The notes under the pieces were generated by a model, which was not told the DNA's origin, did no database searches, and saw only the letters and a program-made list of their open reading frames with translations. Made by a program: the position numbers and the translations under genes. Source: Bacteroidales bacterium (lineage in GTDB: Bacteria; Bacteroidota; Bacteroidia; Bacteroidales; UBA932). From it: a stretch of 64,000 nt of DNA. Of this stretch, positions 1 through 64,000 are shown piece by piece; position 1 is the first letter of the stretch; each line of letters starts with the position of its first letter. Location of the stretch: contig JAFRRF010000057.1 in the NCBI GenBank assembly GCA_017428245.1, positions 1 through 64,000 on the forward strand. The letters are read 5' to 3'.

Positions 1-20
1 AGGATCAAACTCTTCATTGT
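1..20 (-). rRNA. rrs: 16S rRNA, extreme 5' end (partial)
   Basis: Read on the minus strand, the first 20 bases of the window give ACAATGAAGAGTTTGATCCT. This is the start of Bacteroidota 16S rRNA and contains the universal 27F primer site. Aligned to the E. coli 16S 5' end it places mature base 1 near position 20. The gene continues out of the window to the left, and only its first bases are visible. A typical promoter lies about 165 bases upstream, so this is the head of an rRNA operon and not a stray fragment. Confidence 0.9.
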
Positions 21-184
21 ATAATTTTCTATATAACTCAAGTCGGACCCTGCAACTTTCAATTCTTTCCAAAAGAATCAACGCTCTGCTCTTTCTGATT
101 TTAATCGTGTTAAAATCGGTACTTGCTTGTACTTGTTTTCTTCCTATTCTTTCAATGAACTTCCGTCTCTTCCGAAACGGGCTG

Positions 185-216
185 CAAATGTAAAGCGATT
201 TTTCGAATCCACAAAA
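185..216 (-). promoter_or_regulatory. rRNA operon promoter
   Basis: On the minus strand a -33 TTTG (within TTTTG, 212-216) is followed after 19 bases by the -7 box TACATTTG (185-192), which matches the Bacteroides sigma-ABfr consensus TAnnTTTG. A/T tracts just upstream (221-250) resemble an UP element, as expected for a strong rRNA promoter. The 165-base stretch from here to the 16S start is the leader. I see no gene in it. Confidence 0.75.
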
Positions 217-251
217 TTTATTTTCAAAAAATCGCAAAAAGTTTTCTTTTG

Positions 252-3200
252 CTACTTCACTTCCACCCATCCGCCGGGTACCGAGGCGCCGATCGTGTTG
301 TCGTACATCGCCTCGCAGACCGTGGACGGGAGGTAGAAGCGGCCCTTGTAGGTTGCCGTCAGGCGCGTATCCACCACGCAGTAACGGTTGTGCTGCAAGT
401 AGAGATACGAGTACACGCGGTCATCGCGGTAGTCCTGGTAGAAGCCGTCGATGCGGTCGACGTGGATTTCCCAACCCGACGGGAAGATCTGCGTCAACGC
501 CAGGTTGGTGTAGTCGACCGTACCGCTGAGGTTCGTGATGCGGACGTGGGCCACGAAGTCGGTGCCCTGCTCGAGGCTGGTCGGATCGACGGGCGATCCG
601 TCGGGCAGCGTATAGGTGACGTCCAGCTTCAGGCCGTCGGCACGGGCCACTTCCTGTCCCTTGTCCGGCACACCGGTGGAACTGACCACAAGATAGACCG
701 GAGACTTGGCATTGTTGACGACTTCCAGATCGAGGGTCGTACCGTTGCCCGGATCGAGGCTGCCCTGGGCGATGGCCTTCGAGGACTTGAGGACGGCGCT
801 GGTCTGAGGACCCTTGACGCTCACGTTGAGCCCGTCAACCGTGTTCTTGGTCAAGTAGTCGGCTACGGCGCGAAGTGCCCACGAGGTGCTCTGGGTGCTC
901 ATCCAGTGGTCGCGGTCGTTGAGCCAGGTGGCCAGGCGCTCGATGCAGCGGAAGGCGGATGCCTTGTCGCCCACGGCGGTGTGGATCATGGCGGCGATGG
1001 CCTGGACGCGCTCCTCGCTGTCGAATGTCGGCGAGAAGCGGTCGAACGTCTCAGCGCCCGAACGGGTGCTCTGCAGGAGCGTCTTGGCGATGTCCTTCTT
1101 GCCGTCGAGCGCATAGGCGCCGGCCAGCATCAGCGTGCTGGATTCGGGCAGTTTGGCGGCATCTTCGCGCAGGCGGCTCATGGAACCTCTGTCGGGCGTT
1201 CCGGCCAGGGCGAGGACATAGCAGGCATAGGTCCGGTTGCCGGCACTGAAGTTCTTGCTGCCGGCCACCGACTTCACATAGTTCAGGTTCGCTTTCTTCA
1301 GGGCCGCCGGTACGGAATAGCCTGCCTTCTGCGCCTCGATCATGAAATGCGTGGCGTAGATGGTGCCCCAGGTGCTGGCGCCCGCATAGGAAGCCGTTCC
1401 CGGCCAGTAAGTCATACCGCCGCCGGCGATGGCGAAGGAACTCAGCTTGGTGATGGCATCCTTGACGTTCTTCTCCACCTTATCCTTGTCTTCAGGTTTC
1501 AATTCGGTCAGGGCGCCCAGATACAGCTGCGGGAAGACGGCCGAGGTCGTCTGCTCGATGCAACCATGCGGGTAACCGGTGAGGTATTCCATCCGGTATT
1601 CGAGATCGACCGGCGGAATGGTGGAGGCTTCCACGTTCACCTCGTTGGTGCCGGGACGGCCGACCAGGTTGAACGGAATCTTGACCGTCTTGCCACCCTC
1701 GATCAGTTTGACCACGGAGTTGGTCGTGCGGATATTCGGTTCACGCACGTCGATTTCGAGGTCTTCGGCGGAGCTGTCGCCCGCGCCCTTGGCCACGGTG
1801 TGGATCTTGCCGATACCTGCCACGTCGGAGGCTTTCAGCGTGAAGAACACGATTTCTTCGCCGGCCTTGCCCATATGGACGGAAGCCGTACCGGAGCCGG
1901 TCAGCGCACCTTCAGCCTTGACTTCGACCGTGACGTCGCCCACGTTGTCCTTATTGGTAAACACTGTGACAGGAAGCACCACTTCTTCTTCGGTGCCCAT
2001 CACGCGCGGCAGGGTGGCCTTGACCATCACGGGCTTGGTGACCAGGACGTTCTTTTCGGCGGCACCCATCGCGGCTCCGTCGGTGGCGATCACCATGGCG
2101 CGGACGTTGCCGATGTACTGCGGAATCGTGACGGTATGCTTCGCGGTACCCTTGGCCTTCACCGTAAACGGACCCATGAAGAGAGAGACGGGCTTGAAGC
2201 GTTCGGCCTTCGTGTTGGGAGACACGGGCGCGTCGCCTTCACCGTCGCCGCCGATGGCGAAGAGCTGCTCCATGCGGGCACCATAGGCACCGATAATCAG
2301 GTCGTAGAGATCCCAGGTGCGGACACCGAGGGCTTCGGTCGCATAGAAGCTGTTCCAAGGGTTGGGCGTCTTGAAGCGCGTGAGACTCAGCAGGCCTTCG
2401 TCGACGATGGCCACCACATAACTCATCGGACGGCCGTCCTGCTCGCGGACCGTGAAGGAAACTTCCTTCTCAGGCCGGATTTCATCGGCGATGTCGATAA
2501 CCGGATGCAAATGCGTACCTGCTTCCTCGACGAGGATGCGCTGGACGCCGAACATCCGGATCGGCGCGTCGTTGTCGGCATTGTTGTAGGGCTGGATGAG
2601 CGACACCGTAGCGTACACGTTCGGCGCCATGCCGGCCTCGATGGGGATGGAAATGTCGGTATTCTCGCCCTTGCAGTCGACCCACCAGGTCTTGAGCACG
2701 CGTTCTCCCTTTTCGATGGAGACCAGGGCGCGGGCGCCGGAGGTCGAAGGGATGGTCAGCGTAGCGGTCTCGCCGATGGCGAACTTGTCTTTGTTGACCG
2801 ACATGGGCAGGCGGACGGCCGCGTCGGAATTGCCTTCGTTGGTACGTTCGTAGCTGTTGCGGACCTCCGTTACGGCCGAAGTGGCATGACCGCCGACAGG
2901 ATCGACGACGCGGATGAAGTAGTAGCCGCTTTCTTCCTTCGACAGGTTAAGCGAAAAATCACCGGCTCCATTCGTCAGGTTGACGCTCAACTCCTGGAAA
3001 GGCTTATTGTAGGAATCCTTCGCATAGGAGGCCAGCCCCTCGTAGGAGGAACTCCACCACCAGCTCCAGCCCATCTTGTAGATTTCGACATTCACCTTGA
3101 CGGGCTTGCGGACGGCGTTGCCCTTGTAATCCACGGCGGCCAGTTTGAAGGTATGGATCTTGCCCTTGTCGAGATAGGCATCGCCCCAGCGGTCTTCCGT

Positions 3201-5582
3201 CTCGGGAACGTTGAGACCTATATAAGTATTATACAGGGAGACCGTGGTCGTATAATGGTCGATGCTGAAGTCACCGCCCTTTTCGAAAACGCGGGTGGTG
3301 AAACGGCCCGTGACCATGCCCGGAACGGCATCCGATTCGCGGATTCCCGTCACGAACGAAACCTTGCCTTCTCCGTTCGTCTTGCCCTTGTAGAGCTGGA
3401 GGCTCTGCTGGCTGAAACTGCGGGAACGGTCTTCGAACACATAGTCCTTGTAGTTGTCGAAGCGGGTGCGGCCATTGTAGAAGTCCACATCGACGCGGAC
3501 TTCGAGATCCTTGGCCGGGTTGCCCACCAGCCAGCGGGCGGCGATGTCGGCACGGATGTCGTCGGCCGGAAGGACGGGCTTATCGTTGAGCTTGAGGTCG
3601 ATTACGATGTTGTTGGGCTTGACGGTCTCGATCTTGACCGTCTTGTACCAGGTCTGGCCGCCGGCCGTCACGGCTACTTCCCAGTTGCCTGTCGGGGCAT
3701 CGGGAGAAGTGGTGAAGTTGAAGGCGTACATGCCGTCGAAGCCCTTGTTGTTCACCAGGGTGCTGATGACCTGGCCCTGCGGATTGCTCAAGGTGGCCGT
3801 TACCGGATGATTGGCGGGCAGGACACCCTCGTCGAGCATCGACACGAAGGTGATGTGGATGTCGTCGCCCGGACGCCAGACGCCGCGCTCACCGAAGATG
3901 AAGCCTTTCTGGCCCTTTCGCGAGGCATTGCCGTCGACTTCGAAGCTGCTCATCGAAACGGCGCTGCCCCGGTTCATCGACAGATAGGACTTGTCGTTGC
4001 CCTTGCTCACGATGATGGTCTGCACGTCGTCGTCGGGTACGGAACAGGCGAATTTGCCGCCCGAAGAGGTTGTCCCCTCACCCACCACCTGGTTGACGGA
4101 GTTGTAGAGGGTAACCTTGGCGCCGTTCACCGGCTGAGCCGAAAGGATATCGGTCACGAACACCGTATAATCACCCTTGTCCGATCCCTTGGCGATGGCC
4201 GACAGATCGGAAACCAGTACGTTGAGCACGCGGTTCTCGTAGTCCTCATAGCTGCCGAAATAGTAGTCGCTCTCATAGTGGTCTTCGTCGGCGAAGTCGG
4301 CCAGCGGGCCGTCGCCACGGATCTCGAGACGATAGATCGCACCGCGCTCGATCTTGACCAGGTCGGCCAGGTTCAGGCCATAGGTATTGAGATTGCGGAG
4401 CTTGGCCGAATTGGCCTCGCCCAGGACGAGCGTCGTGTCGACGACCGTCCGCGCTACGTTCGAAGTGTAGCAATAGGTATCGTTGAGTTTGTTGCTCTGA
4501 AGGAACTGCAATACGTTGTTGCCGTAGATGCGTTTGACGCGCACGCGCGCCTTGGTATAGTTGATGGCCTGGAAGGCGAGGTTCATGTCGCCCGAAGAAG
4601 GAAGGACAGAGCCCTTGGAAAGGAAGGCCACCATCGGTTCACCGGAAGGAACGGTGAACCAGCGGTCGAAGTCTTCCGCCAGTTTCTGGCCCTTGACGCT
4701 GGTGATGCCTTTGCTGACGGAAAGGAACTGCTTGTCCGTAGCACGGGTCGTCGGAACGATCTTCAGCACGTTTTCGTTGACGATGAACGAAAGTTTTCCC
4801 GCACCGGGCATCGAGACGAGGCTGCCGAAATCCTGCTTGGGAGCGAGGGCGCTGGAGAAGGCCACCTCATAGCCGTAGGGCTCGGCCTTGACTTCACTGT
4901 CGATCACTTCGAACTGGCCTTTGGCCGGCACGTTGAACTTGCGGGAGCCCTCGGCGGCATACTTGGGCCACTTGTAGACAAGTTCCAGCGAGGATCGGCG
5001 CTCGCCGGCGGTGATGTTGCCCACCGTGGCGGTGTGCGTCCGTCCGTCTTCTGAATGGACCCAGGTCACGGGCGCGTCGGCGCCCTTGACGGAGAAGCCG
5101 CTTTCCATATACTTGCCGTCGAGCACGTCGGGCGAGGTGATCTGCAGTTCGATCTGGTAGCGGTCGTCGATATCCGGGTAGCCGGTGAGTTTGCTGTAGT
5201 CGAACAGCAGGATCGGCGCGAGGGTTTTCACTTCGACGGTCTGCCTGCCACCGGAAACGCCGGCGATCTTGCCCACATCGGCCGTAATCTTATAGGTGGT
5301 ATTGTACTCCAGCGGCTGCGTCGGAATGAGGCAGAGCGTCTGGGGATCCACTACTTGAACGTCGAAATCGACTTTCGGAGTGATGGAGACGGCCTTGCGG
5401 GCCGCTTCCAGGGTCTGGTCGTTGTCTTTCATGGAGAAGGCATCGAACAGGTGGAGGGTCACCGGATCGTCGATTCGGATTTCCTTGGAAAAGCTGGCGA
5501 TGCTTTCATTGCCCGACGTGGCGCAGGAGATGGCTGCAAGACCCGCCAGGGCGAAACTCAGGGCAAGAAGGAAACGTTTCAT
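252..5582 (-). CDS. alpha-2-macroglobulin family lipoprotein (YfhM type)
   Basis: A large periplasmic protease-trapping lipoprotein of 1776 residues, in the usual range for Bacteroidota A2M. The N-terminus is a lipoprotein signal (MKRFLLAL..., lipobox ending AAISC). Repeated MG-type beta domains fill the first two thirds. The thioester motif GCIEQ is intact at about residue 1341, so this is the thioester-forming kind that can couple covalently to a captured protease. The alpha-alpha toroid TED domain follows (GGMTYW.., STQSTSWALRA..), then a C-terminal receptor-like domain. It is divergent from pbpC, the same partnership as E. coli yfhM-pbpC, in which the pair is thought to guard and repair the envelope after attack. 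A -7 box TATATTTG lies 43 bases upstream of the ATG on this strand. No stem-loop terminator is evident before the downstream rRNA promoter. Confidence 0.93.
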   Translation of the reverse strand: MKRFLLALSFALAGLAAISCATSGNESIASFSKEIRIDDPVTLHLFDAFSMKDNDQTLEAARKAVSITPKVDFDVQVVDPQTLCLIPTQPLEYNTTYKITADVGKIAGVSGGRQTVEVKTLAPILLFDYSKLTGYPDIDDRYQIELQITSPDVLDGKYMESGFSVKGADAPVTWVHSEDGRTHTATVGNITAGERRSSLELVYKWPKYAAEGSRKFNVPAKGQFEVIDSEVKAEPYGYEVAFSSALAPKQDFGSLVSMPGAGKLSFIVNENVLKIVPTTRATDKQFLSVSKGITSVKGQKLAEDFDRWFTVPSGEPMVAFLSKGSVLPSSGDMNLAFQAINYTKARVRVKRIYGNNVLQFLQSNKLNDTYCYTSNVARTVVDTTLVLGEANSAKLRNLNTYGLNLADLVKIERGAIYRLEIRGDGPLADFADEDHYESDYYFGSYEDYENRVLNVLVSDLSAIAKGSDKGDYTVFVTDILSAQPVNGAKVTLYNSVNQVVGEGTTSSGGKFACSVPDDDVQTIIVSKGNDKSYLSMNRGSAVSMSSFEVDGNASRKGQKGFIFGERGVWRPGDDIHITFVSMLDEGVLPANHPVTATLSNPQGQVISTLVNNKGFDGMYAFNFTTSPDAPTGNWEVAVTAGGQTWYKTVKIETVKPNNIVIDLKLNDKPVLPADDIRADIAARWLVGNPAKDLEVRVDVDFYNGRTRFDNYKDYVFEDRSRSFSQQSLQLYKGKTNGEGKVSFVTGIRESDAVPGMVTGRFTTRVFEKGGDFSIDHYTTTVSLYNTYIGLNVPETEDRWGDAYLDKGKIHTFKLAAVDYKGNAVRKPVKVNVEIYKMGWSWWWSSSYEGLASYAKDSYNKPFQELSVNLTNGAGDFSLNLSKEESGYYFIRVVDPVGGHATSAVTEVRNSYERTNEGNSDAAVRLPMSVNKDKFAIGETATLTIPSTSGARALVSIEKGERVLKTWWVDCKGENTDISIPIEAGMAPNVYATVSLIQPYNNADNDAPIRMFGVQRILVEEAGTHLHPVIDIADEIRPEKEVSFTVREQDGRPMSYVVAIVDEGLLSLTRFKTPNPWNSFYATEALGVRTWDLYDLIIGAYGARMEQLFAIGGDGEGDAPVSPNTKAERFKPVSLFMGPFTVKAKGTAKHTVTIPQYIGNVRAMVIATDGAAMGAAEKNVLVTKPVMVKATLPRVMGTEEEVVLPVTVFTNKDNVGDVTVEVKAEGALTGSGTASVHMGKAGEEIVFFTLKASDVAGIGKIHTVAKGAGDSSAEDLEIDVREPNIRTTNSVVKLIEGGKTVKIPFNLVGRPGTNEVNVEASTIPPVDLEYRMEYLTGYPHGCIEQTTSAVFPQLYLGALTELKPEDKDKVEKNVKDAITKLSSFAIAGGGMTYWPGTASYAGASTWGTIYATHFMIEAQKAGYSVPAALKKANLNYVKSVAGSKNFSAGNRTYACYVLALAGTPDRGSMSRLREDAAKLPESSTLMLAGAYALDGKKDIAKTLLQSTRSGAETFDRFSPTFDSEERVQAIAAMIHTAVGDKASAFRCIERLATWLNDRDHWMSTQSTSWALRAVADYLTKNTVDGLNVSVKGPQTSAVLKSSKAIAQGSLDPGNGTTLDLEVVNNAKSPVYLVVSSTGVPDKGQEVARADGLKLDVTYTLPDGSPVDPTSLEQGTDFVAHVRITNLSGTVDYTNLALTQIFPSGWEIHVDRIDGFYQDYRDDRVYSYLYLQHNRYCVVDTRLTATYKGRFYLPSTVCEAMYDNTIGASVPGGWVEVK

Positions 5583-5607
5583 AGTATGTTCAATAAGGAT
5601 TTTTGCC

Positions 5608-5633
5608 TATTTTTGCTATATAATGCAAATATA
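5608..5633. promoter_or_regulatory. divergent promoter region, A2M / pbpC
   Basis: The short gap between the two divergent genes carries a -7 box for each strand: TATTTTTG on the plus strand (5608-5615) and TATATTTG on the minus strand (5626-5633). Neither has a clean -33 TTTG at the right distance. The plus box lies downstream of the first possible ATG of pbpC (5586), which argues for the later TTG start of that gene. Confidence 0.4.
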
Positions 5634-5642
5634 GGAAATCGT

Positions 5643-7925
5643 TTGGAGAATCGGAAGACTCTTTTGCTGCTTTTTGCCCTGCTCGCAGGCCTGGTTTGCC
5701 TCGTTCTGGCACTCAAGCCGGGACAGTTGTTCGACGATCCGGTCTGTGCCGTCCTGGAGAGCCGCGACGGACAACTGATGGGCGCCCGGATCGCTGCGGA
5801 CGGCCAGTGGCGCTTCCCCGCTTCCGATACGGTTCCCGAAAAATTCGCCCGGGCCATCATCACCTTTGAAGACAAGCGGTTCCGGTATCATCCGGGCGTC
5901 GATCCGCTGGCCATTCTCCGGGCCATCCGCCTCAACATCCTGGGCGGCGAAGTACGTAGCGGCGCCAGCACGCTCACGATGCAGGTCATCCGCCTGAGCC
6001 GCGGCGACAAGCCGCGCACCATTTCCGAAAAACTGATCGAAATGGTTCTGGCTCTGCGGCTGGACGCCTATTGCAGCAAAGATGAAATCCTCGCCCTGTA
6101 CGCCGGCCACGCCCCGTTCGGCGGCAACGTCGTGGGGCTCGAGGCGGCAGCCTGGCGGTACTACGGCCGCAGCGCCGACGACCTTTCCTGGGCCGAGAGC
6201 GCCACACTGGCCGTGCTGCCCAACGCTCCGGCCCTCATCCACCCGGGCCGCTCCCGCGACGCCCTGCTGGCCAAACGGAATTTCCTGCTCGACAAACTCT
6301 GCGCGACGGGCGTGATCGACGAAGTGGAATGTGGACTGGCCAAGGAAGAGCCGCTGCCTGTCAAGCCCTGGCCCCTGCCCGAAATCGCTTACCACTATCT
6401 GGAGACGCTGCGCAAACAGCAGGGCGACAAGCTGTTCGAGAGTTCCCTCGATCTTGGGATGCAGCAACGGGCCGAGGCCATTGTGGCACGGCACGCCGAA
6501 GTGTTCGCCACGAACGAGGTCTATAATGTGGCTGCCGTGATTCTCGACGTGCATACGGGAAAGCCGGTCGTATATATCGGCAATGCGGGGCACGGGTCGG
6601 GCGGCCACGGCGACAATGTCGACGTGGTGCCCTCGCCACGCAGCAGCGGCAGCACGCTCAAACCGCTGCTCTATGCGGCGATGCTCGACGAAGGCGACAT
6701 CCTGCCGGGCACGCTCGTCTCCGACATTCCGTTCCACTACAAGGATTTCACGCCCAACAACTTCAACCATACCTTCGACGGGGCGGTTCCCGCCCGCGAT
6801 GTCATCCGTCGTTCGCTGAACGTTCCTTCGGTACGGATGCTCTATGAATACGGCGTCGAGAAATTCATCGACGTGCTCCAGCGCTGCGGCTTCACCACGA
6901 TCACCCGCGGCGCCGACACCTACGGCCTGTCGCTCATTCTGGGCGGGGCGGAAATCAAGCTGGGCGACCTGGCGGCAGTGTATGCGGCACTGGCACGGGA
7001 GCTCGGCGGCGAGACTGCCGGCGGCCGCAGGGCGGCCACACCCCCGCTTTCCCGCGGTGCCATCTGGTGCACCTTCGATGCCCTGACCGAAGTAAGCCGC
7101 CCCGAAGAAGAGGGCGACTGGCATACCTTCCATTCTTCGCGGACGGTGGCCTGGAAGACAGGTACGAGCTACGGCAACCGCGATGCGTGGAGCGTCGGCG
7201 CCACGCCCGACTACGTGGTAGCCGTCTGGGTAGGCAACTGCGACGGAGAAGGCCGCCCGCTGCTCACGGGCGTCGGCTACGCCGCACCAGTGATGTTCGA
7301 TCTTTTCAGCCTGCTGCCGCCCACCGGATGGTTCGACGAGCCCTCGGATGAGCTGGAAGAAGTCGTCTGCTGCCGCCTCAGCGGCCATCCGGCCACCGAC
7401 CTGTGCGAAACCGATGGACTCGAGACCGTATGGGTGCCCCGCGCCACGCACCGGCCGGACCCCTGCCCCTACCACAAGCTGGTCCACCTGGATCCCGGCC
7501 ACCGCTGGCAGGTCGACAGCGACTGCTGGCCCGTCTCCGAGATCCGGCACGTATCGTGGTTCGTCCTTCCGCCCGCCCAGGAGTGGTATTATATGCGGAC
7601 GCACAGTGACTACCATCCCCTGCCTCCGTTCCATCCCGACTATGCCGGCTCCCGCGGCGCCGGCGCCATCGAAATCATCTATCCGCAGGAGGGGATGTCC
7701 GTCGCCGCTCCCGTCGCGCTCGACGGCAGCAGCCAGGGCGTCATCTTCTCCGCCGCCCACAGCGATCCCGGCGCCACCCTTTTCTGGCACCTCGACGGAG
7801 ATTACCTCGGCGAAACCGCCCACGGCGAACACAAGATCAAGGTCGTCCCCGAAAAAGGCCCCCACACCCTCACCCTCATCGACGCCAACGGCCACATCGC
7901 CTCCGTCCGTTTCACCGCATTATAG
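5643..7925 (+). CDS. pbpC: penicillin-binding protein 1C (bifunctional)
   Basis: A bifunctional class A PBP that polymerises and cross-links peptidoglycan at the inner membrane. After one N-terminal membrane anchor (about residues 5-22) comes the GT51 transglycosylase with the ITFEDKRF..HPG block (about residue 75) and RSGASTLTMQ. The transpeptidase has SGSTLKP (active Ser near 336), RSLN and WKTGTS (about 505). The C-terminal 90 residues look like the BiPBP_C beta domain typical of PBP1C. The start is uncertain. An in-frame ATG at 5586 would sit 3 bases from the start of the divergent gene and upstream of the likely promoter, so I chose the TTG at 5643 (MENRKTLLLL...), which is preceded by AGGAAA. 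It pairs with the A2M gene. Confidence 0.9.
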   Translation: MENRKTLLLLFALLAGLVCLVLALKPGQLFDDPVCAVLESRDGQLMGARIAADGQWRFPASDTVPEKFARAIITFEDKRFRYHPGVDPLAILRAIRLNILGGEVRSGASTLTMQVIRLSRGDKPRTISEKLIEMVLALRLDAYCSKDEILALYAGHAPFGGNVVGLEAAAWRYYGRSADDLSWAESATLAVLPNAPALIHPGRSRDALLAKRNFLLDKLCATGVIDEVECGLAKEEPLPVKPWPLPEIAYHYLETLRKQQGDKLFESSLDLGMQQRAEAIVARHAEVFATNEVYNVAAVILDVHTGKPVVYIGNAGHGSGGHGDNVDVVPSPRSSGSTLKPLLYAAMLDEGDILPGTLVSDIPFHYKDFTPNNFNHTFDGAVPARDVIRRSLNVPSVRMLYEYGVEKFIDVLQRCGFTTITRGADTYGLSLILGGAEIKLGDLAAVYAALARELGGETAGGRRAATPPLSRGAIWCTFDALTEVSRPEEEGDWHTFHSSRTVAWKTGTSYGNRDAWSVGATPDYVVAVWVGNCDGEGRPLLTGVGYAAPVMFDLFSLLPPTGWFDEPSDELEEVVCCRLSGHPATDLCETDGLETVWVPRATHRPDPCPYHKLVHLDPGHRWQVDSDCWPVSEIRHVSWFVLPPAQEWYYMRTHSDYHPLPPFHPDYAGSRGAGAIEIIYPQEGMSVAAPVALDGSSQGVIFSAAHSDPGATLFWHLDGDYLGETAHGEHKIKVVPEKGPHTLTLIDANGHIASVRFTAL

Positions 7926-7952
7926 CCCGGTTCTGACCTTCTTCTCGACTTC

Positions 7953-8105
7953 GTGAGCGAAAAGGCCTTCTACGCTCACCGAACCCCCTTTTTTCGGCCC
8001 TTGGTGAGCAAATCTGGTCTTTCCGCTCACGAAACTCCTGTCAGAATCCCACCGGTGAGCAAAAGTTGGTATTCTGCACACCACACCATTTCTGCCGGTC
8101 GATCC
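7953..8105 (+). repeat. three tandem 51-bp units, each with a GTGAGC/GCTCAC hairpin
   Basis: GTGAGC occurs at 7953, 8004 and 8055, exactly 51 bases apart. In each unit it is followed 15-16 bases later by an inverted partner (CGCTCAC at 7973, GCTCAC at 8025, degenerate GCACAC at 8076). The rest of each unit diverges but keeps CGAAnnCC-like and CCC-rich tracts. Because 51 is a multiple of 3 a reading frame runs through all copies (repeating xSEKAFYAHRT / SKSGLSAHET / SKSWYSAHHT). It has no good start and it runs on into the tRNA, so I treat the units as a non-coding structured repeat. Confidence 0.7.
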
Positions 8106-8167
8106 TGTCTCTCTTTTGAGGTGATTTCAGTCGTTTCAGCCCACGGAGAAGGACAGAATGAAAATAA

Positions 8168-8200
8168 TTTGCAGAATTCGTTGAAAAAGCATTACCTTTG
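8168..8200 (+). promoter_or_regulatory. promoter of tRNA-His
   Basis: TTTG (8168-8171), a 21-base spacer, then TACCTTTG (8193-8200), a full match to the Bacteroides consensus. The tRNA starts 13 bases after the -7 box. Confidence 0.75.
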
Positions 8201-8213
8201 CCGTCCCATAGAT

Positions 8214-8287
8214 GGTGGATGTAGTTCAGCTGGTAGAGCATCGGATTGTGGTTCCGAGTGTCGTGGGTTCGAGTCCCATCATCCACC
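8214..8287 (+). tRNA. tRNA-His (GTG)
   Basis: A full cloverleaf. The acceptor GTGGATG/CATCCAC is preceded by the extra G-1 (8214) that marks tRNA-His and faces the discriminator C (8287). The D arm is GTTCAGCTGGTAGAGC, the anticodon stem-loop is TCGGATTGTGGTTCCGA with anticodon GTG, and the T arm is GTGGGTTCGAGTCCCAT. The CCA end is not encoded. It has its own promoter and is followed by a hairpin terminator. Confidence 0.96.
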
Positions 8288-8292
8288 CAAAA

Positions 8293-8324
8293 AGCGCCGA
8301 GCCTAAACAGGCCCGGCGCTATTT
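8293..8324 (+). terminator. terminator after tRNA-His
   Basis: Stem AGCGCCG (8293-8299) with CGGCGCT (8314-8320), extended inside by GCCT/AGGC, then ATTTGTTG. It is the first hairpin after the tRNA. The T run is imperfect. Confidence 0.65.
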
Positions 8325-8345
8325 GTTGTTGGATGATGGGACTCT

Positions 8346-8369
8346 GGGCGGCCTTAGGCCGCCCTTTTT
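8346..8369 (+). terminator. second, strong intrinsic terminator
   Basis: GGGCGGCC, loop TTA, GGCCGCCC, then TTTTT: a textbook rho-independent terminator. It backs up the weaker hairpin just before it. In reverse it could also help end the convergent DUF4832 transcript. Confidence 0.8.
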
Positions 8370-8387
8370 CTATGCCCCACCCCCTGC

Positions 8388-8438
8388 CCCCTCCCGAGGG
8401 AGGGGCCGCCGCAGAAGCGGCGGGGGCGCCTCCGGCGC
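8388..8438. repeat. GC-rich array of three adjacent hairpins
   Basis: Three perfect short inverted repeats follow one another with almost no spacing: CCCCTCCC/GGGAGGGG (8388-8405), CCGCCGC-AGAA-GCGGCGG (8406-8423) and GCGCC-TCC-GGCGC (8426-8438). It lies in the 3' flank of the DUF4832 lipoprotein gene. The composition is unlike either neighbour, and it looks like a dispersed repetitive or transcript-end element. That it is dispersed is a guess that one window cannot test. Confidence 0.6.
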
Positions 8439-8464
8439 TACTATCTTCAGTTATATGATAATAA

Positions 8465-9787
8465 TCAATGGAAATCGGCGTCGATCTGGATCTTCTGACC
8501 CGGGAGGATGTAGTCGGATTCGATGGTGAGGTCGGTGCCGGTGGTGGGCTTGTCGATGAAGACAAGGAGGGTGTCGCCGGGGAGGAGGCCTTTGAGGGAG
8601 GTTTCGCTGCGGACGCCGGCGACGGCCAGGTAGGCGTCGCGGTAGATGGGTGCAATGCCTGTATTGGTGACGTAGGCGGCCGTCGTCTTGTCGTTGGCAT
8701 ACAGGCCGCTCAGGGCGAAGTGATAGCCGCAGGCCATGCTAGCTTCCTTGAAACGGGTGGATGTACCGTACTGGCCGGACGGGGCGTCATTGGCAATCAT
8801 AAAACTGATATGGTATTTGGCCGAGGCCTGTTCCCAGGTGACGCCGTACATCCCGGCCGGGTTCAGGAAGTTCTTCTGGTCAGCGGAGGTGTAGTAGCTG
8901 ATTTCACCGCCACAGGCGCCTTTCTGCCAGCGAGTCCCTTTGCCGATGGCGTTCCAGCAGTTTTCGTTATAGTCTCCTTCGTGGTCCTTGTGCATGAAGC
9001 TGTCGTCGAACAAGCCGAAAGTGAGGGCCATCAGGGAGGCGTCGCCCACGACGGGCGAGCTTTCGGCCGCATCGATCGAGATGAGCCAGGGAATATCCAA
9101 TGCGCCGGCCAGATAGGTCAGAAACTCTTTCTGGTAGGCATCGGACGGGAAATTGACCCCCGGTTGGAGCGGCGTGCCGAAGATGTGGTATTCGCTCCAG
9201 TGGCCGAAACCGACCTCAACGAAGGCGATGCGCGGATCGTTCCGATAGGCGGCGTTGAAATCGGCATAGAACTGCTTGGTGAACCACTGCAGTTCCGGAT
9301 TCGTCCAGTCGGCATACCAGGTGGGGCCGTCTTCATTCTCGAAATAGGTCTCGTGGTAGTCGGGCAGCGCCTTGATATAGTCGGGCACGGCGGTCGTGCC
9401 GGGATTGCCGTCTACGCTGCGCTCGCCGGGATACTCATAGCGGAAACGCACCACCGCCTGGTGTTTCCGTGAAGCCACGTCGCTGAGCCATTTGTTGAAG
9501 GAACTCCAGTCGTACTGGATCGCATCGCCTACCTTGCCCTTAACGACCTTGCAGGGAAGGCAATAGGCGTATTCCAAAGAGATGGATTTTCCATAATCGG
9601 CATTCCGTTCGCGGGCATTCTCGCTCCAAAGCACCAGGCCGGTACCGGGCTGCACCGCATCGACCCGGGAACTGATGCTGACGGGAACATACGATTCGTC
9701 CAATTCGGCCGGGAGATTCTTCCCCGCCGGCTCGCACGCGGCAACTGCCGCAAAAGCAAGCATGAAGATAAGCAAGCGTCTTTTCAT
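8465..9787 (-). CDS. lipoprotein with TIM-barrel-like DUF4874/DUF4832 domains
   Basis: 440 residues. An N-terminal lipoprotein signal (MKRRLLIFMLAFAAVAAC) puts it on the cell envelope, probably the surface. The body resembles the DUF4874 + DUF4832 pairing, a glycoside-hydrolase-like TIM barrel followed by a beta-sandwich. Features include VEVGFGHWSEYH near residue 190, which looks like a barrel active-site strand, an early Trp/Tyr-rich region (FENEDGPTWYADW), and a beta-rich C-terminus. The substrate is unknown. I would guess a polysaccharide-active enzyme but see no proof of catalysis. Its promoter is unusual: the -7 box ends only 5 bases before the ATG, so the mRNA should have almost no leader. 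It stands alone, between nifJ upstream and the tRNA-His region. Confidence 0.8.
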   Translation of the reverse strand: MKRRLLIFMLAFAAVAACEPAGKNLPAELDESYVPVSISSRVDAVQPGTGLVLWSENARERNADYGKSISLEYAYCLPCKVVKGKVGDAIQYDWSSFNKWLSDVASRKHQAVVRFRYEYPGERSVDGNPGTTAVPDYIKALPDYHETYFENEDGPTWYADWTNPELQWFTKQFYADFNAAYRNDPRIAFVEVGFGHWSEYHIFGTPLQPGVNFPSDAYQKEFLTYLAGALDIPWLISIDAAESSPVVGDASLMALTFGLFDDSFMHKDHEGDYNENCWNAIGKGTRWQKGACGGEISYYTSADQKNFLNPAGMYGVTWEQASAKYHISFMIANDAPSGQYGTSTRFKEASMACGYHFALSGLYANDKTTAAYVTNTGIAPIYRDAYLAVAGVRSETSLKGLLPGDTLLVFIDKPTTGTDLTIESDYILPGQKIQIDADFH

Positions 9788-9792
9788 AAGAA

Positions 9793-9823
9793 CAAAGTTA
9801 CAAAAAAGTCTTTCTGTCCCAAA
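9793..9823 (-). promoter_or_regulatory. promoter of the DUF4832 gene, lying in the nifJ terminator
   Basis: On the minus strand TTTG (9820-9823), a 19-base spacer and TAACTTTG (9793-9800) match the consensus exactly. The -33 box falls in the loop of the nifJ terminator hairpin, and the spacer uses one arm of its stem. Confidence 0.7.
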
Positions 9824-9840
9824 GAGAACAGAAAGACTTT
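9805..9840 (-). terminator. terminator of nifJ
   Basis: A perfect 13-bp inverted repeat, AAAGTCTTTCTGT (9805-9817) with ACAGAAAGACTTT (9828-9840) and a 10-base loop. In the nifJ direction it is followed by a run of T. Confidence 0.85.
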
Positions 9841-9868
9841 AAGGAAATGCTGATTATCAGCCGTTTAC

Positions 9869-12800
9869 CTACTCAACACCAGCGAGGCGCTTGTAGGTGC
9901 CGAGACGCCACTTGGCGAATTCCTCGGTCTTGGCGAAGAGTTCGGCGGCGTTCTCGGGGAACGACTTCATCAGGGAAGCATAACGGACCTCGCCCTTGAG
10001 GAAGTCCTGGAACTTGCTCCAGTCGGGATCGGCCTTGCTGTCGAGCTTGAACGGGTTCTGGCCCGCGGCTTCCAAAGCCGGGTTGTAGCGGTACAGGTGC
10101 CAGTAGCCGCATTCGACGGCACGCTTCTCTTCCGCCTGGCTGTGTCCCATACCCGCCTTCAGGCCGTGGTTGATACACGGCGCGTAGGCAATGATCAGCG
10201 ACGGGCCGTCGTAAGCCTCGGCTTCCTTGATCGCATTGAGGAACTGGGCCTGCGAGGCACCCATCGCCACCTGGGCCACATAGACATAGCCGTAGCTGAT
10301 GGCCATCATGCCGAGGTCCTTCTTGCGGATCTTCTTGCCGCTCGTAGCGAACTTCGCCACGGCGCCGGCCGGCGTCGATTTCGACGACTGGCCGCCCGTG
10401 TTGGAGTACACCTCGGTGTCGAGTACGAGCACGTTGACATTCTCGCCGGAGGCCAGCACGTGGTCGAGTCCGCCGTAGCCGATGTCATAGGCCCATCCGT
10501 CACCGCCGAATACCCACTGGCTGCGGGCCGGGATGAAGTTCTGGAGCTCGAGGAGTTTCTTGCAGGTGTCGCAGCCGCATTCCTTCATCAGCGGAACGAG
10601 GGCGTCGGCAATCTTGCGCGTGGCGGCGGCATTGTTGCGGTCGGCGAGCCACTGCTCGAAGAGCGTCTTGATCTCGGAGGTGCAGCAGTTGCATTCCAGA
10701 CCTTCGCGCATCAGGCGCGCGACGGTCTCGCGGACGCGGTCGGAACCCAGGTGCATACCCAGGCCGAACTCGGCGTTGTCCTCGAAGAGGGAATTCTGCC
10801 AGGCCGGACCGTGGCCTTCGGCGTTCTTGCAGAACGGCGAGGACGGGAAGGCGGCGCTGTAGATCGACGAGCAGCCCGTAGCGTTGGCGATCATCATCCG
10901 GTCGCCGAAGAGCTGGGTGATGGCCTTGATGTACGGAGTCTCGCCGCAGCCGGCGCAGGCACCGGAGAACTCGAAGAGCGGCTGTGCGAACTGCGAGTTC
11001 TTCACGTTCTGCTCTTTCGGGGCGACGGTGTCCTTGTAACCCACATTAGCGTGGAGATAGTCGAAGTTCGCCTGCTCTGCATTCTGGCTGTCGAAACTCT
11101 TCATAACGAGGGCCTTCTCCTTGGCCGGGCAGACATCGGCGCAGTTGCCGCAGCCCGTGCAGTCGAACGGAGAGACCTGCATCGTGAAGCTGTACTCCTT
11201 GAACTGGGCGATACCCGCTTTGCGTTTGATGGAAGCCGGGGCCTTCTCGCCTTCGGCGGCCGTCATCAGGAACGGACGGATCGCAGCGTGCGGGCAGACA
11301 AAGGCGCACTGGTTGCACTGGATACAGTTGGCCGGGTTCCATTCGGGGACCTCGACGGCCGTACCGCGCTTCTCGTAGGCGGCGGTGCCGGCAGGAATCG
11401 TGCCGTCCACCATTTCGCCGGAGAAGGTGCTCACCGGCAGGTCGTTGCCGTTCTGCGCGGCAACCACGTCGGCCACGTTGCGGATGAATTCGGGCGCCAG
11501 GCGGTTGTAATTCGCGTGGACGAAACGGCCGCAGGCGTTCTTCCAGGATTCCGGAATCTCGACCTCGACATAGTCGCCGCCGCGGTCTACGGCCGCGTAG
11601 TTCATCTTAACCACATTCTCGCCCTTCTTTCCATAGGACTTGTCGATGGCTTTCTTCATATAGGCCACGGCCTCTTCGTACGGGATGATGCCCGTAATCT
11701 TGAAGAATGCGCTCTGGAGGATGGTGTTGGTGCGGCCGCCCAGGCCGATTTCCGCCGCGATCTTGGTGGCGTTGATCAGATAGAGGCGGATATGCTTCTC
11801 AACGATGGTCTTCTTCACGAAATCGGGAATGCGGGCGAAGGTCTCTTCGGTATCCCAGAGGCTGTTGAGCAGCAGCGAGCCGCCCTCCTTGATGCCCTTG
11901 AGCACATCGTACTTGTAGAGATACGAAGGCACGTGGCAGGCCACGAAGTCGGGCGTCGACACGAGATACGGGGCGTGGATCGGCTGGTCGCCGAAGCGCA
12001 GGTGCGAGCAGGTGTAGCCGCCGGACTTCTTGGAGTCGTAATCGAAATAGCCCTGGCAGTACTTCGGCGTGTGGTCGCCGATGATCTTGATGGTGTTCTT
12101 GTTGGCACCCACCGTACCGTCGGAACCCAGGCCGAAGAACTTGCACTCATACGTGCCTTTCTTCACGATGGAGACTTCTTCCTTGAGCGGGAGCGACTTG
12201 AAGGTCACATCGTCGACGATGCCGATGGTAAAGCCGTTCTTGGGTTCGCGGAGCTTGAAGTTGTCGAACACGGCGATGATCTGGGCCGGACTGGTGTCTT
12301 TGGAAGAGAGACCGTAGCGGCCGCCCACGATCATCGGGGCATTCTCGCCCATATCGGCGATCACGCTCTTGACGTCGAGGTAGAGCGGTTCACCCAGCGC
12401 GCCGGGTTCCTTGGTGCGGTCGAGCACGGCGATGCGCTTGACCGTCTTCGGCAGGGCACGGAGGAAATATTTCGCGGAGAACGGGCGGTAAAGACGTACC
12501 GTGACCAGACCGAGCTTTTCGCCGCGGGTCTCGGCCAGGTAGTCGATGGTCTCCTTGATGGTCTCGCAGACGGAGCCCATCGCGATGATGACATTCTCGG
12601 CATCCGGTGCGCCATAGTAGTCGAATGGCAGATAATGGCGGCCGGTCAGCTCGCTGATCTCGCCCATATAACGGGCCACGATGTCGGGAACGGCATCATA
12701 ATACGGGTTCGAGGCCTCGCGGGCCTGGAAGAAGACGTCGGGGTTCTGGTTGGTACCGCGGGTGACAGGCTTGTTGGGATTGAGGGCCTTGGCGCGGAAC

Positions 12801-13411
12801 TGCGCGAGGGCCTTGTCGCTCACCAGCGGACGAAGGTCTTCGGCCTCAAGCATCTCGATCTTCTGGATTTCGTGGGAGGTGCGGAAACCGTCGAAGAAAT
12901 GGACGAACGGAACGCTCGACTTGAGGGTGGCCAGATGGGCCACGGCGCCCAGGTCCATCGCTTCCTGCACGCTGGCGGAGGCCAGCATCGCAAAACCGGT
13001 CTGACGTACGCTCATCACGTCCTGGTGGTCGCCGAAGATGGAGAGCGCCTGCGCGGCGAGGGTACGGGCCGAAACGTGGAACACGGTCGGCAGCAGTTCG
13101 CCGGCGATCTTGTACATATTGGGAATCATCAGGAGGAGGCCCTGGGAAGCGGTGAAGGTCGTGGTCAGGCTGCCGGCCTGAAGCGAACCGTGCACGGCAC
13201 CGGCGGCGCCGCCTTCACTCTGCATCTCGGTAACCTTCACGACTTCGCCGAACATATTCTTCTTGCCGAAAGCGGCCCACTCGTCCACGAGTTCCGCCAT
13301 CGTCGATGAAGGGGTGATAGGATAGATGGCCGCGTGCTCACTGAACAGATACGCCACGTGAGCCGCGGCAAAATTGCCATCACAAGTGATGAATTTCTTT
13401 TCTTTTGCCAT
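9869..13411 (-). CDS. nifJ: pyruvate:ferredoxin (flavodoxin) oxidoreductase
   Basis: A cytoplasmic one-chain PFOR of 1180 residues, normal for the family. It oxidises pyruvate to acetyl-CoA and CO2 and reduces ferredoxin or flavodoxin, a core step of anaerobic metabolism. The start at MAKEKKFITCDGN is the conserved family start; the reading frame extends upstream only by chance. Visible parts are the alpha domain (AIYPITPSSTMAE), the gamma domain, two 4Fe-4S motifs (CIQCNQCAFVC near 700 and CTGCGNCADVC near 750), an extra cluster Cys pair in ACAGCGETPY, and the TPP-binding block GDGWAYDIGYGGLD near 970 with NTGGQSSKSTP. A -7 box TATATTTG lies at 13446-13453. It is preceded by fabD 50 bases away and may be partly co-transcribed with it. 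A strong terminator follows. Confidence 0.97.
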   Translation of the reverse strand: MAKEKKFITCDGNFAAAHVAYLFSEHAAIYPITPSSTMAELVDEWAAFGKKNMFGEVVKVTEMQSEGGAAGAVHGSLQAGSLTTTFTASQGLLLMIPNMYKIAGELLPTVFHVSARTLAAQALSIFGDHQDVMSVRQTGFAMLASASVQEAMDLGAVAHLATLKSSVPFVHFFDGFRTSHEIQKIEMLEAEDLRPLVSDKALAQFRAKALNPNKPVTRGTNQNPDVFFQAREASNPYYDAVPDIVARYMGEISELTGRHYLPFDYYGAPDAENVIIAMGSVCETIKETIDYLAETRGEKLGLVTVRLYRPFSAKYFLRALPKTVKRIAVLDRTKEPGALGEPLYLDVKSVIADMGENAPMIVGGRYGLSSKDTSPAQIIAVFDNFKLREPKNGFTIGIVDDVTFKSLPLKEEVSIVKKGTYECKFFGLGSDGTVGANKNTIKIIGDHTPKYCQGYFDYDSKKSGGYTCSHLRFGDQPIHAPYLVSTPDFVACHVPSYLYKYDVLKGIKEGGSLLLNSLWDTEETFARIPDFVKKTIVEKHIRLYLINATKIAAEIGLGGRTNTILQSAFFKITGIIPYEEAVAYMKKAIDKSYGKKGENVVKMNYAAVDRGGDYVEVEIPESWKNACGRFVHANYNRLAPEFIRNVADVVAAQNGNDLPVSTFSGEMVDGTIPAGTAAYEKRGTAVEVPEWNPANCIQCNQCAFVCPHAAIRPFLMTAAEGEKAPASIKRKAGIAQFKEYSFTMQVSPFDCTGCGNCADVCPAKEKALVMKSFDSQNAEQANFDYLHANVGYKDTVAPKEQNVKNSQFAQPLFEFSGACAGCGETPYIKAITQLFGDRMMIANATGCSSIYSAAFPSSPFCKNAEGHGPAWQNSLFEDNAEFGLGMHLGSDRVRETVARLMREGLECNCCTSEIKTLFEQWLADRNNAAATRKIADALVPLMKECGCDTCKKLLELQNFIPARSQWVFGGDGWAYDIGYGGLDHVLASGENVNVLVLDTEVYSNTGGQSSKSTPAGAVAKFATSGKKIRKKDLGMMAISYGYVYVAQVAMGASQAQFLNAIKEAEAYDGPSLIIAYAPCINHGLKAGMGHSQAEEKRAVECGYWHLYRYNPALEAAGQNPFKLDSKADPDWSKFQDFLKGEVRYASLMKSFPENAAELFAKTEEFAKWRLGTYKRLAGVE

Positions 13412-13461
13412 ACGACTATAAGGATTTAAATAATGATCTAACTTACAAATATACAAAGTAT

Positions 13462-14340
13462 TTAAGCAATCCCCGCAATTTCCTCGACTTCGGGTGCGAT
13501 TTTTTTGACCAGGCCCTGCAGGACGGTCCCGGCACCGACCTCCGTGAAGGAGGAAGCGCCGTCGGCGACCATATTCTTGACAGTCTGGGTCCAGCGGACA
13601 GGCGATGTGAGCTGCATCAGCAGGTTGCGACGGATCTCGTCGGGATCGGTGTGCGGCAGGGCATCGACATTCTGGTAAATCGGGCACACGGGCGCGTGGA
13701 ATTCGGCCGCGGAGATAGCTTCGGCCAACTCCTGACGGGCCGGTTCCATCAGCGGAGAATGGAAGGCGCCGCCCACCGGCAGCAGCAGGGCGCGCTTGAC
13801 GCCGCGCTCCTTGAGCGCGGTGCAGGCCGCCTGCACGGCAGCCACCTCGCCGGAGATTACGAGTTGTCCGTCATTGTTGTAGTTCGCAGGAACCACCGTT
13901 CCCGGCGTTGCGGCACAGACTTCTTCCACCAGCTCCGCCGGTGCTCCGAGAATCGCAGCCATCGCGCCCGGCGTAGCCTCGCAGCAGCGCTGCATGGCCT
14001 GCGCACGGGCAGCCACGAGTTTCAGTCCGTCTTCGAAAGAAAGGGCGCCGGCGGCCACCAGGGCGGAGAACTCACCCAGCGAATGGCCGGCCACCATATC
14101 CGGCCGGATGGCGTAATAGCGGGCAGCTGCCACACTGTGGAGGAAAAGCGCCGGCTGCGTCACGCGCGTGGCCTTCAGGTCTTCGGCCGTGCCTTCGAAC
14201 ATAATCTCACGCAAACCGAAGCCCAGCAGGCTGTCGGCCGCATCGAACAGATCGCGGACCTCGGGATCGCGGACATACAACTCGTGCCCCATTCCTGTAA
14301 ACTGGGACCCCTGTCCCGGAAACACATATGCTTTTTTCAT
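13462..14340 (-). CDS. fabD: malonyl-CoA:ACP transacylase
   Basis: 292 residues, the usual size. It loads malonyl groups onto acyl carrier protein for fatty acid synthesis. The start MKKAYVFPGQGSQ is the typical family N-terminus. GHSLGE (about residue 88) carries the nucleophilic Ser, and the conserved Arg (VAARAQAM) and His (GGAFHSPLM) are present. A good promoter lies 28 bases upstream, so the upstream in-frame ATG at 14388 (MILLLSLRR) falls inside the promoter and was rejected. nifJ follows 50 bases downstream on the same strand. Confidence 0.96.
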   Translation of the reverse strand: MKKAYVFPGQGSQFTGMGHELYVRDPEVRDLFDAADSLLGFGLREIMFEGTAEDLKATRVTQPALFLHSVAAARYYAIRPDMVAGHSLGEFSALVAAGALSFEDGLKLVAARAQAMQRCCEATPGAMAAILGAPAELVEEVCAATPGTVVPANYNNDGQLVISGEVAAVQAACTALKERGVKRALLLPVGGAFHSPLMEPARQELAEAISAAEFHAPVCPIYQNVDALPHTDPDEIRRNLLMQLTSPVRWTQTVKNMVADGASSFTEVGAGTVLQGLVKKIAPEVEEIAGIA

Positions 14341-14367
14341 CGATTCTTCAAGTTTAGAAATGCGCCG

Positions 14368-14397
14368 CAAAGATAATAACAATATCATCTATTCAAA
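14368..14397 (-). promoter_or_regulatory. promoter of fabD
   Basis: Minus strand TTTG (14394-14397), an 18-base spacer and TATCTTTG (14368-14375). The spacer is one base short of the usual range. The divergent S9 peptidase gene has only a near-match, TATCTTCG (14406-14413), on the plus strand. Confidence 0.6.
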
Positions 14398-14435
14398 GAA
14401 TTCACTATCTTCGTAGAAGATAAAACAACCCTTTT

Positions 14436-16805
14436 ATGAGAAGAATCATCCTCCTTGCGGCCCTGGCGCTCTGCCTCGCTCCCGTTTCCAATGCGGAGAC
14501 GATTCCGGTCCGGAATTTCCGCCACGACGGACCATTCCCCCTGCAAACCCCTTTCCTGATCGATTCGGTCAATGTGAAATCGGAGGCTTTCCAGCCCGTC
14601 AGCGCACGCGGCAGGATCTCCTTTGATTTTGAAAACAGCCGGTTCGCACAGGTGACCGTTCATATCGAAGGTCCTGTGAAAGATCACAAGCTCTTCGTGG
14701 ACGGCAAGCCGGCCGGAGGGCCGTTGAAGCTGGCCCCGGGCACCCACCATGCCGAGATCGAATACCAGTTGGAATCCGGTCAGGAACCGTCGCTGGACAT
14801 ATCCCTCGAGACACCGGAAGACGGCATCCTTTCCCTGCGGGAAGACGGCAAACACCGCTACGGAATGAGCGATGTCCTGCTGGGCACACGCATTTCCGGC
14901 GTGTCGCTTTCGCCCGACGGCAAGTGGATGATCACGAGCTATTCAACCACGCGGGAGGGCGGCAAGGTGGAACGCTCGAGCCGGTTGTCGGAAGTCGCCA
15001 CCGGCCGGGTCGTCACCCGCACTGCCGAGCGAATCGCCTGGATGCCCCGCTCCAACAAATACTATTACACGCAGCGTGAGTCCGACGGCCTGCGGATTCT
15101 GGCCGTGGATCCTGCTACAGGCGTGCAGGAGACGCTGGCCGAAGGCGTACCCGAAGGAATGTTCCAATTCGCACCGACCGAAGATTTCCTGATCTATATG
15201 GAAAGTGAAGACGGGCCGGCGGAAAAGGAAAGCATCTACCAGATCCTGACACCCGACGACCGGCAGCCCGGCTGGCGCAGCCGCAGCTACCCGGCACGCT
15301 ACGACTTGAAGACCGGCGTCATGCAGCGCCTGACCTACGGTTACCACAACGTTTGGCTCTCCGACGTGTCGCAGGACGGCAAGGAGGCCTTGCTCCTGGT
15401 GAGCGAGGAACGGCTTGAGAAGCGTCCGACGACGGTCATGACCCTTTACCTGATGGATCTGCATACCCTGCTGGCTGAAAAGCTGGTTGACCGCGACGGC
15501 TTCATGCAGGGTGCTTCCTTCTCGCCCGACGGGAAACAGGTGCTGTTGAGCGGCAGCCCCGAGGCCTTCGGCGGCATCGGCAAGAACGTCCGCAAAGGCC
15601 AGACGCCGAGCATGACCGACATCCAGCTGTATCTGATGGACCTCGACACCCGGAAAATCAAGCCGCTGACCCGTGATTTCAATCCCTGCGTGTCCTCCTC
15701 CGAATGGAGCCGGGCCGACGGGCAGATCTACCTGACTGCCGAAAACCGCGACCATATCGATCTTTTCCGCCTCGATCCCAAGAATGGGAAGATCCGGCAA
15801 ATCGACATCCCGGAAGAACTGGTCAAGGGCTTCAGCCTTGCCGATGCCGCGCCCGTCATGGCCTGGTATGGCCAGAGTGCCTCGAACTCCGACCGGCTTT
15901 ACCTGATGGACACGAAAAAAAGCAAGTCCGAGCTGTGCGAAGATCTCAGCGCGACGATCCTCAAGGATGTCAGGCTGGGCGAATGCCGGGAATGGAACTT
16001 CAAGAATTCGAAAGGCGAAATGGTCTATGGCCGCTTCTATCTCCCGCCGGATTTCAATCCGTCGAAGAAGTATCCGATGATCGTCAACTACTACGGCGGC
16101 TGCAGTCCTACGAGCCGCAATTTTGAAAGCCGCTACCCCCACCACGCCTACGCTGCCCTGGGTTACGTGGTCTATGTGGTGGCCCTTCCTTCCGGCGCCA
16201 CCGGCAACGGGCAGGAATGGTCGGCCCGTCACGTGAACACGGCCGGCGACGGCCCCGCCCAGGACATCATCGAAGGTACGGAGAAGTTCTGCAAGGAGCA
16301 CCCGTTCGTCAATCCGGAGAAGATCGGCTGCATCGGCGCTTCCTACGGCGGCTTCATGTCGCAGTACATCCCCACGCTGACCGACCGCTTCGCCTGCGCC
16401 ATTTCCCACGCCGGCATCAGCGACCACACCAGTTACTGGGGTTTCGGCTACTGGGGCTATTCCTACAGCGAGACCTCCATGGCGAACAGCTACCCGTGGT
16501 CCGACCGCGACCTGTATGTGAACCACAGTCCGCTTTACCTGGCCGACAAGATCAACACGCCCATCCTCCTGATCCACGGCGACGCCGACACCAACGTGCC
16601 CTTCAACGAAAGCATCCAGCTGTTCACGGCGCTCAAACTCCTCGGCAAAGAAACGGCCCTCGTGGCCGTGAAGGACCAGAACCACCACATCCTCGACTAC
16701 GCCAAGCGCCTCGAATGGCAGAACACCATCTGGGCCTGGTTCGCCAAGTGGCTCCAGGACGATCCTTCCTGGTGGGATGCGCTCTATCCGCCGAAATCCT
16801 TGTAG
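14436..16805 (+). CDS. S9 family prolyl oligopeptidase / DPP4-like serine peptidase
   Basis: 789 residues with a Sec signal peptide (MRRIILLAALALCLAPVSNA), hence periplasmic or secreted. After an N-terminal beta domain comes a beta-propeller-like region with repeated SPDGKWM / SPDGKQV blades. The C-terminal alpha/beta hydrolase carries the triad: Ser in GASYGG (about 635), Asp in HGDADTNV (about 715) and His in QNHHIL (about 749). It cleaves small peptides, and family members often release N-terminal dipeptides or act after Pro. The exact specificity cannot be told. The MATE gene follows after 17 bases, so the two probably share a transcript. The N-terminal 130 residues before the propeller are not assigned. 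Confidence 0.9.
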   Translation: MRRIILLAALALCLAPVSNAETIPVRNFRHDGPFPLQTPFLIDSVNVKSEAFQPVSARGRISFDFENSRFAQVTVHIEGPVKDHKLFVDGKPAGGPLKLAPGTHHAEIEYQLESGQEPSLDISLETPEDGILSLREDGKHRYGMSDVLLGTRISGVSLSPDGKWMITSYSTTREGGKVERSSRLSEVATGRVVTRTAERIAWMPRSNKYYYTQRESDGLRILAVDPATGVQETLAEGVPEGMFQFAPTEDFLIYMESEDGPAEKESIYQILTPDDRQPGWRSRSYPARYDLKTGVMQRLTYGYHNVWLSDVSQDGKEALLLVSEERLEKRPTTVMTLYLMDLHTLLAEKLVDRDGFMQGASFSPDGKQVLLSGSPEAFGGIGKNVRKGQTPSMTDIQLYLMDLDTRKIKPLTRDFNPCVSSSEWSRADGQIYLTAENRDHIDLFRLDPKNGKIRQIDIPEELVKGFSLADAAPVMAWYGQSASNSDRLYLMDTKKSKSELCEDLSATILKDVRLGECREWNFKNSKGEMVYGRFYLPPDFNPSKKYPMIVNYYGGCSPTSRNFESRYPHHAYAALGYVVYVVALPSGATGNGQEWSARHVNTAGDGPAQDIIEGTEKFCKEHPFVNPEKIGCIGASYGGFMSQYIPTLTDRFACAISHAGISDHTSYWGFGYWGYSYSETSMANSYPWSDRDLYVNHSPLYLADKINTPILLIHGDADTNVPFNESIQLFTALKLLGKETALVAVKDQNHHILDYAKRLEWQNTIWAWFAKWLQDDPSWWDALYPPKSL

Positions 16806-16822
16806 CCGGGCTTTGATCCCCG

Positions 16823-18514
16823 ATGGAAGGATACGTTGTCAAGCACACCTTCCGGCATTTCCTGCCGGCCGCCATCCTGACGAGCATCATCGTAGAGTTG
16901 CGCGTCATTACCGACGGCATCCTCGTCAGCCGCCTGATCGGTCCTTCCGCCCTCTCGGCCATCAACCTGTATCTGCCGCTGGATTCGGCGTTCGAGGCGA
17001 TCATCGCAATTTTCGCGCTCGGCGCCAGTTTTCTGGCGGCCCGGCGGATGGGCCGCCAGGATTACACCGGCGCTTCGCATCTCTTCACCGTGTCGCTGGT
17101 CGGCACGAGCGTGATCATCACCCTGCTGACGGCGGTTTCCGCCCTGTTCTTCCAGCCGCTGGTCTCCCTGCTGGCGAGCGGCGAGAGTTCCGTCATCCGC
17201 GATTACACGGCCTCTTATCTGCTTTGGATGCTGCCGACCTTCCTGGTGATGGCGCCCAACTGTGTCTTGCGCTATTTTGTCAACATCGACGGAAAACCGC
17301 GCCTGGTGACGGCCTCGATCCTGGTCAGCTTCCTGCTCAACCCGGTTCTGGACTATGTCCTGATCCGCTTCACCGGTCTTGGAATCGCCGGCGCGGCCAT
17401 CGCAACCCTGATCAGCGACCTGGCCGGGCTGGCCATCCTGATCGTGCATTTCCTGTGGAAGCGCACTTCCTTCCGGTTCCGGATGCCGGCCGAATGGGCT
17501 TCGGTGCTGCGCGCCAGTTTCCTGACCGGCATCCCCCTTGCTGCGATGCAGTTCCTGTTCGCCGCCCTCGACCTGGTGCTCAACCGCGTCGTCCTCTTCT
17601 TCAAAGGGGCCGCCGGCATTTACATCTGGGCCGTCGTGATGCAAGTCATCTCGCTCAGCGAGATGTTCATCAACGGCGTCGCCGAGATGAACCAGTCAAT
17701 CGGCGGAATGCTGCTGGGCAGTTCCGATTTCAAGGCTTTCCGGGCTTATTTGCGACAGACCCTGCGCTTCCTCTCGATTACGCTGCTCGCGATCTGTGTT
17801 TTGCTGCTGGCCTTCCCGCAAGGCCTGTTCACCCTGTTCGGGGCCGAGGGGGAATCTGTCGACCTCGCGGAAGGCTGCCGCGTCCTGCGGATTATGTCGC
17901 TGTTCCTCATCCCGCTTTCCCTGGTCACTTTCTTCGAAAATATTCACGCGGTCGTCGGACGCGAACGGCTAGCCCTGACATTTGAACTCCTGCAGGCCAG
18001 CGTAATGGCCGGCGTGCCATTTGTGACGGGCCTGATCGCACCGGAACTGTTCTGGTGGTCGTTTCCGGCGCAGGCTGTCCTGCTCTTCGCCGCCCAGATG
18101 ACGAGTACCTGGCTGATCCAGCGGCGGGAACGCAGTGTACGGGCACCTTTCCTCGAGGAGGTCTTCCCCACCGACGTGGAGGCCGACTTCAGCGTAGCTT
18201 ATACTCGCGCGTCGGTCGACGGCACGATAGAAAAGATCGCAACGATCGCCGCCATCTGCGAACTGCCGCCCGATCAGGAAAGTTCCCTGGTGAACTGTTG
18301 TGCTGACTATATGAATCAACTGCTCGCCCGGCAAGCCGCCGACGAAAACCTGAAAGGCACTTTCGAAATCCGCCTCGTCGACAAGACCGACCTCACTTCG
18401 GTCACGTTCAAAGCCGTCGGCCACCCTCTCCAATTCGACCTCGAACACCCCGACACCCTCGACTACAAATACCTCTACGGCGTCAACGTCACCACCGTAG
18501 TATTCAATAAATAA
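16823..18514 (+). CDS. MATE family transporter with an extra C-terminal domain
   Basis: 563 residues. The first 430 or so hold about 12 hydrophobic helices in the two-bundle MATE arrangement (polyspecific drug or metabolite/cation antiporter of the inner membrane). Residues about 455-563 are soluble and not part of a standard MATE protein, which usually ends near 450. This tail (TIEKIATIAAICELPPDQES, then SLVNCCADYMNQLL) resembles the RsbW/SpoIIAB-type HATPase fold: a helix in the place of the N box, then beta strands ending VTTVVF. I do not see a convincing intact N-G1 ATP site, so it may bind no ATP. The MATE call is firm and the tail assignment is tentative. It lies 17 bases after the S9 peptidase. 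Confidence 0.85.
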   Translation: MEGYVVKHTFRHFLPAAILTSIIVELRVITDGILVSRLIGPSALSAINLYLPLDSAFEAIIAIFALGASFLAARRMGRQDYTGASHLFTVSLVGTSVIITLLTAVSALFFQPLVSLLASGESSVIRDYTASYLLWMLPTFLVMAPNCVLRYFVNIDGKPRLVTASILVSFLLNPVLDYVLIRFTGLGIAGAAIATLISDLAGLAILIVHFLWKRTSFRFRMPAEWASVLRASFLTGIPLAAMQFLFAALDLVLNRVVLFFKGAAGIYIWAVVMQVISLSEMFINGVAEMNQSIGGMLLGSSDFKAFRAYLRQTLRFLSITLLAICVLLLAFPQGLFTLFGAEGESVDLAEGCRVLRIMSLFLIPLSLVTFFENIHAVVGRERLALTFELLQASVMAGVPFVTGLIAPELFWWSFPAQAVLLFAAQMTSTWLIQRRERSVRAPFLEEVFPTDVEADFSVAYTRASVDGTIEKIATIAAICELPPDQESSLVNCCADYMNQLLARQAADENLKGTFEIRLVDKTDLTSVTFKAVGHPLQFDLEHPDTLDYKYLYGVNVTTVVFNK

Positions 18515-18602
18515 AGAATTGCTCGCCAGCCTCGCCCGGCTCACTACAGTCGGATCAAAAACAACTGTGGCACCCAATATTCTGGCTGTCAGGTCTTTAA
18601 CA

Positions 18603-18636
18603 AAAATCGGTTGCGTAAAAAAACGCAACCGATTTT
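18603..18636. terminator. bidirectional terminator
   Basis: A perfect 13-bp stem, AAAATCGGTTGCG (18603-18615) with CGCAACCGATTTT (18624-18636), and A/T tails on both sides. It lies between the convergent MATE and carboxyltransferase genes and can end both. Confidence 0.85.
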
Positions 18637-18697
18637 GTGCATATATCTGAATATCAGCACGTTCTCCGCCACGACAAAAAGCCGCAGGCGGAAAACG

Positions 18698-20482
18698 TTA
18701 CTCGATGAATCCCACGATCTGGCCTTTGACGACCTTCTCGCCCTGCTTGGCATTGATCGAGACGATGCGGCCGCTCTTGAGGGCCTTGCATTCCTCGACG
18801 CCATAGTAGGCCTGGACCCAGCAGGCAGGCTTGCCTTCTTCGATCTTGGTGCCGATGGCCGGAGCGATGCTGTCGCCCGACGGCTCGACCGTCCAGGTCA
18901 GCGTACCGGCGGCCGGCGTCTGGATCGGCTGGGCATTCGGATGCTCCTCGGTATACTTGGCGATATCGAAAGCGGGACGTTCCACGACCGGGCGCTCCAC
19001 GATGATCGGGGCACCGGCTTTGGCACGGGCGGCTTCGAGATCGTTCTTGAAACGTTTCTCGGCGGCGCCGCTCTTGTAGTCGCGGTACTGCGTCGGGTGC
19101 ATGGCCAGTTCAAAGAGCTCTTCGTCGTCGGGACCGAACTCCCAGCCGTTCTCTTTCATCTCCTTGCGATACTCGTCCATATCGTCGGGATAGAGCGCCT
19201 GGACGTCGCCTTCGAAGAATTCGAAGCCCTGCTTCTTGGCAAGTTCCTTGATTTCCGGAGCGACCTCGCCCGGAAGCTTGCCGCTCTTGCCCAGAATCAT
19301 ACCCCAGATGCTCTTGTCGGTGAGGAGGCTGTAGCGCGGTTTGCCCTGCGCTTCGGCCATGATGTTCATCAGGGCGATATTCTTCACATACTGGCTGAAC
19401 GGGGTCACCAACGGCGGGTAACCGACCTTCGGCCACACATACTCGACCTCTTCGAACAGTTTCACCACGAGGTCGTCGAGCGATACTTCCGGTTTGCCGT
19501 TGTTGCGGAGGTACATATTCACGGCAGGATGGACGCCCTTGAGGTCGGCCATCATGGAGCCCATCATTCCGCCCGGAAGGCCGCAGCCCACGAGCAGGGA
19601 GGTCAGGTGATGGTTGGTCGGCTCGATGAAGTAGCCCAGGAAGTCGTCGATGAACTTCTGCGTAAGGGCGCGGGCTTCCATATAGGCTTTCATGTTGATG
19701 TCCTTGACCTGGAAACCGGCATCCTTGAGCATGGCGCGGATGGTGATCACGTCGGGATGGATCTTACCCCAGGAGAGCGGTTCCATGGCAACGTCGAGCA
19801 CGTCGACACCGGCTTTGGCCGCTTCCAGCATCGAAGCCACGGAAAAACCGGGGCCGGTGTGGCCGTGGTACTGGACCACGATTTCGGGATGGTTCTTCTT
19901 GATGCCTGCGATGATCTGTCCGACCGACCAGGGACGGCCGATACCGGCCATATCCTTGAGGCAGATTTCCTGCGCACCGGCTTCGATGAGTTTCTCGGCC
20001 AGTTTGGTGTAATACTCAACGGTATGGATCGGAGAGTAGGTGATACAGAGGGAAGCCTGCGGGATCATGCCGCCTTCGATCGCGTATTTGATCGAGGGGA
20101 TGATGTTGTTGGCATCATTGAGGCCGTCGAAGATACGGGTGATGTCGACGCCCTGGGCGTGCTTGACCTTGTACATAAGTTTACGGACGTCCACCGGGCA
20201 CGGGTACATGCGGAGGGCGTTGAGACCACGGTCGAGCATGTGGGTCTGGATGCCGGCCTTGTGGAGCGGTTCCGTAAAGGCGCGGACGGCCTTGTTCGGA
20301 TTCTGCCCGTACAGGAGCTGGACCTGCTCGAAGGCGCCGCCGTTGGTTTCCACACGGTCGAAGCACCCCATGTCGATGATTACCGGAGCTATCTCTTGCA
20401 GCTGGTCGACGCGGGCGGTGTATTTGCCCGACGACTGCCACATGTCTCGATAAACGAGGGAGAATTTGATTTCACGAGCCAT
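18698..20482 (-). CDS. pyruvate/oxaloacetate carboxyltransferase, biotinyl domain without its lysine
   Basis: 594 residues, similar to pyruvate carboxylase subunit B and the oxaloacetate decarboxylase alpha subunit. The start MAREIKFSLVYRDMWQS is the common family start. Residues 1-300 form the HMGL-like carboxyltransferase barrel (ETNGGAFEQ, ICLKDMAGI, YHGHTGPG with metal-binding His). Residues 300-510 are the conserved PYC_OADA domain (PGGMMGSMMADL, YPPLVTPFSQYV). The last 70 residues have a biotinyl/lipoyl fold (SGRIVSINAKQGEKV). Where biotin carriers have AMKM this protein reads AYYG (residues 558-561), so the biotinylated Lys appears to be absent. It may work with a separate biotin carrier. 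No beta or gamma subunit gene lies nearby. A -7 box TACATTTG is at 20534-20541. Confidence 0.88.
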   Translation of the reverse strand: MAREIKFSLVYRDMWQSSGKYTARVDQLQEIAPVIIDMGCFDRVETNGGAFEQVQLLYGQNPNKAVRAFTEPLHKAGIQTHMLDRGLNALRMYPCPVDVRKLMYKVKHAQGVDITRIFDGLNDANNIIPSIKYAIEGGMIPQASLCITYSPIHTVEYYTKLAEKLIEAGAQEICLKDMAGIGRPWSVGQIIAGIKKNHPEIVVQYHGHTGPGFSVASMLEAAKAGVDVLDVAMEPLSWGKIHPDVITIRAMLKDAGFQVKDINMKAYMEARALTQKFIDDFLGYFIEPTNHHLTSLLVGCGLPGGMMGSMMADLKGVHPAVNMYLRNNGKPEVSLDDLVVKLFEEVEYVWPKVGYPPLVTPFSQYVKNIALMNIMAEAQGKPRYSLLTDKSIWGMILGKSGKLPGEVAPEIKELAKKQGFEFFEGDVQALYPDDMDEYRKEMKENGWEFGPDDEELFELAMHPTQYRDYKSGAAEKRFKNDLEAARAKAGAPIIVERPVVERPAFDIAKYTEEHPNAQPIQTPAAGTLTWTVEPSGDSIAPAIGTKIEEGKPACWVQAYYGVEECKALKSGRIVSINAKQGEKVVKGQIVGFIE

Positions 20483-20533
20483 ATTGAAGCGAAGTATGTT
20501 TAAAATTAGTTTGGTTTTTCCGCAAACAGTTTG

Positions 20534-20541
20534 CAAATGTA
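20534..20541 (-). promoter_or_regulatory. -7 box of the carboxyltransferase gene
   Basis: TACATTTG on the minus strand, 51 bases before the ATG. ATTG (20562-20565), 20 bases upstream, could serve as a weak -33. Confidence 0.45.
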
Positions 20542-20564
20542 ACGATTATTTGAAAGAAAAACAA

Positions 20565-20572
20565 TATATTTG
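20565..20572 (+). promoter_or_regulatory. -7 box of tRNA-Arg
   Basis: TATATTTG, 13 bases before the tRNA, the same distance as at tRNA-His. There is no TTTG at 18-21 bases upstream. Confidence 0.55.
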
Positions 20573-20585
20573 CAGTCCCAAACCG

Positions 20586-20657
20586 GCCTCCGTAGTTTAA
20601 TGGATAGAATTTCAGATTCCGGTTCTGACGGTTGCGGTTCGATTCCGCACGGGGGTA
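20586..20657 (+). tRNA. tRNA-Arg (CCG)
   Basis: Acceptor GCCTCCG pairs with CGGGGGT using two G-U pairs. A short D arm (GTTTAATGGATAGAAT) follows. The anticodon arm TCAGA-TTCCGGT-TCTGA gives anticodon CCG, and the T arm is GCGG-TTCGATT-CCGC. The discriminator is A and CCA is not encoded. The gene is followed by a structured tail and a terminator, then by an AT-rich islet, a common setting for integration next to tRNA genes. Confidence 0.93.
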
Positions 20658-20668
20658 CTTGAGTTACC

Positions 20669-20770
20669 GGGGCGCTGCCCCAAACCCCGCGCCTCCCGGC
20701 CTTAGTACTTTGCTAATGCCGGGAGTTGTGCATTCTTGAGTTGGGTTTAGCAAAGTACCGGCCTCCGGCG
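20669..20770 (+). other. structured 3' tail downstream of tRNA-Arg
   Basis: About 100 bases with overlapping inverted repeats: GGGGC-GCT-GCCCC (20669-20681); CTCCCGGC (20693-20700) with GCCGGGAG (20718-20725); GTACTTTGCTAA (20705-20716) with its perfect complement TTAGCAAAGTAC (20747-20758). The second and third pairings interlock, because one arm of the 12-bp repeat lies in the loop of the 8-bp one. They could form a pseudoknot or mutually exclusive folds. It lies between the tRNA and the terminator, so it should be transcribed with the tRNA. Confidence 0.5.
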
Positions 20771-20791
20771 GCCCGCTGATGCGGGCTTTTT
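20771..20791 (+). terminator. terminator of the tRNA-Arg transcript
   Basis: GCCCGC, loop TGAT, GCGGGC, TTTTT: a strong intrinsic terminator. Confidence 0.85.
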
Positions 20792-21179
20792 CGTACTTTC
20801 TAGTTCGGAACAATCAAATCAGCGCCTAAACTAAGTGGGCAACCCGAAAATCTTTGTCCACTCCATTCTCGGCAAAAACGCTCTGTGACTTGTTTGCATG
20901 CGGACACCGTTATTTTTCGTCACTAAAGGATGTACAACGCAGACCATTAAACAGGCTCGTCAATGTCGCGCAGAAGGGCGTCCCGCATAGGTTATTAATG
21001 CTTGCCCTCCCTCGGCTTTTCCAGTGATCAATTAAATATCAAAGATTTATATTATCTTTGTAAAGAAACGATAAGATATTCCCCCATTAATAAGTCCGGC
21101 AATTATAAAAATGGGGGGGGCAAGTATCTGTATATCAACAACTTGCGCACGCCCCGTGCAACAAAAACCATCTTATCCA
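20792..21179. other. gene-poor stretch at the edge of the AT-rich islet
   Basis: I find no convincing gene here. The left half (to about 21010) has no long frame and could be decayed sequence. The right half is AT-rich. It holds a -7 box TATCTTTG (21053-21060) without a clear -33, and a run of eight G (21113-21120) 60 bases before the next gene. The DNA upstream of the G run is in frame with the lipoprotein gene from an ATG at 21111. Confidence 0.5.
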
Positions 21180-21704
21180 ATGAAAACTACTCGTTATTTT
21201 TTCTTCGCCCTTGTGAGTGTTTGCTCACTACTATTTATTACTTCTTGTCAAGAAGTTAAAGATGATGATATGAATGATAAAAGCGCAATTGTTGGGACAG
21301 AAACATTTGTATCGTCTTTATCTTCTTATCGCGCATACATAACAAAATCTGATGAATTATCTGAGGGCGAAGCACAAGCCATGATTGAACCAATTATGGC
21401 ATTATCCATAGCCTATCTTGATGCGAATGATTATGACATTTCTGAAGACTTTGATGATCCAGATGATCCGCGAATTGCATGGGTTGCGTTGGCTTTAGCA
21501 GAGTATGATAGAATCTTCCTGCCAACGACAAAAACATCGGTAGGAGGATGTGTTCTCCAAGCTATAGGCGTTTATGAGGTTTTGGACGCTATGGGGAAAA
21601 AGCTTATTAAAGCACTTGCAAAGCAAGCGCTAAAAAAGGCTGTTCCCTATGTGGGGGCTGCGCTTACAGTGGTAGATTTTGTTCTTTGTATGGTAGAAGA
21701 CTAA
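21180..21704 (+). CDS. small secreted lipoprotein with Cys-bracketed hydrophobic C-terminus (bacteriocin-like?)
   Basis: 174 residues. The start MKTTRYFFFALVSVCSLLFITSC is a clear lipoprotein signal with lipobox ITSC. Next comes an acidic middle section (DDDMND, EDFDDPDDPR), then a C-terminal module of about 60 residues that opens with GGC, runs through a Lys/Ala-rich amphipathic stretch (KKLIKALAKQALKKAVPYVG), continues as AALTVVDFVL and closes with CMVED. Two Cys bracketing an amphipathic, Gly/Ala-rich helix-forming segment is the layout of some pore-forming bacteriocins, for example halocin C8-like peptides released from a larger precursor. I do not recognise the family firmly. Codon and base use are far more AT-rich than in the neighbours, which suggests transfer. 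The next gene encodes a two-helix membrane protein, a possible immunity partner. Confidence 0.75.
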   Translation: MKTTRYFFFALVSVCSLLFITSCQEVKDDDMNDKSAIVGTETFVSSLSSYRAYITKSDELSEGEAQAMIEPIMALSIAYLDANDYDISEDFDDPDDPRIAWVALALAEYDRIFLPTTKTSVGGCVLQAIGVYEVLDAMGKKLIKALAKQALKKAVPYVGAALTVVDFVLCMVED

Positions 21705-21717
21705 TTTTGTTACCCAT

Positions 21718-21915
21718 ATGCTTTTGTTAATCAATTCCATCCTCTTTTTTATTGGTTTTATCTGGATGATCTTCGATCGTGCAAAATTTGAAAAAAAGCA
21801 CAAAGGTGATTCCGGAGAATTCGCTTCTCTCTATAGGGAGCACAATACCCTTCAAATTGTTTTGCTAGCAGTTTTAACCTTTTATTGTCTTTCCAAGTAT
21901 TTTGGTATAGATTAG
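21718..21915 (+). CDS. small two-helix membrane protein
   Basis: 65 residues, 13 bases after the lipoprotein gene. A first transmembrane helix (INSILFFIGFIWMIF), a charged linker (DRAKFEKKHKGDSGEF) and a second helix (IVLLAVLTFYCLSKYF) are visible. There is no signal cleavage site and no known motif. It has the same AT-rich base use as the upstream gene and probably shares its transcript. Size, topology and position fit a bacteriocin immunity protein or a holin-like accessory protein. That is inference only. Confidence 0.6.
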   Translation: MLLLINSILFFIGFIWMIFDRAKFEKKHKGDSGEFASLYREHNTLQIVLLAVLTFYCLSKYFGID

Positions 21916-21970
21916 CTGTATTGGATCAAGCCGGAGATTCGTTAAACAGTCAAAATAGAGGTCGACTAAA

Positions 21971-22022
21971 AATGACATGAACCCCGAAAGTTAGACATAA
22001 TACTTTTGGGGTTCATGTCATT
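21971..22022 (-). terminator. 20-bp stem hairpin, terminator of the metallo-hydrolase transcript
   Basis: The arms at 21971-21990 and 22003-22022 pair over 20 bp with one mismatch, which becomes a G-U pair in RNA on the plus strand. The loop is 12 bases. In the minus direction the stem is followed by TTTTTAG, so it should end the SusC/SusD/hydrolase transcript. It also marks the right edge of the AT-rich islet. The arm contains GAACCCCGAAAGTTAGACA, which resembles terminal sequences of some IS3-family elements, but no transposase is present. Confidence 0.7.
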
Positions 22023-22039
22023 CTGACGGTTTATTCAGA

Positions 22040-22687
22040 TCAGTTGAGGAGTTCGATGGCGGGATCGAGGTCTTTTTTTAGTTTGGGGACGTCGATTTCG
22101 AAGTAGTGGTAAGCGTAGAGACACTTGGGCTTGATGAGGTTGGCCGCCTTGAGGAATTCCTCGTCGGTCATTGTGTACGGGAGGTTCTTCGGCAGGAAAG
22201 CCAGGTCGATCTTCGGGAGTTCCTGCATTTCGGGAATGGGTTCCGTGTCGCCGGCCAGATACACCTTGAAGCCGTCGAAATCGACCACATAGCCGTTCCC
22301 CACCCCGCGAGGATGGAAGAGTTCGCCCGAAGGGTTGCGGCGATTCACGTTATACGACTCCACCGCCGTTATCTGGATGCCTTCCCAAGTGCAGAACTGG
22401 TCGTTGGCCAGCACGATGTAACGATCGTCCACCGGGCCTACGTTCGCACTCACGATAAAGGTCGTATCCGGCGTCTCTATCTCGGAAAACGCCTTTTCGT
22501 CGTAATGATCGTAATGGTTGTGGGTGATCAGGATCAGGTCGGCTTTGGGATCGCCGGTGAAGTCGTGGACCTCGCTGTACGGGTCGACATAGATGATCTT
22601 GTCACCTATGTCGAGCCGTACGGAGGCGTGGCCCAGCACCTTGACCCGAAGGTCACCCATCGGTGTAGGGAACGTTTTCATCGGCAT
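22040..22687 (-). CDS. MBL-fold metallo-hydrolase (UlaG-like)
   Basis: About 215 residues, cytoplasmic, without a signal peptide. It carries the metallo-beta-lactamase signature ITHNHYDHYD (about residue 57), a later metal-binding Asp in YLAGDTE, and a His in CLYAYHYFE. This set is typical of the small UlaG/YtnP-like hydrolases, whose substrates vary. The ATG at 22687 overlaps the SusD stop codon (TGATG), so translation is probably coupled. A second ATG (MKTFPTPMGD) lies 6 bases on. It is the last gene of the left SusC/SusD operon and may process the imported compound. A strong hairpin follows. Confidence 0.87.
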   Translation of the reverse strand: MPMKTFPTPMGDLRVKVLGHASVRLDIGDKIIYVDPYSEVHDFTGDPKADLILITHNHYDHYDEKAFSEIETPDTTFIVSANVGPVDDRYIVLANDQFCTWEGIQITAVESYNVNRRNPSGELFHPRGVGNGYVVDFDGFKVYLAGDTEPIPEMQELPKIDLAFLPKNLPYTMTDEEFLKAANLIKPKCLYAYHYFEIDVPKLKKDLDPAIELLN

Positions 22688-24156
22688 CAATACCCCGGAT
22701 TCTGCTGGATGCCCGGATTGGCGTTGATCTCGTCCTGGCAGATCGGGAGGATCGCCCGGAAGAACGTCCGGTCAATGTGGCTCTCACGGTAGGTCGTGGT
22801 GGTACCGAAGCCCCACGCATCGTCCTCGAAGTACACGGTGCGGTTCTGGCGCATCTCCTCGAAGAAGAGCTTGCCCTCGCCGAACAGTTCGCGACGATAC
22901 TCGTCGAAGATGGCGTCGAGGCTCACGTTCGCGGCCGTCCAGGCAGGCTGGCCCGGATTACGTCTGGCGATCTCGTTCAGCAACTCGGCGGCTTTCGCCT
23001 TGTTGTTGTTGTGGAAGTACGCCTCCGCAGCAAGCAGATAGATTTCCGACAGACGGGTCACCTTGATGTTGACCGCCGTGGAAGTCGCCTTGCCGTCGCC
23101 GGCCAGGCTCGGGTTGCCGCTGTACTTGTAGCAGCACACCGGCCAGTTGCTGCGCTCTTCCTCGCCGTACATGTGGTCGTAGTCCATCACGCCCCAGCGG
23201 ACGTCGGTGTCAGCCATGATCTGGTGCCAGTATTCGCTGGCGCTGAAGCAGCCGTAGGCCGAGGAGTTGCCGTGGTTCTTGCGACGGAAGAGGATGCCGT
23301 AGGCGCTTCCGCCCGGGTCACCCTCACTCGGGTAGATGGCCAGTTCGAAGACAGATTCGGAACCGTTCTGCTTCGTCCAGGAAGCCACCCACTCGGACGG
23401 CTCATAGAGCTTGTAGACGCCGCTGTCGATGATGTTGTCGAAGCACGTGGCCGCAGCCGAGAAGTTGTCCATATACATGTACACCTTACCCAGGATGGCC
23501 TGGTTCGCATAGTAGTTGATGTAACCGACGACTTTCTTCTTGGCCAGCAGCGGAGCTGCTGTGTTGAGGTCGGCCACGATCTGCGTATAGACCTCTTCCA
23601 CCGTGTTGCGCTGCAGCTGCGCACCGGCATCGACCGGCTCGGTGACCAGGGCCACGCCCGCAGCGGACTTGTTCATGTTGTACGGCTGGCCGTAGAGGCG
23701 CACCAGGTCGAAGTGGATCAGGGCGCGGGCGGTATAAGCCTGGCCAAGGATGTTGTCGAGACCCGTGGAGGTCGTTCCGTCAGCCTTCAGCAGCTCGATG
23801 TTCTTGATGATGTTGTTGGCCTGGAGCAGGCAGTTGTAACCCTGCGACCAAAGGCCGGAATAGGTGTTCGACGTCTGCGTGTGGGCGAAATAGTACATAT
23901 TGGAGCCCGTATAGCCGGCCGTGTAAATGGTGAAGTCACCGCCCCTGGCGTCGCCGAAGAGCAGGAAGTTCTGGCCATAGTAGCTCGTCGAGGTCATCTT
24001 GCGCATCAGGCCGTTGATCATCACCTGGGCATCCGCTTCACTCGTGATGCAGGTGGAGGAGTCAGCCTGGTTGCTCGGGGAGACATCCAGGAAACCTTCA
24101 CAGGAAACGAAGGTCAGCGCGCAGAAAAACGAAAGGATGATTGCTATCTTTTTCAT
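22687..24156 (-). CDS. SusD/RagB family surface lipoprotein
   Basis: 489 residues. The lipoprotein signal has lipobox TFVSC followed by EGFLDVSPSNQ, the typical SusD start. TPR-like helices (AYTARALIHFDLVRLYGQPY) and the C-terminal SusD signature (RRELFGEGKLFFEEMRQ, ending LPICQDEINANPGIQQNPGY) are present. It forms the lid of the SusC channel and captures glycans or peptides at the surface. It lies 18 bases after the SusC gene and overlaps the hydrolase gene downstream. Confidence 0.95.
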   Translation of the reverse strand: MKKIAIILSFFCALTFVSCEGFLDVSPSNQADSSTCITSEADAQVMINGLMRKMTSTSYYGQNFLLFGDARGGDFTIYTAGYTGSNMYYFAHTQTSNTYSGLWSQGYNCLLQANNIIKNIELLKADGTTSTGLDNILGQAYTARALIHFDLVRLYGQPYNMNKSAAGVALVTEPVDAGAQLQRNTVEEVYTQIVADLNTAAPLLAKKKVVGYINYYANQAILGKVYMYMDNFSAAATCFDNIIDSGVYKLYEPSEWVASWTKQNGSESVFELAIYPSEGDPGGSAYGILFRRKNHGNSSAYGCFSASEYWHQIMADTDVRWGVMDYDHMYGEEERSNWPVCCYKYSGNPSLAGDGKATSTAVNIKVTRLSEIYLLAAEAYFHNNNKAKAAELLNEIARRNPGQPAWTAANVSLDAIFDEYRRELFGEGKLFFEEMRQNRTVYFEDDAWGFGTTTTYRESHIDRTFFRAILPICQDEINANPGIQQNPGY

Positions 24157-24174
24157 AATTGTGTCCTCCGTAAT

Positions 24175-27100
24175 TTAGAAAGTGAATTCAATGCCAAAGG
24201 TGTAGGTCTTTCCGATCGGGGTTTCCCAGCCTCTGGTACCGTATTGGTTGACTTCAGGGTCCGCCTCCTTGTACTTGGCGAACGTCAGGAGGTTGCCGCC
24301 GGTGAAGTACACGCGGAGGTTGTTGACGGAGATCTTCTTCGTCAGGACGGTCGGGAACGTGTAGGAGAGCGTGACGTTCTTCAGACGGATGAACGTGGCG
24401 TCGTGCAGGTGGCGGGAGCTTCGCTGCATGGCATCCTCAAGGTCGGTACCGCGGAGTTTCGGCTCCGTACCGGCCGTGTTGTACTCGGTCCACATGTTCT
24501 GGAAATACTCCTGGGCACGGATACGGTTCCAGTAGTAACCATCGTCGGCTACATCTCGCCAGGCACCGTTGGCAAGCTGGCCGCCGATCTTGTAGTTGAA
24601 GTTCAGCGCAAGGCTCAGGCCCTTCCAGGCCACGTCGGTGTTGATACCGCCGAAGACGAACGGATTGGCATCGCCGATGATCACTTCGTCCGCATCGGTC
24701 AGGTCGTACACGACATTGCGGCCGTCGACCGTGATGTCCTTGTTCTCGTTGTTGGAGTACCACAGGTTGGCACCGGTCGTCGGCTCGACACCGGCCCACT
24801 CGCGACCCCAGAAGGCCAGCGTGGACTCACCCTCGCGATAGATATACTTCGCACGGTCGTCGTCGCCCGTCGGGTCCCACCAGATGATGTCCTGGCCGCC
24901 GTAGAGTTCCGTGACCTTGGATTTCAGGAAGGAACCGTTGATGCCGGCGCTCCAGCGGAAGTTGGAGTTGCGGATGATGTCGCCGTTGAGTTCGAACTCG
25001 ATACCGTGGTTGTTGATGGACCCCACGTTCTGGAGCGTGGAGGAGAAACCGGTGATGTAGGAGATGGGCACGTCCTGCAGCAGGTTCTTGGAATCGCGGT
25101 TGAACCACTCGACGCTGCCGGAGATGCGGTTGTCGAAGAAGCCGAATTCCAAGGCGACGTTGGTCGTGTAGCTCGTCTCCCAGGAGAGGTTGGCGTCGGC
25201 CGCGTTGATCAGGCCGCCGCCCGGGCTTTCCATATATTTATAACCGTAGCCGGCGAGGGAACGCCAGCCATAGTTGCTGCTCGGAAGCGTACCGTTGACA
25301 CCGTAGGAAGCACGGAGACGCAGGTTGCTGATCACGTCCGATCCCTTGAGGAACGGCTCCTCGCTGATGCGCCAGGAACCGGCCACCGACCAGAAGTTAC
25401 CCCAGCGGGAAGCGGAACCGAGGCGGGAGCTGCCGTCACGGCGGAAACTGCCGGAGAGATAGTACCGGTTGTCATAGTTGTATTCCGCACGGGAGAGGAT
25501 GGACATCATCGTGTTGCCCCAGTAGTAGGCATTCGCGTCGAGCGTACCGGCCGTGGCGACCGTATGGAGGGCGCTGACCGGGAGGTCCTTACCGGTGGAA
25601 CGCATGAACTCGGTGTTGTTCTTTTCAGCCTCGAAGCCGACCAGGGCCGCGAAGTTGTGCTTGCCGAAGTCCTTGTTGAAATTGAGGGTCGAGGAGGAGA
25701 CCGTCTTCTGGTAGTCGGTCATCATCTCCGTCACGGAACCGTTGGTCGAAGTACCGTTGAAGTGCTCTGCGCTGTACCAGATGTGGTCGCGGACGCGGGT
25801 GTCGTCGTAGGAGAAGACGGTACGGAAGTTCAGCCAGTCGGTGAACTTGATGGTGGCCGTCTCGCTCACGGCGACCTTGAAGGTCCGGGAGTTGTTCTCC
25901 CACAGGTCGTTGTAGTACAACTGGTTCTGGGCGAGGGAGGCGTAGCGGGCCGTCCACGGATCGCCGGTCTTGTAGTCATCGGGCCAGTAGAGCGGCCACA
26001 ACAGGTTGCGGGTCTGCATGAAGTAGTTGGCACCCGTGCTGCGGGTATCGTTGTAGCCCTGCTTGTTGGTATTGGCCAGGCTCACGTTTGTGGCCAGTTC
26101 AAACCACTTGCCCACTTTCTGGTTGAGGTTCACGCGGCCGCTGATACGGTCGAAGCCGTTCACATAGACACGGCCCTGCTCCTTCGTGTAGGCGAATGAA
26201 GTATAATAGGTACTGTTCTGGGTACCGCCGCTGACGTTCAGGTCATAGGTCTGATAGACGGCCGTGCGGAAGTAAGCGTCGTCCCAGTCGAAGAAGATGA
26301 CATTGCCGGCTGCGTCGGTACGTTTCAGCTTGCCGTCGTCCTTGGCCGTGATCTTGATGTGGCCGTAGCGCTCGGTGTCGTCCTTGGTCAGGTCGTAACC
26401 GAACTGGTTCCACTTGCTGTTCAGCTGGCCGAGGGCGTAGCTGCTGGCATACTCCTGCGTACGGCCCTGCGACATACGGTAGTCCCAGAAAATCTGGTAC
26501 AACATGTCGACGTTGTCCTGCGCGGAAGCCGTCTCGAAGTTGTCGTAGGCCCAGCTGGGCGTCAGACCGACCGATGCACGGAAGGTCACCGTAGGTTTGC
26601 CCTCGCGGCCGCGCTTGGTGTTGATCAGGATGACGCCGTTCGCGGCACGGGAACCGTACAGGGCGGAAGCGGCGGCGTCCTTCAGGACGGTGATGGACTC
26701 GATATCGTTCGAGTTCAGGGTCGCCATCACGTTGTTGGAGGTGTAGATGTAGTCACCCATCTGGCCGGAGTCGCCGGACACCGTCGGGACACCGTCGATG
26801 ACGTAGAGCGGCTCGTTGGATGCGTTCATGGAACCGATACCGCGGATGCGGATGGCAGAAGCCGAACCGACCTGGCCGGACGACTGCGTGATCTGCATGC
26901 CGGCGACCTTGCCGTTGAGCGCCTGTTCGAAGGAAACGGCAGGGACGTCCTTGATGGCGTCCTGTTTCACCACGGAAGCCGCGCCGGTGTAGGTTCCTTT
27001 CTTGGCGGTACCATAGGCCACGACGATGGTTTCTTCCAGGGCCTCCGCATTGGGAGACATTGCCGCGTCGATGACCGAGCGGCCTGCCACCTGGACCTCA

Positions 27101-27340
27101 AGGTCGTTGAAGCCGATGGAGGAGAAAACCAGAATAGCATTGGACGGCACGTTGTTCAGAACATACGTACCGTTCTCATTCGACGCAACCAACACCCGTC
27201 ATCGTACCCTTCACCACGACACTGGCGAAGGGAATGGGCGATCCGTCTTGTGAAGAAGTCACCTTGCCGGTAACCCGGATTTGCGCGAAAGCCGTGCTGC
27301 AGAGGAGCACCATCAGCGCAATGGTCAATAGTTTCTTCAT
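24175..27340 (-). CDS. SusC/RagA TonB-dependent transporter, frameshifted near its N-terminus
   Basis: The main frame (24175-27195) encodes about 1006 residues: part of the CarboxypepD_reg-like domain, the plug (YVIDGVPTVSG, SALYGSRAANGVILI) and the 22-strand barrel ending TYTFGIEFTF. It has no signal peptide in that frame. A different frame upstream, from the ATG at 27340, encodes MKKLLTIALMVLLCSTAFAQ and continues through SVVVKGTMTGV, closely matching the paralogue at 27568. It then runs into a stop. One base too many near 27187-27195 (GGTGTTGGTTGCG) explains the break. I give the whole gene as one feature. It is either a sequencing error, a true pseudogene or a switchable site. A -7 box TAATTTTG lies at 27414-27421. 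Confidence 0.85.
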
Positions 27341-27567
27341 AAGCGTTTTTTGGTTAAATTATGGTTGATTAAGTGTGTGTGCGGCGTTTTTTCAACAAAA
27401 CCAGTGGTAAATACAAAATTAAGCATAAAAATTTGGATTTTTAAAAAAACCATAACACAAAAGAATGGAAAAACAAACTGTTTTTTTTCTTAAATTTGTA
27501 GAGTACTTGGAGGTCACAAATCAACCATTCATACTTAATCATTTCACACATCACAAACCATCTGCTT
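27341..27567. promoter_or_regulatory. divergent regulatory region between the two SusC genes
   Basis: 227 very AT-rich bases with a -7 box for each side: TAATTTTG on the minus strand (27414-27421) and TAAATTTG on the plus strand (27491-27498). Neither has a clean -33 TTTG, which would fit promoters that need an activator. No regulator gene (SusR, ECF sigma/anti-sigma, hybrid two-component) is present in the window beside them. Confidence 0.5.
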
Positions 27568-30500
27568 ATGAAGAAACTATTCACAGCGGCGATCCTGGTG
27601 CTCCTTTGCTGCACCGCTTTCGCACAGAACCGGGTGACCGGACGCGTCACCTCTTCAGAAGATGGAAACGGAATCCCGTTTGCCAGTGTCGTGGTGAAGG
27701 GGACAATGAACGGCGTAGCCACGGACGACGACGGTTACTTTACGCTGACCAACGTCGCACGCGGAGCCGTTCTGGAGTTTTCATCGGTCGGTTTCCTCAC
27801 CCAGGAAGTCCAGTATGACGGCCAGTCTCCGGTCAATGTCATCCTCGCTTTCGACAGGGAATCCCTCGACGAGGCTATGGTCGTGGCTTATGGCACGGTC
27901 AAAAAAGGATCCTATTCAGGATCCGCGGCCGTCGTCAAGCAGGAGTCCATCAAAGATGCTCCGGTTGTAAGCTTCGAACAGGTCCTGGCTGGTAAGGCCC
28001 CCGGCGTACAGGTAGCCTCCTACTCCGGCCAGCCTGGTGCGGATACGGATATCTCCATCCGTGGTTTCGGTTCCTTCAATGCCGGCAACCAGCCGCTCTA
28101 CGTCATCGACGGTGTGCCCGCCACCAGCGGCGACCGGGCCTGGGGTAACCTGTCCATCGGTTCGATGAACTTCCTCAACCCGGGCGACATCGAGTCCATC
28201 ACCATCCTGAAGGATGCCGCGGCCGCTTCGCTCTACGGTTCCCGTGCATCCAACGGTGTGATCCTGATCACCACCAAGAAGGGTAAAGCCGGCAAGATTA
28301 CCACCAACTTCAAGGCAAACGCCGGTTTCTCCTACTTCGCTTACGACAACTACCCGCTCTGTAACGATGCGGAAACCGAGATGATGCACCGTATGGCATG
28401 GACCAACTATGCCAACGACAATCCTTCTTCCTGGAGCAGTTATGGCAGCGTCGAAGCCTATGTGGACGCCAAGGTTGCCAGCAACTATCCTGCAAAGGAT
28501 GAAAGCAAATACATCTACAAGGACTGGGAGGACGTTCTCTTCCGTACGGGTATCGCCCAGAACTACGAACTGAGCCTCACGGGCGGCGGCGACCGGGGAA
28601 AGGTCTATGCTTCGGTCGGCTGGACCGACCAGCAGGGCGTGGTGGTCATCGACTACCTGAAGCGTTTCTCCACCACCATCAACGCCGAGGCGAAAGTCAC
28701 CGACTGGCTCTCCGTGGGCGCTACCAGCCAGTATTCCTGGCAGTACCAGAACGGCCAGCAGGACGGCTGGGCCTCGAAAGACAACCCGTTCTTCATCTGG
28801 AAGGTGGTCCTCAACGAGCGCTGGCCTTATGCCTATAAGGATACGGGCGACCTCTACCTCGATACCTGGAGCCCCAGCTTCTCGACCGTCAACCCGGTGC
28901 CGACCTATGACAAACAGATCAACGACGCCTGGCAGAACCGTGTCCTCCTCAAGGGTTGGGCTGAAATCAAATTCACCGATTTCCTGCGTCTCAAATCGAC
29001 GATCAGCGAAGACTGGCTCTACATCCACGACCGTTTCGGCTGGCTCTACGGACACCCGAACTTCTATGCCTACAGTGACACCGGCGGTTATATGGCCGAC
29101 CACCACTTCAACATCCGTCGCCTGGTCAGCTCCACGACCCTGAATTTCGACAAGACGTTCGGTGCCCATCACATCGCGGCCATGGCCGGCTGGGAGGCTG
29201 AAGAGGAAAACTATGAAGAATCCGTCGTCAACAAGATCGACTTCTCCTATATGGGTGCGACCCAGTCGGTCCTGGCGACGAATTTCGACGACGGCTACAC
29301 CTACACCAGCCGGTATTCCCTGCTTTCCGCCCTGGGCAGCCTGAGCTATGACTACGATGCCCGTTATTACCTGACCGGTACGTTCCGCCGCGACGGTTCC
29401 TCGAAACTCGCACCGGAAACCCGCTGGGGTAACTTCTGGTCCGTATCCGGATCGTGGCGCTTCTCCAACGAGCCGTTCCTCAAGAACTTGTCCTGGCTGA
29501 CCGACGCCAAGATCCGTGCTTCCTACGGTACCTCCGGTACGCTTCCGTCGAACTATTACGGCTATATGTCCGTGTACAACTATACGAATTACGGCAGCAA
29601 CGGCGCCAGCTATCCGGCCAACCTGGCCAACTCCGACCTTTCCTGGGAAAAGAACAAAAACTGGAACATCGGTCTGGACGCCATCCTCTTCGATTTCGCC
29701 AACATCACGGTGGAATACTTCAACAAGCTGACCACCGACCTGCTCCTCGACGCGACGGTTCCTTCGACCACCGGTTTCACCTCCACGCTGATGAACATCG
29801 GCTCGATGGTCAACCGGGGCTGGGAAATCTCCGTGGGCTTCGATATCCTTCGCAACAAGAACGGTTGGAATCTCTCGGTAGGCGCCAACTGGTCGCACGT
29901 CCACAACGAGGTGCTCGCCCTTTCCGAGGAAGGTGAATCCATCGTGGATACGCCGTACGTATGGCAGCAGGGCTATTCCTTCTACCAGTACCGTACCCGT
30001 TATTATCTGGGAGTATGCCAGGAAGACAATTACATGGGCAACAGCCGCCTGAAAGCCGGTAACCCGATGTATGCCGAGGGTTCCTACTATGAGCAGGGCG
30101 AAATCGCCGACCAGACCGTGGTACTCAAGAACGGTACCGTGATCCAGGAAGGCAGCCCGGTTCCCGAGGACACCTGGAACTTCTATCCGACCAACCGCAA
30201 CAACTCCAGCAATATGATCCTGGAAGGAATGACCGCCATTCCGAAGGGCTTCGGCGGTTTCAATATGAACGTTGGCTGGAAGGGGCTCAGTCTCGACATG
30301 GCCTGGTCGTACAAGTACGGCCACTACATCTGGGATGAAGGCGTGGAGCAGATGGAGAGCGACGGTTACTACGACTTCCACCGCAACATCGCCAAGGACC
30401 AGCTGAATGCCTGGACGCCGTCCAATACGAACACCGACGTCCCGCGCCGTATCCGCGACAACGGACAGGGCGGCTACTATTATTCCAGCCGATACCTCAA

Positions 30501-30726
30501 GAGAGGCGACTTCCTCCGTCTGAAGAATGTCACCCTTTCCTATAACCTGCCCCGGAACTTCAGCAACAAGCTGAGCATGAGCAACGCCCGTCTTTATGTG
30601 GCTGCAGCCAACCTGCTCACTTTCTCCGGTCTGAACATCGACCCGGAAATCAAGTCGAATGGTTACTACTACTATACGATGCCGGCCATGCGGACCGTAA
30701 CCATTGGTCTCGACCTGACATTCTAA
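27568..30726 (+). CDS. SusC/RagA family TonB-dependent transporter
   Basis: 1052 residues, full length. Signal peptide MKKLFTAAILVLLCCTAFAQ, CarboxypepD_reg-like domain (residues 22-100), a region with AMVVAYGTVKKG typical of SusC, then the plug (YVIDGVPATSG, ASLYGSRASNGVILITTKKG) and the barrel ending TVTIGLDLTF. It imports bound ligands across the outer membrane with TonB energy. Its N-terminus is nearly identical in layout to the frameshifted paralogue that diverges from it, while the barrel regions differ, so the two probably take different ligands. The SusD gene follows after 21 bases. Confidence 0.96.
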   Translation: MKKLFTAAILVLLCCTAFAQNRVTGRVTSSEDGNGIPFASVVVKGTMNGVATDDDGYFTLTNVARGAVLEFSSVGFLTQEVQYDGQSPVNVILAFDRESLDEAMVVAYGTVKKGSYSGSAAVVKQESIKDAPVVSFEQVLAGKAPGVQVASYSGQPGADTDISIRGFGSFNAGNQPLYVIDGVPATSGDRAWGNLSIGSMNFLNPGDIESITILKDAAAASLYGSRASNGVILITTKKGKAGKITTNFKANAGFSYFAYDNYPLCNDAETEMMHRMAWTNYANDNPSSWSSYGSVEAYVDAKVASNYPAKDESKYIYKDWEDVLFRTGIAQNYELSLTGGGDRGKVYASVGWTDQQGVVVIDYLKRFSTTINAEAKVTDWLSVGATSQYSWQYQNGQQDGWASKDNPFFIWKVVLNERWPYAYKDTGDLYLDTWSPSFSTVNPVPTYDKQINDAWQNRVLLKGWAEIKFTDFLRLKSTISEDWLYIHDRFGWLYGHPNFYAYSDTGGYMADHHFNIRRLVSSTTLNFDKTFGAHHIAAMAGWEAEEENYEESVVNKIDFSYMGATQSVLATNFDDGYTYTSRYSLLSALGSLSYDYDARYYLTGTFRRDGSSKLAPETRWGNFWSVSGSWRFSNEPFLKNLSWLTDAKIRASYGTSGTLPSNYYGYMSVYNYTNYGSNGASYPANLANSDLSWEKNKNWNIGLDAILFDFANITVEYFNKLTTDLLLDATVPSTTGFTSTLMNIGSMVNRGWEISVGFDILRNKNGWNLSVGANWSHVHNEVLALSEEGESIVDTPYVWQQGYSFYQYRTRYYLGVCQEDNYMGNSRLKAGNPMYAEGSYYEQGEIADQTVVLKNGTVIQEGSPVPEDTWNFYPTNRNNSSNMILEGMTAIPKGFGGFNMNVGWKGLSLDMAWSYKYGHYIWDEGVEQMESDGYYDFHRNIAKDQLNAWTPSNTNTDVPRRIRDNGQGGYYYSSRYLKRGDFLRLKNVTLSYNLPRNFSNKLSMSNARLYVAAANLLTFSGLNIDPEIKSNGYYYYTMPAMRTVTIGLDLTF

Positions 30727-30747
30727 ACCCGCTTACCTTTGAAAGAT

Positions 30748-32226
30748 ATGAAGAATTCTATCAGACATATTGCGATCCTGGCGGTCCTCCTGTTCAGCCT
30801 GACCGCCTGCGAAGGGTTCCTGGACACCGTTCCGACCAGCTCCGTGGTGGACAAGAACGCGATGGTGACGCTCGCCGACGCGGGCGTAGCCTGCAACGGC
30901 CTCTACACGCCGCTGAAGTACTATACCCTCTATGGTACCTATATTCCATATATGGGCGACCTGCGGGCCGACAACATCTACCCGCGCATGTCCGACGGAA
31001 CCGGCGCGGTCATCTACACCTGGCAGTACGAATCCACCCAGAGTTCCTATTTCGGAACGCTGTGGGAGAACTACTACAACGTGATCATGCGCTGCAACAC
31101 GTTCATCGAGAACATCGATGCCTGCGACGCTTCCAGCACCAGTGAAATCGCCAGGAAGAACGACTATACCGGACAGGCCTATGCCGTGCGCGCACTCTGC
31201 TATTTCGACCTGGCCCGCCTCTATGGCCAGACCTACACCTACGACAACGGCGCTTCGCTCGGTGCCGTGCTGCTCACCGAAACCGTCGGTCCGAAAGAGG
31301 CCCGTCTGCCGCGCAGCACTGTGGCACAGACCTACGAGCAGGTCCTCTCCGACCTGACCACGGCCAAAGGCCTGCTGTCGAGAGACCCCAACCTCGGTCA
31401 CTTCAACTACTGGGCCGCCCGCCTGCTTGAAGCCCGCGTCTATCTCTATATGGGCAAGAACGCCGAGGCCCTTGCTGCGGCGACCGACGTGATCAACAAC
31501 TCGCCGTACCGTATGGTCAGCGGCGACGGATACGCCAACTACTGGGGCCGTGAGGGCGACATGGAATCCGTGCTCGAACTGCTGGTTTCCGTGCTGGGCG
31601 ATATTGACTCGGACGGTGGTTTCTACACGATTTACCACAATATGTGGTTCGACGACCCGAACAGCGGCGCCAGCCTGATTCCGACCCTGAAGTGGCGCAA
31701 CCTCTTCAAGGATACGCCGAACGACGTACGCGGCCAGATGATCCAGTACGACGACCCTGTGACGGGTGCCAAGAAATCGGGTGAATACTGGCTCCGCAAG
31801 TTCATCGGCAACAAGGACCAGGGCTACACCTTCCGCCGCAACAATCCGCGTGTGATGCGTATCACTGAGGCCTACCTGATTGCCGCAGAGGCGGCTCTGG
31901 CAGGCGGCAACACCGCCGATGCCAGCCGTTACCTCAACGCCGTCCGCAAACGCGCCGACGCCACGGCGACCGATGTGACAGCAACGGCCGAACTCATCCA
32001 GATCGAGCGCCAGAAGGAATTCATCGGCGAAGGCCACCGCTTCTTCGATGTGATGCGTACCGGCGGTACGATCACCAGCGATGCGAGCGACCCGCACGAA
32101 TTCCGCAGCGGTTCGGCATACACGCACACCCTGAAGGCTGGCGACGCGAAAGCCGTGATGCCGATCTCCAGCGATGAACGCGTGTCTTATCCTGAACTCC
32201 AGCAGAATCCAGGCTATAAGGAATGA
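30748..32226 (+). CDS. SusD/RagB family surface lipoprotein
   Basis: 492 residues. The start at MKNSIRHIAILAVLLF leads to lipobox SLTAC followed by EGFLDTVPTSS. An in-frame TTG 9 bases earlier was not used. SusD helices (GQAYAVRALCYFDLARLYGQTY) and the C-terminal signature (RQKEFIGEGHRFFDVMRTGG, ending YPELQQNPGYKE) are present. It is the partner of the SusC just upstream. No hydrolase follows, because the operon ends in a convergent 13-base overlap with the OstA-like gene. Confidence 0.95.
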   Translation: MKNSIRHIAILAVLLFSLTACEGFLDTVPTSSVVDKNAMVTLADAGVACNGLYTPLKYYTLYGTYIPYMGDLRADNIYPRMSDGTGAVIYTWQYESTQSSYFGTLWENYYNVIMRCNTFIENIDACDASSTSEIARKNDYTGQAYAVRALCYFDLARLYGQTYTYDNGASLGAVLLTETVGPKEARLPRSTVAQTYEQVLSDLTTAKGLLSRDPNLGHFNYWAARLLEARVYLYMGKNAEALAAATDVINNSPYRMVSGDGYANYWGREGDMESVLELLVSVLGDIDSDGGFYTIYHNMWFDDPNSGASLIPTLKWRNLFKDTPNDVRGQMIQYDDPVTGAKKSGEYWLRKFIGNKDQGYTFRRNNPRVMRITEAYLIAAEAALAGGNTADASRYLNAVRKRADATATDVTATAELIQIERQKEFIGEGHRFFDVMRTGGTITSDASDPHEFRSGSAYTHTLKAGDAKAVMPISSDERVSYPELQQNPGYKE

Positions 32227-34823
32227 TTCTTTCTAGCCAATCTTCTGGCTAACCGAGCAGCACGCCGCGCCTCGCGGCGTGCTTTTCTTTCGGCACGCCG
32301 CAGGGCGCGCTTCTCGGCACGAGACAACTGTTCGGTGTGAATCACCGTTTCGGGAGACGCCGCGGCGACCTCCTCTTCTTTCTTTTCGATGCGCTCGATC
32401 CGCTCGGGACGTTCCGTCACCGACACTGCCGCTTTTTCCGGCATTACAGGCGTTTCCGGAACAAAGGCGGACGAATCGCGGACTGCGATCGTATCACGGG
32501 CCGGTTCTTCCTGAACGGCCACCGTATCCGGCTGCTCGCGCATAGGTGCCTCAAGCCGCTTGGCGGCAATCGAATCGATGGCAAAGCGGATCATCGAATC
32601 GCGGATCTGGTCGATGATCTCCTGGTTCGGCTCTATGCCTTCCGCTATCAGGCGGGCGTTCATTTGAGACAGGCTGTCCGCCAAAGCGGCGGATACGGCC
32701 TCGAGCGCAGCCAGCGAGTCGGCCTCCGCCTGCTTGCGCATCTGTTCAGCCCGTTTTTCCGCATCGAGTTTTTCGAACAACTTGTACATATAGTTGTCGA
32801 AATACTTGTTTGTCTCCCTGTACGACGGCTTCCGCATCGTTTCGTACTTCGAACGCTCCGATTCACGGATCCGACGCTGTGTGATGCTCCTGCGGGATAC
32901 GGGCCGCTCATCACCCCGCCACTTGAAATCCTTGAGCCGTTGTTTTTCGACGGGCAGCTCGCCTACCGGATAGGCATCGCTCTTGATCGACTCGACGTAG
33001 AGCATCCGCTGCGCAGTTCCGTCCTTGAGGGCGGCTGTCAGCGACTTGGATTCCTTGACGTTGATGGTCGTGATCACACTATCCTCGACCATATAGAAAA
33101 TGGCGGACACTCCGCCCAAGGCGTCGAAGCGGTAGATTTTGTTGTCACGGAAATAGCCCAGCATTTCCGTACTCTTGATTTGGTTGTAATGGACGCTGTC
33201 CCGCTCAGAGATCAGCCAGGCATTGGTAATCATACTGCCCCGGTCGAGGCTTCCGTCTTTCATCAGAAGTTGCATCTCATCGGCCGAGAGCTGATTATGG
33301 ACTTCGTTCCACAGCACGGGCGAACCATAGAGCCGCGCGATGGAGTCAAGCTCCGTGAACACCATCGAATCGCAGGCGGCCTGCAGGTCGCTGCGGTACA
33401 TCCGGACCTTGTTCCAGGCCTTGACATATCGGATCAGCGTGGAATCGGCCGGCGGCGCGGCAAGCGAATCGACGGGTGCTGACAGGGAATCAGCGGCGGC
33501 GACGGCCGAGGAATCGTCCGGCGGCATCAAGGCGACGGAAATCAGGGAATCGACGGCCTGTCGGGAGGAACGGATCGAATCGGGCGCCGCCGCCAGCGAA
33601 TCGAGCAGACCGACCGTCACCAGCGAATCAAGCCGGGCCAGCGCTGCCAGCGAGTCGGCCTCCGCCTGCTTCTGCTTCTCCACCCATTCCGGAGGGAGTT
33701 TGCCCGCATCGCGCATTTTCTTGATCCGTTCCTGCTCCCGCTGGACAGCCTCCTCTTCCCGTTTTTTGGCCAGCGCATCGTACATGATATCTTCCAGCCG
33801 CTTTTTCGACTCCGTTATCTCCTCTTCCGGGATGCTGCAACGCGGCAGGGCATACACGTAGAACGTATCGGCCCGGGTATACAGCGTGTCCACTTCGTGA
33901 TTTTCGTTCTCACCGTAATAGACGATCGCCGGATTATCGGTCAGCAGTCCGCGGTCGGACGTGCTGTCGGTCGCCGGCACATACTGGAGATGGTCGCCCA
34001 TATAGATGCTCTTGTTGGTGGTATCCAGCACCTGGGCATCCTTGTACAGGTCGGCCGCACCGTCGTTCTGGTAATAATATACTTCTCCGGCCCAGGCCTC
34101 ATACGAGGGATCGAACATAAACACCTTATCCGTGAAATAGATGATCTTCTGCTGCCGGTCATACCAGCCATCGTCGGCACGCAGGAAGCCGTTGTCCCGC
34201 CAGAGATGGGTGTTGCGTCCGAAAAAGGCCTTCTCCTGCTCCGAAAAATAGCGCATCCACAGGGTTTTGACCTCGATCGAATCCATATAGAGTTCCACCT
34301 GCTCCTCGAAGAAGAACATACTCTCCTTTCCGTCGTAGGTGCCGCGGCGGCTTTCAATCACATTGCCGTCCTTGCTCTTGAGCGAACCGCCGCTGTCGAA
34401 GACGGCCACGCTGTCCTTGGTGTTGTAGATGAGCTTGTCGGTGCGGAGGGTATTCCCATCCTTGTCGAAAAGTTCCACAAGAGGCCCGCGGAACTGGGCT
34501 TTGTTCTCGTCAATCCAGTAGAACATCTGCTCGCTCTTGAGCATCGTGTTGTTCTGGATGATCTGTACGTTGCCGTAGGCTTCGATGAAACGGGAATCTA
34601 CGTTCCAGGAAGCGGAGTCGCAAAGAAGATAGGTATCGTTGTGCAGGAACCGGGCATGCCCCTTGACCAGGCGGTAATGCATTCCGAAGCGTTCGTACTG
34701 CTCCGCCCGTTCGGCCTGGACAAGCCGGAAAAGGCTGTCCGACGGCGAACCTTGCCCCCGGAGCAGCGGACTGCTGAACAACAGCAGCAGCGCCGCGATC
34801 AGAAACCTGCCGCGGCGGCCCAT
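32214..34823 (-). CDS. OstA-like LPS-transport family protein
   Basis: 869 residues. The start MGRRGRFLIAALLLLF follows the surA stop by one base. After the signal peptide, residues 30-340 have the OstA/LptA-type beta-jellyroll repeats (FLHNDTYLLCDSASW, ESRRGTYDGKESMFFFEEQV, FLRADDGWYD). This is the Bacteroidota OstA-like protein, thought to act in LPS or lipid transfer to the outer membrane. Two features are odd. The first is a long Ala/Asp/Ser/Leu-rich section (about 395-500) with repeated ADSLAAL, AVDSLIS and PVDSLAAP units. The second is a very basic C-terminus (residues 835-869: RAEKRALRRAERKARREARR). It overlaps the convergent SusD gene by 13 bases. Pairing with SurA supports an envelope biogenesis role. 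Confidence 0.85.
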   Translation of the reverse strand: MGRRGRFLIAALLLLFSSPLLRGQGSPSDSLFRLVQAERAEQYERFGMHYRLVKGHARFLHNDTYLLCDSASWNVDSRFIEAYGNVQIIQNNTMLKSEQMFYWIDENKAQFRGPLVELFDKDGNTLRTDKLIYNTKDSVAVFDSGGSLKSKDGNVIESRRGTYDGKESMFFFEEQVELYMDSIEVKTLWMRYFSEQEKAFFGRNTHLWRDNGFLRADDGWYDRQQKIIYFTDKVFMFDPSYEAWAGEVYYYQNDGAADLYKDAQVLDTTNKSIYMGDHLQYVPATDSTSDRGLLTDNPAIVYYGENENHEVDTLYTRADTFYVYALPRCSIPEEEITESKKRLEDIMYDALAKKREEEAVQREQERIKKMRDAGKLPPEWVEKQKQAEADSLAALARLDSLVTVGLLDSLAAAPDSIRSSRQAVDSLISVALMPPDDSSAVAAADSLSAPVDSLAAPPADSTLIRYVKAWNKVRMYRSDLQAACDSMVFTELDSIARLYGSPVLWNEVHNQLSADEMQLLMKDGSLDRGSMITNAWLISERDSVHYNQIKSTEMLGYFRDNKIYRFDALGGVSAIFYMVEDSVITTINVKESKSLTAALKDGTAQRMLYVESIKSDAYPVGELPVEKQRLKDFKWRGDERPVSRRSITQRRIRESERSKYETMRKPSYRETNKYFDNYMYKLFEKLDAEKRAEQMRKQAEADSLAALEAVSAALADSLSQMNARLIAEGIEPNQEIIDQIRDSMIRFAIDSIAAKRLEAPMREQPDTVAVQEEPARDTIAVRDSSAFVPETPVMPEKAAVSVTERPERIERIEKKEEEVAAASPETVIHTEQLSRAEKRALRRAERKARREARRAARLARRLARKNHSL

Positions 34824-34824
34824 A

Positions 34825-36183
34825 CTACTTGATCCAGCCTTTTCGTTGGAACTCGCAACCCTGGAACATCGGATCGATGACGATATAGGTCGTTTTCTGC
34901 TTCTCCTCGATGAACTTGTCGATGGCAGCCATCGCATTCTTGTTGTTGACCTCGTCGATCAGGGTATTGTAATCCTCCTGGAAATTGGCGACATGGGCGG
35001 GAATCACTTTCTCCAGATAGAGGATCTTGTAGATGGTGTTCCCGTTGCGGCCCTCATTGTCGAGCGACTCGAACGGCTCGGACACTTCGCCTTCCTGCAT
35101 ATTGCGCAGTACCTGGAAGTCTGCCGGCTTGAGCTGGTCTTTCTCGAAGTACGAGGATCCCGTGTATTCGTCGGCCATCAGGCCGCCGTTGGTTGCGCTG
35201 TGTTTTTCTTCGGAAAATGAACGTGCCGCATCGAAGAAACTCATACTGTCGAGCACGATAAGATTGCGGATACTGTCGAGTTTATTGAAAGCTTTGTCCC
35301 GGTCTTTCGACGTATATTGCGGCTTGATGAGGATATGGCGGGCGTTGAACATATCGCCGTCACGTTCGATGAGCTGGATGATGTGGAATCCGTCGGGCGT
35401 CTCGACAATCTGCGAGACCTGTCCCACCTTGAGCGACATCGCGGCGTCGGAAAAAGCGGGCCAGAAAATGGACTTCGACGCCATGCCCAACTCACCGCCC
35501 TTGCTCACGCTGCCCGGGTCCTGGGAATAGAGACGCGCCAGGGTGGCGAATTTTTCGCCGGCAACGATCCTTTCGCGAAGACCGATGAGCTGTTCCTTCA
35601 CGGCCAGTTCAGCCGCTTCCTTGTCGGGATATATGCCGATCTGGCGGATCCGATACTTGGTACTGACCATCGGCAGATCTTCTACCGGGGTATCTTCGCA
35701 ATACTTCTTGATGTCGCGCGGTGTGACCTTGGGAATATCGGAAGCCACCTCGCGCTGTTTCTCCTGGATCAGCGACTGGTCGCTCAGGGCCGAACGCCAC
35801 TCCTGGCGGAGTTTGTAGATCGGTTTGCCGAAATATTCTTCGGTCTTCTGCTCGCCGCCGAGGGTCGTCATGACCTCATTGATCCGCTGGTCGAGCGCGG
35901 CTTCCACCTGGGCGTCGGACACGGTCAGCGAGTCCAGCTTGGCCTGGGTCAGAAAGAGCTTCGATACCAGGAAATTCTCCAGGATCTCGCAACGGGCGCT
36001 CTTGTCGACAGCCAGGCCGCGGGCCCGCATCATCTGGGCTTCGGCCTCGATTTCAGAAAGCATCACGATATCGTTGCCCACCAGGGCGACGGATTTTTCA
36101 ACCACACCGCCGTACTGTTGGGCCCGGGCTCCGAAGAGCGCGGAAAACAGGACCACGGCCGTCAGTATCTTTTTCATTCTCAT
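34825..36183 (-). CDS. surA: periplasmic peptidyl-prolyl isomerase / chaperone SurA
   Basis: 452 residues with a signal peptide (MKKILTAVVLFSALFGARAQ). A SurA N-domain (VALVGNDIVMLSEIE) is followed by two parvulin domains: residues about 175-280 with GGELGMASKSIFWPAF and GFHIIQL, and about 285-390 with ARHILIKPQ and GGLMADEY. It helps outer membrane proteins fold. Two close starts are possible (36183 or 36177). It ends one base before the OstA-like gene, so the two are translated from one message. guaB lies 45 bases upstream with no obvious promoter between them. Confidence 0.93.
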   Translation of the reverse strand: MRMKKILTAVVLFSALFGARAQQYGGVVEKSVALVGNDIVMLSEIEAEAQMMRARGLAVDKSARCEILENFLVSKLFLTQAKLDSLTVSDAQVEAALDQRINEVMTTLGGEQKTEEYFGKPIYKLRQEWRSALSDQSLIQEKQREVASDIPKVTPRDIKKYCEDTPVEDLPMVSTKYRIRQIGIYPDKEAAELAVKEQLIGLRERIVAGEKFATLARLYSQDPGSVSKGGELGMASKSIFWPAFSDAAMSLKVGQVSQIVETPDGFHIIQLIERDGDMFNARHILIKPQYTSKDRDKAFNKLDSIRNLIVLDSMSFFDAARSFSEEKHSATNGGLMADEYTGSSYFEKDQLKPADFQVLRNMQEGEVSEPFESLDNEGRNGNTIYKILYLEKVIPAHVANFQEDYNTLIDEVNNKNAMAAIDKFIEEKQKTTYIVIDPMFQGCEFQRKGWIK

Positions 36184-36228
36184 CGATTTTTCAACAAGGA
36201 CACTTTGTCAGCAACTCTTGCGCCAAAC

Positions 36229-37695
36229 TCAGCGGGTGGAATAGTTCGGAGCCTCGCGCGTGATGGTCACGTCGTGCGGATGACTCTCCGCCATACCGGC
36301 AGCCGTAATCTTCACGAACTTAGCCTCACGCAGGGCTGCCAGATCTTTCGCTCCGCAGTAGCCCATACCTGCCCGCAGGCCGCCCACCAGCTGATAGATC
36401 ACCTCGGCCAGTGTTCCTTTGTAAGGGACCTGGGCCACGATACCTTCGGGGACGAGCTTCTTGATGTCCTCCTCCATATCCTGGAAATAACGGTCCTTCG
36501 AACCTTTCTGCATCGCCTCGAGCGAACCCATGCCGCGGTACGACTTGAATTTGCGGCCGTTGAGGATGATGGCCTCGCCCGGAGCTTCTTCCACGCCGGC
36601 GAAGAGCGATCCCGCCATGATGGTGCTGGCACCGGCCGCCAGGGCCTTGACGATGTCGCCCGAGTAGCGGATACCGCCGTCGGCGATCACCGGGATGCCG
36701 GTACCCTTGAGGGCTTCCGAGGTATTCATCACGGCCGTCAGCTGCGGCACGCCGATACCGGCTATGATACGCGTAGTGCAGATGGAGCCGGGACCGATAC
36801 CGACTTTCACGGCATCGACACCGCATTCCTTGAGCGCAAGCGCCGCTTCAGCCGTGGCAATGTTGCCGGCCACTATCTGCAGCTCGGGAAAAGCCTCGCG
36901 GATCTTCTTGATCGTCTTCAGCACGCCGGCCGAATGGCCGTGGGCCGTGTCGAGGACCACGGCATCGGCGTGGACACTCACCAAGCGCTCCACATCTTCA
37001 AGGCTGTGGGAGTTGATGCCTACGGCCGCCGCCACACGCAGACGCCCGAGGCTGTCCTTGCTGGCCTTCGGGTTGTCTTTGATCTTGGTGATGTCGCGGT
37101 AGGTGATCAGGCCGACAAGCCGGTTCTGTTCATCCACCACGGGCAGTTTCTCAATCCGGTTCTTGCGCAGAACCTCGGTCGCCTCGGGGATGGTCGTCTT
37201 CGGACCGACCGTGATCAGATGCTCGCAGGTCATCACTTCCCGGATGGGCTTGGACGGATTGTCCTGGAAGCGGAGGTCGCGGTTGGTGACGATGCCGATC
37301 AGATGGTTCCCGGGATCGACCACCGGGATGCCCCCAATATGGTACTGTGCCATCAGGCGCAGGGCATCGCCCACGCTCGCTTCGACATCGATGGTGATCG
37401 GATCGTAGATCATACCGTTTTCCGCACGCTTTACCTTGCGGATGTGTTCCATCTGGACGTCAATCGGCATATTCTTGTGAATCACGCCGATACCGCCCTC
37501 ACGGGCGATGGCGATGGCCAGGTTCGCATCGGTCACGGTGTCCATTGCGGCCGATACGATCGGCACCTGGATCGTGATATCCCGGGTAAACCGGGTATGG
37601 ATGTCAACCTCGCGGGGAAGCACTTCACTACGGGCAGGAATGAGCAGTACGTCGTCGTATGTCAGACCCTCCATCACAATCTTGTCGGAATTCAT
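36229..37695 (-). CDS. guaB: inosine-5'-monophosphate dehydrogenase
   Basis: 488 residues. It oxidises IMP to XMP, the committed step of GMP synthesis. The TIM barrel ([16 protein letters not shown]) is interrupted by two CBS domains (about residues 95-205), which sense nucleotides. The catalytic loop [11 protein letters not shown] carries the active Cys near residue 305, and the flap (RYFQDM..) is present. A -7 box TACATTTG lies 26 bases before the ATG (37721-37728). It may also drive surA and the OstA-like gene downstream. Confidence 0.97.
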
Positions 37696-37748
37696 AGCGC
37701 AAAAACTGGATATAATTGGGCAAATGTACGAATTTTCAGGCGATTTTC

Positions 37749-40700
37749 CTACTTTATCGTTCCCAGCATCTCGCGGACGGCCGCTTCCAGCTGCTTATCC
37801 TCTCCGCGCAGCATCGAGGCGGGGTCGTTGTCAACGCGGATGTCCGGTTCGATCTGGCTGTTTTCCAGATAACGGTTGTCAGGCGTCCATCCGCCCACCT
37901 GCGGTATGCCGAAAACGATCTGCGGGTGGATCTGCGTCTCCCACCATACCGCCGTCATCGTGCCGGGGACCGGCATACCGATGAGCTTGCCCAGATTCAG
38001 GGCCCGGTAGGCATACGGGAAACCGCACGCATCGGAATAACAGTCTTCACATACCAGCACGCAGGAAGGTTTGGTCCACTTGCTGTAGGGCTCCGTGCCG
38101 ATATACTCTCCGCGCGGCCGCCATTCCACATAGGACTTGCCGCCCAGGAAGGTCACCAGGTCGTCGTGGAGCCAGCCGCCGCCGTTGTGGCGGATGTCAA
38201 CGATCAGGGCATCGCAGCCACGATATTTGCCCAGGGCCTTCGAATACACCTCACGGAATGAGGGAGAATCCATCCCCTCCACGTGCACGTAGCCGATGCG
38301 GCCGCCGGAAAGGCGTTCCACCATCTCCTCGCGCTGACGGACCCAGCGGCGGTACAATAGTGCGGATTCATTGGCCACCGGTTTGACGATCAGGTCTTCA
38401 TCCTTGCCGCCCTTGCGCACCGTCACGCGGATCTTCTTGCCCGCCTTGCCTTCCAGAAGCGGGAACCAGTTCTCTCCCGCCTTGATCGCATGGCCGTCGA
38501 TGGCCACGATCAGGTCGCCCGCCTTGATTTCGCTGTCCGCCAGGTTCAGCACGCCGGCCGGAAGCACTTCGGCGATCCGCAGGCCGTCGCCCGCATAAGC
38601 ATAGTCGTAAAGGACGCCCAGCCTGCCGAGGGGCTCGCCGCCCTGCGGACGGTAACGGGCGCCGGTATGCGAACCGTTGAGTTCGCCCAGCATTTCGGAG
38701 AGCAGCTCCTGGAAATCAAAATAATTGTCGATATACGGCAGGAACTGTGCGTAATTGTCGCGGTAATAATCCCAGTCGGCACCGTGGAGGTTCGGGTCGT
38801 AGAACTTCTCCTTCACCTGTTTCCAAATGTGCGAGAACATATACTCACGCTCCGCCTTGGGCTTGAACTCGAAATCGCCCGAGAAACCGATCTGCTTGGT
38901 CTGCCCGCCGGCAAGGGTCACCTTCGTGATGCCGCGGCCCGAGAACACGTAGATCTCGTTCCCGTCGGCCGACGGCGTGATACGACCCGAGACGCCGCGT
39001 GCGAGCACTTTCACGTCACCTTCCCGCAGATCCTTGACGCAAAGGCCCATCCCGCTCTCCAGCGGCGTGACGTAATAGAGTTTACGGCCGTCTTTCGACA
39101 GATAATGGTCACCATAGGCTGCACTGGCGGCCGTCAGCCGGCGCGTACGGTATTCACGGCCTTCGAGGAGCAGTTCCATCTTTTTGGGTTTCTCCTGGGC
39201 CAGGGAGTCTTTTTTCTCCTCTTTGGCCAGCTGCTTCTCGCTCTTACCGCTGAGCAGTTTCTCCACTTCCTCGTCTTCCTTGTCCTGGTTGAATCCGGTC
39301 ATCGCCTTGCCGTCGAAGAACATGATATAGATGTCTTCGTGGGCACCCCAGCTGCCGTGGCTGCGGTAGCCGTTTTTGTCGGACTCCCAGGTCATCGCCT
39401 TGCCGCCGAGGGCCCAGTGAAAACTGCCGTCATTGTAGCCGCTCTGCGTCAGGTCGGTCACCTTCCCGGTACTCACTTCGATCAGGGCGATATCGACATT
39501 GTTCCAGCCGCCGTTGGCCTGGTAATCGGTCAGGAGATACTCGCTGTCGGGGCTCCAGGCGAAACTCTGGTCGCCGTCCTGATAGGAATAGTTGGCTCCC
39601 TTGAGCAGGGACTTGACCTTTCCGCCCGCCGTGGGCTTGACCACCAGTTCCACGCGGTCACGCAGATAGGCCACCCATTTTCCGTCGGGTGAAACCTCGG
39701 GCTGGAAACTGGTCTCTCCGGGCTCGGAGAAAAGTTCTTCCTTCGTCTGCGTAGCGTAGGTGAAGAGCTTGTCGTTCTTGTCGGTCAGGACGGTGCGCCA
39801 TACGCCCCAGCATCCTCCCCGTTCCGCGGCATAATAGAGCTCGCGGCCATCTTTCGAGAAGCTCACGCCGCGTTCCTGCTCCGGTGTGTTGGTGATGCGC
39901 CGGGTCGTCTTGTACTCCGTGGAGGTGACGAACACGTCACCGCGGAGGACCACCGCGATTTCCTTGCCGTCGGGCGAAACGGCCATCGCCGTAGCATTGC
40001 CCGTGAAATTCATCTTCACGAGGTCACGTTCGTTCTCGTCGCGGACCACCGTGATGTCCAGCTTGCGCGGCTGGCCGCCTTCCTTGAGGATATAGAGGTC
40101 GCCGTTCTGGGAATAGGCCAGCGTCCCGTCGGCCGCCACGGAAACATAGCGGACCGGATCTTTCTCATAGCGGGTCAATTGCGTGGATTTGGACGGATTG
40201 GAAAGCGTGCTGCGGAACAGATTGAGGGTCTTGCCGCCCTGCTCGCTCAGATAATAGAAGGTCTCGCCGTCGGCGGCGAAGACCGGCTGGCGGTCTTCAC
40301 CCTTGAAATTGGACAATTTGGTATAGACTCCGTCCTTGAGCAGCCAGATATCGCGCGTCACCGACGAAGTGTGGTGCTTCCGGAACGGATCCTCATATCC
40401 TTTGTAATCTTCGTACAGGATGGCCCCGTCGGGACGGACGCTCATTTCCGACATCGTAACGGAGTTCAGCAGGGCCGGACGTTCTCCGCCCTGTCCAACT
40501 GCATAGACCTGCGGTTCGCCGGGGAAACCTCCGTACGTCACATCGGGCTGGAGACCCGCCGTAAAGGCAATTCGTCCGTCGGGCAACACGGCTTTCGGTG
40601 TTTCACTGCCGGGATAATTGGTGATGCGTCTGGGCGTGCCGCCTTCGGCCGGAACCAGGAAAATATCTTTGCTTCCCTCACGATAAGAACTGAAATAAAG

Positions 40701-40934
40701 CTGTTTTCCGTCGGGTGTCCACACCGGGTCGGAATCATAAGCCGGATTGCTGGTCACCTGGCGGGCGCGGCCGCCCTGTGTGCCGACCACATAGATGTCA
40801 CCTTTATAGGAAAAGGCGACTTGGGTTCCGTCGGGTGAAATTGCGTTCTTACGGAGCCAGCGCGGGCTCTCCTGTGCTGTGGCCGTCAGCAAGCCGAACA
40901 AGGCCAGCAAGACGAGGGTAAAGGTTCTTTTCAT
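37749..40934 (-). CDS. Tricorn-like S41 family protease
   Basis: 1061 residues. The signal peptide MKRTFTLVLLALFGLLTATAQ sets the start; the frame extends 35 codons upstream without meaning. The N-terminal 650 residues are two beta-propellers (repeated SPDGTQVAFS, TPDGKQLYFSS, SPDGKEIAVV). A helical core (SHIWKQVKEKFYDPNLHG) and a PDZ domain (about 760-850, LADSEIKAGDLIVAIDG) follow. The S41 catalytic domain has GGGWLHDDL and the Ser in CEDCYSDACGFPYAYRAL (about 966). It probably degrades peptides in the periplasm. Archaeal Tricorn is cytosolic, but signal-bearing forms are usual in Bacteroidota. guaB follows 53 bases downstream. Confidence 0.93.
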   Translation of the reverse strand: MKRTFTLVLLALFGLLTATAQESPRWLRKNAISPDGTQVAFSYKGDIYVVGTQGGRARQVTSNPAYDSDPVWTPDGKQLYFSSYREGSKDIFLVPAEGGTPRRITNYPGSETPKAVLPDGRIAFTAGLQPDVTYGGFPGEPQVYAVGQGGERPALLNSVTMSEMSVRPDGAILYEDYKGYEDPFRKHHTSSVTRDIWLLKDGVYTKLSNFKGEDRQPVFAADGETFYYLSEQGGKTLNLFRSTLSNPSKSTQLTRYEKDPVRYVSVAADGTLAYSQNGDLYILKEGGQPRKLDITVVRDENERDLVKMNFTGNATAMAVSPDGKEIAVVLRGDVFVTSTEYKTTRRITNTPEQERGVSFSKDGRELYYAAERGGCWGVWRTVLTDKNDKLFTYATQTKEELFSEPGETSFQPEVSPDGKWVAYLRDRVELVVKPTAGGKVKSLLKGANYSYQDGDQSFAWSPDSEYLLTDYQANGGWNNVDIALIEVSTGKVTDLTQSGYNDGSFHWALGGKAMTWESDKNGYRSHGSWGAHEDIYIMFFDGKAMTGFNQDKEDEEVEKLLSGKSEKQLAKEEKKDSLAQEKPKKMELLLEGREYRTRRLTAASAAYGDHYLSKDGRKLYYVTPLESGMGLCVKDLREGDVKVLARGVSGRITPSADGNEIYVFSGRGITKVTLAGGQTKQIGFSGDFEFKPKAEREYMFSHIWKQVKEKFYDPNLHGADWDYYRDNYAQFLPYIDNYFDFQELLSEMLGELNGSHTGARYRPQGGEPLGRLGVLYDYAYAGDGLRIAEVLPAGVLNLADSEIKAGDLIVAIDGHAIKAGENWFPLLEGKAGKKIRVTVRKGGKDEDLIVKPVANESALLYRRWVRQREEMVERLSGGRIGYVHVEGMDSPSFREVYSKALGKYRGCDALIVDIRHNGGGWLHDDLVTFLGGKSYVEWRPRGEYIGTEPYSKWTKPSCVLVCEDCYSDACGFPYAYRALNLGKLIGMPVPGTMTAVWWETQIHPQIVFGIPQVGGWTPDNRYLENSQIEPDIRVDNDPASMLRGEDKQLEAAVREMLGTIK

Positions 40935-40995
40935 TGTATGATTGGTATTTTTCGTCACATTGCAAAAGAATGTGGAAAGATACGAAATTATTCCG

Positions 40996-41003
40996 TAAGT
41001 TTG
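40996..41003 (+). promoter_or_regulatory. -7 box of the threonine aldolase gene
   Basis: TAAGTTTG, 13 bases before the first ATG. TGTG (40971-40974), 21 bases upstream, is a weak -33. The message would have a leader of about 10 to 20 bases. Confidence 0.45.
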
Positions 41004-41016
41004 TGGGACAAACCTT

Positions 41017-42051
41017 ATGCAGACGATGATTTCCTTCACTTGTGACTATTCGGAAGGCGCACACCCGATGATTCTTGCGCGCCTGGCCGAGACCAATCTT
41101 GAACAACTTCCCGGCTATGGCATGGATCACTACTGCGAAAGCGCCAAGGCAAAAATCCGCGAAGCCTGCGAGGCTCCGGATGCGGATGTCTTCTTCCTGG
41201 TAGGCGGCACCCAGACCAATTCCACCATCATCGCGGCGATGCTGCGCGATTATGAAGGCGTAGTCTCGGCCGAAACCGGGCACATCGGCGTGCACGAGGC
41301 AGGGGCCGTGGAATACACGGGGCATAAGGTACTCACCATTCCGGGACATCAGGGAAAGATCGATCCGACGGAGCTGCAGGCATATCTGACCGCCGCCACC
41401 ACCGATCCGAACTATGAGCATATGGTCTTCCCGGGAATGGTCTATATCTCCTTCCCGTCGGAATACGGCACAATCTACACGAAGCGGGAACTGGAGGAAA
41501 TCCGTGCCATCTGCGACCGCTTCTCGCTGCCGCTGATGATCGACGGCGCCCGATTGGGCTATGGCCTGACGAGCCCGGCCTGCGACCTGACGCTGCCCGA
41601 CATCGCACGTCTGTGCGACGTATTCTATATCGGGGGAACCAAAGTCGGCTGTTTCTGCGGCGAGGCCGTGGTCTTTCCGCGCGGCAATGCGCCGAAACAT
41701 TTCTATACCATCACCAAACAGCACGGGGCTATGCTGGCCAAGGGCCGGTTGCTGGGCATCCAGTTCGACACGTTGTTCACCGACAAGCTGTATTTCCGGA
41801 TCAGCCGCCACGCCATCGACATGGCGATGCAGCTCAAGGCGATGCTGAAAGAAAAGGGTTGCCGTTTTTTCCTCGACTCCCCCACCAACCAGCAGTTCGT
41901 GGTGCTTGAGAACAGGCAGTTGGAAGAACTGTCCAAAAACGTGGCATTCGACCTGTGGGACAGGGTCGATCCCGACCACACGGCCATCCGTTTCGCCACC
42001 AGCTGGGCCACCCCGCCGGAGCACATCGAAGAACTCCGCCGCTGGCTATAA
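41017..42051 (+). CDS. ltaE: low-specificity L-threonine aldolase (PLP)
   Basis: 344 residues, cytoplasmic, beta-eliminating lyase fold type I. It splits threonine or allo-threonine to glycine and acetaldehyde. Visible are GGTQTNSTIIAAML (PLP phosphate region), SAETGHIGVHEAGAVE, the Asp that holds the pyridine N in MIDGARLGYGL, and the Schiff-base Lys in IGGTKVGC (about residue 209). A second ATG (MISFTCDYSEGAHP) nine bases on is an equally good start. It is a single gene, divergent from the Tricorn-like protease. Confidence 0.92.
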   Translation: MQTMISFTCDYSEGAHPMILARLAETNLEQLPGYGMDHYCESAKAKIREACEAPDADVFFLVGGTQTNSTIIAAMLRDYEGVVSAETGHIGVHEAGAVEYTGHKVLTIPGHQGKIDPTELQAYLTAATTDPNYEHMVFPGMVYISFPSEYGTIYTKRELEEIRAICDRFSLPLMIDGARLGYGLTSPACDLTLPDIARLCDVFYIGGTKVGCFCGEAVVFPRGNAPKHFYTITKQHGAMLAKGRLLGIQFDTLFTDKLYFRISRHAIDMAMQLKAMLKEKGCRFFLDSPTNQQFVVLENRQLEELSKNVAFDLWDRVDPDHTAIRFATSWATPPEHIEELRRWL

Positions 42052-42105
42052 ATCCTACACGCGGCAGAACCTTTTTAGGCCGAGCGAGGACGCTTGACCG
42101 GGCAT

Positions 42106-43725
42106 CTACAAACAATATCTGATACCGGCGAGAAAGGTCGTTCCGGAAGGGGCGCGGCGGAGATAACCGGTTAATTGGAGCGTGTGGCCGTGGCCGCCGA
42201 TCTCCAGACCCAGGTCTTGTGTGAACCGGGCCTCGACACCGTTCTGCCAGGAAACGGAAGCGGGTGAGAGATCGTCGATCAGATTGCAGCCGTCATACAG
42301 CACGCCCAAGGTCGTCGCCATCCGGCCGAGATATTCCACCCGGTAGGAAAAACCGCCGAGAATCCTGTCACGGGCCATTCCGTCACTCCGCGTGTAAGAT
42401 GCAACCGCCCAGATTCCGTCGGCCAGCGGCCGCTCCAGCCGGGCCGTAAGGGCATAACGGCTGTCCAGCAGATTGCGCGACGAAATATAGAAAGCCCTGC
42501 GCCAGGACTGGCCGTAAACGCCTTCCAGCGTCAGCCGGAAACCCGCCGGCAGCCGTGTATCGACGGCAGCCAGGTTTTTCCACACAGAACCTTCGCCGTG
42601 TCGGCCATAAACCGCCGTTCCTGCCCGCAGCACGACTGCGCCATTTCCCAAAACATCGTAATAGAGACTCACCCGGGGCGAGAAGGCGAACGGGAAGGAA
42701 AAACGCACGCCGGCCAGCAGTGTCAGCCGGCGGCCCATCCTGACCGCATCCTGCAGATAGAAATCGAATTTCGTGGCCGTGGAATCAAGTGCCGGTACAG
42801 CCAGATGGGCCGCCTGCACGCCGAAAAGCAGGCGCTGGGCCCCTGCAGCAAAAGTGAAGTCATCCGAAACCACCAGTTGCCGGCCGTCGGCCGACCCGTA
42901 CCATCCGCCCTGCACGCGGTTGGAAGCCCGCCCGTCGAACAGAGCCGACGTGAATCCCGCCGCACCCCAGGCCTCACCTGCGGAAAGCCTTCCGCCCGAC
43001 AGGTCGAGGCGGTTCGCTTCGTTGAAACGGGCATCGAGGCGGCCCGATCCGGTCACCCCCGAAATACCGTCGTATTGCACACCGGCAAAAAGCAGGAAAT
43101 CTTCGCTGCCCAGCGGCGTGGAAACCGTAGCGCCGCCATATCCGGTCGAGCCGGACGTGAAGGAAGGATTCAAGCCATAGAAACCATAAAGCGATCCGTG
43201 GAAACGATTGCTGCCGAAAGGCGTGACCTGCAGCCGTTGCGCCCCGGCAAGCGGAGCCTCCTGCCGGACATCGAACGGAACTTCCGTATAGGTCCGCTGC
43301 CCCACCAGATTGTAGGTCAGCGGGGAAAGGCTGACCTCGCCTCCCTCCACCGCCTCGCCGACGCGCATCGACGTGGCGGCTTCATCGGTATGGACAAAGG
43401 TCGTCCCGGCCTCCAGGTCGGCATCGACCACGACATTCTGGCCGATATACGTGAACAGCCCCCGGACCGTCAGCGGCTTGTATTCGAAATAATGGATCCG
43501 CACCGTGTAGGGTCCGCCCGGGAGCACGTCGAGCATCTGGTACCAGCCATGGCGGTCGGTCGTCGCGTAATACTGGGTGTTGGTCTGCTGATGGATGAGC
43601 ACCACGGTCACACCTTCGATGGGACCGTTTTCATCGACGATGCGGCCGCCGAGCGAGGCCGTCGTCACCTGCGCCGCCGCAGGGACGGCCAGAAGCAGAA
43701 GGAAAAGGTATAGCAATCGTTTCAT
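42106..43725 (-). CDS. half-size Oar-like outer membrane barrel without a recognisable plug
   Basis: 539 residues. Signal peptide MKRLLYLFLLLLAVPAAAQ, then a CarboxypepD_reg-like domain (residues 20-110, QVTTASLGGRIVDENG) that closely parallels the N-terminus of the 1100-residue Oar-like receptor at 45336. After that the typical TonB plug is missing. A short spacer leads straight to beta-barrel strands (FHGSLYGFYGL, LLFAGVQYDG, ending FLAGIRYCL). It looks like a reduced relative that sits in the outer membrane. It may be an accessory pore. The -7-like box TATCTTTG (43731-43738) is only 5 bases from the ATG, and the terminator of the upstream gene lies just behind it. Confidence 0.75.
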   Translation of the reverse strand: MKRLLYLFLLLLAVPAAAQVTTASLGGRIVDENGPIEGVTVVLIHQQTNTQYYATTDRHGWYQMLDVLPGGPYTVRIHYFEYKPLTVRGLFTYIGQNVVVDADLEAGTTFVHTDEAATSMRVGEAVEGGEVSLSPLTYNLVGQRTYTEVPFDVRQEAPLAGAQRLQVTPFGSNRFHGSLYGFYGLNPSFTSGSTGYGGATVSTPLGSEDFLLFAGVQYDGISGVTGSGRLDARFNEANRLDLSGGRLSAGEAWGAAGFTSALFDGRASNRVQGGWYGSADGRQLVVSDDFTFAAGAQRLLFGVQAAHLAVPALDSTATKFDFYLQDAVRMGRRLTLLAGVRFSFPFAFSPRVSLYYDVLGNGAVVLRAGTAVYGRHGEGSVWKNLAAVDTRLPAGFRLTLEGVYGQSWRRAFYISSRNLLDSRYALTARLERPLADGIWAVASYTRSDGMARDRILGGFSYRVEYLGRMATTLGVLYDGCNLIDDLSPASVSWQNGVEARFTQDLGLEIGGHGHTLQLTGYLRRAPSGTTFLAGIRYCL

Positions 43726-43742
43726 CGACACAAAGATATAAA

Positions 43743-43770
43743 AAAAGGGCGACCCCTGGGCCGCCCTTTT
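43743..43770 (-). terminator. terminator of the BACON/OB-fold lipoprotein gene
   Basis: Minus strand AAAAGGGCG, 10-base loop, CGCCCTTTT followed by more T. It lies between the lipoprotein gene and the half-size barrel gene. Confidence 0.75.
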
Positions 43771-43786
43771 CAAGAATGCGTAGGGA

Positions 43787-45319
43787 CTAGTTCGCCGGCG
43801 TGTGGCTGAAGTAGATACCGCCGCAGAGTTCGATGAGACCCTTATAGGTATCCTTGTAACCGATCATCGTCAGCTGGTCACCCACGTGGATACCGGCGTT
43901 GGCGATGAAATTCTTCCGGTTGTCACCCGTGGCGCCGTAGCCCGGATAGCAGCCATAGACATACAGTTCGTTCGTGCCGTCCGTCATATGGAGGTTGCCG
44001 TAGACATTCTCCTTGCCGTCGGAGCCGAGCAGGTCTTTGATCGTACCTGTCACCATATAGTACTTGTTCTTGTCGTCCGGCTTGGTCAGGAAGTCGGCGA
44101 TGCTGATCTCTTCCACGTTGGCAATGACAGTCTCAACCGTACCGGAAACCATCTGGGGATTGTTGTTGTAGGCGCCGCGTTTGCCGACGACCGTCACAAT
44201 GTCACCCACCTTGAGTCCGGTATCCTTGAAGTTCTCGGCACGATAGACGAGCGTCTCGCCCGACCAGTCCTTGATATAGAAGCTCTTGCCCTGCTTGTCG
44301 CTGGGATAGGCCGCCGAGATGACACCGCTCATACGATACTGGGTATCATCGATCGGGGCTGCGAGGAACTCGGCCACGCTCACGGCGAGGATCGAACCTT
44401 TCTGGAAAAGGGACTGCTCGGTGCTGTATTCCTTGCCGCCGCTCTTGGTCTTGAACACCAGCTTGGTGTTGCGGTCGCCGCCGGCGTTGGGAGCCACCTT
44501 GAAGACCACGGTATTGCCGCTGATCGAGGAAATGGAGAGCCACTCCTGGGCGGCTGCCGGAACCTCGACATAGACACCGGTGCCCTTGTTGTCGAGTTTC
44601 ACGGTGAAGTTGCCTCCTTCGAGCGGAAGTTTGGCATCTTCCGGATCGGTCTCGGCCACCTTGATGAGCGACTTGTTGAGCTTGACGACCGTCACGTCGA
44701 CCAGCTCGACCGTACCGTTGTAGGTGGTCTTCGGGCCCTGGACCGTGATTTCATCGCCCACGGAGAAGTCGAACGGCGACTTGCCCCATCCGCCGGAATC
44801 CTTCGGATAGGCGCCGGAGGAATTAACGGTACCATAGATATAGATCTCACCCGTACCGTCGTTCAGATACCAGTTGCCATACTGGTCGTTGGCAATGGAC
44901 GTCACGACACCGGTAACCAGATAAGTCTTGCTGTCGGGACCGGCAATGACCTCTTTGCAGGTAGCGGGAGAGACAACGGCCAGGCCCTGGATCACATTGA
45001 TGTTCTGGGTTTTTCCCTCGCAGGCAAGGGCAAGTTCGGCCGTACGGCCGTCGAGAGTCTTGGCCGCCGAGAAGGTGACGGTCGTGGAACCGGCTCCACC
45101 CGAAGCCGGGCTGACGGTGAGCCAGGAGGGCGCACCGGTGATGGTCCAGCTGCCGTTGGCATCGACCGTGACAGGCGTAGAGCCGCCGTCCATGCTGATG
45201 GCCACATAGGAAGTGGAAACCTTGACCTCGCTCAGATAGTGGTCGGGTTCAATCTGGTCGCAACCGAGAGCCAGAGCGAGGACGGCAACGAAGGAAACAA
45301 GGATATTCTTGATTTTCAT
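43787..45319 (-). CDS. BACON and OB-fold repeat surface lipoprotein
   Basis: 510 residues. Lipoprotein signal ending LALALGC. Two BACON-like beta-sandwiches (about 30-110 with WTITGAPSWLTVSPASGG, and about 215-310 with EWLSISSISGNTVVFKV) alternate with three OB-fold-like units: about 115-210 (YLVTGVVTSI..YLNDGTGEIYIYG), about 315-400 (YRMSGVISAA..YIKDWSGETLVYR) and about 405-505 (YMVTGTIKDL..HMTDGTNELYVYG). OB folds of this type often bind nucleic acids or sugars. No catalytic motif is seen. It lies 16 bases after the Oar-like receptor gene, so it is probably its surface-exposed partner, much as SusD is for SusC. Confidence 0.8.
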   Translation of the reverse strand: MKIKNILVSFVAVLALALGCDQIEPDHYLSEVKVSTSYVAISMDGGSTPVTVDANGSWTITGAPSWLTVSPASGGAGSTTVTFSAAKTLDGRTAELALACEGKTQNINVIQGLAVVSPATCKEVIAGPDSKTYLVTGVVTSIANDQYGNWYLNDGTGEIYIYGTVNSSGAYPKDSGGWGKSPFDFSVGDEITVQGPKTTYNGTVELVDVTVVKLNKSLIKVAETDPEDAKLPLEGGNFTVKLDNKGTGVYVEVPAAAQEWLSISSISGNTVVFKVAPNAGGDRNTKLVFKTKSGGKEYSTEQSLFQKGSILAVSVAEFLAAPIDDTQYRMSGVISAAYPSDKQGKSFYIKDWSGETLVYRAENFKDTGLKVGDIVTVVGKRGAYNNNPQMVSGTVETVIANVEEISIADFLTKPDDKNKYYMVTGTIKDLLGSDGKENVYGNLHMTDGTNELYVYGCYPGYGATGDNRKNFIANAGIHVGDQLTMIGYKDTYKGLIELCGGIYFSHTPAN

Positions 45320-45335
45320 ATCGCGGTCTTTCTAA

Positions 45336-48300
45336 TTAGTTGAACAGATATTTGATACCCACGGAAGCATACCAGCACTGGCCGATGCCGTGGTTCGGGA
45401 CGAAGATCTCGGTGTTGCCGCTGACGGCAGCCGGCGTCGAGAAGGTCGGATAACCCTCGGCGTCTACGCCTTCGTACTTGAGGATGCGGGCGTCGGAACC
45501 GATGGCCGGGTTGAGGTACTTGCTCACGCCCCAGCTCGAGTTGAACAGGTTGAGGACGTTCTTCAGGTCAAGGCAGAGCTGCAGGATGTTGGTGTTGTTG
45601 CCGCACTTGACGGTGAAGTCGTGCTTGTAGCTGAAGTCCACACGGTGGACCCACGGGCTGTACACGCTGTAACCCTCGGCATACTGGCCCTGGTGGGTAG
45701 CCAGGTACTTATCCTTATGCACATAGTCCATGAAGCGGGTCTGGTCGTCGGCCGAAACGAAACGGAAAGCACGGGAGGCGACTTCCTCATCCGTCGGGAT
45801 ATAGAGGGCGTCGTAGTTGTAGCCGTCACCGTTCATGTCATTGGTGGTCATATAGCTGTAGTTGTAGCCACCCCTCCAGGCCTCATAGATGAAGCTGTAG
45901 TGGTTGCCGCCCTTGTCGTGGTGCGTGAGCGAAGCGACCACACGGTCGGGCGTCACATACTGCGAGTTGTGGAGCTTGATGTAGTTCGGGCCTTCGTTGG
46001 TCGGCACATAGGTGAAGGCCGACTCGGCGGCGGAACCCGGCATACCGGTGATTTCCTTGTTCACGGTGTGCGTGTAGGCGGCCATGAAGCTCAGGCTCTC
46101 GATCGGGCGGACATTGATCTGCGCACTGGCGGACCAGCCGTAACCCTTGTCGGTGTTCTCCAGGACGAAGGCCTTGGTGTCATAGCGGAAGCCGGTCGGA
46201 TAGATCGGGCGGTTGTCGGCGCCGTTGAAACGGGCGAAACCAGCCACATCCTTCATGCTCCAGTCGGAGATGGCCACGGCGTTGATGGTCTTGTTGAAGA
46301 TACCCTCAGCCGAGAAGGTGAACGGGAAGGAGGTCGGGAAGCTGAAGTCGAATGCCAGCGAGCTCTTCCAGACCTGCGGCATCTTGAAGCGGGGATCCAC
46401 ACCGTTGACGGCGGAAGGAACCGTACCGTCTTCCGGTTTCACGGTGCTCGGATAACCGAGGCCGAGGAGTTTGTTGTAGAGGGCGTCGATCGTAGCCTTG
46501 CCGTTGGAATCGGTCACCAGACCGCCCTTGAACACGTCCATCGAGAAGCCCTTGGCGGCGGCGTTCTTGGCGTTGATCTGCGCCTGGTACTGCACCATAC
46601 CGCCGTTGGTCGGCATATTGGTGAAGAACACGAGCGGGAGACGGCCGGAGAAGAGGCCCGTACCGCCACGCACCTTCAGGCTCTTGTCGCCGAAGACGTC
46701 CCAGCTGAAGCCCACGCGCGGCGAGAAGGTCACCTTCGAGGTCGGCCATTTGCCGGTATCGATATGGGTCGCCTCATAATTGTAGACGCGCGGGTAATAG
46801 GTCTTCTCCAGGATGGCATTGTTGGTCATCAGGTCGCCGTTGTCGAAGAACAGGCCGTCGATACGGACACCGTAGGTCAGTTTGAAGCGGTCGGTCACGT
46901 TCCAATCGTCCTGGGCATAGACACCGGCTTTGTGGAACTGGACGCGGGCGGCCGGATACTTTTCACCGTCGTAACCGTAGGTCAGACAGACCACCTGCGG
47001 GGTGGCACCGGCGAGGAAGTCGTCCACGGAGTTGTAGCGATAGTAACCCGTACCGTTACGCATATACTGGTTGTCGGCCATCTGATACTCGTAGCTGACA
47101 CCGGCGGTCACTTTGTGGGCGCCTTTGTACCAGGTGATATCGTCCTTCACGTTGGCGATGGTGTTGTGGACGGCGTTATTCCAGGTGAACAGCTCATAAC
47201 CGAGGGCCATATAGTTGTTGCTCTGGGTGTCGTCGAGGATGTCGATGAACGGGAATTCCTCGGAGTTCGTACCGCGCACGTCATCGAGTTTCGAGAACGT
47301 AGCCAGGAACTGGTTCGAGAGGTTGTCGCTCAAACGGCTGTTCAGGTCAAGTGACCAGGTGCTCACGAGATTCTGCATCGAATACATCGCATTGGCGAAG
47401 GACATCGAATACTGCGACATACGGGCGCCGGACATACGGGTGCCGCCGTCCATCGAGGAACCGTTGGGCGAGTTCCACACATTGTTCTTGGTATAGTTGT
47501 AACGGAGGGCCAGTTTGTGCTGCTGGTTGATGTTCCAGTCGATGCGGGCCAGGATCTTCATATTGTTCTCATCGGCCGGGAAATCCGTCCAGGAACCCGT
47601 GTCATAGCCATATTTGCTCTTCACGTACTCGGAGACGCGCTGCAGGTCGGAAAGTTTGGTGCGCGACACATAGTTGGTGGCGTCGGCCACACCGTTCGCG
47701 GAACCGCGCCAGCGGTTGACGACCGTCGGGACCTTCGAATACTCGGCATTGACGAAGAAGAAGAGTTTGTTTTTCACGATCGGGCCGCCCAGGGTGAAGC
47801 CGTAGGTCGTGCTGCGGTCCTTGTTGCGGGCGCCGCTGATCTGTTCGCCGTCAACGGTATCGCCGCGCAGGTTCTCGTTGCGGTGATAGACGTAGGCGCT
47901 GCCCTTGAAGGTATTGGTACCCGATTTGGTGATGGCGTTCACACCACCGCCGATGAAGTTGGTCTGACGTACGTCGTAGGGCGAGATCACGACCTGGAGC
48001 TCTTCGATGGCATCGATGGAGATCGGGTTGCCGCCGCCCGGCAGGTTGGAACTCAGACCGAAGTTGTTGTTGAAGTTCGCACCGTCAACGGTGAAGTTGG
48101 CAAGACGGCCGTCGCTGCCGGCAAAGCTCATTCCGTTGCCGCCATAAGGCGACAGGCGGGTCACGTCGGTGATGCCGCGGCTGACGCTCGGCAGATTGAC
48201 GATCTGGGAGTTGTTGATGTTGGTGGCGGCGCCGGTCTTCTCGGTCGAGAACTTCGAAGAGGCGGAAGCGACCACGATGGCTTCGGAAAGAAGCTCGGTG

Positions 48301-48638
48301 GCTGTCTTCAGCACCACGTTCTGCTGGTAGGTTTCGGCCAGCGAGAGGACGATGTCGGGGATGACGACGGTCTGGCAGCCGATGAGGGAGTAGCTCACCT
48401 CATACGGACCGCCGGTACGCATACCCTGGATGGCATAGCGTCCGTCTTCGTTGGTCACCGCATAATACTGCGTGCCGGAAGGAGTGTGCACTGCGATCAC
48501 GGCCGCACCGATGAGAGGCTCGCCGCCTTCATCGACGATCTGGCCGGCGAGGCTCGAGGTGGTCACCTGGGCATAAGCCGGAACAATCATCATCAGGAAA
48601 GCTGCAACAGCCAGAAAACGTTTGATTGTTTTTTTCAT
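45336..48638 (-). CDS. Oar-like TonB-dependent receptor
   Basis: 1100 residues, full length. Signal peptide MKKTIKRFLAVAAFLMMIVPAYA, CarboxypepD_reg-like domain (24-115), an Oar-type plug with QIVNLPSVSRGITDVTRLSPYGG and NFTVDGANFNNNFG, VNAITKSGTNTFKGSAYVYHRNE, and a large barrel ending ASVGIKYLFN. Oar-like receptors differ from SusC and lack a SusD. In this locus BACON/OB lipoproteins flank it, which suggests they supply ligand binding. No clear TAnnTTTG box is found in the 80 bases before it, so it may depend on the upstream nuclease promoter or an unseen one. Confidence 0.93.
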   Translation of the reverse strand: MKKTIKRFLAVAAFLMMIVPAYAQVTTSSLAGQIVDEGGEPLIGAAVIAVHTPSGTQYYAVTNEDGRYAIQGMRTGGPYEVSYSLIGCQTVVIPDIVLSLAETYQQNVVLKTATELLSEAIVVASASSKFSTEKTGAATNINNSQIVNLPSVSRGITDVTRLSPYGGNGMSFAGSDGRLANFTVDGANFNNNFGLSSNLPGGGNPISIDAIEELQVVISPYDVRQTNFIGGGVNAITKSGTNTFKGSAYVYHRNENLRGDTVDGEQISGARNKDRSTTYGFTLGGPIVKNKLFFFVNAEYSKVPTVVNRWRGSANGVADATNYVSRTKLSDLQRVSEYVKSKYGYDTGSWTDFPADENNMKILARIDWNINQQHKLALRYNYTKNNVWNSPNGSSMDGGTRMSGARMSQYSMSFANAMYSMQNLVSTWSLDLNSRLSDNLSNQFLATFSKLDDVRGTNSEEFPFIDILDDTQSNNYMALGYELFTWNNAVHNTIANVKDDITWYKGAHKVTAGVSYEYQMADNQYMRNGTGYYRYNSVDDFLAGATPQVVCLTYGYDGEKYPAARVQFHKAGVYAQDDWNVTDRFKLTYGVRIDGLFFDNGDLMTNNAILEKTYYPRVYNYEATHIDTGKWPTSKVTFSPRVGFSWDVFGDKSLKVRGGTGLFSGRLPLVFFTNMPTNGGMVQYQAQINAKNAAAKGFSMDVFKGGLVTDSNGKATIDALYNKLLGLGYPSTVKPEDGTVPSAVNGVDPRFKMPQVWKSSLAFDFSFPTSFPFTFSAEGIFNKTINAVAISDWSMKDVAGFARFNGADNRPIYPTGFRYDTKAFVLENTDKGYGWSASAQINVRPIESLSFMAAYTHTVNKEITGMPGSAAESAFTYVPTNEGPNYIKLHNSQYVTPDRVVASLTHHDKGGNHYSFIYEAWRGGYNYSYMTTNDMNGDGYNYDALYIPTDEEVASRAFRFVSADDQTRFMDYVHKDKYLATHQGQYAEGYSVYSPWVHRVDFSYKHDFTVKCGNNTNILQLCLDLKNVLNLFNSSWGVSKYLNPAIGSDARILKYEGVDAEGYPTFSTPAAVSGNTEIFVPNHGIGQCWYASVGIKYLFN

Positions 48639-48693
48639 TTGTTTGTTTGTGGTTAATTAAAATTGATATAGTAAATAGTTTGTTTCGTTAAAG

Positions 48694-48714
48694 ATTCCCG
48701 GTCAGGCCGGGAAT
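48694..48714 (-). terminator. hairpin after the nuclease lipoprotein gene
   Basis: Perfect 8-bp stem, ATTCCCGG (48694-48701) with CCGGGAAT (48707-48714) and a 5-base loop. In the minus direction it is followed by CTTTAAC, a poor T run, so read-through into the Oar-like gene is likely. Confidence 0.55.
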
Positions 48715-48718
48715 GACG

Positions 48719-51433
48719 CTATAGTCCCCACAGGGAGCCGGTGAAGGACGCCTCCACCGCCGCTTCGATACTGTCATCCAGGTTGCAGAAGAAATCGAAT
48801 CCCGTGAGCCTTTCGATTTCATCGACGCTGCGCGCATAGGAACGGTTGAGGTTCACGTCGCCGTAGCTGCGGTTCTCGAACCAGAAGCCGATGGCCGCAT
48901 AGCCGTTGTTGCCCTCACCCGGCTTGTATTTGAGGACAACCTTGAAATAGGCTTTCGGTATCGCCACGTTCTTTCCTTCGTTGTCCTTGATGTACTTGAT
49001 TTCCGGATCGGCAGCCGTCTGCAACACACAGCCCGTTACCACATAGAGGGTATCATTCGTATTGGCCAGGCCGCGGATATGCGCTTCCGTCTTTTCCCAT
49101 ACATATGTATTGAGATCGTGGTTCTGCGGCGTGATGTTGGTGAAATAGAAAGTCTGCTCGTTGGCGGCCGTGTTGCACAGACGGTCGGCCGAAGGAAGCT
49201 GGTGGCCGCGGTCCCAGCCCGCAATGCCATAACCTGTAAAGGCAGCCCCCTGGTAGGAACGGGGCAACAGCGGGTCGTAATCCCACTTGTCGGTACGCTG
49301 GACGCCGGAGGTCGTTCCGCGGTAGAGCGGATAGGCCACCCAGAGGGCGACACGGTTCTGCAGGTCATACCAATAGGAATAGTTGCGGACCGTCTCACCG
49401 TTGTAGCTCATATTGTGGCTGAAGAAAGCCTTTCCTTCCGTTTCCGGCGTGGCGGCCAGTTCAAGCCAGGGCTGGACCTGACTCGGCGTCACCGTCTCAT
49501 ACGGCTGCTGGTTGACCGTCAGCTTCGCCACGGAACCGTCGGTTCCCGTGAAGGTGATGACAGCCGTGCGGCTGTTCGACGCGCTCGGGTTGCGGGCATA
49601 GGAAATCTTGACCGTCGCCGATCCGTCGCCGCTGGACGGAGAAACCGTGAAATCTTCAACGGAAGAAGCGGCGGTCCATCCGACCGTGGCCGTAACGTCC
49701 AGGTCGAATGAACCGGCTCCTCCCCAAACCGAGGTTTCAGCATACGGCAGGACGATCTGAGCACCGGAACCGAAACGGTCGCCGGTCAAGCCTGCATAAT
49801 CGCTCTTCGCCGATACCGTAAGTTGGAATCTCGTTCCGTATTTTCCGGCAATACCTTTCAGGGTACCGCTGCCGGAAGGGACTGTTTCGTCCCGGAATAC
49901 GGCATATTTAGAGGTAAATATGTCAAACTCGCCTCCGTCCTTGCCTTCCATTCCGATGGAAGTGTTTTCGGACGAGGAGGAGAAATGCTTGCCCAGGAAC
50001 TGCGCCTGGACCTGGACGTCCTTCACGGCCACATAGGTCGATTCATAGTCGCCGGTCAGGAGTTGTGCCACGGTGATTTCGCGGGGCGAAGGGGTTTCCC
50101 TCCCGATCTTTTCGATATAATCGAGCGGAAGGCCGTTGATTTGAAGCGGTCCCTGCTGATAGACGGAGAGGTATTGGTTGAACAGAACGACCCGGACCTT
50201 GTCGCCACGGGCGAAATCTTTATTGTCGCCCGTGCAGTAAAGCATCAGGCCGGCCTCTCCGTCGGATACGACGATGGTCTTGGCGGACGTATAGTTGTTG
50301 AGACCGCCGTCGGTATCGCGGCGGTAGTCGCTGATTACGACGCCTTCAATGGCTACGTTATCTGTAATCTTGGTGTCACTTCCGGTGTAAAGGTCACGGA
50401 TTTCCTTGATCGACACGAGCTTCGCCTCTTCCTGATGCCCGCCGAAACGCTCGCCGGTCAAGCCGGCCACATCGCTCAGGGACGTGAGAATGATCTGCAT
50501 CGTGGTGCCATATTTCATAGCGATGCCCTTGATTGTTCCGCTGCCGGAAGGGACTTTCTCGCCGAGGAAAGAAGCATATTTCGAGGTAAAGATGACGAAC
50601 GTCTCGCCTGTCTTCGACACCATGCTGATGGAGGTGTGGGCGCTTGAACTGCCGAAAGTCTTGCCCAGGTCGGCCGCGGCCACCTGCACGTCGGGAATGG
50701 CAACATACTGCGACTCGGCTGAATTGGCCATGAACTGTTCGATGGTCACGGCTTTGGCCGACGGGGTCTCGCTCCCGACCTTGGTAATCTTGCCAAGCGG
50801 AAGGCCGTTGATCTGGAGAGTACTCCCATAAATCGAAAGTTTCTGGCCGGTCAGGTCGACCTGGACGATGTCACCGAAGGCGAATTGCGAATTGTCGTCC
50901 GTACAGAAAAACTGCAGGCCGCCCGTGGCGTCCTGGATGACGATCGTTTTCTGTGAGGTATAGTTTTCAAGACCCCCGTTGGAAATGCTGCGGAAGTTGC
51001 TCACGACTGTACCCTTGATCAGGGTCGGGTCCGCTATCGTCACGTCGGAGCCCTTATAGAGCGCACGGACGCTCGCAATATCCGTAATCGAAAGGGCGCT
51101 TTGGGTTACGGTGACCTTGACGGAATTGTCAGCGGCGCGGAATTCGAGAGAACCTTCGCGGGCGTCACCCGAATTGGCGGGAACCGTCACTTCAACGGAT
51201 GCGTTTCCGATACCGGACAAGATGGAGGTCTCAATCCAGCCGCCTCCCACGCTGACAGACCAGGCACCGTTGCACGATACGGACAATGTCTTCGAATCAC
51301 CCTCCGGACCGAACGCAAGGGAAGCGGGAGAAACCGAAACGGTAATCTTTTCAGGTTCGGGTTGGGGTTGTTCACACCCGGCCGCGCCGAAAAGCAGCAC
51401 GGCCATACATAAAAGCAGGCTGTAGGGTTTCAT
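48719..51433 (-). CDS. BACON/DUF5689 surface lipoprotein with DNA/RNA non-specific endonuclease domain
   Basis: 904 residues. The lipoprotein signal ends LLFGAAGC. Domain order: BACON-like (about 28-112), a duplicated DUF5689-type module (113-333 and 337-553, both with LQINGLPL and PSGSGTxKGIAxKYGT), a second BACON (about 558-645), and a C-terminal NUC1-type endonuclease (about 650-904). The nuclease signature [12 protein letters not shown] (catalytic His 744) and the metal-site region [20 protein letters not shown] are intact, so it should be active on DNA and RNA with Mg. Being a lipoprotein, it probably acts at the cell surface. It has its own good promoter, is divergent from metK and lies upstream of the Oar-like receptor on the same strand. 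Confidence 0.9.
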
Positions 51434-51459
51434 AGTTTTGCAGGCTTGAAACGACGGCG

Positions 51460-51490
51460 CAAAAATAACAAATCCCGCGGATTTGGCAAA
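51460..51490 (-). promoter_or_regulatory. promoter of the nuclease lipoprotein gene
   Basis: Minus strand TTTG (51487-51490), a 19-base spacer, TATTTTTG (51460-51467), 26 bases before the ATG. Confidence 0.7.
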
Positions 51491-51538
51491 CGGCTTTTTC
51501 GCGGACGTTTCCGCAAGTTATCAACAACCCGATTTCTT

Positions 51539-51568
51539 TTTGTTTATAAGATTTTATCCGTATCTTTG
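51539..51568 (+). promoter_or_regulatory. promoter of metK
   Basis: TTTG (51539-51542), an 18-base spacer, TATCTTTG (51561-51568). The leader to the ATG is about 55 bases, longer than for most genes here. It holds a short inverted repeat, AGTGG (near 51580) with CCACT (51606-51610). Confidence 0.65.
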
Positions 51569-51628
51569 CCGCCCAAACCAGTGGATGGATTTGACTGCTT
51601 GCCAACCACTCTAAAAAAGGCTAAAATT

Positions 51629-52867
<1,239 letters not shown>

Positions 52868-55360
52868 TCAGATATCCATTTCGACGACCGTGATGCCGGC
52901 ACCGCCCTGCTGGACGGCTTCGTCGCGGAATGATTTCACGCCGGGGACGGTCTTCAGATACTTGCGGATCTCCTCGCGGAGCACGCCGTTGCCTTTGCCG
53001 TGCAGGATCTTCACCTGTCCCACACCCACCATCGTGGCGTCATCGATAAAGTGCATCACGATGTCGAGTGCATCGTTCAGGCGCTGTCCGCGGATGTCGA
53101 TCGTAGGGCGGAATTCCAGTTTGCGGCGGCTGATGGACTCGCTGTCGTAGTGGATCACTGGCCGGAATGTCGTACGGGACCGGTCCTTATACTGCTGGTT
53201 GGAGATTTTCTCGACTTTTCCGGGCGCCAGTTTCGAAATGATGCTGCCGACAGAGACCGAAATGTATTTGGCGGTAATCTGTGTCACTTCGCCCACCATG
53301 TCATTGTCCTTGAGACGGACCTTGTCTCCGATCTGCAGCGGCGTTTCCTGGGAGACGGGCTTTTCCTTGCGCGGTGCGGGCGCCGGCGCTTCGCCGCGTT
53401 TCTCTTTGCGGACGCGCTCGCGTTCCTTGCGGGCGATGATCTGCTGCATCTTGCGCTCGATGGCCGCATCGTTCTCGCTGGGCTTATCCTGCTGCAGCGT
53501 CTCCTTGAATTTCGTCAGGTTCTCGCGGGCGACTTTGGTTTTGTCGCGCTCGGCCTGGGACTCGCGGATTTCGCGGATCGTGCGCTCCACCTGCTTGTTG
53601 GCTTCGGCGATGATTTCCTGCGCCTCGCGTCGGGCCTCCTCCAATACGCTCTTCTTCAAGGCCTTGACCTCGCCGAGTTCTTTCTGGTATTTGTCGGTGA
53701 GGCTTTCCAGCGTCTTGTCGGTGCTCTTGATGCGGGCGAGCTTCTCGTCCAGTACGCGACGGCTGCGGGCAATCTGCCGCAGGTTGCGTTCGATATTGAC
53801 GAATTCACTGCCGGCCCTTTCTTCGGCGTCCTTGACCACTTCCGAAGGAAGCCCCATTTTTCGGGCAAGTTCGAAAGCGAATGAGTTGCCGGGCATTCCC
53901 TGTTGCAGCTGGAACAGGGGTTTGATGGCCGCACCGTCGAAAAGCATCGCGCCGTTGACCACGCCCGAGCTCTTGTCAGCGTACAGTTTGAGATTGGTAT
54001 AGTGCGTGGTGATTACGCCATAAACGCCCATTTCGTCGAGCCTCGAGAGCACGGCCTCGGCGATTGCACCGCCGGCGGCCGGCTCCGTGCCGCTTCCGAA
54101 TTCGTCAATCAGCACGAGTGACGATGCCGTCGCGTGGGTCAGGATCTCCCGCATATTCTGCAGATGGGAACTGTAGGTGCTCAAATCGTTTTCCAGCGAC
54201 TGGTTGTCACCGATGTCGATGAAGATGCTGTCGAAGATCATCATTTCGCTCACCTCAGACGTCGGGATGAGCATTCCCCACTGGAACATATACTGCAACA
54301 GACCCACTGTCTTGAGGCACACCGACTTGCCGCCGGCATTGGGACCCGAGATCAGCAGGATGTGCTTATCTTTCGTCAGCGAGAGCGTCAGGGGGACGAT
54401 TTCTTTCTTTTCGCGGCGCAGCGAGGCCTCAAGCAGCGGATGCCGCGCACGCCGCAGATTCAGTTCTCCGTTTTCCGAGAGAATCGGCATTCCGGCAATC
54501 ATATCGAGGGCCACCAGGGCCTTGGCACGGATGAAATCGATTTCTCCGAGATACTCGGAAGCGGCGACCAGGCCGCCCAGGTAAGGCCGCAGGAATTCGG
54601 TGAATTCATAGAGGATGCGGGCGATTTCCCGCTGCTCCTCGAACTGGAGTTCCCGAATCTGGTTGCCCAGTTCGATGATCTCGAGCGGCTCGACGAACGC
54701 CGTCTTGCCGCTGGCCGATTCGTCGAAGACGATGCCGGGCAGCTTCTTCTTGGCGCCCGCCGGCACGGGAATGAGCACCCTGCCCTCGCGGACGACGACT
54801 TCGGCATCGGTATCGACCAGTCCCTCGCCCTTGGCGGCGCCGAGAATGGCATTGATGCGGCGGGAAACCTGACCTTCCTTGGCTTTCAGGCTGCGGCGGA
54901 TCTCGCCCAGTGCCGGCGAGGCGCTGTCGCGCACGTCGCCCGTCCGGTCGAGGATATGCTCGATGCGGCGGGCGATTTCCGGCTCGTAACCTACCGAAGC
55001 GGAGATTTGCCGGAGCGTGGGATAGAGGTCGTCCTTGCAGTCCTGGAAAAAGGCCAGGATACGGCGGAGCGTATCGAGGCTGGTGCGGAGCAGCCGGAGC
55101 GAAGGCAGGTCGATGGTCGTGCCTTCCCCCTGCAACGGCAGCAGGAATTCTTTGGTATCGAGATATCCTCCGGCCGGGAAACTGTCTTCGAACAGGCAGA
55201 TGAGCCGCATTTCATCGGTGAGCCGTAGGCGGAACATGATTTCAGCCCCGTCGCGGGACATCTGCTCAGCCGCCACCTTCCGGGCGGCATACTGTGTGGC
55301 GCATTTGGCCGAAATCTTCTCCCGAACCTTGTCAAACCCGATTTTCTGTTCCAGCACCAT
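52868..55360 (-). CDS. mutS2: MutS2 family ATPase/endonuclease
   Basis: 830 residues, full length. After the N-terminal clamp and core comes the ABC-type ATPase with Walker A GPNAGGKS (about 340), the signature and Walker B LVLIDEFGSGTEP, and TTHYTNLK. A long coiled coil follows (about 510-640), then a KOW/SH3-like section and the C-terminal Smr nuclease domain (DIRGQRLNDALDIV, HGKGNGVLR). MutS2 acts on recombination intermediates or collided ribosomes, not in classic mismatch repair. It lies 12 bases after cdaA and is probably transcribed with it. Confidence 0.96.
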   Translation of the reverse strand: MVLEQKIGFDKVREKISAKCATQYAARKVAAEQMSRDGAEIMFRLRLTDEMRLICLFEDSFPAGGYLDTKEFLLPLQGEGTTIDLPSLRLLRTSLDTLRRILAFFQDCKDDLYPTLRQISASVGYEPEIARRIEHILDRTGDVRDSASPALGEIRRSLKAKEGQVSRRINAILGAAKGEGLVDTDAEVVVREGRVLIPVPAGAKKKLPGIVFDESASGKTAFVEPLEIIELGNQIRELQFEEQREIARILYEFTEFLRPYLGGLVAASEYLGEIDFIRAKALVALDMIAGMPILSENGELNLRRARHPLLEASLRREKKEIVPLTLSLTKDKHILLISGPNAGGKSVCLKTVGLLQYMFQWGMLIPTSEVSEMMIFDSIFIDIGDNQSLENDLSTYSSHLQNMREILTHATASSLVLIDEFGSGTEPAAGGAIAEAVLSRLDEMGVYGVITTHYTNLKLYADKSSGVVNGAMLFDGAAIKPLFQLQQGMPGNSFAFELARKMGLPSEVVKDAEERAGSEFVNIERNLRQIARSRRVLDEKLARIKSTDKTLESLTDKYQKELGEVKALKKSVLEEARREAQEIIAEANKQVERTIREIRESQAERDKTKVARENLTKFKETLQQDKPSENDAAIERKMQQIIARKERERVRKEKRGEAPAPAPRKEKPVSQETPLQIGDKVRLKDNDMVGEVTQITAKYISVSVGSIISKLAPGKVEKISNQQYKDRSRTTFRPVIHYDSESISRRKLEFRPTIDIRGQRLNDALDIVMHFIDDATMVGVGQVKILHGKGNGVLREEIRKYLKTVPGVKSFRDEAVQQGGAGITVVEMDI

Positions 55361-55372
55361 CCCGCCGTTCCC

Positions 55373-56152
55373 CTATTTGTATGAATCTTCGATGGCCAGA
55401 CGGAGTTCCGTGATACTGCCCATCGTCTTGATGATGCCGTCCGTCACGAAAGAGATGTCTCCGGTCTCTTCCGAGACCACGATGACCGACGCATCGGAAA
55501 CCTCAGACATTCCGATCGCCGCGCGGTGCCGCATCCCGTAATGGGCCGGGATGTCCTGCCGGCCGGTAATCGGCAGCGTGCAGCGGGCGGCCAGGATTCG
55601 GTTGTCGCCGATGACCATCGCCCCGTCGTGAAGCGGGGAGTTCTTGAAGAAAATATTCTCGATAAGCCGGCGGTTGATGCGGGCGTCGATCTCGTCGCCC
55701 GTGTCGAGAATGTCACCCAGTCCGGACCCGTGGCGAATTACGATCAGCGCACCCGTCCGGGTCTCGCCCATTTTCCGGCAGGCCGCCGTCAGTTCTTCCA
55801 GCTCCCGCGCCGGCATTCCGGCCTGCTTCGCCTGACGGAACAGCTTTTTGAATACACCCTGTTGCGCCGCAGTGGTACTGGAACTGATGCGCTGCAGGAA
55901 ACGGCGGATCTCCGGCTGGAAGATCACCAGCAGGGCCACCACGCCCACGCCCAACACCTGTCCCAGGATGAACGAAAGCAACTTCATCCCCACAGCCCGC
56001 GAAGCGATCCATACCACATAAAGCAGCAGGACACCCAGGAAGATATTGACCGCCGACGTGCCGCGGACCACCCGGATCAGCCAGTAGATGAGCAGGCCGA
56101 CCATCAGGACGTCGAGCACGTCGATGAAAGAAATATCTATGAAGTCGAACAT
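55373..56152 (-). CDS. cdaA: diadenylate cyclase (c-di-AMP synthase)
   Basis: 259 residues. Three N-terminal transmembrane helices (about 8-80) anchor it in the inner membrane. The DAC domain has the catalytic DGAMVIGDNRI (about 178) and the ATP-binding MRHRAAIG (about 208). It makes c-di-AMP, which controls potassium and osmotic balance. A -7 box TATATTTG (56160-56167) ends 7 bases before the ATG, so the leader is very short. It lies upstream of mutS2 in what looks like a two-gene operon. Confidence 0.95.
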   Translation of the reverse strand: MFDFIDISFIDVLDVLMVGLLIYWLIRVVRGTSAVNIFLGVLLLYVVWIASRAVGMKLLSFILGQVLGVGVVALLVIFQPEIRRFLQRISSSTTAAQQGVFKKLFRQAKQAGMPARELEELTAACRKMGETRTGALIVIRHGSGLGDILDTGDEIDARINRRLIENIFFKNSPLHDGAMVIGDNRILAARCTLPITGRQDIPAHYGMRHRAAIGMSEVSDASVIVVSEETGDISFVTDGIIKTMGSITELRLAIEDSYK

Positions 56153-56199
56153 ATTCTTACAAATATAACACTTTTTTTGCTACGTCACGCCCACCCTGG

Positions 56200-56643
56200 T
56201 CAAGCATCTCTTCTCCACAGCAATTTTTTGCCGAAGCCCAGACGGTTGTCGGTATATTTCACCCGGTCAAGGGAAATCAGCCACACCTCACCGCCTTTGA
56301 ACACGGCGTAGGGAAAGCGTTTCAGGTATTTCAGCCGGCAGCGGTCGAAGAGGCCGCCGTCGCAGCGGCGCACGGTGCCGGCGAACTGCAGACCCCTGAT
56401 TTTCCCGACCTCCTCCGTCTCCAGAACCACGGAACCGGTCACCTGCGGATTCTCCAGAAACAACTGTGCGTGGCGTGTCTTCGCCTCCGAGGTGATGATG
56501 AAACCCTCTTCCTGCGCGTCAAAGACATAAAAGGCATTGGCACACCACAATTCCGGTACGCCGTCCGTGCTGCCGCGCGACACGCAAGCCACCGTCAGCA
56601 CGTGGTGCTCTCCGATGAAATCCAAAATCCGAGGGTCAATCAT
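56200..56643 (-). CDS. YhbP/UPF0306-like pyridoxamine-phosphate-oxidase-fold protein
   Basis: 147 residues with the split-barrel FMN-binding fold. LWCANAFYVFDAQEEGF, EAKTRHAQL, IRGLQFAGTVRR and the C-terminal TDNRLGFGKKLLW closely follow E. coli YhbP. The start MIDPRILDFIGEHHVLTVACV was chosen over an upstream Met (56688) because a -7 box TATTTTTG (56650-56657) lies between them, 6 bases before the chosen ATG. Its function is unknown. The fold suggests flavin or heme binding. It lies 47 bases before cdaA on the same strand. Confidence 0.88.
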   Translation of the reverse strand: MIDPRILDFIGEHHVLTVACVSRGSTDGVPELWCANAFYVFDAQEEGFIITSEAKTRHAQLFLENPQVTGSVVLETEEVGKIRGLQFAGTVRRCDGGLFDRCRLKYLKRFPYAVFKGGEVWLISLDRVKYTDNRLGFGKKLLWRRDA

Positions 56644-56702
56644 ATCTTGCAAAAATACGCATTTTTGTCTATCTTGCATTCGGTTCATTCGAGGCGGGAG
56701 TT

Positions 56703-57431
56703 ATGTGCGGATCCTTTTTATCTTCTTTACACGAGAGTTTTCTGGGGCTGCGGGAGTTGTTCTTCCCGCGGCGGTGCGTGGTATGCGGACGGTTTCTGTC
56801 GGCAGGAGAAACAGACATCTGTGAAAGTTGCTTGGAAGAACTGCCGCTTACTTATCAATGGGACATCGTCCAGAATGCCGCGTTTGAACGGCTGGCACGA
56901 CGATTCGAGGTGGAGGCTGCCGCTTCGCTTTTCTTTTTCGGGTCGGAAAGCGACTATCGCAAGATTATCTACGGCATCAAGTATGGCGGCCGGCGGAAGC
57001 TGGCCCGGCGAATGGGCCGCTTGCTGGGCTTGAAGTTGGCCGGAAGCCGGGAATTCCGGCGTTGCCAGGCGGTCGTGCCGGTGCCGCTGCATCCGTTGCG
57101 GCGCTGGAAGCGCGGTTATAACCAGGCTGAAGAAATCGCCCGCGGCATCGCCGATGCGATGGGTCTCCCGCTTGAAACCCGGCTGCTCCGGCGCCACCGC
57201 TACACACGGACACAAACGCGGCTTCGGGGCGAAGCCAAGACAAAGAATGTCCAGGGAGCCTTCCGTACCGATCCGCAACGCGCTGCCCTGCTCCAGGCCG
57301 ACAGCATACGCTACCTGCTGCTCATCGACGATGTCCTGACAACCGGATCCACCCTGGCTGCCTGCGCCGATCCGCTCCGGGATGCCGGTTTCCACATTTC
57401 CGCCGCTACGCTGGGCTTTGCCGGCGGATAA
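56703..57431 (+). CDS. comF: ComF family phosphoribosyltransferase-like protein
   Basis: 242 residues, full length for ComF/GntX. An N-terminal four-Cys zinc finger (RRCVVCGRF, ICESCLEE), then a type I PRTase fold with VPVPLHPLRRWKRGYNQAE and the PRPP loop LLIDDVLTTGSTL (about residue 203). In competent bacteria ComF works with the DNA uptake machinery, but in this phylum its role is less clear. No other competence gene is in view. It is convergent with the S46 peptidase gene, 9 bases apart. Confidence 0.93.
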   Translation: MCGSFLSSLHESFLGLRELFFPRRCVVCGRFLSAGETDICESCLEELPLTYQWDIVQNAAFERLARRFEVEAAASLFFFGSESDYRKIIYGIKYGGRRKLARRMGRLLGLKLAGSREFRRCQAVVPVPLHPLRRWKRGYNQAEEIARGIADAMGLPLETRLLRRHRYTRTQTRLRGEAKTKNVQGAFRTDPQRAALLQADSIRYLLLIDDVLTTGSTLAACADPLRDAGFHISAATLGFAGG

Positions 57432-57440
57432 TCCTGGGAA

Positions 57441-59414
57441 TCAAAGGATTTCGTCGAGGATCCAGTCGGCGTGAGCGTACTCGCGCAGAATCCAGAGGAC
57501 ATAGCGGATGTCGACGCAGATACAGCGGTTCATCTCCTCGACGAAATACGTGTCGCCGGCAAGCGATTCCTTGTTGCCGTCGAAGGCCAGACCCACCAGC
57601 TCACCGCGGGCATTGAGGACCGGCGAGCCGGAATTGCCGCCGGTGATATCATTGTCCGTCAAAAAATTGACAGGTATGCCCGGATTCTTTTCCAGCAATT
57701 CCCGCACCCGCGGCTTGAGGGAAAAATCGTAGTCATCCGGATTGACTTTTTCCAGAATGCCTGCCGTCGATGTCTTCGACGCCAGCGTCACGGCATCACG
57801 CGGGGCCAACGGACAGACTTTGCCATAGGTGATGCGCATCGTCGAGTTCGCGTCGGGATACATCGGCTGCCGCTGCGCCTGCTTCATCCGGTATACGGCA
57901 TCCTTGTACTCCCGCTCCAGCGAAGCCTTGCTTTCGCCCGCCTCAATCCGGTCGCGCGCTTCGTTGAACTGCACGATCCGGCACGAAGTGAGCGCATCGC
58001 GGATATGTCCGTCCCAGATGTCATCCAGAATGGCATCGACGTTTCCCTCGCGACGGTCGTACACTTCCGTCAGGTAAGGACCCCAGTATCCGCGCTCCAC
58101 ATAACGGTAGAAACGGTCCAGCGAGTAGCGCAGCAGGTCCCGTTCCACACGCATGTCGAGACTTGCCAGTTCCCGCGCCGCCATCGCCGTGTCGCCTCGG
58201 AAAAGCGCATTCGCGTAGCGGTGAAGATTCGTACCGCGCACCAGCGTCTCCTGGAAATAGACGACCTGCCGGTTGATCTCCGCCACGTCCGCATATTTCC
58301 GCTCCATCCGGGAGAGCAGATCGGAATCGCCGAGCCACTGCTGCAAATTCCGCTCTTCAGCCCGCTTGGCTCCGACTACGTTGAAACGGTTGTAACAATA
58401 TATCTCACCTTCGCGGATTTCCTGCACATTGCTCAGGCCGAAATACCGGTCGGCATACTTGAGCCGTACCTCCGGATCCGCATCCATCCATTTTTCGAGA
58501 ATCTCCATCTGGTCTTTCCGGAATCTGGCCTGAACGGGATTCTGAATCTGTACAATCTCTTCGACGGCATACGAAGAAGCATAGCGATTGGTGCGGCCGG
58601 GATAGCCCAGGACCATCGTGAAATCGCCGTCCCTAAGACCGCGCTGCGATATTTTCAGGGTCTTCTTCGGATGCAGGGGCACATTCTCGGGCGCATACGC
58701 GGCCGGAGAGCCGTCGGGCGCCGTGTAGATGCGGTAGATGGCAAAGTCTCCTTTATGCTGCGGCCACTCCCAATTGTCCGTGTCACCACCGAACGAAGCG
58801 ATGCACACGGGGGGCGCGGCGACAAGACGGACATCGGGATACACCTGATAGAGCGCCATGTAATACCGGTTTCCATTGTAATACGACGAGCAGATGAGCT
58901 CGCCCTGGCCTTCATAGAAACGGGCATACCGGTCCTCGATGATGCGGTAAACCCGCCGCATCGCCATCGGGTGCGCCGCCACGTCGAGCGAATCGCGGAG
59001 CCGCATCACCTCGCCCGTCACATCGAAGATCTTCTTGAGGAAATAGATGGCCTGCCCCTTGACGGGCAGTTCTTCGCCCCGGTTCATCGCCCAAAACCCG
59101 TCTTCCAGATAGTTGTGCTCAGGAGTGCTCAGGGCGTGGATGTCGCTGTAGGCACAGTGATGATTGGTGATCATCAGACCGTCTTCGGAAATCATACTGC
59201 CCGTACAGCTGAAAGCGAGCGCCACCACGGCGTCAGACAGGCTTTCCTTCTCCTCGTCGTAGATCATCCGGCTGTCGAGTTTCAGGCCGGCCGCCTTCAT
59301 CCGCTTTTCCAGGAAGCGGTCGATGGTATTTATCATCCACATCCCCTCGTCGGCGAAGGCGCTTGCGGCACAAAAAAGCAGCGCCGCGGCCAACAGATAC
59401 TTCAATGTTTTCAT
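57441..59414 (-). CDS. S46 family dipeptidyl peptidase (DPP7-like)
   Basis: 657 residues with a signal peptide (MKTLKYLLAAALLFCAASAFA), hence periplasmic. The chymotrypsin-like triad is visible: His in TNHHCAYSDI (about 85), Asp in GGDTDNWEWPQHKGDF (about 215) and Ser in TGGNSGSPV (about 595). It removes dipeptides from the N-terminus of peptides. Eighteen residues after the Ser the sequence reads FDGN; Gly at this place marks DPP7 (hydrophobic P1), whereas DPP11 (Asp/Glu P1) has Arg. It is shorter than the 700 or so residues of the Porphyromonas enzymes. It is the last gene of a four-gene operon, 9 bases after the DUF6850 gene. Confidence 0.94.
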   Translation of the reverse strand: MKTLKYLLAAALLFCAASAFADEGMWMINTIDRFLEKRMKAAGLKLDSRMIYDEEKESLSDAVVALAFSCTGSMISEDGLMITNHHCAYSDIHALSTPEHNYLEDGFWAMNRGEELPVKGQAIYFLKKIFDVTGEVMRLRDSLDVAAHPMAMRRVYRIIEDRYARFYEGQGELICSSYYNGNRYYMALYQVYPDVRLVAAPPVCIASFGGDTDNWEWPQHKGDFAIYRIYTAPDGSPAAYAPENVPLHPKKTLKISQRGLRDGDFTMVLGYPGRTNRYASSYAVEEIVQIQNPVQARFRKDQMEILEKWMDADPEVRLKYADRYFGLSNVQEIREGEIYCYNRFNVVGAKRAEERNLQQWLGDSDLLSRMERKYADVAEINRQVVYFQETLVRGTNLHRYANALFRGDTAMAARELASLDMRVERDLLRYSLDRFYRYVERGYWGPYLTEVYDRREGNVDAILDDIWDGHIRDALTSCRIVQFNEARDRIEAGESKASLEREYKDAVYRMKQAQRQPMYPDANSTMRITYGKVCPLAPRDAVTLASKTSTAGILEKVNPDDYDFSLKPRVRELLEKNPGIPVNFLTDNDITGGNSGSPVLNARGELVGLAFDGNKESLAGDTYFVEEMNRCICVDIRYVLWILREYAHADWILDEIL

Positions 59415-59423
59415 ACGCGTCGT

Positions 59424-60848
59424 TTAAAACAAAAAACCCACGGTCAGGCCGGCGACATGGCGCAGACCGTCGTAATCCGTTCCGGAAGTGGACAGCTCCA
59501 GGTCGTACGCGGCCTGGATATACGTCCGGCCGCGGCTCCAGCGGAGAGTCAGGCCTGCGAGTACGCTGTCGCCGTCCCAGTAGTCCCACTGCCGGAGCAT
59601 CGGCTCCGCCAGCTGCCAGGCGGTCACATCGCTGCAGGCATCGTAGTCCTTGGCAAAACCCAGCCGCGTGGACAGGCGGAACGCCTCGCCCAAGGGAAGT
59701 TCAAGGGCTGCAAAGGGAGTCACGGTTCCGATCCGCTGCGTGAAGCGCTGCGGATATTCCGTATAGGAATGCATCATCTTCCAGTTTTCCACGCCAAGCG
59801 TCAGCTGCCAGGACGAGCCATAGGTATAGGACAACTTTTCATAATGATATTGCCGGAAATAGCAGAACACCGGATCGCCGTAGGTCACCCAGATGCGGAT
59901 GCGGGAATCGGGATCGAGTTCCTGCTGCTGCAGCGGGCGGAAGCCCTGCATCGTGGAGAAGGCGGCTGTCACCTGCACGAGATGCCGCCGGCCGATCTGC
60001 AGCGACAGGTCGTCGCTCCAGGTCAGGCTGCGTACATCGCCGTGCCGGAGATTGTTGTATCCCACCTCCGTCTGTGCCTCCCGGCGGAAATCCGCCCGGA
60101 TATTGTTGTGCAGCTCCGCCGCACCCAAACGGACATCCAGTTGGAAATCGCCAAAGAAACGTTCTGCCTCCTTGAAGCGTCGCGTCTCGGCGCTGGCGTA
60201 GCCGTTTCCGTGGTAAAGCCATACGCCGTAGAGGTCGAACAGGGTATGCTCCACGTTTTCCGAAATCTGCGTGAACTCGACCCGTTCGGTGCTGCGTTCG
60301 TAACCGGCATCCAGGCCCAGACCGAGGCTTTCGCCCTGCCAGGAAACGCCCGGCACGATGCGGAAGGTCATTGCGGTATTCTTGCTGCGGAGGTCTTTGT
60401 GCTTGGCCATCAGGGCCACGTCGTAGCCCAGGTCCAGGCCGGCCGCCCAGCCGCCGCCCAGCGGCAGTCCGGCACCTGCCTGCAGGCTGTACCGTTCCAG
60501 CGACAGCGCGCCCGGGACCGAATCGGCTACCATGAACGGCGTCTCATACGGATCGATCCACCCGCGCCAGGTGCTGCCTTTCCCATAGTCGTAACCATAG
60601 CCGAAACGACCATAGAGGCTTACTTTGTCGAGCCGGCGCTGCGAAACGACGTCAAGCACGCCTTGCGCCAATTGCTCTGGCGCATAAATGTCTTTCATCG
60701 GACCCGCCTCCCCGCGCAGGCCCATCGAAACATCGACATACGCCGTATCCGCCAGCGTCAGGCGCGCCATATTGCGCTCCTGGGCACCCGCCGCAAAAGC
60801 GGCTGCCAGCGCCAGGACCGTCCATCCGATCGTCAGGAATCTTTTCAT
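59424..60848 (-). CDS. DUF6850-like outer membrane beta-barrel protein
   Basis: 474 residues. Signal peptide MKRFLTIGWTVLALAAAFAAGAQ, then alternating amphipathic strands throughout (LYGRFGYGYDYG, AAGLDLGYDVAL, RTYIQAAYDLEL), ending VAGLTVGFLF with the aromatic C-terminal residue typical of barrels. It matches my memory of DUF6850 proteins, which sit beside DUF4876 and TonB receptors. The function is unknown. It lies 4 bases after the DUF4876 gene. Confidence 0.8.
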   Translation of the reverse strand: MKRFLTIGWTVLALAAAFAAGAQERNMARLTLADTAYVDVSMGLRGEAGPMKDIYAPEQLAQGVLDVVSQRRLDKVSLYGRFGYGYDYGKGSTWRGWIDPYETPFMVADSVPGALSLERYSLQAGAGLPLGGGWAAGLDLGYDVALMAKHKDLRSKNTAMTFRIVPGVSWQGESLGLGLDAGYERSTERVEFTQISENVEHTLFDLYGVWLYHGNGYASAETRRFKEAERFFGDFQLDVRLGAAELHNNIRADFRREAQTEVGYNNLRHGDVRSLTWSDDLSLQIGRRHLVQVTAAFSTMQGFRPLQQQELDPDSRIRIWVTYGDPVFCYFRQYHYEKLSYTYGSSWQLTLGVENWKMMHSYTEYPQRFTQRIGTVTPFAALELPLGEAFRLSTRLGFAKDYDACSDVTAWQLAEPMLRQWDYWDGDSVLAGLTLRWSRGRTYIQAAYDLELSTSGTDYDGLRHVAGLTVGFLF

Positions 60849-60852
60849 GGCG

Positions 60853-62022
60853 TTACGGTTTCAGACGGGGTGACGGGGTGCTGTCGGGGATGAAGTCAGC
60901 ATCCGAATTGTTCGTATCCATAAAAACCTCGACGCCGTCTTCCACGAAGTCGAGGCGCCGGGTGACGCATTTGCCGGAATAGTGGCCGGATCGCATCCAT
61001 ACATAGGATGCGTCCACCGTGCCGGGCAGACGTTTGATGGACTGCGAAGGCGTGTCCACACATTCCACGCCGTCGAGGATCCAGCTTTTGGCAATGTGCC
61101 AGTATTTCGTCCCGGAACTCTTGCCCGGTTCGAAATCTTCCCAGACGGCGGCTTGCGCCTGATAGGCGGCCACGCCCATCGAAGGCTTGAACACCACGAC
61201 GGCCGGACTGCTCACGGAAAGGGCCCAGGCGATACCCTGCCCCGTCATCGTAAGGACCATCGGAACCACGCCCGCCGCGATTTCGTGGCGCGGCAGCGTC
61301 TCCGACCAGCAGCCGAAATGGGCCCGGTTCAGCGCCAGGCCGGACGTCGCCCGGCCGGAATGGTCCACCGCGGCCATACAGGCCACGACCGCCGATTCGC
61401 CGGGTGCGAGCGGATACGTGTGACCGTCGCCCGGGAACATCCAGTACATTTGGGCGATGGGAATCGTGTCGCGCCCCGCCCAGGCATTGTTGCCTGTCGT
61501 GGAATTGTAGGGATAAACCGCAGCCAGGCACAGGGAATCGAGATAAACGGTCTGCCCGCCCGGCCCGGCGTTGTTGTATAGTTCGACGTAAGTATCCTTC
61601 GTATAATTGGCCCCCTCCGGCGTTGCGGAGCCGTGGAAATAGATTTCCCGGATAATCAGCGGATTAGGGATGGCTACGTGGAGCTGGATCTCGATCAGGG
61701 CGGCGTCGAGCAGAAGGAACTCCCCGCTGGCCCCGTTCACCGCGATTCGGGTCGTGGGGAACCACGCGGATGCCACCACGTCGTATTTGCCGGGCTGTAC
61801 TTCGAACACCGCCCGGCCGGCGGCGTCGGCATGCGCCGTGTAGGAGAAATCGGCGTTCTTGTTTTGCAGACGCACTTCCAGCCCGTCCAGATCGACGGTC
61901 ACCGGCGAATCCGGATCGGGAATCAACTGCACCGTCACCACGGCCACGCTGGGGATCTCCCGGAAACAGCCCGGAAGCAACAGCAGCAGCGCCAGACAGA
62001 AAAAGAGGGATAATCGTTTCAT
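60853..62022 (-). CDS. DUF4876 surface lipoprotein
   Basis: 389 residues. Lipoprotein signal MKRLSLFFCLALLLLLPGC. A short beta domain (about 25-110, VTVDLDGLEVRLQNKNADF) is followed by a long jelly-roll-like region (LIIREIYFHGSATPEGANYTKDTYVELYNN) resembling lamin-tail-like folds, and a C-terminus with DTPSQSIKRLPG. The frame extends far upstream inside the TonB receptor gene but has no signal peptide there, so the start at 62022 is clear. It is probably the surface binding partner of the receptor whose gene ends 5 bases upstream. Confidence 0.85.
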   Translation of the reverse strand: MKRLSLFFCLALLLLLPGCFREIPSVAVVTVQLIPDPDSPVTVDLDGLEVRLQNKNADFSYTAHADAAGRAVFEVQPGKYDVVASAWFPTTRIAVNGASGEFLLLDAALIEIQLHVAIPNPLIIREIYFHGSATPEGANYTKDTYVELYNNAGPGGQTVYLDSLCLAAVYPYNSTTGNNAWAGRDTIPIAQMYWMFPGDGHTYPLAPGESAVVACMAAVDHSGRATSGLALNRAHFGCWSETLPRHEIAAGVVPMVLTMTGQGIAWALSVSSPAVVVFKPSMGVAAYQAQAAVWEDFEPGKSSGTKYWHIAKSWILDGVECVDTPSQSIKRLPGTVDASYVWMRSGHYSGKCVTRRLDFVEDGVEVFMDTNNSDADFIPDSTPSPRLKP

Positions 62023-62027
62023 GGCGG

Positions 62028-64000
62028 TCAACGGATGGACAGTTTGACCTCTGCGCCGAAATACAGCGGCGTGTTGCGGTCGTTCGGATAATGCGTGACC
62101 GAATTCTTCACCCGGCCCCGCAGGTTCAGGAAGTTGTTGGCATAGAACGAGACGGTGGCCAGCCGGCCGATCTCTTTCGACAGCCGCAGATTCAGCATCC
62201 CGTAGAACGGGTAAGTCTGACGGATATAGTAGGTCTCCGTATTCGTGGTCAGGATGAGGTTGCGGTACTGCGGGTCGGAAGCCATCCCGGGCGTAAAGGG
62301 AAGGGTCCGGCCGGCACGGTCCACTATGTAGAGCGGATTGACGCACCAGGTGCCGGCCGTCTCGCTGAAATAGGCCTGGTCCTCTCCGCCGAAACGGCAA
62401 AGATTGCGCGTGGATTCGAAGAACACCAGCTGGGCAGACAGCGTCACGACCATCGCCAGTTGCGGGACGTGTGTGATCAGCCGGACATTCGTGCTGAGGC
62501 GCTCCTTCACCGATCCGTTCGAGGTCGTTGAGGAGCCGCCGTAGATGCCCACATAAGGGAACGTACGCCCGTTCGAAGTGCCCGCGTAGAGCCGCTGGGT
62601 GTAGGCCGTGTTGTAGCTTGCGACCTGCATATAGGCACCGCTCACATTCACGGAGGTCCCCAGCGACGGAATCTTCGCCACATCGAAGGTGAACTCCACG
62701 CCCCATTTGTCCATCGCCACGCCGTTCACAGGCCGGGCCAGCGACATAAAGGTCGTGTCGGTGATGGCGGGAAGGGTCTTTCCGTCGGCCGTCACGCCCC
62801 CGATACGCCAAGAGAGACCGGCGCCCGAAGGCAGCACCACCTGCGACGGAGCCCCGTTCTGCCAGGTGTAGCCGTAGCGGTTATAAATCATCGGAACATA
62901 TTCCGTAGCGAAACCGTAACCGTCGGTCATCTTTTCGTCGAACCATACCAGCGAGCCTGATACGGCACCGGCGTCGAACTCCACCCCTGCTTCCACGTTG
63001 CTGCTACGCTGCAACTTGAGCAGGGCGGCGTCCGTTTCGACCCGCTTGGTCGTGATCACAGCCAGGCCGGTCCCGTTCGCATCGAAGTCGTTATAGTAGA
63101 ACGAAACCACGTCCTTGTAGGCCGGTTCGGGATACAGATAGATCATCGACGGCATCTTGCGCGTGATGCCCCATCCGCCGCGCACGACCAGTTCCCGCAG
63201 GCCGGAAGACTTGCGGATCAGGATGTAACGCCCGTTGATGCGGGGCTCCACCCCAAAGAAAGAGGCCGTCGAAACGCCCGAGGCCAGCACGGTCCCGACA
63301 CGCGCACCCGCCTGGATTTCCAGCAGCGTGCCGCCGAGGGGAACCTTCAGGTTGTCTTCCAGATAGCCGGTCAGCGAATGCAGGAAAGGAATGTCGCGGT
63401 AGGATCGTTCCCGGAAGGCAGCGGCAGAGCCGGGCGAGGGCGGCATCGTCTGGTCGAATACCTTGCCCACGCCGACGTTGCCCTGGCTTTTCCATTCAAA
63501 GCCCGCAAGGATACGGTTGGTCACCGACCCGTATTTGCCCAGCTGATGGGCGGTCAGTTTTGCCTGCGCATCGACCGGACGGCCGTACACGCACACGTCG
63601 GAATAATACTGGGCCGGCGTAAAGAATGCTTCGTTCTCGCCGTCGTACATTGCGCCCGAGGTCGGCGTACGGCCTGCCGAGCCCTGGTACACCCGGCTGC
63701 GGGAGAACTGGTCGTTGATCCCGCCCGAGACCAGATACTCGATGTTCGTAATCCAGGACTTGTCGAGGATCCAGCGGCCGTTCACATTGAGTCGCAGGCC
63801 GCGGTCGCGTTCCTGCGACAGTTCGTCGAGCAGCAAGTCGGGATCGCTCGCATTGGTGGCGTTCGACCAGTTGGCCCGCAGTTTCGCGTGGACCGTCAGT
63901 TTTTTATGGAAGTTGCCCGACCAGCCCGTCTGGAAATTGAAACGGTTGTATGCCGACGACGGCGTACGCACGTCGCTCAAGGCGTGAGCATAGTCGGCGT
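62028..64000 (-). CDS. TonB-dependent receptor (5' part outside the window)
   Basis: About 657 residues of the barrel are present. The frame is open to the window edge, and the N-terminal signal and plug lie beyond it. Barrel features: VNGRWILDKSWITNIEYLVS, RVYQGSAGRTPTSGAMYDG, YEYP-rich loops, and a C-terminal FYANNFLNLRGRV ending VKLSIR. It is the first visible gene of the operon with DUF4876, DUF6850 and the S46 peptidase, with gaps of 5, 4 and 9 bases. The ligand is unknown, and a peptide or protein is plausible from the peptidase link. Confidence 0.9.
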   Translation of the reverse strand, partial: ADYAHALSDVRTPSSAYNRFNFQTGWSGNFHKKLTVHAKLRANWSNATNASDPDLLLDELSQERDRGLRLNVNGRWILDKSWITNIEYLVSGGINDQFSRSRVYQGSAGRTPTSGAMYDGENEAFFTPAQYYSDVCVYGRPVDAQAKLTAHQLGKYGSVTNRILAGFEWKSQGNVGVGKVFDQTMPPSPGSAAAFRERSYRDIPFLHSLTGYLEDNLKVPLGGTLLEIQAGARVGTVLASGVSTASFFGVEPRINGRYILIRKSSGLRELVVRGGWGITRKMPSMIYLYPEPAYKDVVSFYYNDFDANGTGLAVITTKRVETDAALLKLQRSSNVEAGVEFDAGAVSGSLVWFDEKMTDGYGFATEYVPMIYNRYGYTWQNGAPSQVVLPSGAGLSWRIGGVTADGKTLPAITDTTFMSLARPVNGVAMDKWGVEFTFDVAKIPSLGTSVNVSGAYMQVASYNTAYTQRLYAGTSNGRTFPYVGIYGGSSTTSNGSVKERLSTNVRLITHVPQLAMVVTLSAQLVFFESTRNLCRFGGEDQAYFSETAGTWCVNPLYIVDRAGRTLPFTPGMASDPQYRNLILTTNTETYYIRQTYPFYGMLNLRLSKEIGRLATVSFYANNFLNLRGRVKNSVTHYPNDRNTPLYFGAEVKLSIR

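Follow-up and report, generated by a model that had tools for sequence, protein, structure and literature searches.

A predicted lipid-anchored bacteriocin-like toxin and its putative two-helix immunity protein in a small mobile cassette of Bacteroidota

Results

An AT-rich islet with two small genes beside a tRNA-Arg gene

The window, that is the whole stretch of 64,000 nucleotides of Bacteroidales DNA that was analysed, holds an islet of 1,381 bp (positions 20659-22039) which was delimited by an empty-site sequence, by the alignment of its flanks and by a shift in GC content. Its left neighbour is a tRNA-Arg(CCG) gene found with ARAGORN on the forward strand (20586-20658). The islet encodes, also on the forward strand, a 174-residue lipoprotein that we propose as a putative toxin (21180-21704) and, 13 bases downstream, a putative immunity protein of 65 residues with two hydrophobic segments (21718-21915), followed by a hairpin at 21971-22022. 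The GC content of the islet (computed on 20659-22034) was 0.415, compared with a window mean of 0.585 and a standard deviation of 0.032 in sliding windows of islet length, and each of the 12 sliding windows with the lowest GC overlapped the islet, so that at this scale no other part of the window is as AT-rich. An earlier note on this DNA, made from its letters, had reported an AT-rich islet beside the tRNA gene, and the composition agrees with it; the onset does not, since by eye the AT-rich part begins about 140 bp past the tRNA and not right after it.

The lipoprotein comprises a signal peptide with a lipobox (residues 1-23), an acidic N-terminal part (residues 24-117) and a C-terminal module (residues 118-174, positions 21531-21701 of the forward strand). 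The lipobox reads FITSC and, apart from its Cys23, the protein contains Cys15 within the signal peptide and the pair Cys124 and Cys170, between which a cationic amphipathic stretch is followed by 16 residues without Lys or Arg. In the N-terminal part 5 Lys/Arg stand against 21 Asp/Glu, and positions +2 to +8 after the lipobox Cys read QEVKDDD. The GC3 of the gene was 0.286 versus a mean of 0.692 in 28 mechanically chosen ORFs, the lipoprotein gene included, and the two hydrophobic segments of the partner have mean hydropathies of 2.49 and 1.74. The lipoprotein with its signal peptide, lipobox and Cys placement, the shift in base use and the two-helix protein 13 bases downstream were thus found as the earlier note had described them. 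No second copy of the lipoprotein was detected in the genome of the window (2.37 Mb, 62 contigs). About 120 bp upstream of the ATG there is a TAnnTTTG sequence (21053-21060, forward strand), which we read as fitting the consensus of the Bacteroidota -7 box; it is a weak candidate, as 115 of 1000 shuffles contain one, and no TTG or TTTG box was present in the 30 bases upstream of it.

The islet reads as an insertion because a genome of the same genus (G067, locus L080) has the same surroundings, with left flank, tRNA and the gene on the right (presumably for a metallo-hydrolase), and a spacer of 140 bp between tRNA and that gene versus 1,381 bp in the window. This was the only locus with the tRNA at this site among 17 same-genus loci scanned, with a reach of at most 1.5 kb and less in some cases where the contig ends. 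At locus L079 the carboxylase-like gene, which lies to the left of the tRNA in the window, directly adjoins the hydrolase gene. The earlier note had also listed the tRNA flank among its observations. No direct repeats of at least 12 bp were found across positions 20560-22120, including any that would tie the tRNA to the right border of the islet, and the tRNA was therefore rejected as an integration site. Neither an integrase nor a duplicated tRNA 3' end, as in a tRNA-integrated genomic island, was found in the islet, whose ORFs leave no room for an integrase. The tRNA-Arg gene is probably a mere neighbour of the islet and not clearly a part of it.

The hairpin that the same note had placed to the right of the islet genes is present, with arms of 21 nucleotides (21971-21991 and 22002-22022) that are 95% complementary and resemble the end of an insertion sequence. 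In the window's own genome (G000), contigs C4 and C10 have matches to the arms at their starts, where an ORF beginning MRKKHSYEDRLKYMEMLEAGSS, which we take to encode a transposase, adjoins the hairpin-like end; a third match, in contig C59, is internal. Given these IS-like ends at the contig starts, the right border of the islet probably carries the trace of an insertion sequence, and the hairpin looks like what is left of one, or like a short non-autonomous version; it may serve as a terminator as well. Beyond the islet, at 22687-30726, lie what we assume from the look of the ORFs to be two SusC/SusD-like gene pairs.

A rare lipoprotein family with a conserved C-terminal module

Searches with the window protein, or with alignments built from it, led to 18 loci of an unnamed lipoprotein family in Bacteroidota, with duplicates counted once (judged by lipoprotein sequence, L009 equals L075 and L005 equals L076). 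Eleven of them carry complete lipoprotein genes (the window, L003, L034, L039, L066, L067, L070, L071, L075, L076 and L077), two have an uncertain start (L033 and L068), and five are decayed or partial (L004, L069, L072, L074 and L112). The first search gave matches below E 0.1 in 33 of 393 genomes, the window's own included (opened loci L003, L004, L005, L009 and L010), the second below E 0.01 in 29 of 395 (L033, L034 and L039), the third below E 0.002 in 13 of 395 (13 loci with 4 repeats, of which L066-L072 and L074 were opened and L073 was left out), and the fourth below E 0.05 in 15 of 374 (L112, L113, which repeats L074, and L114); the named loci L075-L077 were the 3 confirmed out of 117 stretches. 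Most low-scoring matches span, judged by their ranges, no more than the signal peptide or a section of some longer frame, and a few distant members may be missed. Locus L010 was opened and rejected as a family member, as was L114, where the match is just the lipobox of an unrelated 77-residue lipoprotein; L002 was a false match, with its frame sitting in another gene, presumably for a glycosyltransferase.

Within the taxonomic family of the window, its own genome was the only true match among 299 in the single-protein search, where L002 was a weak further match that was rejected. The occurrence is rare and scattered across Bacteroidota and, together with the empty site, we count it in favour of a mobile cassette. 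A tRNA gene is close by in 2 of the 18 family loci scanned (the window and L112), and at L075 one lies more than 2 kb away. At L112:2142-2216, a cut-down toxin module with an uninterrupted partner is found about 430 bp from a tRNA-His gene.

In the alignment of 12 members C23, C124, G130, F167 and C170 are invariant, and in a module alignment of 13 rows both Cys, the Gly and the Phe were again without exception. Across 14 modules 46-58 residues separate the two Cys, and the stretch free of Lys and Arg before the second one is 16 residues long in 12 modules and 15 and 17 in the other two. Apart from the lipobox Cys and the pair, the mature chain has no further Cys in 9 of 12 members (L076 judged by eye), with extra Cys in L066, L039 and L070. 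By script count, 11 of 12 members have a net acidic part ahead of the module, the exception being L067. The acidic export signal after the lipobox is absent or weak in several members, and L075 has no acidic residue there at all; surface display, which is likely for the window protein, may therefore not be general. No conserved protease site was seen in the alignments before the first module Cys.

The amphipathicity of the best 18 residues of each module was compared with 500 shuffles. At most 25 shuffles reached the observed value in 4 of the 14 modules, 26-83 in 7 and at least 190 in 3; the count was 13 for the window, 321 for L039, 192 for L066 and 190 for L070. Amphipathicity beyond that of shuffles is thus confined to few members, which counts against the toxin reading. 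A comparison of L076 with L077 gave dN/dS values of 0.06 (module), 0.26 (N-terminal part) and 0.34 (partner). Purifying selection thus acts on both genes in this lineage, with the tightest constraint on the module.

A small hydrophobic partner directly downstream

In each of the 13 loci, counting the window, whose lipoprotein gene is complete or almost complete, this gene is directly followed by a small hydrophobic ORF; the two overlap by 4 bases at one extreme and lie 49 bases apart at the other. At least two hydrophobic segments were found in 12 of these partners (three in L039 and four in that of L068, which has 154 residues), and L067 has one above the threshold plus a shorter one by eye. 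Chance linkage was gauged with the ends of all ORFs of at least 120 residues, in six frames and with non-genes included, in the window and L075-L077. Only 3 of these 125 mechanical ORF ends were followed by a qualifying small ORF (ATG start, 50-100 residues, two hydrophobic segments, start within -15 to +30 bases), all 3 being family loci, and the fourth family locus, L076, fell one base outside the cut with a gap of 31. The partners resemble each other in size, place and hydrophobicity. The alignments do not show their common descent, as the window partner aligned poorly with four others (15-25% identity) and BLASTP at E 1e-4 linked only the partners of L076 and L077 and, in addition, an upstream ORF of L067 with the partner of L068.

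The decayed loci were inspected for what remains of the pair. At L069, L074 and L112 the lipoprotein gene is cut down to its C-terminal part and the partner ORF is uninterrupted; at L004 the lipoprotein gene contains stops and the partner looks broken too; and at L072 a split lipoprotein gene is followed only by an ORF of 38 residues with one helix. The partner is hence kept in 3 of 5 decayed loci, which fits what is expected of orphan immunity genes and resembles the orphan rfab1 genes of the Fab1 system (PMC8406203).

Genomic context and a bacteriocin cluster around the closest relative

We compared 212 ORFs with one another by BLASTP (E 1e-4), taken from 16 kb of the window and from 13 regions (7-15.5 kb each) around family members, and only the lipoprotein recurs in more than two of these 14 regions. 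Matches between two regions belong to what we assume are common types (XRE regulators, ABC ATPases and an S9-type peptidase), the last of which lies near both the window pair and the pair of the closest relative, G390 (locus L122), whose lipoprotein shares 35-39% identity with that of the window depending on the method.

The G390 pair (L122 6909-7678) is enclosed in a class II bacteriocin cluster (L122:6471-13977, contig G390:C61) that comprises two double-glycine peptides (8638-8832 and 9940-10137) 1-2.3 kb downstream of the pair, an ABC transporter with a C39 peptidase (11809-13977) about 4 kb downstream, and a thioredoxin-like protein. The second peptide matched Bacteriocin_IIc (E 7.3e-5, 23.1 bits, below the cut-off of 27.1) and MccV (E 7.3e-4, 20.5 bits, below the cut-off of 27), and the first had no family match. 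A near-identical block of about 430 bp precedes both the pair and the first double-glycine peptide and carries a helix-turn-helix-like ORF (HTH_3, E 0.003, below the cut-off). Homology of the module to the double-glycine peptide of this cluster was rejected, as the two gave no alignment.

An association with a bacteriocin cluster was found for this one relative only. A C39 peptidase match was present in 13 of the 17 family genomes and lay near the pair only in G390. Most of these genomes are drafts, so a gene placed on a separate contig may in fact be a neighbour; the only C39 match of the window's genome is on another contig. Since four genomes had no C39 match, two of them with a complete cassette (G809 and G1119) and two with a decayed one (G529 and G1368), a dedicated exporter seems not to be needed.

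Comparison with known families

Neither the window lipoprotein nor its partner had a credible match in Pfam or NCBIfam, and the 12 aligned members had none in Pfam, NCBIfam or PHROGs, where the best chance-level matches were far below the cut-offs. Sequence searches of the PDB returned weak matches only (best E 0.053), and family searches revealed no enzyme-like or nuclease C-terminus. No match to the window protein was obtained by tblastn in plasmid and phage records, none in plasmid records with three further queries from two relatives, and no relative was found in viral contigs. A word-based search of mostly open papers, which is weak evidence of absence, brought up no paper that we recognised as describing this family, and no biological activity is known to us for any of its members.

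Discussion

We consider it probable that the islet is a mobile two-gene antibacterial cassette which encodes a lipid-anchored bacteriocin-like toxin and a membrane immunity protein, with killing and immunity as its predicted outcomes. Direct support comes from the two genes, the family with its conserved residues, the linkage of the partner, the insertion, the selection in one pair of relatives and the cluster around the nearest relative. The earlier note had proposed a bacteriocin and immunity pair, and what it expected of homologues was found: the Cys pair is kept in 12 of 12 aligned members, each of the 13 loci with a complete or almost complete lipoprotein gene has a partner, and the members gave no credible match to a non-toxin family in Pfam, NCBIfam or PHROGs. 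The bacteriocin context of the closest relative and the loci that retain just the partner intact fit it as well. The proposal stands only in part, as no conserved processing site was seen in the alignments, the tRNA gives no sign of an integration site, the hairpin is like the ends of insertion sequences, and several members have a weak acidic export signal or none. Further points against it are that no described bacteriocin or toxin family gave a credible match, that the module does not align with the double-glycine peptide of G390 and that few of the partners are linked by BLASTP.

According to this proposal, the first gene would encode a prolipoprotein that is exported by Sec, lipidated on Cys23 and transferred to the outer membrane. 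Lipobox proteins of Bacteroidota are exported and lipidated in this way and may be flipped to the surface if acidic residues follow the Cys (PMC5080379); the QEVKDDD of the window protein fits surface display in part. The acidic N-terminal part (residues 24-117) would hold the cationic module soluble and harmless, and the module between Cys124 and Cys170 would form a helical hairpin closed by a disulfide, in which a cationic amphipathic helix precedes the hydrophobic 16 residues that are free of Lys and Arg and end at the second Cys. By contact with a related neighbour cell, or by release to it, the module may insert into the inner membrane and depolarise it, either cut free or while still anchored. 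The second gene would encode a two-helix inner-membrane protein that binds or blocks the module and so protects the producer. The role that a double-glycine leader and an ABC exporter have in class II bacteriocins would here fall to the lipoprotein signal.

Concerning a release step, the genome has a single C11 (clostripain-type) peptidase (G000:C28:119149-120165, locus L125), with a lipobox by eye. Peptidases of this type activate BcpT and Fab1 (PMC9308784, PMC8406203). Fragipain-type processing was nevertheless rejected as a feature of the family, which lacks a conserved basic site before the first Cys.

Several known systems share traits with the cassette. The BSAP pore-forming lipoproteins (NCBIfam NF053772) are like it in that a lipoprotein signal is found on Bacteroidales antibacterial toxins; L003 and L077 matched this model in the signal peptide and N-terminus only (best 15.5 bits versus a cut-off of 380), and no MACPF or CDC-like pore former was listed for the window protein. 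Class II bacteriocins (IIc/MccV type) combine a small cationic or hydrophobic peptide with a small membrane immunity protein. Unlike them, the window protein begins with a lipoprotein signal ending in FITSC and has no double-glycine leader, none of 12 members matched PF10439 or PF17508 at E 0.1, and a C39 ABC exporter lies beside the pair in just 1 of 17 genomes, mostly drafts (G390).

BcpT/BcpI of Phocaeicola is likewise a Bacteroidales antibacterial toxin predicted to be a surface lipoprotein, with a small immunity gene downstream, an active part at the C-terminus and an N-terminal part thought to be an intramolecular chaperone (PMC9308784). It differs in that BcpT, a plasmid-borne protein of 499 residues, binds lipid A-core and needs fragipain-like proteases for its activation, and in that BcpI is a predicted lipoprotein of 57 residues instead of a two-helix protein (PMC9308784). 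Fab1/Rfab1 of Bacteroides fragilis shares the adjacent protoxin and immunity genes, a horizontal scatter and orphan immunity genes in some strains, whereas Fab1 is a predicted 50-kDa protein that fragipain cleaves, and a 28-kDa fragment of it is what the supernatant contains (PMC8406203). Both were compared with the cassette by description only, and they differ from it in size (499 residues and about 50 kDa versus 174 residues). Cdz of Caulobacter is a surface-bound, hydrophobic and glycine-rich bacteriocin with contact killing and a small inner-membrane immunity protein, but it consists of two peptides that leave by type I secretion, and CdzI is predicted to have three helices (PMC5380434).

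The lipidated SitA toxins of myxobacteria, which come with the immunity gene sitI and are often on mobile DNA (PMC8546572), raise the question of whether the window protein is a polymorphic lipoprotein toxin of that kind, delivered by contact or membrane exchange and with an N-terminal part that is a delivery domain and not a prodomain. The lipobox, the conserved C-terminal module, the adjacent partner and the scattered distribution suit this explanation, as does the very existence of lipidated toxins with immunity genes in myxobacteria (PMC8546572). We nonetheless find it unlikely, because SitA escort domains pair with varying nuclease C-termini whereas the N-terminal part and the module stay together in 12 members, with no swap seen, and no enzyme-like C-terminus was found; lipobox and partner gene are there, and the family searches found no nuclease domain. 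The same source describes SitA nuclease C-termini that act in the cytoplasm, six families of escort domains and delivery by outer membrane exchange (PMC8546572).

The tight linkage of the two genes and the purifying selection on both would also fit a protein complex, such as a non-toxic envelope pair in which the lipoprotein would bind the small membrane protein through its C-terminal hairpin, for instance in stress response or signalling. This seems to us quite improbable given the rare and scattered occurrence (a single true match, the own genome, among 299), the partner retained in 3 of 5 decayed copies, the lack of constant neighbours and the one relative within a bacteriocin cluster. As both genes are small, one with a product that may act on membranes and the other encoding a membrane protein, they might, moreover, form an addiction (toxin-antitoxin-like) or lysis module that acts in the producer cell only, but the first product is taken out of the cytoplasm by its Sec/lipoprotein signal and the tblastn searches of phage and plasmid records with the window protein, and of plasmids with three queries from two relatives, gave no match, which leaves this explanation highly improbable.

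If the islet is indeed an antibacterial cassette, one of about 1 kb that needs no exporter and moves among Bacteroidota would be an easily missed weapon, because no family model searched covers its lipoprotein family. Lipidated antibacterial toxins such as BcpT and SitA are known, as are small bacteriocin and immunity pairs; what would be new is the combination of both in an exporter-free cassette of 1 kb. To our knowledge, the characterised antibacterial toxins of Bacteroidales are mostly large (MACPF, BcpT, Fab1) or need an exporter or a type VI system. More tentatively, and with somewhat more doubt than confidence, we suggest a phylum-wide class of lipid-anchored bacteriocins in the form of stand-alone cassettes, where a lipoprotein signal and an acidic prodomain replace leader and exporter. 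Such a class would mean that about 1 kb of acquired DNA lets any Bacteroidota cell display or shed a membrane-active hairpin closed by a disulfide, with a two-helix immunity protein to protect it. The cassette would then also be a simple, testable source of narrow antibacterial peptides, and its partner a direct test case for two-helix immunity proteins that block membrane-active peptides.

The partner genes also vary in their arrangement. At L067 a second small hydrophobic ORF lies upstream of the lipoprotein gene and resembles part of the L068 partner (BLASTP E 9e-7), the other half of which resembles, by eye, the downstream ORF of L067; the L068 partner therefore looks like a fusion of both. 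At L130:5948-7120 and L134:998-1462, two small membrane ORFs that flank one toxin gene appear fused, in another genome, as one partner with four segments.
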